Below are positions 1 through 64,000 of a stretch of DNA of 64,000 bases, piece after piece. A program made the position numbers and the translations under genes. Under the pieces are notes generated by a model. That model ran no database searches. It saw only the letters and a list, made by a program, of their open reading frames with translations, and was not told the DNA's origin. Positions within the stretch are counted from its first letter, which is position 1. Every line of letters begins with the position of its first letter. The DNA lies in assembly GCF_045679555.1 (NCBI RefSeq), contig NC_092120.1, positions 12,699,805 through 12,763,804 on the forward strand, read 5' to 3'. The stretch is from Salvelinus alpinus (taxonomy: Eukaryota; Chordata; Actinopteri; Salmoniformes; Salmonidae).

Positions 1-1620
<1,620 letters not shown>

Positions 1621-2145
1621 ACACTGAGTGTACAAAACATTTAAGGACACCTTCCTACTATTGAGTTGCAGCCTCAATTCGTCGGGGCATGGACTCTACA
1701 AGGTGTTGAAAAGTGTTCAACAGGGATGCTGGCCTATGTTGACTCCAATACTTCCCACCATTGTGTCAAGTTGGCTGGATGTCCTTTGGCTGGTGGACCA
1801 TTCTTGATACACACGGGGAACTGTTGAGTGTGAAAAACCCAGCAGTGTTGCAGTTCTTGACACAAACCGGTGTGCCTGGCACCTACTACCATACCCCGTT
1901 CAAAGGCACTTACATTTTTGTGTCTTGCCCATTCACCCTCTGAATGGCACACACACAATCCATGTCTCAATTGTCTCAAGGCTTAAAATTCATTCTTTAA
2001 CCTGTCTCCTTCCCTTAATCTACACTGATTGAAGTGGATTTAACAAGTGACATCATTAAGGGATCATAGCTTTCACCTGGATTCACCTGGTCAGTCTGTG
2101 TCATGGAAAGAGCAGGTGTTCTTAATGTTTTGGACACTCAGTGTA
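1621..2145 (-). mobile_element. Internally deleted Tc1-like element (copy 1)
   Basis: About 525 bp bounded by inverted ends: the left end begins ACACTGAGTGTACAAAACAT and the right end is its reverse complement, finishing at ACACTCAGTGT. Read on the minus strand, the interior carries a broken remnant of the transposase helix-turn-helix domain (FERGMVVGAR, then a shifted frame with VSRVYQEW-like sequence) followed by a fragment of the transposase C-terminus. The catalytic core between them is missing. It is therefore a non-autonomous derivative mobilised in trans by a full-length relative. A second copy lies at 29797-30297 in opposite orientation. Tc1/mariner membership is inferred from the HTH signature and the terminal inverted repeats. 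Confidence 0.85.
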
Positions 2146-2611
2146 GATGTTATTGAGTCTGCAAGCAAATACTGTAGGTCCACAGCACATGTCATGTCTC
2201 TCATTCACAGCACAGTGTATCCAAGAATCAGTGCTTCTCTGTTCATCTTGGATCCTGAGATATTTGCTCTTGTTTTCCACGCCCCCACCCCACTTTCTTA
2301 TTGGCTTAATGAAAGGAAAGAAAACCAATCCTGATTGGCCCTTGTTGGATAACAAAACCCAGGCCAGAGGTCCAACCACACGTCAGAGGCAGCTAAAGTG
2401 CTCTGATGCTCAAATGTTGGGGCACGAGTCGGAGTGTAGTGGATGAACATTGTTGTAATGGGCCTGTTCCATTACAAATACTAGGGATGGGTTGGTAGTT
2501 TGTGGGCAACTTCTCTTCTCCCAATGGATTACTGCTCGATGTCATTTCTGCCCTCTTTCAGTGTTCTGGACCATTATTTGCCTGGAGGAAAAAAAGATAG
2601 TAAGTTAGAAG
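2146..2611. other. Unassigned non-coding stretch
   Basis: Between two transposons. It has two inverted CCAAT-like motifs (near 2298 and 2333), but no splice donor or coding exon could be linked to them. Confidence 0.4.
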
Positions 2612-3236
2612 CAGGGGTTGGGACACAAATTATTTTCCAATCATTCTGAACTGAACCCCTATATTTTTTGTTCCGTTCCATGGATTAGTGGATTTGTAAT
2701 AAAAGTTCCGGCCAGCATAATAAAGTTCTGAACCGGTTGAAGAAAAAAAAGTTGTGGTTCATATAGTTCCTTTTTGTACATTTTTTAACCTGTGAAATCG
2801 ACATAGTTTTTATATTTAGCTCATTATTTTACCTCACCATTTAGCACGGATAGAGCATCTTGCTATGGGACGTGCAGGTTAGTTGTTTACATGTTTAATT
2901 GTTCAGAGATGATGCAACTGAATTTTCACAGGTGGGGAGAAATGGGTGAACATGGAGGAGCATGGTTTGAAGCGCTGAGCATCATGACATAAATTGGGAT
3001 TGTGTATAGGCTATTACTAGCATCAGAACTTTACTGAATTGCAGAATTATATACTAGACAGGGATATTTTTGGAACAAAAAATAACATTATTAACCAGTT
3101 CTCAAGATTTGAAAATAGCAGTTCTGTTCCGGGAACAGGAGAGATTATTTTCGTTCCCAGTTCTGTTTCCGTTCCTTGACATGTTTTGTTATTTTCTGGT
3201 TTTCGGGTCTGTTCCCTGAACTGGTTCCAACCACTG
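2612..3236. mobile_element. hAT-like non-autonomous element
   Basis: Ends form an imperfect terminal inverted repeat, CAGGGGTTGGGAC against the reverse complement CAGTGGTTGGAAC. The 8 bases outside each end are similar (GTTAGAAG and GTTAAAAC, 6 of 8 identical), which fits an aged 8-bp target-site duplication of the hAT superfamily. The interior is AT-rich with repeated GTTCCG/GGAACAG motifs and no transposase frame. hAT assignment is inferred from end structure only. Confidence 0.65.
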
Positions 3237-3244
3237 GTTAAAAC

Positions 3245-3716
3245 ATCACGATAAATAAAACAAACTCACAATAAAGCCAGTACATTATGTGTTAAAATCT
3301 TTTCTAGTGAACGGACAGTCTCTTTCATATAGCAAAAACAATCAGGGAGTTTCTGACAAGTGGCCTTAGGTGCGCCTGGTCTGGTTTTAGCTGAGGTAAG
3401 CCCGGGCTCTGTGTGCCGGGCGCAGACTGCCAGCTAGCCAAGGGGATTGAGGGTGAAGTTGAAAGCCACTGTTGGGAGCCTGGTACACTACGGGGCCATA
3501 ATGCAAAGAGGAAGCATGTGACACACCCTAAGCTGTAGGAGCTGAGACTGAGGGACTTCTGAGAGCTGGGGGCCCTTTTATTTTAAAGCCACTCAGACAA
3601 GCAACTTAAAATCTTACCCAAGGGTCATAGAGTACATAGAGAACCAGCCATGATGTTTGCGGTTTTCTGGGTTCAAAACTTCAATGGGTAGAGCCAGCAT
3701 GCTAACTAGCTAGCAT
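3245..3716. other. Unassigned non-coding stretch
   Basis: No coding bias or repeat structure recognised, apart from GCTAGC-rich sequence leading into the tandem repeat that follows. Confidence 0.4.
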
Positions 3717-3800
3717 CATGTTAGCCATATTAGCTATTAGCTAGAATTATGTTAGCCATATTAGCTATTAGCCAGAATCATGTTAGCCATGCCAGCTAGC
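3717..3800. repeat. 31-bp tandem repeat, about 2.7 copies
   Basis: Units begin CATGTTAGCCATATTAGCTA at 3717 and 3748, with a partial third unit at 3779. The first two units differ at two positions. TTAGC/GCTAGC-rich minisatellite. Confidence 0.85.
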
Positions 3801-5380
3801 ATCTTGATAGCAGTTTAAACTGTACTGTATGTCAATGGACTAACTACAAGTCAAGGAAGGACATTTCTAATTAAACGTAAAATGAGACAGAAGTGGTGTC
3901 ACCAAAGGGGTTTAGGGTATTGGTGTCGGTTTGAGTTATTGGGATTCATGGTCTTGTTTTTGTTGAGTGGCCTACGGTGAATGAGCTAGTTAATGGTAAA
4001 TTTACAACCACAGCATGTGGGCCAATAAAACCAGGGGGACAGGGGGACATAGAGGACGATGAGAATGATTGTGAGAGGAGGAGAGAAAGAGAAAGAGGGG
4101 GAGAGAGTAGAGTGGAGGACTCTGGTAATTAAGAGTCTAAGGGAGTGTGAGAGGGGGCACACACTGCTCAGAGCAAACTTTGTGCACAGAATCCTCACTC
4201 TTATTTATGCACCCTGTCTATTCTCCCTCCCTTCTACCCTTTATCTTCTTCCTGGCCTTTCCTCTCTCTCCATTCACTTGTCTCTCCCTCTGAATGAATA
4301 GTTACAGCGCTATGGTGTCCCCCCCACCAACACCCCCACCGTACACCCCTTAAACTCCCCCTCTAGCTCAGTCTTGAATAGGGAGTCGAATTGAGCAAAC
4401 AGTCAGCCTGTCAGCTCAATAGGAGGTCTGGCCGTGAACTTCAAGTCCTTCCCAGGCCCCCAGCGTCACATTGGGGAGAGAGGCAGGGAGTGGGGAGGGA
4501 GGTGTGGGGTTGGGAGGCTGTGGGGAGACAGGAGGGAGGGGGTGAGTGTGAGCCACAGACACAGCCAGACTTTAGGAGGCCCCTACGTGCCAATATTGGG
4601 GGGACCTCTGCCTGCCACAAAAGTTCCCAAGACTGGAGCTTTTGCTGGAGCTATGGGGGAGGGTGCTCCAGGTCCCAGCTGCCTCCCCCCACCCCCTAGT
4701 CTAGGCAGGAGGGGTGTGTGCAGACGGGACAGTGTCTGCCCCCTGCCCAAACTCCAGCCCTACAGACCCGCACACTCAGACGCAAGCTGCTGACTGTGCC
4801 CACCCACCCCCTCGACTCGCCTCGCTCCCAGCCCGCACAGGCCACACATCATCTCATTACCCAACGCCAGCCACTCCACTGTCTACTGTTTGTATTGTTT
4901 TGGGCTCTGCATAATTTACACAGTAAATTGAGAATGGCCCTGGCCCCTGCTCAATCTACCACCTGTTTACAGAGACTGCCCGTGATTAGTGGGTTTGCAT
5001 TAGATTAGACACTGTTACTACTAAGGTTCTCATGCGATGTTTTGTTAGACTGGCTCCCCAACATAGAAACTTAGACAAAACAACTTTAATTAAAAACTGC
5101 AACTGCTAATGGTCCGATGAAGCTCCAATGTGAATGTTGTGGTTTTGTCATGATTTTCTTCTCTCTCCACATTTGGCTTAATCAGATGCTATAATTTATT
5201 TTAATATCCTTAATAAATTCATTATGTCTAGTCCTAACAGCAATGTCTCTGTAGACCTCATGCAGAGGAATACCTTGGCGGGATTGGCGATGAGACAGAC
5301 TTAATAGCACTCTAGTGTTTCACCGTCCATATGCATGGGTAGTAACTCAGTAGCCCATCCATTAGCAATGCTCTGGCACC
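3801..5380. other. Non-coding stretch with polypurine and G-rich tracts
   Basis: A polypurine run (AG-rich) lies at about 4050-4115 and G-rich sequence at about 4465-4550, followed by C-rich sequence. Several overlapping frames stay open at 4390-5010 because stop codons are rare in GC-rich DNA. Their translations are Pro/Gly-rich and resemble no family, so I do not call a gene. Confidence 0.4.
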
Positions 5381-5580
5381 GTACAGTATCTTAGCGATAG
5401 CACTGTCTCGACCTCCAGTACGCAGACACAAACAAAGGGAGTTCTCTCCGTGTGGCACGGACAATGGCACACATTGTTTACCGGCTGCCTTATTTAATCG
5501 GGCCCAGCCGACTCTAATTGGTGTTTTGGTTATTAAGCGTTTTTTAAACTTGCAGCTCCCTGTTCGGAATAAAGGAGGGC
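5381..5580. promoter_or_regulatory. Candidate conserved non-coding element
   Basis: Single-copy-looking stretch with clustered motifs typical of developmental enhancers: ACAAACAAAGGG and ACATTGTTTACC (SOX/FOX-like) and CTCTAATTGG (homeodomain-like). No coding frame fits. Called by composition and motif clustering only; conservation was not measured. Confidence 0.25.
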
Positions 5581-7374
5581 TACAACAAGCTTGCTTAGGA
5601 GAACAATACACGACTTGTCTCAGCACCAGCTCCCCCAACACCTCACCCACCAACACAAAGACAGCTTTCCGCTACTGAGACCTCGCTATCATACTCTCAT
5701 TCGGCCTCTGCTTCTCTCGCTCCCTCTCTCTGTCTCTCAACCACACTCACTCTCTCCTGGTCCCTTTTGCTATGTGTTGGTGTTGTACTGCAGTGTCTGT
5801 CTGAGTAGCATACACTGACTCGTGGACGTCACAGTTTTGTCCTTTAAAGATATGCTCTGAGCTGCTTTTAGAATTTTTTACTAAACAGTCATTAGCGTAA
5901 ATCTTTACATGTCAGCAAATCAGGATAATTAATTACAAAAAAGGAATGATAAGACTTGGTAAAAAATAAATATTGCAAAAAGCGTACTGTGTCTTTGATT
6001 ACTAATGATAATAATAATAGTGATGATATAATATAGCCCTAGCTAATATTCGTTGAGAGTCTCTGGGTGTAACTATCTTATATAATATGCTAAATGTGGA
6101 ACATTCATATCTCAGTTATTCTGACCAGGGAATACGGCCCGCGTATTTCAACCAAAATGGCAGCCGCCGCCATGTCGGGCATGTGTGTGAAGAGGATGGC
6201 ACAACAATTCCCAAACGGGAAGAAAACTGGGCTGTTCAGAGCACAGATGCCCACTGAATGCCTGAGAGAGAGCAAGAGCAAGGAGGGATTTAATGCAAGC
6301 ACACACACAAAAACCCCAGCCTTCCTCCCCCCTCCATCAACGCGTCTCGTGATTTCTACAATTAGCAAACACATCTGAGGTGCTTAAAGGCAAGGCCAGC
6401 CTGGCAGAGGGAGGGAGCGAGAGAGAAGGGAGGGTCCGGAGGAGGAGGAAAGGATGGGGTGATGGTGGCGGTGGTGGTGTTATGGAGGCGTGATGCAGCA
6501 TGGCGGGCGTAGGGCTGTTGTTGTTACCTGCTCTCTCTGGTCCTCACTTCCATTTCATGCCAGCGTGCGTCGTCCTAAGATGGTGGCGTGGGCTGCGTCT
6601 CGCGGTACAGGAGAATGGGGAAGGCAGCTGAGGATGAAGCGAGGGAGGGGAGAAGGGGAGAGGCGACACGGAGGAGGGTGAGAAGAGGGAGTCAGAGTCA
6701 ACAGCAACCTCTCCTCCTCTCCCTGTTTTTCATCCTCATTTTGCCAGCATTCTGTCATGGTGGTGTTGGTAGTCTGCACAAAAAAATAAGAATAGGGAAA
6801 AAGATGAGGCAAAAAGAGAAAATGTGAGTATGCAGTTTAACCAGCCGAGATACACATACATGCATATGTACGTATACACACGCAACCACACACACACCTT
6901 GTCATGTCTTTTCTCATGGTACAGTCTGCCCCTGAGCATGCAAATGACTTTCATTATGCAAATGCATGCAAATCAGATCCAACCATCTGAGAATCAAGAC
7001 TGGGAAGAAAAAAAATAGACACAGAGATTGAATGAAAGAATGAAAGAGAAAAAGAACAGGGGGGAAATCCTTTTGAGTGGCAGGAGGCGGTAAGTTAGGT
7101 AGATGGTATGTGGAGGAACAACAGTGGCCCCAATTGGACAAACAAGATTACCTTTTGTATTATAAAGATTTCTTATTTTTTTTCTGACTGCACTGTATTT
7201 TAACATCATACTTGATATCATACAAGTTTCATATGAAGTTAAGTTCAGACTCACATCATCTGCAATGGTAAGAAAAGAGATTGCTCCAGCTAACGCAGGC
7301 TTTTCAGCCATTCCACAATAAATGTCTTTACTTTCATTCAAGGACGCAACAAGAACTTGAGCTCTGTTATGGAA
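5581..7374. other. Non-coding stretch, purine-rich in the middle
   Basis: Contains AG-rich sequence (about 6400-6700, 7010-7070) and a short GC-rich patch near 6160 (ATGGCAGCCGCCGCCATG, a YY1-like motif). No splice-bounded frame or known repeat recognised. Confidence 0.4.
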
Positions 7375-8490
7375 TAAACACATGAATTTCACATGTGCTC
7401 ATGTGATCTTATGTGAAGTTAATGTGATAACGTGACAACATGTAAAAGCAACATGTGATAACATGAAGGTACACATGCGAAAACATTTGAGCAAGCGCGA
7501 AAACATGATCTCGTGAAAGAAATGTGACAACATGGGGATGCAACATTTTTACATTTTTGAAAGTTTTTCACATGTGAAACTGCTTATTTCCCATGTTGCT
7601 TTTACTGCAAATCACGTGAGGTGAAAACTTTATTCTCCACACAGGTGAACAAGTGGTGTTAACATGTGAACTCTAAATGTAATACATGTGAACATATTGT
7701 TTCACGTGAACAACTAATGTCACGTGTCTCTTTTCATGTTTTTTTGTAAGGGAAGTAATAAAATAATATTGGGGTTTTAAGGTAAGCGGTACGCTGTTCA
7801 GCTAAAAAAGTGTAGTACTGTATATTTAATCGATATGATTACATTTGATCACTTAGTGATGCACCTGGGATTTAAAATCGCACTCTCTATATTTGGAGTA
7901 CGCTGATCTTTCTGCTGTGTCACAAAGTCTGTAGTATTCTCAGAAGTCCTCCACAGATGAATTACCTACAATGCATCTCTGCAATTAGCTCAAGAATGCC
8001 ATCTGCGCTGCTATTTTAGTTCTAAATTAATCTGACTATTATCTCATCATTGATTTCCTTTACTTATTTCATCAATTTGGGGGTTTTCTATATAGTTGTC
8101 CAATGTTGGTGGGGCATATTATTTACTTACTCCTGAATCACAATGATAAATATAATACTTATTATTGAGTCTTTTTTTTAACAAAGCTGGTATCTACTTT
8201 GAAGTACAAAGTGTAGGAATAGAGGTGAAATCAGTTATTGATACAGACATGGTGGGGTAGCAGGAAGATCGTACGTAATGCCTTGAACCGAGAGGCTGTG
8301 AGTTCATATCCCAGGTGAGGACATAAATAAACAAACAATGTAATCATGTGTGTCAAATATGTAAATTGAAAACACTGCGACTGTGGGACATTTTGTTTGT
8401 ATGTTTGTTTGTATGTAATCATGTGAAATATCCCAAAATGTACTGTAAGTCCAACCAAAACCACATGAAAGGTTATGTGATCACGTGAAA
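7375..8490. repeat. ACATGTGA-rich composite repeat with tRNA-like segment
   Basis: The two flanks (about 7380-7735 and 8340-8485) are full of CATGTGA/CACGTGA motifs in both orientations, a pattern I associate with a salmonid interspersed repeat. Between them, near 8248-8320, is a segment resembling a degenerate tRNA-derived SINE head: GGTGGGGTAGCAGG at the A-box position and GTGAGTTCATATCCC at the B-box position about 35 bases on. The rest of the middle is AT-rich and unassigned. Exact boundaries are uncertain. Confidence 0.5.
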
Positions 8491-8631
8491 ATAAAATCTA
8501 ATGCAGTGGTAGAAAGGCTGTGACCTAGAAAGGGATTGTTGTCTAAAATATGCTATTGAAGTCACAGATGGTTGGCTGTATGAGATCAAATGTTGGGAAA
8601 CTTCATTATAACAAAAACAACAATACTACAG

Positions 8632-9051
8632 TATCAACATGCTAGGTTGATGAAGAGGTTGCTGGAGCTATTGTATCAACATGCTAGGTTGATGAAGAGG
8701 TTGCTGGAGCTATTGTATCAACATGCTAGGTTGATGAAGAGGTTGCTGGAGCTATTGTATCAACATGCTAGGTTGATGAAGAGGTTGCTGGAGCTATTGT
8801 ATCAACATGCTAGGTTGATGAAGAGGTTGCTGGAGCTATTGTATCAACATGCTAGGTTGATGAAGAGGTTGCTGGAGCTATTGTATCAACATGCTAGGTT
8901 GATGAAGAGGTTGCTGGAGCTATTGTATCAACATGCTAGGTTGATGAAGAGGTTGCTGGAGCTATTGTATCAACATGCTAGGTTGATGAAGAGGTTGCTG
9001 GAGCTATTGTATCATCATACTAGGTTGATGAAGAGGTTGCTGGAGCTATTA
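8632..9051 (+). repeat. 42-bp minisatellite, ten near-identical units
   Basis: Ten units of 42 bp start at 8632, 8674, 8716, 8758, 8800, 8842, 8884, 8926, 8968 and 9010. The first nine appear identical; the last differs at a few bases. Each unit begins TATCAACATGCTAGGTTGAT. Because 42 is a multiple of three, one plus-strand frame (8590-9057) runs open through the array and would encode a 14-residue repeat, YQHARLMKRLLELL. There is no signal peptide, splice context or known family, so this is best read as a tandem repeat with an incidental open frame. Confidence 0.95.
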
Positions 9052-9469
9052 TGTTAGCCTTTGCATTGTTTTAGCACAAAATAGTCAAGCATATTGAAGT
9101 GGTGCTTTTCCATGTCATTCTCCAGCCAAGCTACACATGCAAGTAAACCAAGAGCTACAAACTAACTCCACCAATCTGGGTTGGAATCTACTAACTAGCT
9201 ACCAGCCTAGCCTATACATGACATTTGGTGAACCAACGAGCAGAATGATCGGGGAGGGGAGAGCTGCTGTCTGTTTTCACTCTCAGGCTAGAGGAAGGAG
9301 GCAGCTTTCGTTTCAGGGTGCCAGTAGGGAGGCACTATTTTGTAAGCTGTAATGGGGGAGTAGGGATAGGGGTGAAGGGAAGGGCCTTGGAGTGTGAGAG
9401 AGTAGGTTAGGAGGAAGGGAAGGGCAGTAGTAGAGGGGGTGGGGTACCACTGAATGGTGGCAAACCTCT
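9052..9469. other. Unassigned non-coding stretch
   Basis: G-rich in its second half (about 9340-9450). No gene or repeat recognised. Confidence 0.4.
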
Positions 9470-9660
9470 CCTAATTGGCACTTGACATTTTTCTGCCATT
9501 GGCACTAAAGTGGGCCAGCTTTCAAGCCCGCTCCGAGTCCTTGTTGGAAAAGTGCCATATGCAAATATGGCGAATGGGCTCCATTATGAAGCCTCTGATA
9601 TTAACAGCTCAGGGAACAATGAAATTGTGTGCTTACTCTGGACTCGTAGGTGTCGTGTGA
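9470..9660. promoter_or_regulatory. Candidate conserved non-coding element
   Basis: Balanced composition, no repeat similarity, and an octamer-like ATGCAAAT motif next to TGCCATATGC. Open frames overlap here but lack splice context. Enhancer status is a guess from sequence texture; alignment to other teleosts would decide it. Confidence 0.25.
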
Positions 9661-11003
9661 GCGAGAACAAGACAATGGCTGCCATAGCAGCTTCGGTCTG
9701 AACAGCCCCTTCACATGACGTTCTGACAAGTCATTTCACCAGAATGGCCTTCTGTGGACTGAGGCTCTGTCAGGCTCTGTCCAAAAGCTTTGTTCAAGAC
9801 TGAAATAGTTTGTTTCAGTTTGTGCAATATTTGCCAAACTTCTGAAAATGTAATATTTCTCTTTTTGTTGAGAGGCTCTTTTTCCTAACTGTTAAAATAT
9901 ACAGAAAAAGATTAGCTTTTTTCAAAAAACTCATCCTATGTTAAAGCATTACCAGTTGAGCACATTGTTCTAAATGCTAGAATGTATAGTGTTCTGTAAT
10001 CCTTCTGATATTTCTCTATTTGGATTGTTTACCCTTCACTAGCTCCCGGGGCAACAGTGGAGGGAGATCAAAACATAAGTCCTGTCTCCCTTTGGAGACT
10101 TCTTGGCAAATCAATGATGAATTGTAGCAAAACTGAGAAGCATTTTCAAAGACCGAGAAATGATAAGAGACTGATCTTGGACAGATAGGCCAAACAAACT
10201 CCCAGCACTAACTTCCAAGAGGAAACATATAAAGCAGATTGTCAAAGGCCGTAAAGCAGTTCCATCTTTATCTCCACACAAGTCGAAACTGTCAGGGAGG
10301 AAACAGAACAACGGGTCCAACGATAGCACCCAACTCCGGTGTGGTCCGAACCAAGTCAAAGTACACCTGTTACTGCTAAGTTACCAAACTTGATCTCCTT
10401 TGTCTGGGTGGGCCCATTGACTTCTGTAAACGCCTGAAATACATTAATTTCTCTGTGAGCGACAGGGAGGCGGGGGACACTTTAGAAATAGCAAAGTCTG
10501 CCCCTCTGTACCAGCCCAACAGTGAAGCCATTTTCCAAACTCTGTTGGTGTGTTCTGTTGAGAGAAAGGGAGGCAGAGAAAAGGGGTAAGAATCACTGGG
10601 CCTTTTTCAGAAACCCATCTGGCTGTTAGGACCCGGAGGTGCTGAAATGGTGGTAAAGGAGCCCATTGTCTCCCTGTGACAAGTGGACTAGCTCTATTGA
10701 CTGTAAAGTCTACTGGTGTGGGGCCGCCAGGGCCCGGCCACAATGCCTGCTTTTCTACTTGACACTTGGAGTCTAAATCTGCTTACCTAGTGCCTGAAAG
10801 CTAAGACAAATCCACCAAACCCTCCCTCTGCCCCCCTTCCTTCCTTTCTCCTCTCCCTCCCTCCACCCTTTCTCTTTATCCCCCTCTCTCTTTGCCTCCC
10901 TCCACTCCAGACAGGGCTACAGTAGAGTCCTGGAGGTTTTGTGGAACTCCTGTTTTTGTGCCATTTTCAGGCAGGCAGTGCAAGGCCGTCTTTCCTCTGG
11001 GGT
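9661..11003. other. Non-coding stretch, parts may be conserved
   Basis: Sequence at 10040-10380 and 10540-10760 is non-repetitive and of even composition, compatible with conserved non-coding DNA. A C/T-rich tract lies at 10800-10910. No exon could be supported. Confidence 0.35.
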
Positions 11004-11080
11004 AGGGTTGCAAAATTCCAGGAACTTTCAATGAATTCCCTGGTGTTCTAGAAATCCTGGTTTTGCAACTGTACTCCATG
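11004..11080. repeat. Fragment of an interspersed salmonid repeat
   Basis: The pattern AGGGTTGCAAAATTCC followed by AGAAATCCTGGTTTTGCAA resembles a repeat I know from salmonid sequences. The fragment begins and ends with inverted GTTGCAAAA/TTTTGCAAC sequence. Recognition is by eye. Confidence 0.4.
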
Positions 11081-13268
11081 GTCCCTAGTGTGGACTGTTA
11101 TTGATATGACTGTGGCACACAGTTATCCCACTTATCGCCACCAACAAAACAGCTGCACCAGTGCACACACCTTCATGGGCATCTGTTACTGACATCATAT
11201 AATCTTTTCTTCAAATAGTATTCATGCTTATCATACAAACTGTAGCTAATTGGAGAGAAAACATGTTTTTACTGCCTGAAAAAGAAATACAAACTGATGT
11301 CAGAAAGCTAATCTAACTTTGCTGAAATCTCTACCTAGAAATGTTGTCAATCAATCAAATTTTACTTGCATAACACGTTGTAAAAAGCCAATTTGTCACA
11401 TTAACATGTATATAGTTATACAACCATAGATAACAGCCAAGAACAGTCATTGGTGCCTTGTTCCAGTTCCCCTGGATTCTTCCGTTGGTAATGACAGTAG
11501 CTAGGGAAAACAGACAAAGAGCCAGGTACCACTGTGCCACCGGAGGAGGTGACATCACTGCCTGTCACTTCCTGTCAAGGCCCTCGTCTCTCTCGCTCCC
11601 TCGCTGAGCCCTGAGCTCAAATGTCACACTCAGCACCTGCAATGCAGCAGGCAGGGACCGCTGCACAACCCGCTAAGATTGTGACATTGTGAGTGTTGTT
11701 GCTATACAAACGCTCCAACAGGAGTTTCAGTTTAGTCCAACGTGCCATATTGGAGTCAATATTGTGTTTGTTATCAAAGCAGAATTCAAATGTATAAATT
11801 TAGCTGAGTACATGTGATTGAAACCATGTTTAGGCCATTGATCACCATATGAATAACATGTTTTTCAAACATACTGGTGCTATAGTATACAATTTACTCT
11901 CCAATTTCTCTGTAATGTCTTGAAGCTATGGAAGGCTGATTTGGCCAAAAGACAGAAATATCATACTAGAGGCCTCACTCGACATGATTCTTTTTCTAGT
12001 TGAAAAGAAATCAACATCATTGCCTTGATGGCTGATTGAAGGTGTGAAGATCTGATTGACCAATTACTCCCCACTATGGGCTGAGGCCCGGATTGTTCCC
12101 TCTCTCATGGCTCTGCCACTGGGGGCAGTTTCTGGTTGATTGCCCTCGGACCACTCCCCCACAGAGCCCCACACAGTGGCATTCAACAAGACCCGTCAGG
12201 CCTTTCCACATGGTAGCACCTCATGCAATGGAGGCTTCGCCATGGCACATTCACAACCAAGCCAACTGTCACCTCAAATCAAACACCCAAACAAAACCAA
12301 AATCAAACACCTTCCCATATGAAAGAAAGAGGGGGAGAAATCAAATAAACAACCGTCTAGCTTAACAAAACTGGCCTCAAACAGATCTGTCCATTCGACT
12401 ATGTGCTGGCAGGGGACAACTTCCACAATCCAAATAACGTATGACATTAGAGGCCATAATCAGCAACCATACTTTCTATTAATTTCACCTGTTTTCCAAC
12501 AGCCTTAACTAAAAACCTATCAGCCGAGTACAGAATTGCTACAGTGGTAGGATGGTGTTACTTGCATCTACTGACTGGCCAATTTGTTAAGCATTTCAGC
12601 AAAGTCCGCAGTCAGCACCATTCAGGTTGCCGTTGGTTCTTTGGGACCTGCCCACCACTGCTGGCCATGTGATTGTAAGGATAAGCTGGTGCATGCAGCC
12701 CCACACAGAGGGATCTGGGGCTTATTAGATTACAAGTGATCCTGTTGGACCAACCGGGCTGTGAGGGACCAATGCCACCGGCCATGTGCAAATATGAGGA
12801 AATATGTGTATGGCATTGTGTATAACTCATTATTTTTAGAGATCAATCTCAAAGCGATCAGGATTTCCCAACTGTACGGCTCAGGGGAAAATCTCAATGC
12901 CTCAAAAATGTGAATACTCAAAGATGTAAATTTAGAAGAAACTCAACAAATACTCAAACTCTCAAATCTACTGCTAAAATTCTCAAAGGCAATTGTGATA
13001 TATTTGACGCAATAACAGAGACCAGATAGTTGTAATTGTCAAGCTGAGTTAAAAAGACACACACATGTACACATCACACATAAACCTGTGCAATTGGATG
13101 ACATCACACGACTTACTTGACTTTTTCTTCTGCTCCCAAGTCCTATGATGTCGGCCATTTTCGTTGCTTGTTTTGCTGTGAATGGTAGAATGGGGTGGTG
13201 CAGCATGGGGGATATGTGTTGGGGATCTTGATGCCTTTCAGGAGCGTAATGGGATTCTTGTTACTTTC
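11081..13268. other. Unassigned non-coding stretch
   Basis: A short piece at 11349-11400 (AATCAATCAAATTTTACTT) resembles a worn LINE 3' tail. The sequence around 12070-12250 is of even composition and may be conserved non-coding DNA. No gene recognised. Confidence 0.35.
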
Positions 13269-13318
13269 GGTTATCTAGCTTTATGAAGAATGTACATCAC
13301 TCATACAGCTAGATAACC
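13269..13318. repeat. 12-bp perfect inverted repeat (hairpin)
   Basis: GGTTATCTAGCT at 13269-13280 is the exact reverse complement of AGCTAGATAACC at 13307-13318, with a 26-base loop. It may be a small foldback element or the fused ends of a deleted MITE. Confidence 0.8.
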
Positions 13319-16300
13319 AAAGATAACAACCAACCCCTAAGGCTGCCCATCCTCTTGTGCCACAGGTGATATGCACGGGCCAGATTCTGACCTATAATCA
13401 GGAAAAAGACAGTATAAACAATCAGAAAAATTAAGACTTGAATTTCCCTTTTCAAACTTAAGTGCACCCTGAGTAAACTGTAGCAGTTCTATGGAGAGGT
13501 CTGGTCACATTCATGCAGTACCTAAAATGTAAGAAATGCTGATTATTTTAAATTAATCAACTTTAATCAAATGTGTACTTAACAGTTCACAAAAATACCA
13601 GAACCTCCTGACCCTCTGCTTAAAGTACTCATCAGCAATTGGCCACTTACTAACTGTAACATTTCCCTGCCAATCCACCCTCACTGTTCTGCTGTTACAA
13701 AGCCTTTGATTGGACGGCCAGCCCGTAACATGGCAGCCAAAGCCTTGACTCCTCAAAGTCAAATAATCAGCGTGAGGCTTGATCAAAACACCAGTCCAAA
13801 CTGGTTACGGCGCCAGTCTTCCCAGACCACTCCTCTCCACCCCTGCGCCCACCCCTATGGTGAGGCAGTCTTTCACAAGGACTGGCTCCATAGGAGGGTA
13901 ATGGCTTCAAACGCCGCCCCACGCCATGTCCAAATTTTTTTTTTTTTTAATTAAAACTGTTTTACTGTAAGATACAGAGAGAAGGGTTTGTCTCTTGCAT
14001 TTGCATATCTATTAGAGATTCCACACTAAATTGGGGAGGGCATGTTCAATGTTGGGGTCAGAATACGGCACAAAAGCACAAACACACACAAGTGCAAACC
14101 TACACACACAGATACACACACACACACACACAGAGTACACACATTTCTGGCACATGGCACAAGGGCCAATTAAAAGTTTTTTTGTCTGCCCAGGCCTACA
14201 ATGAGGCTCCTCCCATCTATACATGTTCTAATGACTGACAGGAGAGAGATGGACAGAGAGCGAGAAAGAAAGAGAACATTCTCCCCTTTAGTGTACACAT
14301 CTTTACCTGTAGTCTCACACTGTTGGCAGATAACACATCCTCTCCTTACTGTCAGCTAGAACAAGAATTCAAGCTTGAAAATGTATTCTATCTTATTTTG
14401 GTTCATAATCTACCAGTCACCATAAGGATTTCTAACCACCTTTATCATTTCTTACTACAGTATGCTACACAAGGACAAAGCAAGGCTCTTTGAAAGCATC
14501 CGCACTCGCAAACATGCATATTCCATACAGTACATTCACATACACCCATGCACGCAAGCACACACACACGTGCAAACCAAACAAAAGCGTGCACACATGC
14601 TGGAAATAGGAATGATACTATCTTTCCTGAAAAAGTGACTATTCACCCAGGAAGGTATTTATTCCTGCCAAGAACAAAATGCCATCAAAACAAAATACTG
14701 TTGCAGTTACAGAAATGTCCTGATCTCTACGTGTCTTTTTGTCAGAGAGTGAATTTACATGTTACAACATCATTTGAAATTATATCTGACATGGATATTG
14801 GATATACTTTGTTAAAATAATAAGACTTGATTATATAAGCATAAAGGGTTATCAGTACATCTATCGCAGTGATTCATTTGATTGTACTTATAATGCATGA
14901 AATTATTTTGAATTATACTGTTCCAGGATAAATATTTGAAATTCAACAAAATAATAATAATAATTTACTGTTTTTTTGATACTGTACACAGTATGTGAGA
15001 CAGTTGTGTGATTTATTTTTTAATTGCTAAGTTATTAGATAAAATAAATACTCATAATACTACCACCAATGATAAGTAACATTATATTCTCAACATTATA
15101 TTGAAAACAATCAAAAACATGTATTTTATGTTATTTTCAAGAAATTACATTTAACGTGTATTTCATCGTTTGCAGTGGAGAGTTGGAATTGGAAAGTTGT
15201 TGTTTTTATCAGCCCATTTTATTAACCTATATTATTAGCATTATTACTGTTATTATTATACTGTGCAAATTCCAAATAGTTTGATACGCAGTTGTGACGA
15301 TTCCTTCTGATAATGTCAATGCATTTGACCAACTTTATTTCAAGTAATAATAATAAACATTATTTAAGGAAATAAAGTAAGAAAGAATATGTTTCATATT
15401 AGGCCTACATTGCGCCAGATGCGATTACAAAGAACTCACACTGCGCCTCTGTAACGAAGCTCATCTCAGATTCAGCACCACAACAGTGGACAGCGGCCTT
15501 GTCTCTTAGTAGCCTTCAGAGCCAGGATTTCAACACCAAAATCCCCGATAAGCATATTAACTATCATACAATCAGTTTGTTAAAAATAACTGCATTTGTC
15601 TTCTTGTTTTAACAGTTTAACCTAGGCCTCCTACCCCTTGGTAAATTCAGATAGGCTTCTATGGCGCAGTAACATGCCAAGGAGAGATCCGGTTCGACTG
15701 TCTATTACTGCATCTTGCCAACCACATAATTGCCAAGGCGTATAACTCTTTCAGCCATTCATTCATTCATTCATTCAAACAAACCTAATCCCTCCTCGCC
15801 ATTGGATAAGACGTTGGTGACGTCCTTCAAATTTATGCTTAGGAATGATTGAAAATGTTTGATGAAGCAATACACAGTGCACATATTTTCTGTAGATTTA
15901 TTGTAGGTACAAAGAAAGTAGTTATAGCTTTATAATAAAGTGATCAATGTATGCCATTGAGATATGACGTGAATCGATGTAATTCAATCCAACCTGATCC
16001 GTAATGTATTGGCACAATGCTGTTGCCCAGGTCCCAATGCTTATGCACGAGGCACGAACTGAGGTCATTTCTAAATGTTCATCACATGTAATTGGCGCGG
16101 TCCATGCAATCTGTTGGCAGAGGGCCTAAGCTACTGTAGCCTACCGCTGCACACTGGAACCTTGTGGCGTCGTTATACCAACAGCGTCCACTGCTAATGA
16201 AAAATGACGAGCTTGACAAGTATGAACGCAAAGGTGTAGATAAGCAGTAAAATAACATTTCATTTCTGTATTCTCTTGTGAAATGATGATTAATACAGTA

Positions 16301-16460
16301 TTAATATCCAAAGGCTTAGTCAATTTGTAATATTTTAACTATTGAATCGAATTGACTAAGTTTTCAATGGGTACTTGCACTGCACTCTTATGCACAAATA
16401 ATATCATATAGGCTAATCTAATTACAAAAGTTTGGTGCTATCGAGTATACTTGGGACATC
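13319..16460. other. Mostly AT-rich non-coding stretch
   Basis: 13540-13800 is non-repetitive and may be conserved. 14080-14135 has a short CA-rich run. 14780-15390 is strongly AT-rich with ATAATAATAAT runs. (ATTC)n occurs near 15757. No exon or RNA gene recognised. Confidence 0.4.
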
Positions 16461-16550
16461 CCTACCCTAACCCTAACATTAACATTAACATTAACCATAA
16501 CCATAGCCATACCCCATTACCTAACCCTAACCTTAACCTTTACCTTAACC
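16461..16550. repeat. Degenerate telomere-like tract
   Basis: Contains CCTACCCTAACCCTAAC followed by variants ATTAAC, CATAAC, then CCTAACCCTAACCTTAACC. These are degenerate forms of the vertebrate telomere hexamer CCCTAA. It is an internal tract inside unique sequence, so not a chromosome end. Confidence 0.75.
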
Positions 16551-18479
16551 ATTTTACATTTCGACTTCAACGAGGTATGGACGTTCCAAGGATCCCAGAT
16601 AGCACGCAACAACTACAAAAAGTTACGATTTTAGCAAAACACGTCCCACAATGCATACCAATGTCCATTTGGAATTTGTGCAAGTGATTTAACTGAGTTA
16701 AAGTGATCAATGTCTAAGCCATACCTGCCCAGTTATTAAGACTGTAAGAGTGTGTGGTGTATTTATATTACCTATGCCACCTGCTCTGTTGCGCCTATAT
16801 GTCTCTCCATTGAAACCTGAAAAAAACAAAAACAAGAAACGCTTATTTTCCAACCCATCTGCAGTCGTATGGTAACTGTCCGGTTAAAGTCAACAATTAC
16901 AACAACCCAGTTTCGTTTGAACTGAGTATATTACTTTTTTAATTGTCCCTACAGACAGGTACGAGGCCTCAAGCCTGCATCTAGATATGACGTTGAGGCG
17001 ACATAAAACCACTACATGGTTCAAGATAGTAGGCTAAAATTCACGAGAGCGTTGTTATGTAATCTACCTGTATAAAGGCACCTGAGCTAGATAGGACCCG
17101 AGTCTAGGACACACCTCAGATGACATCTCCAAAAGCTCTTTAAAAGACATATAGGCAATAGGCAGATCGATTTTTAGAAAAGGCCTTCAACAATACTCGT
17201 CAAAAACCGAGTCAGACCTACATTACGCACAACCCACAATCCAGCTAGGTGCTTGGAAGAGATGTGCACATTAAAATATTTGCAATTTAATAAAGAAAAC
17301 ACGCACGTTTATGGATAGAATGTCACCAGATGTAGCACGAACTATAAAACCAAACAAAACAACAACCTGGCTGTGCAAAACCAATTCGCTTTTTGATCTT
17401 AGGCCGCAAAATGCTAAGCGTTACATTTCATATAATTCTGCAGTCTCTTTATTTACACATCATACCATGGCCTATGACAATAAATGTGTACGCAATGTGC
17501 TATTGCGCATTATTAACGTATATATTAGCGTCCTGTACAGGCATACCAATGTCACATATATAGTACTACTTCACAAAGCATAATGGAAATGCATATCCAT
17601 GGTCTATGCTCCCGTAACGCTCACACGTGTGCTACAGAAGGCCGAGTATTCGACGTGCACGTGCGGATTTGATGGCCTTGTGATTCTCCATCCACCCGCT
17701 ATAGGTGTGAGCAGTAGTACTTTATACCATTGCTATTAAGCGTTTTCATAATCTGGACTCGAATCTCAATTGATCAACTGATCAAGGGCTTGCCTACATT
17801 TTGAATAGGCGACTTTTCCTTAAAACTATAGAAGTTGAATAATAGGCTACATTATTGTAGAAAACATTATGTGGCAAATTACAAAGGCGGATGACATGTA
17901 GACAATTTTCTTGTGATGTTTTATAAGTACATCTGGCTACATGAATTATTTATGTAGAAATGGTATGGTATGTAAAATGACATATGCGTTATATTACCTC
18001 TGTGGGTCTGCGTCTGTCTGTGTGATGCATGTGGAACCTTGCAGTGTGAGGGGCATGGTTAGTCTACTCCATGGTGCGTAATGGAGGTCGTTATCAAGCC
18101 CCCTAGCCTAAGATTGACCATATCCCATCTTTCTTTGTTTGTGCAAAACTATTAAACTATAATAGGTGAAGTGTTGAGTGTAATGAAGGAGAGAGCTGTG
18201 TCGTATCTAAAACATTGTGAGCCTGACCTTCTAGTCATTAAATTCAAGAGAGCCCAAATCCAAAATAATGGATATGTCGAAATGGTTGTTTCCATATGCT
18301 ACAAACATAATTTCAGCCTACAAAATTAAACCAAAGCTGTAATGGATAGGCTAGTTGTTTTTTTGTCTTGTAGGCTATCTAATGTCCGGACACCGTGCAA
18401 TATACATTTTCATACACAATCTTCAAATGAGCATAACCATTTGAATTGATAGCCTATTCGAATGATACAGGAAAACCCG
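16551..18479. other. Unassigned non-coding stretch
   Basis: No repeat family, exon or RNA gene recognised. It would lie in the first intron of the gene proposed for the CpG-rich block to its right, if that gene is real and reads leftwards. Confidence 0.4.
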
Positions 18480-19080
18480 TGCCAAAGACGCCTTTATCGC
18501 GGCCGATATTGCACGAGTAGCATACAGTGAGTGCCAAACCCACCAGGATAAAACGATGCGCTAGCGTGTTCTTTTATTTGTTCTGTTTTATGCTACACAT
18601 GCATGCAAAATTACGACTGCGTTGTCCGCATCCGCTTCAATAGCACGCAACAGAACATACATTTTGTAATCATATATGCCATACTCACCCCGGTGTCTGC
18701 CAGCCACGGTTACAAACGCTCTCCACAACAATCAACCAAGCGAGTCCAGAGATGTAGAACAACTGAGCGCTTGTAGGTTGGCTCGCGCCTGGTCTTGAGC
18801 TTCATGGCTGCAGCTCGCTGTGACGTCGCGCTGGCCCCATCCATTCATCTTTTCGCGGCTGGGTCCCCCTTGTTTATAATCGAGATTATTTCCCATAGAA
18901 ATGGTGTTCGCCTCCCCCCGCGGAGAGCGAAGTGAACCGTTCGCTGTGCCTCGCGCTCGCCATTCCTCTTGTACAATGCATATGAATTTAAACATGCCTG
19001 CCAAAAAACATATAGCATCGCCAAGACCCTCCCCTTATGACACGACAGTAGGGGCCTCTCTGACACGATGCAGCTCTATT
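18480..19080 (-). promoter_or_regulatory. CpG-rich block, candidate minus-strand promoter and first exon
   Basis: CpG is strikingly frequent here compared with its surroundings (for example the stretches around 18780-18850 and 18915-18960). On the minus strand, the sequence ending CCGGG at 18689 is followed by a strong splice donor, GTGAGTATGG (18688 downwards). A CRE-type TGACGTC sits at 18821-18827 and a TATA-like TTATAAAC on the minus strand near 18874-18881. This fits a first exon, probably untranslated, of a gene read leftwards. A minus-strand ATG near 18805 opens only a short frame that stops before the donor, so it would be an upstream ORF. The gene's coding exons were not identified. 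Confidence 0.45.
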
Positions 19081-21429
19081 GTGTCCACTCCCCTCTGAAA
19101 TTAAGAAAACGGGCTGCGATATGAATATATTCAACATCTCTCCCAACCATGGTTTTGTATAACGGTAAATGTTATCGCCCTCAAGAGTGCACGTGTCCAA
19201 GATATTCGTCTCATATAGGCTAAACTACTACAATCCTTTATGTCTGTTCATAGCGTCCATTATCTTGTGATTTCATGCCAATGGTACGAGGTTGAGGTTA
19301 TATGAATCAGTGATATGGGCTTCAATAATCCACTTGGGATACATTTCTAATATTGAGTGAAATAACTCTAAAGTCTAAAAAGTTTGTCATGGCTGGTTGG
19401 AGTGAGTTTTCGAACCTGGCTCCTGTGGGATTATATGAATTCCATGTAATCTTGTCTTAGTTACCAATATTCGTTTGACATGAAGGCCCCTGCGACTATG
19501 GACTAACTCCTGCGCCTGAAACAAGTGCGCGCATTCCCCATTCCCTTTGTCTGTCTCTTTGATACAGAAGACTCGTGGAATGTGACCACTGGATCGCCAG
19601 GGTGAGACCGTGCAAATCAGCTTTTACCGTCAGCACCGAGTCCAGACCAGCAGACAAGAGCCAAGAAAGGGGTCTAGGTCGGTTGATTATCATAATAATC
19701 AGATCGTGGGGAGGAAAATGTCCTTTGAATAAATTACTTCTTCAATAGGAGGCGCGACTGCCAAAGAGACAACTTTGTCAGCCACAGTTGATGTTGGTTT
19801 CTCTCTATCAGTGTTTAGGGGTCCCCATTTCTTTCTCTCCAAATTTTGGACGCTTTCCTAGAGATCAAACTATAAATACGGCTACTGCTTCTTTCCCGGG
19901 CTTAGCTTGGTAAGCTTGTTTTCTTCTCTCCAGCACACAACGATGCACAGGTTACCAAGGGCAAGCCTAAAACCGTCCTTTGGTAGCGGCTAATGGGCTA
20001 TGGGTTGGGACAATGGCTTCGTTTCCCCCCAGCGACCGCATGATGGGAACCCGGGGACCGTGGTGGACAAGAGATTGTTCAGAAATGTATGATGGCAATT
20101 TGCACGTCTCAAATTCATTATCACTCGTCAGGCAACTCTAGCATGTCTCCCAACCCCCTCCTGGCAGTACAGCCTCACTGGTTGCACACTTTAGCCTTAA
20201 ACCACAAAAAATGGACACTCTTCTTATAGGTGCCTATTAGTCGTAGCATATTTTAGGCTAACATTTGAGAGAAATTCACCGTGCTTAATTATCTTTAATT
20301 ACGCATAAATCGAATATGTCTTGTAGTGCTCATTCTGTGATGTGTCTACTGACGGGTTTAATCTCTTGAACAGCTTCCTGTGAACAACTAGCCCATCAGT
20401 TTAGGAAACACCCATTTTTTTGGCTGGTAAATGTTTGGTAAATACATAATGTAATCATTCGTGGACTTTACGCATTGGTTAACAAAATGGAATATGATTG
20501 CCAAGGGAGGATTTTGATAATGAACTTATTTTGTGTGACACCACACCTGACTTCACCATTAGGTAAAGGACAACACACTTGTTATATCATCCAGATTCCG
20601 TGCATCCATAGACTATGATATCCTTCTTCATTTGCTTCTGGTAATAGATTGAGATTAAGATTCAGAACATCTTTATTGTCCAATTAGACATATTGCAACA
20701 AAAACCCAAACATACAAGGAAAACACACATAGGCCTACATAAAAATATAAACCATGAAAACGTGAACTCTCTCTTGCAGAACATGTGTGTGTGTATATGT
20801 GTGCGTAATGACAACCCGCCTGAGATCCATCTTTGCTCTTGCTTCTAGTGAAGCAATAGCCTCATAGTCACGGATGTCTGAGCATGGAAACGTGTTGATT
20901 CAGACTCCCAATGCGATTATAGGCACTTTAAAAATGCTAAGACAATGTTTGATTTTGTATTGGTTTGAAAGTAAATTACAGAGCCAAAGTCTTTTTCACG
21001 AATAGCTCCGTACCTATACAGCGAGGCGTCATAGAGCCACATTGCAAAGGTAAGACGTGGCACAACGTTTATAAGAGCCCCGTAAATTATAACTGCACGG
21101 CGAGAAATTAAAAAGGAGATGAAGAAACAAAATTGAACAAACACCGACCATTTGCCTCATGGTTTTGTGGCCTTATTTCCCCAAATAACATATTTTTGTT
21201 ATTCACACTTCAAGGCACATTAAAGTATAGCCTGTAGGCTACGAGCCCAAATCAGCAGAGGTGTGTATCCGGCAATAGCAAGGTTTGCCAGTGCAAGAGC
21301 TTTGGGTCAAAGGCACAGGTCACTCCCAATCTCTTAAGGGCGTGTACGCTATTTTTTAATTGAAATATGTGGCAATTATAGACTACAAGTGCAATGCAAC
21401 TTCGATCATATTTATGCATGCATGCATGC

Positions 21430-21462
<33 letters not shown>

Positions 21463-22325
21463 TGCACCTGTGAGAGAAAGAGAGCGCGAAAGAGCGAGAG
21501 AGATACAGACATGGGGTGTGGAAATTGAAAAACCACCTCAATTGTTTTTAAACTTTGCCCATAATACGTCCACTCATATTTATCAATTATATTTAATCGT
21601 ATCACATTTCCCCGATAAACAATCATATTTGTGTGTCAGGGCTTGAAATTATGCGCTTTGCAATATATTTCCCTAGTCCAACCTAGCTCTCTAGTTTTCT
21701 CACCACTGCTAATAAATTGCCACCCTTTTCTTGGCAAGCTAGAATCTGAGACGTGCTTAGCAACTCAAAGCTCAACGATCTTTTGTCCCCCTAAATCTGG
21801 ACATATTGTCAAGACTCCATGGGAGTCCATTGCGCGCACACACCCTCCTCGCGCCACACGAGACAATCCCTTCCCCCTATATCATTCATCAACAGAGAGG
21901 AAGTTTTCACGTCAGGTATTTTATATACGGAGAAACAAGGCGATATATTATCGCCTACACATTTCTGTAACACGGACATCAAATATGTCTATTGCAAATA
22001 GGCTACAAATGATACCTACATATATTCTTACCTTTACGTTTGCCATAGGGCTGCACCTGTTCGCTTGCACTTTTTGATATACAATGTTAAAAATAATCAA
22101 CATTGAATCTGCTCTGGAATTGTGTGAATAGCATTACGTTGAGAGAATTGCAACCGAGCGTTTCAGTAGTAGCGTACATGCCTCATGCAGATAAAAATAC
22201 AAACTTGCAGGTCTACTTACAATTACATTTAGTAGGCCTACATTATTTGGTATTATGTGTAGGAATGTCTTATGAATAACAAAGTAATCCAGGTCTGTTT
22301 ATTGAAAAATGTTTCCTGTAAACCA
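19081..22325. other. Non-coding stretch with a short (GT)15
   Basis: A (GT)15 array lies at 21432-21461 next to CATGCATGCATGCG. A piece at 20650-20740 (TTCAGAACATCTTTATTGTC) resembles a retroelement 3' end but could not be assigned. Open frames at 21252-21626 and 21631-22077 match no family and lack splice support. Confidence 0.4.
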
Positions 22326-22480
22326 TGCAGGAACAAAAATGGCGTGTTGAAAAATCTCACACGCAAGAGTCATTACGCCTGCAATTAAAAATTCATTTGC
22401 ATATGCTAATCAGTACAAAATTAATTTTGACGCTCAATTGGAGAAGAGAAGGAGGCCCTTCGCGTGGATCAAAAGCAAAA
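22326..22480. promoter_or_regulatory. Candidate conserved non-coding element
   Basis: Dense AT-rich transcription-factor motifs: octamer ATTTGCAT (22395-22402), TATGCTAATC, several TAATT/AATTA homeodomain cores and CTCAATTGG. The stretch is non-repetitive and has no coding frame. Ultraconserved enhancers near developmental regulators look like this, but conservation was not tested. Confidence 0.35.
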
Positions 22481-25400
22481 ACATAATATATGTTTGGTGC
22501 AATCGGTAAAGATGAGGTTTAGAAAGCATTAAGAATGAAAAATGCCAATACATTTTACAGTAAGATTTTCACTTCACTGCAGGTCTACTTATCATTGCAC
22601 TTCAATGCACATTTGCACACAAGAAAAAATGCAGTCCAGGCCTATATTTCTGATGTCAGTGTGTGTTTAGTGTCTGTGTGTGTTCAAATTCCCGAAAATG
22701 ATTTCCTTGTCTTAGATAGAACAGCCTAATGCATGTATATGGTCAAATTGCAATGGTGCATAAGTTTAGTTCATGATTCATATCTTAATTAAACAATGTT
22801 TATGGGCCATATACGTTATAGCCTATTAAAAATCACAATGCATGTATTGCGGTTTTACAGGAGTGAGAGCGCTTTATTTCACTCCAAGTGAGCAGGAAAC
22901 AACCTCTCCCAGATGCACTTCTGACGTTGCAAAACTTGAGGGGCAGAATGCTTATATAGGCCTTACACAAACCCTGTTCGGTATTCATGGAAGTCCAATG
23001 GTCCCGTTTATTTTGTAAAGAGACAGATTGGTGGGACAACACAAAACGCAGGGTACATCATGATTGAAGAAATAATTGATAAGTAAGTAAATACTGCACC
23101 AAATAACGTAACAAAATGTATTTGCTTTGCACTGGTGCAGACGCTCAGTAAATCTGTCCCTCCGAGTCAAAAATCTGTTTCCCCAATGCATTAGACATAT
23201 TTCAAAAGAAGGCTCTGCTTTGAGATAGTCTCTCACTGACCAAAAGTTGTTTTTCCGGTGGATCATGTTAGCTCGCAGGTCGGTGGCCGCTGGTTTCTCC
23301 TCCCGATAGCAGGACTCTCGAAATGATGAAGAGTGCGTAGGCCCTAATGCCAAATTAATTGCTTAATTAATGCGTTCATAAATATGAATACAAAGAGGCC
23401 CCAATTTGCTGACATGCGTGTAGGAGCTTTACGTAGCTACACGATGTCATCATGGGGAACACAATGTGCTTCAGAATGACAACGTTACAAAGGCTGGTAG
23501 CCTATAGATGCCACTCTCGTAATGGTATAATAATGTGGCTGAAAAATCTGGATTTACTTCCTCACCACAAATATAAGGGTGTAGGCCTAGTCCATAGTTG
23601 CTAAGCTCCTTCATATTAGGTATTGCTCATAATGTCGAATAAAATAGAATACAATACAGATCTTATATTGTAGGCTGGAGGTTTATATTTAATATTCGTT
23701 TCTACAATGTTGTGTTCTAAAAAAAAATGTGCCACTTGCTTGCCTGTAGCCTGAATTATTATAGAATAGTGGGAGTCTTTTTTTGAGTATTTTAGGGAGA
23801 CGTTTGTGTCCATGGCAAATCAATGGAAAACATATTTTGAAACTGCTCTACAATTTTCGAAACAATAGGCCTAACAAGCATTTAAGGCTGTGAGTAATTA
23901 CACTTGTATTATATTTTACAAAGTAAAAATCTTTAAGGTCTTGTGAAGGGGGCGATCCAAGCTTTCTAACGTTCCAATCTTGAATTGCATGAGCTTTGCT
24001 AAATCCAAATACCCCTCGTTCAGTTGAAATACTAATCAACGAAATTATTTTGACAATAACTAATACAGAAACACAATATAATATGTATGTATGCATATTA
24101 TGTACCCACAGTTCAAGAAAATAAACACAGGCAATTGAGGCGACTTTAATACCAATGTAACTTGATTAATTTGTATAGGCCTACAAGCCAGTGTACTGTA
24201 AACTGTATGCATTTCAATTGTCGAATTCCTGCACTATTCTGGATATGTGCCGATGTGTGTACAATATTTTGATTGATCAGATGAATTTGCTGTACAGGCA
24301 TTTGGCACAATTATAACCTCTTTATCGTATGCGTTCGGGATTAACAATCATTTTAAACGACAAACTTGTGAAAAGAAGAAATCACAGGCCATGTTTCTGA
24401 GGAGGAATATCAACAGGTGCCAACACTTACAATGAGAAAGAACTACGAATATTTAAATCGTATGATCTCTAGCGTGTCATACCCGTTGCCATTTATTTTA
24501 CTGGAGAAGTTGACGTTATACAGTCTATATGAAAAATGCCAAAACATTTAATGCATTTCTCTAGGCCCGTTCTGTCGGTTTTGTCCTACTCTGTCCTCAT
24601 TAGGACTTGATACCAAATGCTTTATTGTAGAGTAGAAATGTATGATGGGCTGTATATTGAACACACATTGCCATCTTCTTACATCATTTTCTTGGCCGAG
24701 AATTTACTTGGAGTAAATCCAATACGTGAAGCACTAATTGGGTTTGGGGATTAGGGTTCAGGCTACCCTTTGCGTTCTGACGGTGTCAGTGGTAAAAGAC
24801 TGCTCGATTTAAACTTTCTCAGCACCGAGCACTCCTATACCATACCTGACAGGAAGGCTTTGTAGCAATTATTTCTCTCGGCCTCCCTTCCCCATTCATA
24901 ACCTTAAGAAAGAATCGAATGAAAAAAATAGGATTTGCAATAACACGACCACGCCCATCATGAAACGATATGTTTTTTTTGTGCAGGGGGCACAATGGTG
25001 AAAATCGGTCTTTTGATCACTGTTCACCTCTGCGATTGAGTTGTCAGCATGGTTGTATGCCTACAGTATTAAAGAGCAGGAGGTCGATGTGTTCATAAGA
25101 ATGCACTGGGCTGCACGAAACCGAGCTTATTAGTATTAAGGTGACGCGCGAGCGTGAAGATGGGACCATTTTCATCATTGGACCTCTGAGCTCGTGGGTT
25201 TTTTGAGTGCTTATTGAATGTAGACAACATTAGAGATATTTTCCTAGCATTTTCCTAGCACCAACCCCCTCCTATCCTTTGGATTTGGCCTCATTTAAAA
25301 GACGTTAGGCCTATGTGCTTGCACCAGTTGCTCTGGTTTAGTTTAAGTGCGGGTAGCCCTAAGTGATGGGGGTGGAGATTCACTTTGATTATGATATTAA

Positions 25401-25490
25401 TCTGGGAATCATGTGTGAGAATCAATGGGAGTTAAACAGTTCAGATTTAACTGAACTAATGATGGAATTCAATGGGATTATGGGCTCTCA
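22481..25490. other. Unassigned non-coding stretch
   Basis: Mostly AT-rich, apparently single copy. 23350-23450 (ATAAATATGAATACAAAGAG and following bases) has the texture of conserved non-coding DNA. Open frames here have no family resemblance. Confidence 0.4.
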
Positions 25491-25687
25491 GGCTCCCGAG
25501 TGGCGCAGCGGCCTAAGGCACTGCATCTCAGCGCAAGAGGCGTCTATAGTACCTGGTTCGAATCCAGAACGTATCACATCCGGCCATGATTGGGAGTCCC
25601 ATTGGTCGGCGCACAATTGGCCCAGCGTCGTCGGGGTTTGAATAAGAATTTGTTCTTAACTTACTTGCCTGGTTAAATATAAAAAAT
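25491..25687 (+). mobile_element. tRNA-derived SINE
   Basis: RNA polymerase III promoter boxes are clear: A box TGGCGCAGCGG (25501-25511) and perfect B box GGTTCGAATCC (25555-25565). The body includes GGCGCACAATTGGCCCAGCG, a sequence shared by salmonid SINEs, and the 3' tail AAGAATTTGTTCTTAACTTA followed by TTGCCTGGTTAAAT matches the 3' end of the L2-type LINE at 31601-34478. About 12 bases appear to be missing from the middle compared with the family as I remember it. Non-autonomous; relies on LINE reverse transcriptase. The same tRNA-like boxes should not be read as a functional tRNA gene. Confidence 0.9.
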
Positions 25688-27072
25688 ATGGGTTAATTAT
25701 AGTCTCAACTAGGACTGCTTTTGGACGAATTGGACTGATTAGATCTCAATGGACAAAAGGTTTTAACCAAACAAGTAGACTTTATCGCCTGTATGTTCAA
25801 ATGGATAGGATATCAACTTCCTAACTTGTATTAAATCCATGCGGTGCCTTGTGAGATCAGAGCAAAAATGCAAGGCTGTATTTTCATAATTTTAATCGGC
25901 GGAGAGCATCCCAACTTGCTTTATTTTGTCGATGCTATATTATTAATTCAATGTCTCGTCTATTGAGAAAACAAACCGTTTAATATTGACAATACACAAC
26001 GTCCAGCTGCATTATCTTCCTGGATAAAAGTAAATGGAATTATATTTGACTGTTTGTCCCTTCTTTGCAGGAATTAAACGTCCCCTCCTGCGTTCAACAA
26101 ATAGGCATATTCTTGGAGAAGAGGTAAGATTGTTTAGTACGATATACCTGACTGAGTGCGCCACCGCACCTGTATAGCCGTCAGTCAGGAGGCACTGTCC
26201 ACTCCATGCATGGTCCTGAAGTTACGCGTCACTCAAACTTCAGCCATAGAACACAGTGTTGGTATTTTTTATGTAAACTTATTATTTTCCCCGATCTAAA
26301 TATAATTGGTGGAATATATAGAGTAGTGGCAATTATTAGTATCACATTTAAGTAAATGGATGCTGAGGCCATAGCCTTTTTTATTACTGAACCCACATCA
26401 CACATGACGGTCTGCACCCCTTTAAAAAACATGTCACATGTTCTCAATTATTGTTTTGTAACTAGAATTGGTCTAATATTTTTGGCATTACTTAAAGGCA
26501 AACCAAAGTTCCAATTAGGTTATACATATGTGAAGCCTATTATATATTTTAAAAATGAGTTAATGCTCTTTTTGAATCAAGTATCATGTGTGATAACCAG
26601 GGCACTTAATTGTTTTATTCAAAATAGAAGGCTCTATTCCAAATGGAATAGAGGAATTTCAACAGGGAAAACCTACAAATATTGTATGCACCATGTATAA
26701 TTAATATAGTCTAAAGCAACATTGATAACGTGTATTCGTCTCTCCATTCGGCATAATGATATTTTACTTCTTACTTACTTACATACTTACTTATCAGGAT
26801 CAGATATATAGTCAACTAAAAGTAGGCGATCTCCAGCAATGGCCATTGATCATAGGTTACTTACTTTATGAGTATGAGAAGAAAATCGCATGCTGGCCAT
26901 ACACGTTAATGTCCTTTAAAACTCTTCCATATAGATAGACAAATAATGAAAGATAACCCCCAACATTGTAAAACGGAAACCTCAACGATCATTTAAAGGA
27001 AACATGAATGTAAACTATAGGCCTATATAGGGCTATACATCATTCTGGGATTGGCATTTACCTGCATATTTT
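25688..27072. other. Unassigned non-coding stretch
   Basis: AT-rich. The open frame at 26356-26700 has no recognisable motif. No repeat family recognised. Confidence 0.4.
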
Positions 27073-27530
27073 CTTTAAAGGCCCAGGGCAGTCAAAAACG
27101 TGATTTTTCTAAATGTTCTAAATATTTCCATATTGTGAGGTTGAAATAATATTGTGAAATTGTGAAAATGATGATAATGCCCTTTTAGTGTAATAGTTGT
27201 TTGAAAAGATTGCCTGAAATTTCCGCCTGTTTTGGTGGGATGGAGTTTTGGCCTGCCTGGTGACATCGCCAGGCAGTAAATTGGCTAATAGACCAATAGT
27301 AAAGAGAGGTCCAAACCTCTCTGCCAATAAAAGCTTGTTTTCAGATTGCCCTCCCCATTCAGACCACCCCCATACACTCCTAGCTAAATTATTGCTTGTG
27401 AAATTGTCCTTTGCTAAGAAACTATTTTGGTTTCTTTTTGACCATTTTAATTGGAAACAATCACAATAAGGTTGTTACCCCAAAAAATATTTGATATTGA
27501 AATGAAAACAGCTGCATTAGACCTTTAAGG
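27073..27530. mobile_element. MITE with CTTTAAAGG ends
   Basis: About 460 bp with inverted ends: left CTTTAAAGGCCCAGGGCAG, right CTGCATTAGACCTTTAAGG, which pair over most of their length. The interior (for example GTTTTGGTGGGATGGAGTT) matches a short interspersed DNA element I recognise from salmonid genomic sequence. It encodes nothing. The open frames on both strands in this stretch are incidental. Confidence 0.75.
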
Positions 27531-28140
27531 CTATTTATATGTTCATGCTGAGAATAAACAAATATGAACTAGTCACTCAAAGTGTTTCATTGAACATTTT
27601 AAATAAGAACTTACCTGAGTGCGAAATGATAGCTGAATAAAAAATGAAATGTCCCTAATTTTTTTACTTGGAAGAAGTCAATTACAGGTTCTCCCTTGAT
27701 ATCAAATATTTTGTTAGTTGTTTTCAACGAAGACACTGTCTTCAGTGGGCCTATCATGTTCCATATTGGTTTTACTCCGTTGTGCTGCCAACGCTACATT
27801 TAGCTGAAATAATGTAATTTAAATAGCATATTTCAAATATCAAAATATGGAAACATCCCATGCTGATGATGCAGCCTATAGCACTCTCTACACTTTGGCC
27901 TACTATTTTAACATTATGTAAAAAATCAGCAGGTAGGTTTTTTCAATTACCTCGGATTCTATTGAATAAACATTGCCTTCTGGTTGCTTACCTATGCCTA
28001 TAATTATTCGTATTATTTATATTAAAAAAACACTTAATTTGCACAATTTTCATTGATGGGAATATTAATTTCATGACATTTCCATGCAACCAAAGACCGA
28101 TAAGAATACACCACTAAGCATGGCAGAGACGTGCTAATTG
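27531..28140. other. AT-rich non-coding stretch
   Basis: Nothing recognised. Confidence 0.4.
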
Positions 28141-28400
28141 AACCAACTGCAGTCATAATTCATAATTTCTTTTATGTCCATTGGCAGGGTATGCGGGCTA
28201 CTTACGATGTTTCATAATTATGGGCATGTGGGTTGGTTTTAGAAATATTCCTCTCTTGCGGTAGTGCCGGATTAACAGAGGAGAAAAAAATCAGACAAAC
28301 ACACACTGTTCATTTGCATGTTGTATCCCACGGTGGAAATTACAATGGCGTGCAATTAATATGCACATAAATTAAAAGTGAGAGAGTTCTACATTCCAGG
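28141..28400. promoter_or_regulatory. Candidate conserved non-coding element
   Basis: Repeated TAATTCATAAT/TTCATAATTATG motifs, CATTTGCATG octamer-like sequence and TGCAATTAATATGCAC. Non-repetitive and non-coding. Motif-based suspicion only. Confidence 0.3.
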
Positions 28401-28821
28401 CACAGGCGGTCTTCCTAGCGGAAGAGAAAGGCCTCCGTTGGCGGAGTAACAAGCAGAGTGTTCACACGCTAAATTAGGGAAGGAGGGAGGAAAGTGTTTC
28501 TGAAAGTAGGCTACATCAGCCCTATACCACCCCCCACCACTCTTCCCAAGGACAAAAGTAGGCCTATCGATGAAATGACGGTATGCAGAATACCTAGCTC
28601 CTTATAAAGGTGGGCGTTTCCACTTAACCACTCCATAAACATCATACAATATTATATTAAAAAACATATAATTATGGAAATTGTTTGCAGTTATGTTATT
28701 GCACTATAAATGGTCATGTTCAGTTGGTCCATTTACGTTTGACATATTGCCCCACCCCTTATGTCGTATATAATTGTATGGATAAAGGTTTACAAAAACA
28801 TTTTTTTTTGATTACCCCATA
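28401..28821. other. Unassigned non-coding stretch
   Basis: Nothing recognised up to the TA dinucleotide where the Tc1 relic begins. Confidence 0.4.
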
Positions 28822-29796
28822 CAGTGCCTAGTGAAAGTCTACACACCCTTTTCACAGTCTTCACATTTTGCTGCCTTAAAATTGAATTTACATTCGATTT
28901 TTTTTCCTACAGTTGGTGGAAGCACCTTTTGCGGTCGTTAATTACAGTTGTGAATCGAAAATACAGCAGTATTCAAACCTTGTCTATGATTTTCAAGCAT
29001 ATTCAAATCAGGACTGAGACTGGACCACTAAGGGACACTCAATACCTATTGGAAAGCAATTCTGGTTTATCTTTGGCATTGCGTTATTGTCCAGCTGAAA
29101 AATAGAACTATCCCAGTGTTAGGTTATCAGAGAACTTAAGAGTGTTTTCTTCTAACTTTTTAGCTTGGCTTTGCTCCTACCATATTTATTTTGATCCATA
29201 CCTATAAGCATACCTATAACATGATTCTAACACCACAATACTTTAAAATACAGAAGGTTTCACTCTGTGTTGTGCTGTATTGAATGTGATCCAAACCTGT
29301 AGTTTTTAATTTAAGCCAAAAAGTAAATTTCCGCGTTATCTTGCAATATTTCTTAACAGCTTTGTTGCAAACAGAATGGATGATATGGAGTGGATTTTTT
29401 TTAATACAGGCTTCCTTCTTTGTCATACAGGCCAGTAATGTGGAGTGAATTCAATGTTGTTGATCTTATTTTCAGGTATTGTTGTGGCAGCATCATGGTA
29501 TGCTTGTCACCAGCACCAGGATCAAAATAAATATGAAAGGAATAAAGCCCAACTAACAAAATGTAGGAAACCATCCATAGTCTTCTGAAAACCTCATCCT
29601 GGCGGACAGTTTTATTTTTCAGCGGGACAATTACACACATTTTAATGGCAAAGACACACCAGAATAGATTTTCAAGATGTTAGTGTTCCTGGATGTTCCA
29701 GTCTCAGTCCTGACTTAAATAAGCTTGAAAATCAGAAACGAGGTTTGCATATTTACAAATTTACTGAGCTTGAGGAATTTTTACAAAAACAATGGA

Positions 29797-30297
29797 TACA
29801 CATTGAGTGTACAAGACATGCTCTTTCCATGACATAGACTGACCAGGTGAAAGCTATGCTCCCTTATTGATGACACCACATCCACTTCCATCCACTTCCA
29901 TCAGTGTAGATGAAGGGGAGGAGACAAGTTAAAGCAGGATTTTTAAGCCTTGAGACAATTGAGATATGGATTGTGTATGTATGCCATTCAGAGGGTGAAT
30001 GGGCAAGACAACATATTTAAGTGCTTTTAAATGAGGTATGGTAGTAGGTGCCAGGTACACCATTTTGAATGTGTCAAGAACTGCAATGCTGTTGGGTTTT
30101 TCATGCTCAACAGTTTCCCGTGTGTATCAAGAATGGTCCACCACCCAAAGGACATCCAGACAACTTGACCCAACTGTGGGAAGAACTGGAGTCAACATGG
30201 GCCAACATCCCTGTGGAACACTTTCGACACCTTGTAGAGGCCATGCCCCGACGAGTTAAGGCAGGTGTTCATAATGTTTTGTTGCCCTGAGAGTTGA
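29797..30297 (+). mobile_element. Internally deleted Tc1-like element (copy 2), nested
   Basis: Same family as 1621-2145, opposite orientation, inserted inside the older Tc1 relic. Left end TACACATTGAGTGTACAAGA; right end ATAATGTTTTG...CCTGAGAG, worn. A plus-strand frame at 30038-30259 retains the helix-turn-helix region ([20 protein letters not shown]). Shifted by one frame, 30069-30290 retains a transposase C-terminus ([20 protein letters not shown]). The catalytic DDE core is absent, so the element fuses the DNA-binding end to the C-terminal tail. A short duplicated ATCCACTTCC motif near 29879-29898 is private to this copy. Confidence 0.85.
30038..30290 (+). pseudogene. Tc1 transposase remnant: HTH plus C-terminal tail
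   Basis: Two overlapping frames together cover what is left of the transposase in this deleted element. The first (30038-30259) reads the N-terminal HTH used to bind the inverted repeats: MVVGAR, then [19 protein letters not shown]. The second (30069-30290) reads the last ~40 residues of a Tc1 transposase, ending [18 protein letters not shown] frameshift separates the two. No DD34E residues lie between them, so it cannot catalyse transposition. Whether the truncated HTH protein could be expressed and compete for inverted-repeat binding is speculation. Confidence 0.7.
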
Positions 30298-30430
30298 GCA
30301 AGGTTGGTAGAATCCTATTCAAAATTATTCACAGCTACCAATTATTAACTCGGGGGTAATCTTTTATTTTTGTAATAATTTGGAGCATTTTCCATCATTC
30401 TTTCACTTTGAAAATATGGAGTAGGTCAGT

Positions 30431-30618
30431 ACTCCCCATTGGAGAACCCTTTTTAGTTCCAGGGAGAACCCTTTTGGGTTCCATATAGAACCCACTGTGG
30501 AACGGGTCCTACATGGAACCCAAAAGGGTTCTTCAAAGGGTTCTACTACGGGGACCACCAAAGAACCCTTTTGGGTTCTATATATATATAGAGATAGCAC
30601 ATTTTTTCTAAGAGTGTA
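30431..30618. mobile_element. Foldback (palindromic) MITE
   Basis: Self-complementary element rich in AACCC/GGGTT. The 28-base arm at 30466-30493 pairs with 30504-30531 at 26 of 28 positions, leaving a 10-base loop. Further out, GGAGAACCC and GGGTTCT repeats continue the fold. It ends in TCTAAGAGTGTAG, the terminal sequence of a foldback family I recognise from salmonids. The left terminal sequence is missing, so the copy is truncated where it meets the Tc1 relic. Confidence 0.8.
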
Positions 30619-31600
30619 GTGACTGTATATGAAGTGCTTACTCATTGACCAGCATCTATTATTTATTCACAAATGACAATGCAAGGAAAATATAAAAGTT
30701 GGTCTTATAGACTCAACCCTATATGGATATGTCTTATAAGTTTCAGTTATTGGGCATCATCTGCCTAAAGATTTGTAAGTATTCTTAATGCTGCAGATAA
30801 TGAAACCTCATATTGAGGTTTAGTTCTGTTATGGATCTACCTGTAGGCAAATCTTATTGATAGGCCTAATATCAACATGGAATATTATCAAAAAGAACCA
30901 CAATTATATCTGTCATTTTTATAACTTTTTTTAATAGGCTTCTAATGAATTATAACTTCTTCATAGCCTTATTGCCATGGTTATTGTAAGCATGGTTTGA
31001 GCCTAGGGGTGTTGAATGTGGAGAAATGTAGCCCCCATCCTTCATGCAAAAAATAGCTTGTGCAGGATAGACCAATTCCTTGATAGAGGTCGCCACCAAG
31101 TGATTTTATTTGTCCATTACATAATGTCTTTTCCGAAAAACAGTGTTTTTTAAAATAGGCCTAATTATACCGATTTCCATTCTATTAATTTGCACGCAGT
31201 ATCCTAGCATTGTAATAAAACAATTTATGGGCTCATAGACTTTGTTTAAACGGTATAGGCCTTTAAGCCTAACAATACATGGCCATTCTATATCCATCAG
31301 CTGCTTTAAAATGGGATACTTTAAATAACATCAGCAACTGAGAGAGTAGGCATAATGTGTAGAACCAGAATCAATCAAACCCTAAACAACAGGGGTGAAA
31401 TGGCATGTTTACAGGTGTGTAAATACTACATGCAGATTCAATTGAATGAAGCCCATACACAGTCATGTCCTCATCTCAATGTGAGCATATATCAAACCAG
31501 TTAAAAAGCAATGTAAAAATGGCATAAATGGTGTAAGCCCTAAACAATGAATTCATGATATCTTTGGAACAGGTAAACTACGACCTTGCCATAAATTTTG
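30619..31600. other. Unassigned non-coding stretch
   Basis: AT-rich, no family recognised. Several TAGGCCTA motifs occur, as elsewhere in the window. Confidence 0.4.
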
Positions 31601-31679
31601 TTGTTATAGACCCCCTTCAGCCCCCAGCTGTGCCCTGGACACCATATGTGAATTGACTGCCCCCCCATTTATCTTCAGA

Positions 31680-32577
31680 GTTCATACTGTTAGGTGACCT
31701 AAACTGGGATATGGTTAACACCCCAGCCGTCCTACAGTCTAAGCTAGATGCCCCCAATCTCACACAAATTATCAAGGAACCTACCAGGTACAACCCTAAA
31801 TCCGTAAACATGGGCACCATCATAGATATCATCCTGACCAACCTGCCCTCTAAATACACCTCTGCTGTCTTCAACCAGGATCTCAGTGATCACTGCCTCA
31901 TTGCCTGCATCCGTAATGGGTCTGCGGTCAAACGACCACCCCTCATCACTGTCAAATGCTCCCTAAAACACTTCAGCGAGCAGGCCTTTCTAATCGACCT
32001 GGCCCGGGTATCCTGGAAGGATATTGACCTCATCCCGTCAGTAGAGGATGCCTGGTTATTCTTTAAAAGTGCTTTCCTCACCATCTTAAATAAGCATGCC
32101 CCATTCAAAACATTTAGAACTAAAAACAGATATAGCCCTTGGTTCACTCCAGACTTGACTGCCCTTGACCAGCACAAAAACATCCTGTGACGTACTGCAT
32201 TAGCATCGAATAGTCCCCGTGATATGCAACTTTTCAAGGAAGTTATACACAGTCAATATACACAGTCAGTCAGGAAAGCAAAAGCTAGCTTTTTCAAACA
32301 GAAATTTGCATCATGTAGCACAAATTCCCAAAACTTTTGGGACACTGTGAAGTCCATAGAGAATAAGAGCACCTTCTCCCAGCTGCCCACTGCACTGAGG
32401 CTAGGAAACACTGTCACCACCGATAAATTTTCGATAATCGAGAATTTCAATAAGCATTTTTCTACGGCTGGCCATGCTTTCCACCTGGTACCCCTACCCC
32501 GGCCAACAGATCTGCACCCCTCGCAGCAACTTGCCCAAGCCCGCCCCCACGCTTCTCCTTCACCCAAATCCAGATAG
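31680..32577 (+). pseudogene. L2 LINE endonuclease C-terminus and linker (broken)
   Basis: Apurinic-like endonuclease remnant: LLGDLNWD near 31687-31710 and the SDH catalytic motif in LSDHCLIA (about 31882-31905) are intact. An extra C in a run of seven near 31657-31663 breaks the frame upstream. The main frame starts at 31711 and is stopped by TGA at 32188-32190, in a context where a Trp codon is expected. The same frame reopens (32224-32577) into the basic linker before the reverse transcriptase. A frameshift just before 32559 moves the reading into another frame. The protein would nick target DNA for retrotransposition. Confidence 0.85.
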
Positions 32578-34120
32578 CTGATGTTCTGAAAGAGCTGCAA
32601 AATCTGGACCCCTACAAATCAGCTGGGCTAGACAATCTGGACCCTCTCTTTCTAAAATGATCCGCCTCAATTGTTGCAAACCCTATTACTAGCCTGTTCA
32701 ACCTTTCTTTCGTATCGTCTGAGATCCCCAAAGATTGGAAAGCTGCCACCGTCATCCCCCTCTTCAAAGGGGGAGACACTCTAGACCAAAACTGTTACAG
32801 ACCTATATCTATCCTGCCCTGCCTTTCTAAAGTCTTCTAAAGAAAAGTTAACAAACAGATCATCGATCATTTTGAATCCCACCGTACCTTTTTCCGCTAT
32901 GCAATCTGGTTTCCGAGCTGGTCATGGGTGCACCTCAGCCACGCTCAAGGTCCTAAACAATATCATAACCGCCATCGATAAAAGACAGTACTCTGCAGCC
33001 GTATTCATCGACCTGGCCAAGGCTTTCGACTTTGTCAATCACCATATTCTTATCGGCAGACTCAACAGCCTTGGTTTCTCAAATGACTGCCTCACCTGGT
33101 TCACCAACTACTTCTCAGATAGAGTTCAGTGTGTCAAATCGGAGGGCCTGTTGTCCGGACCTCTGGTACCCGTTATGGTGGTGCCACAGGGTTCAATCCT
33201 CGGGCCGGCTCTTTTCTCTGTACATATCAATGATGTTTCTCTTGCTGCTGGTGAGTCTCTGATCCACCTCTACGCAGACGACACCATTCTGTATACTTCT
33301 GGTCCTTCTTTGGACACTGTGTTAACAAACCTCCAGACGAGCTTCAATGCCATACAACACTCCTTCCGTGGCCTCCAACTGCTCTTAAACGCTAGTAAAA
33401 CTAAATGCATGTTCTTCAACCGATCACTGCCCGCACCCGACCCACATGACTAGAATCACTACTCTGGACGGTTCTGACTTAGAATATGTGGACAACTACA
33501 AATACCTAGGTGTCTGGTTAGACTGTAAACTCTCCTTCCAGACTCACATTAAGCATCTCCAATCCAAAATTAAATCTAGAATTGGCTTCCTATTTCGCAA
33601 CAAAGCCTCCTTCACTTATGCTGCTAAAGATAGCCTCGTAAAACTGACTATCCTACCGATCCTTGACCTCGGCGATGTAATTTACAAAATAGCCTCCAAC
33701 ACTCTACTCAGCAAATTCGATGCAGTCTATCACAGTGCCATCCGTTTTGTCACCAAAGCCCCATATACTGCCCACCACTGCAACCTGTATGCTCTCATTG
33801 GTTGGCCCTCGCTTCATATTCGTCGCCAAATCCACTGGCTCCAGGTCTTTGCTAGGTAAAGCCCCGCCTTATCTCAGCTTACTGTTCACCATAGCAACAC
33901 CCACCCGTAGCACACGCTCCAGCAGGTATATTTCACTTGTCATCCCCAAAGCCAACACCTCCTTTGGCCGCCTTTTCTTCCAGTTCTCTGCTGCCAATGA
34001 CTGGAACGAATTGCAAAAATCACTGAAGCTGGAGACTTATATCTCCCTCACTAACTTTAAGCATCAGCTGTCAGAGCAGCTTACCAATCATTGCACCTGT
34101 ACACTGCCCATTTGTAAATA
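32559..34120 (+). pseudogene. L2 LINE reverse transcriptase (broken)
   Basis: Reads ADVLKELQNLDPYKSAGLDN early on, then KDWKAATVIPLFKGG and YRPISILPCLSKVF, which are reverse transcriptase blocks 1-2. Stops fall at about 32658 (TGA) and 32838 (TAA). From 32872 the frame holds AFDFVNHHIL, VPQGSILGP and the catalytic YADDTILY (33271-33294), then the thumb region. A second shift near 33446 leads into DNYKYLGVWLD, and a third near 33850 into the C-terminal SSRYISLVIPKA and FQFSAANDWNEL. At least three frameshifts and two stops: non-functional, though the catalytic Asp pair is preserved. Confidence 0.9.
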
Positions 34121-34478
34121 GCCCACCCAACTACCTCATCCCCATATTATAGATTTTTTGCTCTTTTTCACCCCAGTATCTCTTCTGGCACATCATCATC
34201 TGCACATCTATCACTCCAGTGTTAATGCTAAATTGTAATTATTTCACCACTATGGCTTATGTATTGCTTTACCTCCCTATTCTTACTACATTTGCACACA
34301 CTGTATAAAGATTTTTCTATTGTGTTATTGACAGTACGTTTGTTTATCCCATGTGTAAGTCTGTGTTGTTGTTTTTGTCGCACTGCTTTGCTTTATATTG
34401 GCCAGGTCGCAGTTGTAAATGAGAACTTGTTCTCAACTGGCCTACCTGGTTAAATAAAGGTGAAATAAATAAAAATTA

Positions 34479-36235
<1,757 letters not shown>

Positions 36236-37608
36236 TACGGAACAAAAATATAAACGTAACATGTAAAGTGTTGGTGCCATGTTTCATGTTTCATATGCAT
36301 AAAAAGCTTATTTCTCTCAAATGTTGTGCACAAATAAGTTTACATCCCTGTTAGCAATGAGCATTTCTCCTTTGCCAAGATAATCCATCCACCTGACAGG
36401 TGTGGCATATCGAGAACCTGATTAAACAGCATGATCATTACACAGGTGCACCTTATGCTGGGGACAATAAAAGGCCACTCTAAAATGTGAAGTTCTGTCA
36501 CACAACACAATGCCACAGATGTCTCAAGTTTTGAGGAAGCGTGCAATTGGCATGCTGAATGCAGGAATGTCCACCACAGCTGTTGCCAAATAATTTAATG
36601 TTAATTCATCTAAAATAAGCTGCCTCCAACATCGTTTTAAAGAATTTGGTAATACATCCAACTGCCCTCACAAATGCAGACCACGTGTAACCACGCCAGC
36701 CCAGGACCTCCACACCCAGCTTCTTCCCCTGTGGGATTGTCTGAGACAAGCCACCCGGACAGCTGCTGAATTTGTGGGTTTGCACAACCGAATAAGTTCT
36801 GCACAAACTGTCAGAAAACATCTCAGGGAAGCTCATCTGCGTGCTCGTTGCCCTCACCGGGGTATTGACCTGACTGCAGTTCGGCTTCGTAACCGACTTC
36901 AGCGGGCAAAAATTCGATGGCCACTGGCACGCTGGAGAAGTTTACTCTTCACGGATGAATCCCGGTTTCAACTGTACTGGGCAGATAGCAGACAGCGTGT
37001 ATGGCGTCATGTGGGCAAGCAGTTTGCTGATGTCAACGTTGTGAACAGAGTGCCCAATGGTGTCAGTGGGGTTAAGGTATGGGCAGGAATAAGCTACGGA
37101 CAACGAACACAATTGAATATTTATCGATGGCATTTTGAATGCACAGAGATACTGTGACGAGGTCCTGAGGCCCATTGTCGTGCCATTCATCCACCTCCAT
37201 CACCTCATGTTTCAGATTGATAATGCACGGCCCCATGTCACAAGGATCTGTACACAATTCCTGGAAGCTGAAAATGTCCCAGTTCTTCCATGGCCTGTAT
37301 ACTCACCAGACATGTCACACATTGAGTATGTTTGGGATGCTCTGGATCGAAGTGTACGACAGCGTGTTCCAGTTCCCGCCAATATCCATCAACTTCACAG
37401 AGCCATTGAAGAGGAGTGGGACAACATTCCACAGGCACAATCTACAGCCCGATCATCTCTGAAGGAGATGTGTCATATTGCATGAGGCAAGTGGTGGTCA
37501 TACCAGATACTGACTGATTTTCTGATCCATGCCCCTACTTAAAAGAAAGGTATCTGTGACCAACAGATGCATATCTGTATTCCCAGTCATGTGAAATTAG
37601 GGCCTAAC
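36236..37608 (+). mobile_element. Tc1-like DD34E transposon, right end lost
   Basis: Left inverted end starts at TA with CGGAACAAAAATATAAACGT, followed by untranslated sequence and a transposase gene read left to right (36510-37485). The 3' untranslated part (GGTATCTGTGACCAACAGAT) is present, but the element stops at ATTAGGGCCTAA, before the right inverted repeat expected for this family. The copy therefore cannot be mobilised. Salmonid genomes carry many members of this family. Confidence 0.9.
36510..37485 (+). pseudogene. Tc1 DD34E transposase (broken)
   Basis: The start is ATG at 36510, in the same frame as the long reading at 36774-37157. It opens MPQMSQVLRKRAIGMLNAGM, an N-terminal helix-turn-helix region. 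TAA at codon 28 (36591-36593) truncates the protein. The catalytic triad can be placed: first Asp in LLFTDESRF (codon at 36954), second Asp in QIDNARPHV, Glu in HIEYVWDAL, with 34 residues between the last two, which defines DD34E. A frameshift near 37135-37157 splits the first Asp from the other two, and a small deletion precedes GRWPLARW-like sequence. The C-terminus has a further shift near 37440. All three catalytic residues are preserved, but in different frames. Confidence 0.92.
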
Positions 37609-38690
37609 TGGCTCCAAGTCCAACTGGTTGAACGTCTAGGAACAGGCCAGTGTGAGAGGCCAACAGGGTGCCCATCTGTTTGCATTAATTCTCTTCTGCA
37701 AAACCCCACTACGTAAGCATCAAATCAAATCTTATGTTATTGCGGGTGTAGCGAAATCCTAGTCTGTCATCAGTCTGTCTAATAATAAACAGACACATTT
37801 GTTTCAATTATGGAGATACTGATACTGTAGGCTACTTCCAGATACAATATAATTTAATATTTCTGTGAAACCATGTCCTGTGACTACATTTGACAGCCCT
37901 TACCATTTGCTTCATAGGCTACTGACTAGATGGTGACGTAGGCTATGTGCGACAGACTGTAATATGAAACTAAATAAGATAGAAATACTGTATTAATATT
38001 TTCATTAGTCTGGAATGAATAACATTACGTGTTTATACTGGTGAAGTAGCCTTAAAACTTTACAGATGATTATGAGCAAATGAACATTCAAGCGTGTCAT
38101 GCGCTTCACACTACATCCGTACATTTTCATTTCTATGCAGACCAGCATCACACCTTTCCTCACTGTAAACACCATTTTCTTCCGCAGCCATGAGATAAAG
38201 TAGTTCATCATTGAAACGCTGCTCTGCTTTTCGCTCAGTGCGTAACCTACTCTTCAAGTCCGCAGAAATCGAAGTTTCCAATTCTACCTCATTGGGTGAT
38301 ACCCATTGTACAGGATTTGTATGTTACTTTCCGTAGGTTATGCTGGACCAAATACTACTTTATAGAGCTTATGGATGCACTTTTGTCCAACAGCATATAG
38401 CCAAATAATAAGACTAAATGCAAGATAAATGTATTGGGGGAAAACAGACACTTATAAAGTCAAATTATTGGCCATATTCAATAGCCTTACAAGAGGAAAG
38501 AGAATATTTATTTTGCTATTAGGCTACAAGGCCAACACATAAGACATCACTGGCATCACAATTGAAATGACACACTGCATTGTTTCAAACGCTGTGCGTA
38601 AATTCGAAAAGTAAGACAATATTGACAATGGATATCATGATTCAAATAGAGACGTTATTTCTTACAGTAAAACATAAGAGGCGGAGGGAT
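37609..38690. other. Non-coding stretch with a LINE-tail-like fragment
   Basis: 37722-37762 (TCAAATCTTATGTTATTGCG then GGTGTAGCGAAAT) looks like a deleted version of the repeat fragment at 63738-63806. The remainder is AT-rich and unassigned. Confidence 0.4.
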
Positions 38691-38699
38691 ACACTCACA

Positions 38700-39049
38700 C
38701 ATGATCTCACCATTAGTCCTTCCTACTTCACGGTTCACCTTCTACTAACTTCACGTTGACGACTCAAATCCTCTGACGTCTCCAGTGATTGGTTAAACAA
38801 CACGAAAATCTCTTGCCTATTGGTCCGGCTAGTGTCAATCATGAAGCAGTGCCAATCACGATAGATTGGGCAGCAGCAGCTACATTGTATCGTTTGACAG
38901 AACTAAATAGTTACCTTGTACTTCAAGAGGAATGATTTTAATTTTTTTTACTGACGTCGGTAGACAGCCTGTTTACATAATTTGTATTCCTCAATCAACA
39001 TTTTAAATACATAGTCATATATTTTTGAATCTCCGGTTTCACCAGACAG
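38700..39049 (+). promoter_or_regulatory. Candidate plus-strand promoter
   Basis: Four CCAAT boxes lie within about 85 bp: TGATTGG (38786), CTATTGG (38817), GCCAATC (38851) and GATTGGG (38863). Two CRE-type TGACGTC sites flank them (38774-38780 and 38952-38958). Regular NF-Y and CREB/ATF sites of this kind mark TATA-less housekeeping promoters. A short exon with a strong splice donor follows directly. CpG density is modest. Promoter function is inferred from motif clustering. Confidence 0.5.
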
Positions 39050-39070
39050 ATGTGGATACAGTTCTACAGG
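39050..39070 (+). CDS. Possible first coding exon (7 codons)
   Basis: An ATG at 39050 opens seven codons, MWIQFYR, that end exactly at a near-consensus splice donor, AGG|GTAAGT (GT at 39071-39072). The exon would end in phase 0. Upstream lies the promoter-like block with CCAAT and CRE motifs. I could not identify the gene or find the next exon in the window. The inverted repeat beginning at 39341 would lie in the first intron. Alternative: the exon is untranslated or the ATG is fortuitous. Confidence 0.3.
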
Positions 39071-39340
39071 GTAAGTCACTCTTCACAAGCTCGCTAACGT
39101 TACCCAGGTTAGCTACCTGCTAGTGAATGTGTTTGGTCAGTAACATTAGGCAACTGTTTACTTTGAATAACTTATATTTAACAACATGTTGCTTTCGAAT
39201 AGACACTTTCTGATGTCATTGAACTGAGGGCAACTCCAAGCAACCATATTTCGGTGTTGTGTTCGCGCGCTGTCTCGTGCTTTATTTTGAGTGTCAAGGG
39301 TAGACTACATGATGGAGAGTTTGCTTGCTGGGTTGTATTA

Positions 39341-39981
39341 CTTGCAAACTAGGGATTACTTTATGTCGCCTCAATGGTATGATACTAGCACAGTTAATAA
39401 ACGCCAATAATTGGTGATTGTATGGATGCTGGGATTCTCTTCCTTCATGAGCGCAACAGCCGTGGTGACCGTTCACCAGGAGCTGTCAGAACGATTTATG
39501 AAAAGTGTCACAGAGGTTTTGACACGATTACTCTTTTAATGTCTATGAATTGATTTTACTTAAGTGAGTAGAATGAATAGTTTACTGCATACTTTATTCC
39601 TATTGAGAGGCTATTGTTGGTTGTTCCTTCATGGCAGACACGCAGTTCGATGGAATATTTCTCCATCGGCAAGAGAGTTACAGCATAGCAAAGCGCAGAG
39701 AGAGCATCAATTTGTCAGAAAAAAAGTAATTTAAGGAACCTTTGGTATCAACGGAATGCGCATGTAAGCCAACGTTAATGTTTTGCGTCCATCAAATGGT
39801 AAACATTGGCAAAACACTTTTGACCTGACTGTATATGAATTTAACGGCGCAAAAATGGTTGCCTGTGGTATATTTGCTGTTTTCTCAAGGAAAAAGTGTC
39901 AACAAACTATTGATTTATTCTAAAATCCGGAATCCATTTTGCGCGTGAAAGTGTTGGAGATAGGATGTGTAGACTAAACCT
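39341..39981 (+). repeat. Left arm of a 641-bp near-perfect inverted repeat
   Basis: Compared base by base, this arm is the reverse complement of 40774-41412 except for one substitution (G in CACAGTT here, A in the other arm) and a two-base TT indel in CTCTTTTAATG. That is 638 of 641 columns, 99.5%. The arm starts CTTGCAAACTAGGGATTACT and ends GTGTAGACTAAACCT. Bases outside both outer ends (TTGTATTA on the left, GATGTCAT on the right) are unrelated, so there is no target-site duplication. No transposase or repeat family was recognised in it. Its position next to the promoter suggests this arm is the original and the other the copy, but this is a guess. Confidence 0.97.
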
Positions 39982-40773
39982 GTGGCACATGCGGGAATGA
40001 TGGTGGGAGCCTCTAATGATGTCAAAATTGAGGCCAGCACAGGAGACTCGTGAGGGCCAGTGTCTTCCAGAAAGACAAGAATAGATAAGGTAGGGGGAGC
40101 TGTGAGGGGGGGGGGGGGGGGTGTAAAGCTCCCATTAGCTCTGACATCTTGACAATGTCAGAGACAGCAGAGTTATTTTGTATTGGTTGGAATACCCAGT
40201 CCATGGCACTGGTCCTGACCCATATCGTCTCAAAGATGAAAACAGATTAGCCTTTATCAGGGTGAAAAGTATCATTTACCTTTTCTTATTTGTTTCTGAT
40301 CGTGTTCCCTGTCTTACCTGTAAGTACTCCTCAGCGGGAAACACAGGGGCATGTCCTTACCGGGACAGCTCATTGTCCTGTAATCTCCTACTCGGTCTCT
40401 GACTGCTCTGAGGCTTGCCAGGGCTGGTGAGAACCACTATCTGGACTGTGTCCCTGAGGACCCCGTCTCTGCCATGTGACACCCTGACGGGAATCACAAC
40501 GTGCACTATACCTGCCTGCATAGCTGAAACACTCATCAGTTTATGCCCCTCATTTATGGGGGGAGGGGAAATACATTAATATGTTTAATCCCACAAGTGA
40601 GACACTAAACTGTCACATATTGAGGGTTAGGCAGAGCATTAATTCAAATCACTAGACTTCCTATGTTACTGTAAAAACAACATGCCAGGGTAAAGGAAAA
40701 ACTGACAGAATATAATTTCTCTCTCATAGAATATTGGGAAAGAATTCCTAATACAACACACTAGTTACACTGA
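39982..40773. other. 792-bp spacer between the inverted arms
   Basis: Contains a G16 run (40106-40121) and a perfect 9-bp stem, CTCTGACAT (40139-40147) with ATGTCAGAG (40155-40163), around a 7-base loop. No gene or repeat recognised. Confidence 0.7.
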
Positions 40774-41412
40774 AGGTTTAGTCTACACATCCTATCTCCA
40801 ACACTTTCACGCGCAAAATGGATTCCGGATTTTAGAATAAATCAATAGTTTGTTGACACTTTTTCCTTGAGAAAACAGCAAATATACCACAGGCAACCAT
40901 TTTTGCGCCGTTAAATTCATATACAGTCAGGTCAAAAGTGTTTTGCCAATGTTTACCATTTGATGGACGCAAAACATTAACGTTGGCTTACATGCGCATT
41001 CCGTTGATACCAAAGGTTCCTTAAATTACTTTTTTTCTGACAAATTGATGCTCTCTCTGCGCTTTGCTATGCTGTAACTCTCTTGCCGATGGAGAAATAT
41101 TCCATCGAACTGCGTGTCTGCCATGAAGGAACAACCAACAATAGCCTCTCAATAGGAATAAAGTATGCAGTAAACTATTCATTCTACTCACTTAAGTAAA
41201 ATCAATTCATAGACATTAAGAGTAATCGTGTCAAAACCTCTGTGACACTTTTCATAAATCGTTCTGACAGCTCCTGGTGAACGGTCACCACGGCTGTTGC
41301 GCTCATGAAGGAAGAGAATCCCAGCATCCATACAATCACCAATTATTGGCGTTTATTAATTGTGCTAGTATCATACCATTGAGGCGACATAAAGTAATCC
41401 CTAGTTTGCAAG
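40774..41412 (-). repeat. Right arm of the near-perfect inverted repeat
   Basis: The inverted partner of 39341-39981, 639 bp, two bases shorter owing to one indel. Begins AGGTTTAGTCTACACATCC and ends CCCTAGTTTGCAAG. If transcribed together with the left arm the RNA could fold into a very long hairpin with a 792-base loop. The reading could also be an assembly or library artefact, which needs independent reads across both junctions. Confidence 0.97.
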
Positions 41413-41521
41413 GATGTCATGAAATAGTTTAAAGTGTTTGGGTATTGCAATTGGATGATTTGCACCCTCTTTCATTCTTTCTCATCCTCTTTCTCTTTCT
41501 TTCTCAACATGCACACACACT

Positions 41522-41717
41522 TGTTTATTTGACCTTTATTTAACTAGGCAAGTCAGTTAAGAACAAATTCTTATTTTCAATGACGGCCTAGGAACAGTGG
41601 GTTAACTGCCTTGTTTTGGGGCAGAACGACAGATTTTCACGTTGTCAGCTCGGGGATTCGATCTAGCAACCTTTCGGTTACTAGTCCAATGCTCTAACCA
41701 CTAGGCTACACACGACC
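41522..41717 (-). mobile_element. HpaI-type tRNA-derived SINE, antisense
   Basis: Read on the minus strand: a tRNA-like head with A box GTAGCCTAGTGGTTAGAGC (41709-41691), then AACCGAAAGGTTGC, then B box AGATCGAATCC (41664-41654), a body with CTGCCCCAAAACAAGGCAG, and the tail AAGAATTTGTTCTTAACTGA ending TAGTTAAATAAAGGTCAAAT. Layout and sequence match the HpaI SINE family of salmonids. The tail is shared with the L2-type LINE in this window. The copy looks close to full length. Confidence 0.92.
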
Positions 41718-43678
41718 TAAATTGGCAGATTGAGTGTATGTAGACTAGTGTACTTTCTCCTCATACAGTGAAAGGAAAGGCTTTAGCGACAAATAACTTT
41801 TAGGCTCAGCAAAGTAAAAGCCTTTTGTGTGCTTGAGAAGCGTGACCGCAAGCAAGGGGGCATCCTAGAAGTGCCAGAGAAGTCTCTTACTATTTAATAA
41901 CGGGCAACTCAAAAATCTAACTTAAATTATATTAAAGCAAATGGGTAACACTTTAGATTAAGTTGGTCTTATACCTATGTAATAACACTGTAATTACACA
42001 AGTAAAAACATAATGTTTATATGGCACCCTCAGAATAGCCATGCCACATGGTGGCTCCAGTCAAAAAAAGAAGATTCCTCTTGTTAACTCAGTCTCCAAG
42101 GAATAACAATCATCCTCTCATGCTGCAGCGTCCTGCTGAATTGCAAACACAGATGGTCAGCTATTGTGCTCTTCAGACATCTCACATGTGGCAGTCTATA
42201 TGGAATAATGACTGAATATGTTTTCATGTAAGTGTTTGAGTATGTGCCCATACAATTACTGTATTTTTATGTGTGGTATGTGTGTGTTTGTAAAATATTT
42301 GTTTTGGCGTGAGCGTCTGTATAGGGAGGGAGGGAATGACAGAGACACAGAGAGAGTAAGGATACTTGAGAAGGGATAGAAGTGGTGGTCTAGCAATCTA
42401 AAGAGCAAGTGATCAGCATAGCCCTAAATCTGCTGCCCAGAACATTCTATTGGTCAAAGCCTTCTCTCCTCCAATTACAGTGTAATTTCAATTAAGCACT
42501 AATATCTGGGACAATCAATGGTGTACTGGCCACCCCTTGCCTGACACAAATATTGATGTGATTTAATCACTGCCTAACCCTAGGCTGAAATAATGCCTGG
42601 ATAGTTCAAGTTAAATGTCTGTCTGACCCCCCCCATACACTGGCTTACCGATGACCTCATGTTATCTCGCTCTATTGCGATGGAAGACATCTTATCTTCA
42701 CTTCAGTCAGATAAGTATAGCCTCTGCTTATTGTCATGCCAAAAAAAACAATTGTTCCACCTGTAACAAACCAACAGCTTTGGAAAGAATGAGAGCATTT
42801 TAGTTATATCAAGTGTCACATAAGGAGTGTGTGCTTTCGCCGTGATCGTTTCATGGCCTCTTTTGTGTTTTTTTATTCCACGGCAGCTTTGCCCACTGCT
42901 TTTCCCACACTGTGTGTGGAGAGCAGGAAGAACTCCGCTGCACAGCAGGGTCCTACCTTCTGCCATTATGGCTGTGATTCAATCATCACAGGGCCTCACT
43001 TTACTCCAGCACACTGTAAGGGAAAGAAATGTCACCCTCTCTCGTCGCTTAATGGAGCCACAAGCCAACAGTGCTTTTCATCATGGCTAAGACCAACAGT
43101 CGCTTAAAGTGAGAAGTATACTGGCAAGCTTCACCTATCCATCCCCTCTCTTCCCATGTCATTTCAAAATGGCCTTCACTCAATGCTTCATCCTGAAATT
43201 GCAGCCAGAGGATCTCCACACAGGGCAAAGACCTACAGAGGTGTAATGTGGGAAGCAGTCCTGGCAACCTTTGTTTCCCAACCGTCCCTACAAGGATTAA
43301 AGCCCAGTGAGCTCTGCTTCTCCTCGGCTATAGGGCAGAAAACTCTTTACTTACCCAGGACTAATCTCTCCTCCAGCAAGCTCTTAATTGAGCCATCATC
43401 AGCAGCTGATTCAGGGGTTAAACATCAATTAAGGTAATGTGCAGAGAGGCGCAGCGGAGAGTAAGGGCTCCAGTCCAGAGGGCAAGGGAGGTCAACTAGG
43501 CCCTACGGTCCCTAAAGGAAAGAGGGGGATGGAGTGGGCCAGTGGAGGGGTTAGGATGCTCTGGGAGAGGTGGAGATCTGAAGTGCCCGCTTAGGGATGA
43601 GTGGTTTGGACAATGGAGTGGAGCAGGTTGATGGTGATAATGCTGGAGCCTGAGATTCTCTACCGATCAGTGGTAACT
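41718..43678. other. Non-coding stretch, part possibly conserved
   Basis: 42900-43440 is non-repetitive, of even composition, and contains CTCTTAATTGAGCC and CATCAATTAAGG motifs, compatible with a conserved non-coding block. Overlapping open frames there have no splice support or family. Purine-rich sequence follows at 43440-43620. Confidence 0.35.
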
Positions 43679-45124
43679 AGTGTTGCACAGTATGCTGAAA
43701 CTAAAGTACTTTTTCGATAATAGGTCATGAAAAACAGTTCAGTACTAGAATTTGTTGCTTTCGGTACTTCTGTCAAATGTGTCTCCCGTTGTCTACTGAT
43801 TGAGAGAGGATTAAGTCTATCAGCGCAGCCGATGTCCCCTTATAGCACGAGAGCACTGTGCATGCTCCACTTACTCTTTGCTAGCTTTAGCCTGTCCTGC
43901 GGAACCACTGTTTTCACTGGTAGTCTGGGCTGCATCAGCACTTATGCTGCACAGAAGTTTACACACTTAGAAATGTTGAAACTGTTAATTACTGTTCGCA
44001 AAACAATGTCCATTACAGGTGAGAACACTTTACAATGCAAGAAGATGATATCAGTAGCTTCCAGTTTTGTAGACTATCTTTCCTTGCCGGCTTACAGTTG
44101 ACGCTAACATCAATTCACTTACCTAGTACCTTGTTTATGGTAATATGCAAACCATAACGCAGAAAGCAGATTTTCGCCAAAAACTTGATTAATTCACTTC
44201 GTGTCTCTCCCAGCCAATATTGTCTTTGCTGGAGCCTTGAACTGTGTGTGTGTGTGACGTCATGGGTCTTAACTACAGAGACAGCGCACACTTTTTTTTT
44301 ATAGAAGAAGAGATTGCTTCTTCTATTCAAATGTTGTTGATCAGTTAGGGCTGGGATTCGGGGCTTAGATTCATTCTAATTTAGGTTTTAGCGCAATATT
44401 TCAAATGCCAATATCGCAAAAATCAAGGTTTTTATTTTGATGAGTGTTTGTCCACTTGTTCTCATGTTGTCTTTTTGGCCTTGCCTCCTCTGCTCCTTCT
44501 GTGCACCTTTTACTCACATACCAAGCCCCTGCCACTCACAACAACTAAGATGAGAGATCACTTTTTCCTCTCTGACAAGCGGTTTCAACCCGCTATTTGC
44601 ATTTGAGGTTTGGTCCAACAATTGGTCATATGGACACCGAAACACATTCAGAGATTATTGTACTGTAATAGAGGAGAAGTGAACCTTTCTAACGATACCA
44701 TTTGTATGTCTAAACTCCATGCATGCAGAGCAGACACTACTCAAATGGGAGTATCAATGAACGTTGATTCAGGAAAATGTATGCTCAGTTTGTCGCTTGG
44801 TGGTAACACATACTGCTAGCAGCATTTTAACCAATGACTGTTATGCTAGCTGTCTAGTCTGTGTTTATAAATGTGCAATAACCATAAAAAAGCACAATTT
44901 ATGTAAGGAATTGGCAACTCGTTCTCATTCTGAGAAATAAGGTAGGTCACTTGATTTCAACTTCTGAACAAAGTGGACGGGCTAGCATGCTGTCCAAACA
45001 GTTGGAGACAGACAGAAGGGTGTGTTCATAACAATTCAACTGTTCTACCTTGTTAGCTAGCAAATAGATCCAAGTTGGCTAAACTTAAAGTATAAAGATT
45101 AGATGGCTACTCACTATATATTGG
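43679..45124. other. Probable degenerate interspersed repeats
   Basis: Begins TAGTGTTGCACAGTATGCTG and later GTTAGGGCTGGGATTCGGGG (about 44344), sequence types that recur at the ends of fish DNA transposons. I could not define ends or a family. The open frame at 43727-44101 shows no motif. Confidence 0.35.
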
Positions 45125-45475
45125 GCTGGGAATTGCCAGGGACCTTACGATTTTATCACAATACTTAGGCGGCGATACGATATGTATTGCGACTCACAAT
45201 TTAATATTTATTGCGATTTAATGCTGTGATTTTATTGCGATTCGATGTTCCAAACATATTGTTTTGATCAGTTATATAAATACAAGTGCTGGAAGCAAAT
45301 TGGCTTCCTATTTAAAAAATAAGATGGAGAACGAGCTATGAAGGGAAAATACTTGTGTTTTGGTGCAGGTACAGCCAACTAGTGCAAAATAATATTGCTA
45401 TATTGTCAAAACGATACAATATATTGTCAAATAATATCCCAATATATAACTATCGATTTGTTTCCACCCCATCAC
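45125..45475 (+). repeat. Unclassified interspersed repeat A, copy 1
   Basis: Shares order and sequence with 59612-59937: TTGGGCTGGGAATTGCC / TGACCTTACGAT start region, CACAATACTTAGG, GTTTTGGTGCAGGTACAGCC, AACTAGTGCAAAATAATATT, then CCCATCACTA at the end. Copy 1 has extra sequence in the middle. AT-rich with CGATA motifs; no coding capacity. Confidence 0.8.
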
Positions 45476-45659
45476 TAACTTACTAGCACCTGGGCTTGTG
45501 CTTGACAGATTGTTTATGAGACCTGTGTTAATTTTCTATAATGCCTGCTACAAGAAGTTAGTCATTATTAGTGAATGTGCATTATGTGTGGTTCTAGTTA
45601 AATCTAACAAAAATTGCATTTTCATAGACAGACTTGAAAGCCAGATCAGGGATTTATAC

Positions 45660-46035
45660 GTTCCAAATGGAAGGTGAACATATTGTTTTTATTCTGTAAC
45701 CCCATGAAATCAGCCAAACCAGCTCAATAATTCAACGCATACACACACACTCCTATTGAATATGATTTGCCTGTATTGTGAATAGGCCTAGGCTACATCT
45801 TGATTTACCCAGTTTATCAATAGACTAGAGATTTACCATTCAAATACATTATTACTATTATGTGGTAAACAAAGTAAAATAAAAATCTAATGTAATGATA
45901 TTGAACTCAAAAGGTATGGATCAAGTGCCTTTCTGTGACTTTGGCTAATAACGCCTTATTTTTTTGACATATCATTTTGGTATCGAGTATTGTGATTCTA
46001 AACCTGGTATCGCTATCGAAGTCAAAATTCTGGTA
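45660..46035 (-). repeat. Unclassified interspersed repeat B, copy 1 (antisense)
   Basis: Reverse complement of the family member at 57905-58400. Matching landmarks: TTGTGATTCTAAACCTGGTA, AGTCAAAATTCTGGTA, ACATCTTGATTTACCC and CCCATGAAATCAGCC. Diverged, no coding frame. Confidence 0.75.
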
Positions 46036-49000
46036 ACGGTCTGATGGAGTAGAGTCTTATTCTAAATACCAAAGGGTGGTTCTTGGCATACCCCCAATTT
46101 TAAAGGTGAAGTAGAGAGGGTTGCCATATTCTGAACACGATTGTAGGTAGCCTATTGTAGGCTCCCATTTTGCATCTTTTACTACCCTTCAGATTTGATT
46201 CCCACCCACCTTTCTTGATCATTTTGAATAAGCAGAGGTGATTGAATGTTATGAAATAACCTGAATAGCAGTGAAACAGCTGAAATCCTCTCATATTATT
46301 TAGAAATACTTTATTTGACTTGAAACGGCTGCTTGCTCTCTAGCGGAGGTTCAAACACCTTCAACCTGAGCATGTAGAACTTCGCACCAGTTAATTGGGT
46401 ACAAGGACGCAATGTATCCAACGGTTCCAACACACCAAAGAGTAATCTCATGAGCATTTGAATCTGTTACATCCGTTCTCTGAACTGAAAAACTATGAGA
46501 ACTGACTGGTGTCACTCTGAAAAACTAGTTCCCTGAAACGAGGTGGTTGCTTTTGTGCGACCACCGGTGTCAGCTTACAACAAAAATAGCAGCTGCTCGC
46601 GTCTTGAAGGGGAAGTTAGGTTCCAAATCTCTGCTTAGAATTCAACCATAGACTTAAAGCCATAAATGGTATAGCGATTAGCGTTCCATTGAACTGCCGG
46701 TCATAAAAGCATACCAATGATTCCCTATTCATTTGATATACGGTAGCATTCATCAATTCTCACTGGAGCCATTAGTCTACCATAGCTAAAATAACATGTT
46801 TTTTTATGTATGTCTCAGCTCCAAATGGTCACACTTGATCCTTATTGCGGTAACAGCATTAGTTAGCATGTTAACATCTCACATTGATAAGATGGACTCC
46901 TAAAGATGAAGAGATCTTCCGTGGTTCTTGCAAGGGCAGCTAAATTCACTGAAATGACCCATCTCAACAGTTCTTCAAAAGTTGGTTTATCACCAGATAC
47001 CATTGTCTTGTGATTGGTTTGCGCACCGTGTTTCTATATGTATGTCAATCATGCATCAGGTTATAGCTTACAGTGATCAATCCATGAGGATCTGTTTCAT
47101 AAAAATATAGCTGAAGAGAAAAAAATGAATGGTAAATCCTTACACCCAGTTGTTGCTTTTCTCTAAAAAATACTCTGCTCAGGGCACTACATTTATCCAG
47201 TCCGCCTCTAAAGACATTGCTTGAAATATACAGCTTTGGAGCAAAACATTGAAATCTGGGTTGACCTCCTTTTGGCTAGTAGGTAGAAACAGATGAATAA
47301 ATCAAAATGGTGAATGCACGTAACATGTATTTTTATCTGGGATTATGGAATCTGTAGGAGTATATTAAAACTCCCTCATTCCGTTTCATGACGGTGTCCA
47401 TATCCTTTTGTTTTCATTGTTCTTCTCTATCACTCAGTTGTTTTGCCAGAGGCTTTATCCAGATTAAGTCGAATTTCCCTCCTCTTAATATACTCTTTGC
47501 GAATAGAAAGGGTAATCTTGCATAAAGCCAACCGAATGGGCTTTTTTGGGGGTCTTTGGTGGGATCAAGGGGCGGTGGGATCAAGACATCACAACCTATG
47601 TAGGCTAAATGCAACTTAGCTGTACACATATGCAAGATTATCATTAACAAATGAGTCTGAGATGAGCAAGGATTTGGAACACAAAGTGTTACACTACACC
47701 ACACTGGGGCCAGCGTGACCTTGACTGGTGTCAATGTAATTACATTTTGTGTTCATTCAGTTCAAATCAGGCAAGCCTTTTTTCTGTCATTTTCTACAGA
47801 AAAGATGTCAAAGAAACAAGGTAATGAGATCAGTATTTAGAAAATCTATTGAGTTGTGCACAAATGGAGGTGCTTTTTAGAGGAACCAGAAAGAGGCCAC
47901 CTTCCCTCAATGCAGAGTAATTATGGTGATGGTCTTGTCTCCTTTCCTCACAGCGGCTCCCAAACAAACATGGTTCATAACTAACCTGAACCAGTGTGTT
48001 CAGGTAATGTTAGATTTAATGTAAGGGGACAGGACGTTGGATCAGGATCAGCGACCACCAGTGAACTGTATTTAATCAGAGTATAGGATGAAGCCTTTGG
48101 GAAATGCAACCTGTGTTCTTTGGAAAATGCAGCTGAATCCATTGGAAAATGTGAAAACTTAAATTACAGTGGGAAGATCTGTCATTGCTACGAGAGTTCA
48201 AAAGCATCCAGGAGAGAGACAAAAGTAGAAAGAAAGAGGGAGAAAAGAGGCTTCCACAACTGTAGAGAACTATAATAATCCCAACTTAGAGACAAAGAGA
48301 AAAAGAGCAAGTGAGACCAATCGCCAGCTATGCCGCTGTGCTGACAGGGTTACAGTGTTGCGAGAGCAGGGGATGGCCATCACTTCTGCACAGCTGAAAC
48401 GGCAAGCGCCCGGCCCAGGAGCTGAAACACTACACCTCCGCCTCTCACACACCTCTCTCCTTCTTCTCTCCCTCTTTCCCTTTGATCTCAAGTCCTGCCA
48501 TTACTTGGTCTTCATCTTTTCCAAACTCCCTTATTTTTTATTTTTTTTCTTATTCCTCCCAAACCTGTGTCTTACATTTCTCATATCACTGATTTACGGC
48601 ATATGCTGTAAGTTGTGCCCTCAATTGAATGTATATCACCCTTTCCTCACTGGGGCGTGGTATAGTTTTATGGTTGTACAGTAATGGGGCCATCTGCACA
48701 GGGCTCTTTGAGTTAGCCGTGCGCTCCATGCAGGGTGTGTTAGTTTACGTTGGGAGGGAAGATGACTGGCTTATTCCTTTTCTCTTGTGAAGCAGCCATT
48801 ACCCAGAGCTGGGAATGGTTCCAGTGAGTCAGAGATAGAGGAGGAGAGTAAAAAATCCCCTCTCCACCCTTCCAAAGTGACACACTTCCCATTTTGTGTG
48901 TGTGTGTGTGAGCATGCTGGTCTGGTACTGATCCCCAGCAGCAATCTGAGTAGTGTGGACAACAATTGGGAAAGGCAATCTGATGTTACAATGGAACAAG

Positions 49001-49058
49001 TGTTGAAATGGCAGACGACTTGTCATAATACAGCCTTTGGACCACTGAAATACAGTCT
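46036..49058. other. Unassigned non-coding stretch
   Basis: No gene or family recognised. 48420-48570 is pyrimidine-rich. Open frames at 47414-47734 and 48355-48684 lack motifs and splice context. Confidence 0.4.
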
Positions 49059-49699
49059 ATAACCAGGTTTGCATCCAACCTTTTTATGCGAGTAAAGTAT
49101 ATGTCGGATATAAAATGTCATGACATGCCTGATGGAAACAGCTAATTTGTTGGTCAACTTTCCAAATGTAGACCAAACAAAATAAGGTGGGATCTGTTTG
49201 TGTCTATAAAATTAAATATGTGTGAAATTGCGGTGGCAAGACTGTGTGGTCCTCCAACTACGACTTGGGAAAGCATGCAGTTTATTAGGCTACAGATGAA
49301 ATATATGATGATGAATTTGACAGGATGGTGAAAGTGCACGGTGATGAGCTTGATGCTCCTTTCCAATAAATATCGAGGGTCTTATTCTGTTGAAAGATGG
49401 CGCCGAAGAGGATGGCTGACGGTTTACATGCTCCTAACCAACTGTGCTATTATTATTATTTTTTTGCGTTTATAACTTATTTTTAAATTTATTTAGTACA
49501 TAATTTTGCTGCTACCGTCTCTTATGACCGAAAATAACTTCTGGACATCAGAACAGCGATTACTCACCACGAACTGGAAGAAGCTTTTTCATTTAACGAG
49601 TCCGATGAGAAGGATATACTGGTTTCCCGGGAACAGGCGCAAATCCCCGTCATTTGCGTAAACTCCCACTGCCATCCCTTCTTCTGGCTAACATGCAAT

Positions 49700-50660
49700 C
49701 ATTGGAAAATAAAATGGATGACTTACGATTATCCTACCAACAGGACATTAAAAACTGTAATATCCTATGTTTCACAGAGTCGTGGATACGGATAATATAA
49801 AGCTGGTGGGATTTTCCATGCACCGGCAGAACAGAGAAGAAGCTATGTCTGGTAAGACGAGGGGTGGGGGTGTGTGTCTATTTGTCAATAACAGCTGTCT
49901 AATATTAAAGAAGTCTCAAGGTATTGCTCGCCTGAGGTAGAGTACCTTATGATAAGCTGTAGACCACACTATCTACCAAGAGAGTTCTCATATATATTAT
50001 TCTTAGCCATCTATTTACCACCACAGACCGATGCTGGCACTAAGACCACACTCAACCAACTCTATAAGACCATAAGCGAACAAGAAAATTCTCATCCAGA
50101 AGCGGCGCTCCTAGTGGCCGGGGACTTTAATGCAGGCAGACTTAAATCAGTTTGACAACATTTTTACCAGCATGTCACATGTGCAACCAAAAAACTCTAG
50201 ACCACCTTTACTCCACACACAGAGATGCATAGAAAGCTCTCCCCCACCCCCCATTTGGCAAATCTACCATAATTCTATCCTCTTGATTCCTGCTTACAAG
50301 CAAAAACTAAAGCAGGAGGTACCAGTGACTCGCTCAATACGAAAGTGGTCAGATGACGCGGATGCTACGCTACAGGACTGTTTTGCTAATACAGACTGGA
50401 ATATGTTCAAGGATTCATCCAATGGCATTGAGGAGTATACCACCTCAGTCATCGGCTTCATCAATAAGTGCATCGACGACGTCATCCCCACAGTGACCGT
50501 ATGTACATATCCCAACCAGAAGCCATGGATTACAGGCAACATCCACATCAAGCTAAAGGCTAGAGCTGCCGCTTTCAAGGAGCGGGACACTAATCCGGTC
50601 GCTTATAAGAAATCCTGCTATGCCCTCAGACGAACCATCAAACAAGCAAAACGTCAATAA
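49700..50660 (+). pseudogene. Rex1 LINE endonuclease and linker (broken)
   Basis: An early fragment reads NCNILCFTESW-like sequence near 49750. The frame at 49949-50155 carries YLPPQTDAGT and the endonuclease motif LLVAGDFNAG. It shifts into 50130-50660, which continues LNQFDNIF. At about 50265 the expected SDHN motif reads IYHNSILLIPAYKQ, with the catalytic Asp lost, apparently through a one-base deletion. The linker ends at a TAA at 50658-50660, where the surrounding family has a Tyr codon as I remember it. Confidence 0.8.
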
Positions 50661-50870
50661 AGGATTAAGATTAAATCCTACTACACCGGTTCTGACGCTT
50701 GTCGGATGTGGCAGGGCTTAAACTATTACGGACTACAAACGGAAACCCAGACGCGAGCTGCCCAGTGACGCGAGCCTACCAGACGAGCTAAATGCCTTTT
50801 ATGCTCGCTTTGAGGCAACAACACTGAAGCAGGCACGAGAGCACCAGCTGTTCTGGATGACTATGTAATA

Positions 50871-52202
50871 ATGCTCTTGGTAGCCTATGTGAGCAAGACT
50901 TTTAAACAGGTCAACATTCACAAAGCTGCGGGGCCATACGGATTACCAGGACGTCTACTCAAAGCATGCGCTGACCAACTGTCAAGTGTCTTCACTGACA
51001 TTTTCATCCTCTCCCTGTCCGAGTCTGTAATACCTACATGTTTCAAGCAGACCACGATAGTCCCTGTGCCCAAGGAAGCAAAGGTAACCTGCCTAAATGA
51101 TTTCTGCCCCGTAGCACCCACGTCGGTAGCCATGAAGTCCTTTGAAAGGCTGGTCATGGCTCACATCAACAGCATCCTCCCGGAAACCCTAGACCCACTA
51201 CAATTCGCATACCTCACCAACAGATCCACAGATGACGCAATCTCAATCACACTCCACACTGCCCTTTCCCACCTGGACAAAAGGAACACCTATGTGAGAA
51301 TGCTGTTCATTGACTACAGCTCAGCGTTCAACACCATAGTGCCCGCGAAGTTCATCACTATGCTAAGGACCCTGGGACTAAACACCTCCCTCTGCAACTG
51401 GATCCTGGACTTCCTGACGGGCCGCCCCCAGGTGGTAAGGGTAGGCAACACCCCGTCTGCCACGCTGATCCTCAACACTGAGGCCCCTCAGGGGTGTGTA
51501 CTTAGTCCCCTCTGCATGGCCAATCATGACTCCAACACCATCATTAAGTTTGCTGACGACACACCGGTGGTAGGCCTGATCACCGACAATGATGAGACCG
51601 CTTATAGGGAGGAGGTCAGATAACTGGCAGTGTGGTGCCAGGACAACAACCTCTCCCTCCAATGTGAGCAAGACAAAGGAGCTGATCGTGGACTATAGGA
51701 AAAGGTGGGCCGAACAGGCCCCCATTAACATCGATGGGCTGTAGTGGAGCGGGTTGAGAGTTTCAAGTTCCTTGGTGTCCACATCACCAACGAACTATCA
51801 TGGTCCAAACACACAAAGACAGTCGTGGAGAGCACACAACAAAACATTTTACCCCTCAGGAGACTGAAAATATTTGGCATGGGTCCCCAGATCCTCAAAA
51901 AGTTCTTGACCGGTTGCATCACCGCCTGGTATGGCAACTGCTCGGCATCTGGCCTTAAGACGCTACAGAGGGTAGTGTGTACGGCCCAGTACATCACTGG
52001 GGCCAAGCTTCCTGCCATCCAGGACCTATATAATAGGCGGTGTCAGAGGAAAGCCCATAAAATTGTCAGAGACTCCAGTCACCCAAGTCATAGACTGTTT
52101 TCTCTGCTACCATGTGGCAAGCGGTACCGGAGCGCCAAGTCTAGGACCAAAAGGCTCATTAACAGCTTCTACCCCCAAGCCATAAGACTGCTGAACAATT
52201 AA
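50871..52202 (+). pseudogene. Rex1 LINE reverse transcriptase (broken)
   Basis: Frame 50871-51623 starts in reverse transcriptase block 1 (VNIHKAAGPYGLPGRLLKAC), then MLFIDYSSAFNTI with the first catalytic Asp, APQGCVLSPL, and IKFADDTPVVGL with the catalytic Asp pair (FADD at 51549-51560). A segment of about eight residues seems to be missing between SPL and CMANHDSN, in frame. TAA at 51621-51623 stops it. The same frame resumes at 51744-52202 with VESFKFLGVHITNELSW, LTGCITAWYGNCSAS and the C-terminal SHPSHRLFSLLPCGKRYRSA. The three blocks 50130-50660, 50871-51623 and 51744-52202 are all in one frame. Confidence 0.9.
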
Positions 52203-52940
52203 TCAAATGGCCACTGGACTATTTACATTAACCCCCCCGTCCCCCCTCCATTTTGTTTTCTACACTGCTGCTACTCGCTGTTTAATATCTATGCATAGTT
52301 ACTTCACCGCTACCTATATTTACTAATTACCTCAAATAACCTGTACCCCCGCACACTGACTCAGTACCGGTACCCCCTGTATACATCCTCGCTATTGTTA
52401 TTTTATTGTTACTTTTTATTATTTTTAGCTTTGGTTAATTTGGTAAATATTTTCTTAACTCATCATGAACTGCACTGTTGGTTAATGGCTTGTAAGTAAG
52501 CATTTCACAGTAAGGTCTACACTTGTTGTATTCGGCGCATGTGACAAAGTTTGATGTTTGGCTGCCGTTTGACAGGTACAATAATCTTGCTCTTTTGTCG
52601 GCTATACCCACACTGAATCTGCGAGCTGTTGGCTTAGGCGCACATGCCAATACCAGAGTTGGCACATTCGCTATATAACGCTACATTTGTTGTGACAAAA
52701 CCGTCAGTAGAGTAGAAAATGCGATGGAAACCCAATTAACTTTTTTAATGTTTTTTTATCCGGTACATGGGAGTATAACCGCAAAGTAATTTTTATGTGC
52801 GCTATGTCATCACACACAGCCTTTTATCCGCAAATAGTCCATTTTGATGGAAACACATCTCTGGTGCATATTGTTTTTATGCAGATTTTTTTAATGTTCT
52901 TATGAAAATCTTTTTCCAGTTCGATGGAAACCTAGCTTAT

Positions 52941-54666
52941 GACTCTCAAAACCTTTCCCCTATTCACCACAATACAATCCCACAGGAAATCCATTGAATT
53001 CTAATTCAACAGGCGTCCAGACTATAGCAATGCAGGTGGTCAGTTAGTTTGCCATGGGGCAAATGCAGTGACGTTATAGATGGTGAGAAAAATACACTAT
53101 TTTTAACCGGCAGCCTCACCGTTCCTCTCCATGTATTAGATAACATTTCATTTCAGCGTGTTTGCTGACTGACTCGTCCTCACCTCTCTCCCAGGCCTCT
53201 TTATGCTCTTCATCCCACACACAGTCATATGTGCACACACAGAGACATCTATCCACTGAGACACACACACTCACTTTCTAACACACACGCTATGTGTTTA
53301 CAAGTCAGCTTCCATGTGCGCTTTGGCCTCGACACTCCAAGTGAATCTTAACCACTCCTTCCTCTGGAGGAGTCTGGCTATTGTTTATATAATTGAAATG
53401 GTTATCACATTACAGCTAAAAGCCAACAGTCTCATTTCCTTCAGAAAGAAAGAGAAATAGAGTAGTATGGAGAGGAAGAAAAATAGTGGGAGAAAATGGA
53501 AGAGATTCAGCAAGGATAGATGGAGAAATTGGAGGGTGAGAAGGTAAGTGACAGGAGTGAGAGAGTTATCTGCTCCTTTTTGCACTCACAGCAAGAATAC
53601 CTAAATCCTAAATTATTTTCTTCAACCCATGGTTGGTTTTCCCATCCAATCCAAAGAAGTGCTGTGCTTTCAAATCCCCTCTCTTCTAGAGCTTTACCCC
53701 TTTACAAACTGTCTACTTGTCCTAAATATGAAGACAGCATTCCCTCACAATTCAACTTTCACGAGCCTTTCAGTCAGTCTGTCACCCTAGATACTCTGTG
53801 ATCACAGCTCCCTGTAAGAAGAGCGCTGCATCCACTGGTAGTTTAACTGCAGCCCAAGGCCCCTTCAGCTACTTTGACCTACCACTACCTGTAAAACTGG
53901 CATCTTGCTGCAATTCATTTTGGACATTCTTTTCTCATAAGGCCACTGTTGTCCATTCTATTTTGAATGTGAACTTCATTGTGTGTGTCAGTCTAATATG
54001 CTTCTGAGAAGGTTAAGAACATCTTGCTTGTATACCTGTAATTAATGTATTATTTAATAATTGAAAGCAAAAATGTAATACAAAATAGGGCATCATGTAA
54101 CATTGTCTACAGATTACATAAAAACATTGAGAAATGATTGTGGATTAAAACCTTAGTCAATGGTTTATTTCCATTGTGGTCTTGTTGTTTGGTAATACCA
54201 CTCAGGACATCCGTAAGGGAAGCAGAAAAGGAGCTTAGCGGGTTTGCTTGTACCATAGTTATAGTCGACACCAGAGTAGCATGTGTTGCTGCTCTCACAT
54301 ACTGTACACAGTGCCCACACACTGAGCCGCATGGTCAAACCAAGCCTCTCCAACACATGCTGTCAGGTCATAAAGCTCTTTTTAAAGGTCCAGAGAATAG
54401 GTGGGTTAGAGATGGAGAGGTCAACTGAGTTGGACGGGTGGTTACTGGTAAAGCTGGGTTTTTCATGCAGTACAATTCCTATGGAGTCACAACAGGTGCG
54501 GAAATGGGACTCTGTGTGCATGTCTGTGTGTGTGTGTGCGGCTCAGAGGAATTATGGAGCTGGGGACTAAGAGGAGAGGAAGGGGGGTTATAAAGGGTCC
54601 CCTCTGACCCACCTATAGCCTGTCAGCTGTTAGAAGTCTGTTAAAACGTCAGCTGTTTCTGAGGAG

Positions 54667-54668
<2 letters not shown>
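52941..54668. other. Unassigned non-coding stretch
   Basis: 53210-53290 has short CA-rich runs and 53440-53545 is purine-rich. No gene or family recognised. Confidence 0.4.

Positions 54669-54712
<44 letters not shown>
54669..54712. repeat. (GT)22 microsatellite
   Basis: Pure GT for 44 bases, counted directly. Confidence 0.95.
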
Positions 54713-54713
<1 letters not shown>

Positions 54714-55118
54714 ATGCTAGATGGGGGATAAGGAAGGGAGGTGTTTGTGTGGAGGCCTCTCCGTCCCACTGTGTACATCAAACTTCTCGTTGCCTGGGTG
54801 ATTTGTTTGTGCACAACACAGCGCCTCATCTGCATTGTGTGCAATGACAGTTGGGACATGTCGCGCCGTGCCATGCCGAGCAGCTCATATACCCCCCCAG
54901 TCTTATTTTCCCTTGGGGTCAGCTGCCTCCATCTTAAATACCGAAGTAGTCATCTAGCACAGGTCTTGTGGTCCATACCAGTCCATGGTGCTCTGAAGGA
55001 CAGACTTCTGGACCCAATATGAAAAAGGTTTACTGAAAAAGCACAGGTTTCCTCTTCTGTTAAATCCTATTTTGAATCTTCTAGGACAATACTTTCCCTT
55101 TGAATCTAATGGCTAGAA
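54713..55118. other. Unassigned non-coding stretch
   Basis: Nothing recognised between the GT array and the hAT-like element. Confidence 0.4.
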
Positions 55119-55126
55119 ATATCCAT

Positions 55127-56573
55127 TAGGGTTGGGCGGTATCCAAATTGTCATATCTTCATTACCGTCCTTCTCTCACCCCGAGATTTACGGTATTACA
55201 GGCTTAGTACACAAGAGGACACCAAAAAGCACATTGGGCGTCTATTCCCAGAATGCTAACAAAATTAGCACAAGTAATAGCGAATTTCCATGAAGGCTGC
55301 TAGCTAAATTTGATAATGAGCGAAAAATGAAAATAAACGAATTGCAAAGACAGGCAAACCGGCTCATAAAGTTATACATATATATGTAGGAGCTACCACA
55401 TGTCATTTTTGGTGAGTTTGGACATTTTACAAGCGAATGTGAACGAGAGACATTGTGCAAAATGAACAAAGTTTTGATGCATGCTTGTCTGAAGGAATAA
55501 CAGTACTGGCTCACCAGCAGCATGTCTACACACTGTGTCTGTCTGGAGTTGCTAGGGCAAAGGAAATCAAGATGGCAGTGGCAGATGTACAAATACCTCA
55601 TCCAAAGTGCTTTAACTTCTCGAACATGGCAGAAAGCTAACACAATATGATGCCCCGTCACCTTATTAATTCAGCCACTTACTTAGATAACACGACCCCT
55701 AATTTTAACTTGCTAAAACATAATTATACATTTTTCACGCAGGTAAAAAATATAAAATGCGTAAATATTTTGCTGCGTTTTGTAAACGCTGATCTAAAAT
55801 GTTTCTTGTTGTAATTTCTGCTCGGCATCAGACAAATTTTGTGCCTCAGTTGCATTTCTAAACTCGGATGACAATTCATGGACGTGCATTTTATCAGCAG
55901 ACAGCACCCTGACTGATGTGTAGCTACTTTTCTCCATAATTTTCCCAGTGTAGCCAACCAATTTTACTCTGGTAAAATGCAAGATTATCTTTAAGCAAAA
56001 CATTAGGAAATGTAGCTGTCTACATTCTTTCTATGATAGGCCTAAACATTAGAAATATGATGGCCATGCATTGTTTTGGAAAAAAATACCTTGCTTTTTC
56101 ATTGTAAGCTCATTTACTTGTGTGGCTGCCAGGCAAATAGCTTTGCACTTCTTTTGTCATCTGATGAAAAGTATGCTATTTTCTGCTGAATGTGTTGCAC
56201 TAATGTATTTAGTAAAAATGTGAAGTAAAAAACACTGATTTTCAATATAAAACGTGACCCCTGTCAATGCACAGCTGGACTCACCTGCTCCCGCTTTCTC
56301 CCGTGCTATTTACAAACACACACATGACTGTCTCAACTGTTCTGGGGAACTAAGGTAAGCTTCATAATATAAAATAAGGTGAAATGAAGAATGCAATCTG
56401 CTTTATCTCCTAACGCATTGCACAAGTTGACTGCAGGTATTTACAAAATAAAAATTGCTACAAATATTAAAATGTATTGAAAAACTTAAAATAAATCATT
56501 TTTCAATGGTATTGAAAAACCATCTTGTGGCTATTTGCAAATACCCCGGTATAAGGTATACCGCCCAAGCCTA
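55127..56573. mobile_element. hAT-like element with 8-bp target duplications
   Basis: 1447 bp. Terminal inverted repeats TAGGGTTGGGCGGTAT (left) and ATACCGCCCAAGCCTA (right) pair at 15 of 16 positions. Immediately outside are ATATCCAT (55119-55126) and ATACCCAT (56574-56581), 7 of 8 identical, an 8-bp target-site duplication as made by hAT transposases. The interior shows no transposase frame, so the element is non-autonomous. Boundaries are firm because duplication and inverted repeats agree. Confidence 0.88.
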
Positions 56574-56581
56574 ATACCCAT

Positions 56582-57904
56582 CACCACAGATTAGAATGTG
56601 GACTCTGTATCCTTTCTTGTTTTCGACACTTATTTTTTTTATCCAGTGATCATGTATAATCTGAAGGCTGTAGTAGATTCATACAGATATTCAACATCAA
56701 GTATACTGAAATTGGATTTTCAACATATGCTCAATTTAAGCCGATATCATAATTCTATTCTTACATTGATTCCATTATTTGTCTTTACAAAAGAATGAGA
56801 CCACAGGCATTGGTTTTATTGAAATATCCTACTCTTCACAATCAAAACAACTTCCTGAGGATACTGTTGATAAACCTTTGCGTATAAATGTTGTCTCATT
56901 CTGTCTCAGCCTAGACTAAATGTCCGCCACCTCCCAGGTTGGTCATTCTGGTGTGTGGTAGTCTCTGAGTGTCGTGGCTGGCGACTGCCTCAGTGTGTGA
57001 AGGCAGGGGACCTTTGTGGTGGCAGCTGAGCGAGGCGTGGCTGAAGGGAACAGGTTGACACGTCTGTTAGGACTCGTCCCGCGCCTCTTGACCTCTACCC
57101 TTTAGCTGTGACTGCTCCCAGGGCTGGGAGATACCAAATTTCCCCTGATTAGGAGAATGAGGCAAGGCTCTCAGGGAGGGACACTAACAGAAATCCATGT
57201 TGTTGTTGTTGGACAGTAGTCTTGTTCAGAGAATTTGGGTCAAGTCCTTTGGTTTTCTCTCCAAGCACTGTTGATATTCATGAATGAGATCATATTAGTT
57301 ACTAAATGTTAATGATGTTGGAAGGCTGTTTAGGGTAAAGTGGGTTAGATGTGTTCGCGTCTTTCTTTTGAGAATCCATAAATATCTTGGTGGCAGCTGT
57401 TGACGCCTAGGACTGAAAATTGTTCTGAATGGTCAAACCCTGAAGGAATGTCTGTCAAGTCTCACCTCAGGTGAGAGTTTCAGGGTTTACTCCTTTTACC
57501 CTGCAGATTATTCCCCTATAATAATGCATTAGAGAACATTGTTTTCACATGTTACTGAAAAGTTATTGTTGTTATGGTTGACACAATTGTAATATCAATT
57601 GTCACGAAATGTAAATGCTGTACTGCAGTTTTTTTTAATTAGTTATTTTTGTGCGGTCCCTGAGAAGGAAGCAGATTTGCATAATTAGGGTATTCATTGT
57701 CAAACACTTGAAAGCATATGATGTTTGTTCACAAATCTATTAGTCACTTACAAAGAGAGTACCAAATGGGCTTGTATTGAACAAAGCATCTGTGAATTTC
57801 CTGTTATACTGTTAGAGCAGAGAGTTCCTTCTAAAGACACACCTTTCATGGTTCATTTTCTATTCCTTTATTTTATTTTAAAAGTGTACTTTGTAAGTTA
57901 GTGT
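56582..57904. other. Unassigned non-coding stretch
   Basis: No gene or repeat family recognised. 56930-57140 is of higher GC and non-repetitive. Confidence 0.4.
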
Positions 57905-58400
57905 TGTCAAGATACCAGAATTTTGACTTTGATACCGATACCAGGTTTAGTATCACAATACTCGATACCATCATGATACTAAATACCAAAACGGTACCAT
58001 AGCAACAAAAAAAAAAGTATATTAGCAAGTCACAGAATGGCACTTGATTCAGACAGATAAACTCAGCTACTGTTCTGTTCAATTGTTGGGCATCTTTTGA
58101 GTTCAGTATCATTATATTTGCAAATGTTTGTAAACATTTGTTTTGCTATGCATGCATTAATTGAATCAATTATACAATGATACACTCAATTTGACTTTGG
58201 TAAAAACAATCTAACTACAAAAAAACATGGTAAATCTCTATTGATGAAACAGGGTAAATCAAGATGTAGCATAGGTCTTAACAATACAGGTGAATGGATA
58301 TTATTCAACACTGTGTGCATGCATTGAGTTATTGAGCTTGTTTTAGCTGATTTCATGGGGCTACAGACTTATTTTCTTGGCAACTGCTAGGAGAACATTA
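57905..58400 (+). repeat. Unclassified interspersed repeat B, copy 2
   Basis: Starts TTGTCAAGATACCAGAATTT, continues GATACCGATACCAGGTTTAG, GGGTAAATCAAGATGTAGC and GATTTCATGGGGCTACAG. Inverted relative to copy 1 at 45660-46035. An A10 run near 58008 and AT-rich composition; no coding frame. Confidence 0.75.
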
Positions 58401-58431
58401 CTTTATTGTACTGATCATCAACATTTGCACA

Positions 58432-58866
58432 TGGCATCCCGAGTGGCTGTGCCACTAGCTGTGCCACTAGAGAACCTAGTTCGAGTCCAGGCTCTGCCGC
58501 AGACGGCCGTGACTGGGGAACCCATGGGGCGGCGCACAATTGGCCCAGCGTCTTCCGGGTTAGTGGAGGGTTTGGCCGGCAGGGATGTTCCTGTCCCATC
58601 GTGCACTAGCGACTCCTGTGGCGGTCCAGGCGCAATGCACGCTGACACGGTCACCAGGTGTATGGTGTTTCCTCCGACACATTGGTGCGGCTGGCTTCCA
58701 GATTAAGCATGCTTTGTGTCAAGAAGCAGTGCGGCTTGGCCGGGTTGTGTTTTGGAGGACGCATGGCTCTCGACCTTCGCCTCTCCCGAGTCCGTACCGG
58801 AGTTGCAGCGACATGACAGGACTGTAACTAATTGGTAGTATACCACGAAAAAGGGGTAAAACAAAC
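58432..58866 (+). mobile_element. V-SINE/Slm-like SINE
   Basis: About 435 bp. The tRNA-like head is altered: the A-box region is replaced by two copies of GTGCCACTAG in tandem, while the B box survives as AGTTCGAGTCC (58479-58489). The body carries GGGCGGCGCACAATTGGCCC, GGTTTGGCCGGCAGGGATGT, GTGTTTCCTCCGACACATTG and AAGAAGCAGTGCGGCTTGG, sequences I associate with a long salmonid SINE of the Slm/V-SINE type. It ends AAAAAGGGGTAAAACAAACA. It shares GGCGCACAATTGGCCCAGCG with the SINE at 25491. Open frames through it are incidental. Confidence 0.85.
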
Positions 58867-59611
58867 ATTTGCATAGAAGAAGCAATCTAACCTTTTATAA
58901 ATGTGTGCGCTGCCTCTTTAAGAAATGTAATGAGGTCATTTGCTGAGGCAGAATGTGGCTATGGAGTCTAGTGTAAACCAGCCGGGAGGCAAGGGAGACG
59001 AAGAAGTGAATGAGTTTTTGGTGGCGAGGTAGACGAAGTGAATTAATAAAGTTTTTGTGGTGACAATCAGCTTTGAAATCAGCATATTTTGCATTATGGT
59101 TATCACAAACAAAGTACTAGGGTACTAAATTAAGCTGTAGCCTAAGCTAGCAAGGAAGGTTAACCTACAATTTAAAGCTGGATTCTACCGGTGTCGTCTG
59201 GCATTGTAAAAGTTTTCTAGCCTGTATGGACATTGTTTTGTGAACAGTAATGAACAGTTTCAATATTTCTACATGCTGTGTTGCATTTTTCAAGTGTGTT
59301 AACTTCTGTGCAGCATGAGTGGGAAGCTAATGCAGCCCAGACAGCTCTAGCAATGAATGAGTAAGTGGAGCAGGTGCTTTACTCTGCATGCTCTAAAGCC
59401 ATAGCGCAAAGAGCAAAGAACCTGCTTTATTAAAGGGGCTGCGCTCAGTGTGCTGATAGACAGACTTGATCCTTTCAATCATCGTTCAGGTAGACCCTGA
59501 GCGAAGTGAATCTGGACTCCTAGGGTAAGCAGCTGTCCAGCACAGAGAGGTGGAAGAGCTCTATGGATGTTTATTTGCATGTCCTTTTCTAAAACAAAAT
59601 GTCCCTTCCAG
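58867..59611. other. Unassigned non-coding stretch
   Basis: A short duplicated motif (GACGAAG...GTGAAT at 58998 and 59032) is the only structure noted. Confidence 0.4.
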
Positions 59612-59937
59612 TATGGTTGGGTATCGCAAGTGACCTTACGATATGATATTATCACGATACTTAGGTTCCGATAGAATATGTATTTTGATTCTCACGATTC
59701 TATAGGTATTGCTATTCGATACTGTGACTTTATTGAGATTCAATGTTCTAAACATATTGCTCACCAGATGTCTTCGACAGAGGGACAAGAGAGTTTTGGA
59801 AGAAGTAAAAATACTGGAGTTTTGGTGCAGGTACAGCCAACTAGCGCAAAATAATATTGTGATACTGTCAAAACAATACAATATCTTGCCAAAAATAATA
59901 TCACGATATGTAACTCTATTTTCCCCCATCACTATCT
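59612..59937 (+). repeat. Unclassified interspersed repeat A, copy 2
   Basis: Same family and orientation as 45125-45475: GGTTGGGTATCGCAAGTGAC, CACGATACTTAGG, GTTTTGGTGCAGGTACAGCC, AACTAGCGCAAAATAATATT, ending CCCCATCACTATC. Not coding. Confidence 0.8.
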
Positions 59938-62900
59938 TTCAGCATAATAATTCAATGATACATTTGGTATTGTGACTTTGCCAATTTGGTATGTGACTTT
60001 ATTCAGGGAAAAAGTAAATGCCTTCGTTCTTTAATTCTCTCCATACTCTCCATACTGCAGCGTTACCACCACCCCTCTCCCTTCTTGACGCCCATACTCC
60101 ACCACCACACGTGGGCCAGCAGCACCACATAGTCCTGGGCAGCATTCACATTAGTCACCGGAAGAGAGGAGGCAGTCACATGGATCCCCTTATTAGGCTT
60201 TGGGCCAACACAATGTGTTCAACATGGAGAGCCCCAGTCTGCCTTGCTAGCACATAGACGATAAGAGGAGAGGAAGGGAAAAACCTGGAGAGGGGCAGCG
60301 AGATAAGGCCATTACCAATCACTGGTGTTTGTTGTGGAAGTAATTGTGTCCTCAAAGTGTCTTGTTGTGTTTAGGGCTGTTGTGCATTTCCCCCATCCAT
60401 GTGCATATTTCCTCTCTGATACTCAAAGGGAGCCATTTCTTTTCCTTCCCTCAGATGTATCTATATGAGTTGTTGCTTCAAGATGAGATTGCTCCTCGGC
60501 ATTTCAACCCTTTATTAACCAGTTGGGTTCTGGACATAGACTTGCCTTTACCAATAAAGATATTTGCTGTATTTTGTGGAAACTCAATGACACAACTTCA
60601 ACAGACTCCTGGCCTCCCATTTCCCACACCCTCTCGACCCCCTCAGAGATTTGAAGGTCATGATAGGGCACAGCCTGAGATTTACTCCTTGGGAAGCGGA
60701 ATCATTCTTGAAAACAGACACAAATGACAACTTGTTCATATAGCATTACTTCTCAACTCGCATGTGTAGATTTCTCCAGTTTTCCAGCTTTTAATTGGGC
60801 TTGATTGTGAGATTGTAGCTAATCAAGTCAGAGCCTTCAGTTGTACCCTTGAAAGTTTTGCCTTCTTGCATGACATAATAGCAATTTTAGAGGCAAAATA
60901 TGTGACTACACGCAACATGTGTAAAAGAAAAGACAGGTCAAAAGACCATTTCAGAACATCTACAGATTTGGGGCTGCATAGATCAGCACAAGTCCGGTGT
61001 GCCCAACCTTTCAACAGCTGAGCATGTGTGAGGAGATGACAGGGGGTAGGGGGAGAGGGGCTGTTGGAACAAAAGGTGTGTAGGGGCAGCTGCCACTGCA
61101 CTTACAGCAGCTTGTGAATCCGAAGGGAGAATGTACACACATGTACCGGCCAGGGAATAGGGGGGGGGGTGGTATAGGGGATCTGATAAACTACACAGCC
61201 TAACTGCATATTAGGGCAAAGGGTGACCTGGGAAGAGTATGATAAGGGGTTGACCGGGAGGGGGGGGGGGGGGGTTGACCAGGGGATGGAAGGGGGATTG
61301 GTTGTCCAGAGGGAAAGCGAGCCTGGGGAGTGGGTCTCCAGTGTGAGGGGCTCTGCTGCAGTTGTCATTTCTACCAGTTGTGTGCAGGATGGACACACCA
61401 CACTTTGTTTGGACCCCTCTCACTGGGAATATGCCTGAACTTTGACTTAGAATGCTCTGGGTGCCACTGTAACCAAGAGTCTTTTGGATTCAATTCAGAG
61501 TGCTTGCTGGTGCTTTCTGCTTTTTAAAGAGTCTTTTTAAACTTGTGCCTCTGTTTTTTGACTGCGGCCCACTGATCAGCCAAGGGTAAGGGCAACCAAT
61601 ACCGGCATTGCATTTTCATATAAGATTTGTTACTTCCTTACAACGTGACTTGTGCATTAACTCAAATGTTGCTCCAGCTAAATGCCTAATGAATTTAAAA
61701 CAGAAAAATGTCTCTCCTGAGCACAGTCTGAGGCCTCTCCTCTGGCTTAAGTTCTAATGAAAAAAAGTTGTCTTGGTGGAATAATATTACTATAAGACTG
61801 CTTTCAGCATATTCTTTCACAGAACAGCCACACGTTCAGGGTAGTTACTGTGTTTTATGTTTTGCTTTTGTGGTTTAGTAATCAGTATAGGAAGCTAGTG
61901 ATGGCAGATGTCAAAGACTGTGAGGTGACTTACTGTGTGGCTTGTGCTTCACTAACAGTTTCCATACTGGTGGTTTGGTAAAGCCTACTTTGTGAGTTCC
62001 CCACTTCTTCTACAGCAGCTCATGTGGCTCAGTAGGCCTAAGTGACATATGGTTTATTTGATAGATTTTTGGTAGCCAGTTTTCATCCAAGTGCCATCTA
62101 GCCTAAGGGTATGCTTTTTCACTTTGAGAGTTTTTAAATGTTAGCATTGTGCTAATATGCTATTAAATATGGCCTTACATTATCGTTTATTTTTGTCTGT
62201 TCTTTCGTGACTCTCATAACTGTGAGACGAATAACTCTTTCAAGCTACTGATCTGTGAAGTGTGGCTAGTTATCTCCAATTTTCCACGTTTCCATTGCAA
62301 TTTGCTGCTCACTGCAAGTCTGTGTTTTCAATAGGTGTTTGAGACACTAACTGAAAAGGAGTTGAGTTTTTCAAGAAATGTCAATTCTACTTCCTTTAAT
62401 TATATTCATGTAGCATGCTTAATAAAGTCACTGATCATATACTTTTGAGCAAAAGGCCTTGCTAATGATCATGCAGCCTCAATAAATGCTCCTACAAAGA
62501 ACAACAGAATGATGAGAAATCTTGTGAGAGTGACTGCAGGTGCATAGAAGATGTGCAGGATACAATCGAACTAGGTTGAACTCTTCAAATGAGGTTAGTG
62601 AAAGAACCTTGGTTGTCTAACCAAAAATGTACAATTATTACATGTTTGGCAAACACATTGCAAGCTCCTTCTATACGTAGAGTTGTGCAAAACACGGGTA
62701 ATCTCCTGAAAACAACATCACAAGGTTTGGTGCGCCGTTGAGTATTTTCAGACTCATCATGTTTATGTCATAGAAACATGGGACGGTTCTATGTACATTA
62801 GCTTTAATTCACTAATGACTGTAGTCTTAAAAATAAACAAATGTGATATTATATAATGATATATGGCTGTACTTAAGTGCCAGTCAACTATCTTGATCTA

Positions 62901-63526
62901 CCTCTTTGGTGAGGCCTCATTGACAGAACATGTTCGACTGGTGACAACCAACGTTTGCACACACAGACCTGTGCGCCGCACACACCCTCTCCCCTAATGT
63001 CACATTGATGTCATCAGTGTTTTGTCTAGAGGGTGTTTTTCTCTCAGACCTTCAGCGCTGGTTGGCCCTCATCTGATGCGAGGTGAAAAAGGGAAGTTTT
63101 GGGGAAGGGGTATCCATTAGGTTTCTCCAACTGAAAGGCTGAGAATAAAGAGAAAGATGATGGGTTGAGTATTCCCATTGGAGACATACTGGGGGAAGAA
63201 CCTGTGGAAAGCAGCAAGGGATACTTTAACCTAGGCACCTGCTATTATTTTGTTTTGGCATGGCCCCAGGAGCGTTCCAGGTGAATGGGAGCAGTTGCCA
63301 ACTCCCAGGGCTGGGTGAGTGGGTGTGGTCCTGTTTGTATGTGATGTCACCTGACAGGTCAAACCACATCGCCACAGGAATGACGTGGTGACGGAGACGA
63401 GCCTCTGTCAACAACAAGCCTGACTACACCAGTCTTGTGGCCCTCTTTGTGCATATGAATGTGTGTGTTTGTGCACAGTTAAGTGAGAGTGCCTTCTGCG
63501 ACAGACTTGTGTTTTGTAATTCGTTG
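59938..63526. other. Non-coding stretch with a G15 run
   Basis: G15 at 61260-61274 and a shorter G run near 61161. An open frame at 60344-60727 contains a pyrimidine tract ending in CAG before 60456, discussed separately. The rest, including 61440-63500, shows no gene or repeat that I recognise. Confidence 0.4.
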
Positions 63527-63737
63527 TGCACTACCGGTCAAAAGTTTTAGAACACCTACTCATTCAAGTTTTTATTTTATTTTTTACTATTTTATACATT
63601 GTAGAATAATATTGAAGACATCAAAACTATGAAATAATACATATGGAATCATGTAGTAACCAAAAAAGTGTTTGAGATTCTTCAAATAGCCACCTTTTGA
63701 CTTGATAACAGCTTTGCACGCTCTTGGCATTCTCTCA
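63527..63737. mobile_element. Tc1-like transposon end fragment
   Basis: Begins at the inverted-repeat start CACTACCGGTCAAAAGTTTT and continues through ACACCTACTCATTCAAGTTT, AGACATCAAAACTATGAAAT and CTTTGCACGCTCTTGGCATT, then stops at TCTCTCA. About 210 bp of one end of a known fish Tc1 subfamily; the rest is absent. Confidence 0.85.
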
Positions 63738-63806
63738 AATGTTATTGGTCACATACACATGGTTAGCAGATGTTAATGCGAGTGTAATGAAATGCTTTTG
63801 CTTCTA
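63738..63806. repeat. Short interspersed fragment between two Tc1 pieces
   Basis: TTATTGGTCACATACACATG, then AGCAGATGTTAATGCGAGTG and AAATGCTTTTGCTTCT. I recognise this from the 3' parts of salmonid retroelement-associated repeats. A deleted relative lies near 37722-37762. Confidence 0.55.
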
Positions 63807-64000
63807 AACTCAGCAAAAAAAGAAACGTCCTCATACTGTCAACTGCGTTTATTTTCTGAAAACTTAACACGTGTAAATATTTGTATGAACATAAGATTCA
63901 ACAACCGAGACATAAACTGTCAAGAGGGTCTTGTCAGGATGAGCCTGCAGGAAGGGTACCACATGAGGGAGAAGGATGTCTTCCCTGTAACGCACAGTGT
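63807..64000 (-). mobile_element. Tc1-like transposon, internally deleted, runs off the window
   Basis: Starts with CTCAGCAAAAAAAGAAACGT, the end of another Tc1 subfamily. From memory of that subfamily, sequence jumps at about 63919 from CGAGACATAAACTG to TCAGGATGAGCCTGCAGG, skipping several hundred bases. The transposase of this family reads on the minus strand, and the last ~70 bases here correspond to its coding region. The other end is outside the window. Confidence 0.75.

Follow-up and report, generated by a model that had tools for sequence, protein, structure and literature searches.

The DNA analysed here is a stretch of 64,000 nucleotides from Salvelinus alpinus, referred to below as the window, which corresponds to C35:12699805-12763804 in an assembly of 2.37 Gb and 928 contigs. 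Positions are given as window coordinates unless a contig is named. The order of features in this part of contig C35 is a link-domain gene (Pfam Xlink, E 1.2e-24), a mir-9 precursor, the inverted repeat treated here, mef2d, and a gene for a nestin-like intermediate filament protein (Pfam Filament, 1.3e-26); mef2d and nestin are presumed identities. The mir-9 precursor at 13255-13332 (Rfam RF00237, 79.9 bits on the minus and 62.9 bits on the plus strand) lies about 26 kb from the inverted repeat on the side opposite to mef2d, and it is the sole Rfam match in the window, arms and spacer of the inverted repeat being without a match at the gathering thresholds. MADS-domain exons of mef2d are located beyond the end of the window at about 79214 and 81377. 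An earlier note on this DNA had proposed that the repeat may affect the first intron of a gene whose candidate first exon would lie at about 39.0-39.07 kb. For mef2d this is unsupported, as the first exon recognisable as coding, at about 79214, is found 38 kb downstream of the repeat. A run of N at 81252-81375 abuts the exon match at 81377, and part of this exon may be missing. In the mef2d region, an open reading frame of 133 amino acids near 92.8 kb contains two stretches of Pfam HJURP_C (4.4e-19) and gave no match in a PDB search up to an E value of 10; a frame at 114 kb, also taken as mef2d, yielded no Pfam family in a search of four open reading frames. Within the window, a 42-bp tandem repeat of ten units (99% matching) occupies 8631-9050 inside a single open frame (8584-9054). 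In a non-exhaustive literature search on salmonid inverted repeats, inversions and ohnologs, and on mef2d, mir-9 and the salmon genome duplication, none of the listed titles and abstract beginnings dealt with this locus.

From 29.3 to 54.4 kb the window is collinear with about 20 kb of contig C4, and this order is broken by insertions, by matches between repeats and by a pair of inverted stretches. A mef2d exon is located downstream of both loci (C35:12813977 and C4:45862049, 99% identical as protein), four further matches to this exon reaching 46-63%, and the two regions are therefore duplicates. Their collinearity and the genome size, together with a suggestion in the earlier note, indicate that they are probably ohnologs of the salmonid genome duplication. 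Mean identity to C4 is 90%, and 120-bp segments which are 98-100% identical occur at 30660-30879, 35040-35239, 46160-46399 and 47220-47419; these four stretches are candidates for conserved regulatory elements.

The inverted repeat at 39341-41412 had been described as two arms of 641 bp which differ by one substitution and one indel. This description was confirmed. The arms comprise 641 and 639 nucleotides around a spacer of 792 nucleotides, with an identity of 99.532% over 641 columns in BLAST, and the differences between them are a single G/A substitution and a single 2-nucleotide indel (TT), the latter splitting the arm match into two ungapped pairs. A match of such length cannot be due to chance. 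As had also been noted, the outer flanks share no target-site duplication when judged by eye. A BLAST scan of 264 kb, which covered the window and 100 kb on either side, yielded 125 inverted pairs, three of them with a length of 300 bp or more and an identity of 95% or more. These are the repeat at 39341-41412 and two pairs, just one of them closely spaced, which involve a sequence of about 1.55 kb outside the window with open reading frames that look like Tc1 transposase. An inverted pair of 1.54-kb sequences, 97% alike and separated by 312 bp, occupies -13711 to -12171 and -11858 to -10317; with its Tc1-like transposase frames it is a common inverted repeat made by transposons, unlike the one at 39341-41412.

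When the arm was searched against its own assembly, where counts for repeats are lower bounds, three places were returned, namely both arms and C4:45797257-45797889 (90%). The spacer was returned from two places, itself and C4:45797890-45798654 (91%, opposite strand). In the same kind of search a dispersed repeat of the right flank gave about 40 scored matches, versus three for the arm. The copy number of the arm, which the earlier note had suggested to determine, thus argues against an ordinary transposon, and its remark that no transposon family is recognised in the arms holds, one of the three places being the single copy in the duplicated region.

A comparison with the ohnologous locus had been suggested as well. 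On C4 a single arm is present, and the spacer has the opposite orientation. This inversion of the spacer had been overlooked in the earlier note, and it shows the probable origin of the arms. With L and R denoting the flanks, A the arm, S' the spacer as it stands on C4 and rc the reverse complement, C4 reads L-A-S'-R, whereas L-A-rc(A S')-R is found in the window, with matching flanks on both sides (Table 1). BLAST yielded three blocks: window 37734-39981 corresponds to C4 45795640-45797889 (+), window 39979-41412 to C4 45798657-45797257 (-), and window 41411-41478 to C4 45798665 onward (+).

Table 1: Features of the rearranged region in window coordinates, with strand.
Feature	Position	Strand	Relation to C4 and remarks
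Left flank L	37734..39340	+	Collinear with C4:45795640-45797256; 101 mismatches in 1589 aligned
Left arm A	39341..39981	+	C4:45797257-45797889; private 2-nt TT insertion; position and orientation unchanged if the C4 form is ancestral
New junction 1 (A/S)	39979..39981	+	3-bp microhomology CCT
Spacer S	39982..40773	-	Reversed versus C4:45797890-45798654; 32 mismatches in 757 aligned
Conserved spacer core	40320..40580	-	7 mismatches to C4 over 260 aligned positions; limits set post hoc
Right arm A'	40774..41412	-	Inverted copy of A; private G>A (in A orientation)
New junction 2 (A'/R)	41411..41412	+	2-bp microhomology AG; 7-12 bp (AGGACACGGTAG in C4) lost
Right flank R	41413..41478	+	C4 order resumes from 45798667

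The right arm A' adjoins S in the window just as A adjoins S' on C4, and when the reverse complement of S and A' is set between the flanks, the alignment of window and C4 continues unbroken across the A-S' boundary. Five arrangements were built from the C4 sequence, and each was aligned to window 38741-41478. Best among them was the product of a single step, with a score of 2033 and 2504 of 2738 window bases identical. The scores of the others were 345.5 for no event, 1000 for a fold-back only, 1263 for an inversion of the whole block only and 1266.5 for an inversion of the spacer only; the fold-back and one-step products are equally long, and the other three are shorter and hence penalised. 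Three features of the structural variant class dupINVdel are seen here: S lies on the minus strand relative to the reference copy on C4, a flank is duplicated in inverted form at one end, and at the other end sequence is lost, the size of the loss depending on how the microhomology is assigned. The window can likewise be written in the four-point notation of template switches as L->1, a reversed 2->3 and 4->R, and staggered breaks yield the same product.

From parsimony between these two loci of one assembly we infer that the form in the window is derived and the form on C4 ancestral. The reverse direction would need an exact end-to-end loss of one arm together with a reversal of the spacer on C4, and would also need arms kept 99.5% alike yet 8% distant from C4. 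If the C4 form came first, the ends of the arms need no further explanation than switch points, boundaries made by the event itself. C4 agrees with one arm at each of the two arm differences, and its use as outgroup makes G>A derived in A' and the TT insertion derived in A. One private derived change per arm would fit a young duplication, although two changes are too few to argue against conversion; the ongoing conversion between the arms which the earlier note had listed as an alternative is unsupported, if possible. Mismatches to C4 amount to 50 of 628 positions in A, 51 of 628 in A' and 87 of 1443 in a block to the right (41890-43390), next to the values for L and S in Table 1; between the arms there is one substitution in 639 positions. 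Divergence of the arms is 0.025 of the divergence between the duplicates on C35 and C4 (95% interval 0.0006-0.137). The salmonid duplication has been placed at about 88 million years ago (PMC6553544), and if the copies have diverged since then, the event would be about 2 million years old, with a range of 0.05-12 million years; a later rediploidisation would lower this estimate, and gene conversion between the arms would turn it into an underestimate. With arms at about 2.5% of the ohnolog divergence, the recent inverted duplication which the earlier note had considered is supported, unless gene conversion hides its age.

At the first new junction (39981/39982) CCT is common to two sequences: A, which ends in ...AAACCT, and the C4 sequence immediately beyond S', which as reverse complement ends in ...GTGTCCT. 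At the second (41412/41413) AG is common to the end of A' (...GCAAG) and the sequence preceding R (...GGTAG). The 12 bases AGGACACGGTAG of C4 are absent from the window, which means a loss of 7-12 bases once the microhomology is allowed for. A total of at least five bases of microhomology over two random junctions has a probability of about 0.027 when equal base frequencies are assumed; the 3 + 2 bp at the switch points are short and, being only weakly beyond chance, suggestive at most.

The rearrangement at 39341-41412, made from unique sequence and of a known class, is probably real and probably young. The explanation we favour, at slightly better than even chances, is a single rearrangement on one of two duplicated loci, in which replicative template switching converted L-A-S'-R to L-A-rc(A S')-R. 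We infer that the mechanism was most likely of the MMBIR/FoSTeS type and inter-strand. The nascent strand would have halted at the end of A (point 1), would have found a new primer site in the CCT that ends S' (point 2), would have copied about 1.4 kb back through S' and A up to the start of A (point 3), and would have rejoined at R via AG (point 4) with the loss of the 7-12 bp. In this scheme the four-point order would be 3-1-2-4, and the name of the structural variant dupINVdel. The inverted repeat is explicable in this way without any function.

The same arrangement might have been reached in two steps, which we consider unlikely, although it is one of the two main rivals. A fold-back template switch (3-2-1-4) would have led to L-A-S'-A'-R, and exchange between the arms would then have flipped the spacer, so that the locus could toggle in the population. 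The same junctions are expected from this route, as a flip of S between identical arms leaves the junction pair unchanged; moreover, the order 3-2-1-4 is one of two majority event types described in great apes (PMC7954356), and spacer inversion is known between the arms of a long inverted repeat (PMC7584159) and between short inverted repeats in yeast (PMC8604942). The fold-back product alone, however, scores 1000 versus 2033, so that the later flip is required, and two events are invoked where one suffices; the one-step event is preferred because one event is simpler than two.

An inversion by staggered breaks, the other main rival, with paired nicks separated by 641 nt on the left side of S', a near-clean break at its right end, rejoining in reversed orientation and filling of the overhangs, is predicted to leave an inverted segment with terminal inverted duplications in the inverted state only (PMC7584159), and the microhomology and the small loss would suit end joining. 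From the sequence of the window by itself, staggered breaks and template switching are inseparable. A stagger of 641 nt would, however, be required at just one breakpoint, and in the published case the length of unwinding made the single-chromatid form less favoured (PMC7584159), so that we regard this origin, too, as unlikely. A chimeric join of reads or haplotypes in the assembly is improbable. In principle, an assembly might combine the two haplotypes of a heterozygous inversion into a structure of this kind. Yet the A/S junction would not come from joining L-A-S'-R to an inverted haplotype, as it is present in neither, and a fold-back read would by reasoning yield L-A-S'-rc(S')-rc(A), unlike the window; furthermore, the window contains no N, and the arms are not identical, each having a change of its own. 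Quite improbable is an old inverted repeat homogenised by gene conversion, with one arm deleted and the spacer turned round on C4: there are repeated reports of long inverted repeats being homogenised (PMC8604942), but the loss on C4 would have to match both arm ends exactly and to accompany a spacer flip. That arms and spacer are a transposon or another mobile element with inverted repeats, as the bracketing of a spacer by inverted arms might suggest, has next to no probability and was dropped, because far more copies would be expected of such a family than the one other copy, at the corresponding place of the duplicated region, which was returned for arm and spacer each (counts being lower bounds), and the many dispersed copies and the target-site duplication of a DNA transposon or foldback element were absent from the own-assembly search and, by eye, from the outer flanks, respectively.

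Accidents of replication and repair such as the favoured template switching are already known, and the event in the window is a neat example of them and no new kind of element. Human complex variants of the dupINVdel and dupINV classes likewise combine an inversion with the duplication of one flank and a deletion at the opposite end (PMC5338099). In the description given there, dupINVdel is among the automatically resolved classes, and MMBIR/FoSTeS is named among the ways in which inversions with copy-number changes at their flanks could arise. The resolution of that study was about 5 kb, whereas the event in the window comprises a 641-bp duplication and a 792-bp spacer, and it is seen between duplicated loci of one assembly instead of among individuals. 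The four-point model of short-range template switches (PMC7954356) fully describes the window, although the reversed fragment of about 1.4 kb is far longer than the short-range events treated there, for which a mutation cluster and the surrounding tens to hundreds of nucleotides are examined; this length counts against the favoured mechanism. The order 3-1-2-4 is not mentioned in the main text of that paper; according to its logic this order, with point 2 ahead of point 1, would be inter-strand only. A microinversion at an O7 breakpoint of Drosophila subobscura, inferred to comprise 2,026 bp with terminal inverted duplications of 59 bp, is likewise roughly 2 kb in size and likewise ends in inverted duplications, but these are far shorter than the 641 bp in the window, and the microinversion belongs to a 9.9-Mb chromosome inversion, unlike the window (PMC7584159). 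Staggered breaks, template switching and a later spacer flip were all weighed in that case, and repair rather than staggered breakage was named as a possible source of such footprints (PMC7584159). In RNA hairpins born from template switches one mutation likewise creates a perfect inverted repeat; the largest pattern described there has 59 bp, and the hairpin of the window is a predicted one (PMC8794818). An origin by MMBIR has been put forward for human-chimpanzee microinversions of 17-33 nt which have inverted repeats on either side (PMC8755829).

The spacer has diverged less from C4 than the arm has (32/757 versus 50/628, Fisher p 0.004) and less than L together with the right block (Fisher p 0.037), and arm and L plus right block show no significant difference (p 0.11), all three comparisons being chosen post hoc. 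The conserved core of the spacer is possibly an exon or a regulatory element which is now reversed; in C4 orientation it has AG..GT-like borders by eye. A coding exon in the spacer was considered but is not supported by the frame analysis, the three spacer frames among the 30 listed showing 3 silent and 3 replacement, 3 and 4, and 1 and 2 codon differences to C4, respectively. One consequence of the rearrangement may be that a conserved element upstream of mef2d is reversed. Another may be a hairpin of 640 bp, if the repeat is transcribed. The earlier note had expected a hairpin of more than 600 bp, and folding supports this: an RNA of 39341-41412 is predicted to be very stable with a minimum free energy of -1448.7 kcal/mol, versus -574.9 kcal/mol for an equal length of C4, and all but 2 of the 641 bases in the left arm (639) pair with the right arm. 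The part as dsRNA or ADAR substrate which that note had raised is unsupported and would depend on transcription through both arms.

Since the duplicated region preserves the likely state before the event beside the state after it, the locus illustrates clearly how unique DNA can give rise to a long, near-perfect inverted repeat, and pairs of ohnologs could serve to catalogue such events and to measure their rate. As a speculation, the locus would become a test case of regulatory divergence after duplication if the spacer core, reversed in one copy, served mef2d or the nearby mir-9 transcript as an exon or enhancer. It is also conceivable, although a long shot, that the near-identical arms let the spacer flip in the population, the element upstream of one mef2d copy being held in either orientation; if true, the flipping spacer would be a natural, recently born genomic switch by which duplicates are regulated differently.

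Beyond 41478 the order in the right flank differs between the two loci. A unique block (41708-41850) is preceded by a dispersed repeat (41521 to about 41709) in the window, and on C4 this block (45798756-45798880) is followed by the repeat (45798919 onward); a further short block and the window from 41890 onward are back in C4 order. Most of the scored matches of the repeat at 41521-41709 in its own genome, which came from 2001 candidates, are 93-97% identical. The difference in order is most simply explained by two separate insertions of one repeat family, and it shows that the area is otherwise not untouched. A second, small inversion of about 148 bp, with C4:45792052-45792199 as its counterpart, lies at 35943-36090, at a distance of 3.3 kb from the inverted repeat, and has no long arms; it is about 6% diverged and therefore older, and C4 carries about 1.4 kb of extra sequence beside its counterpart.
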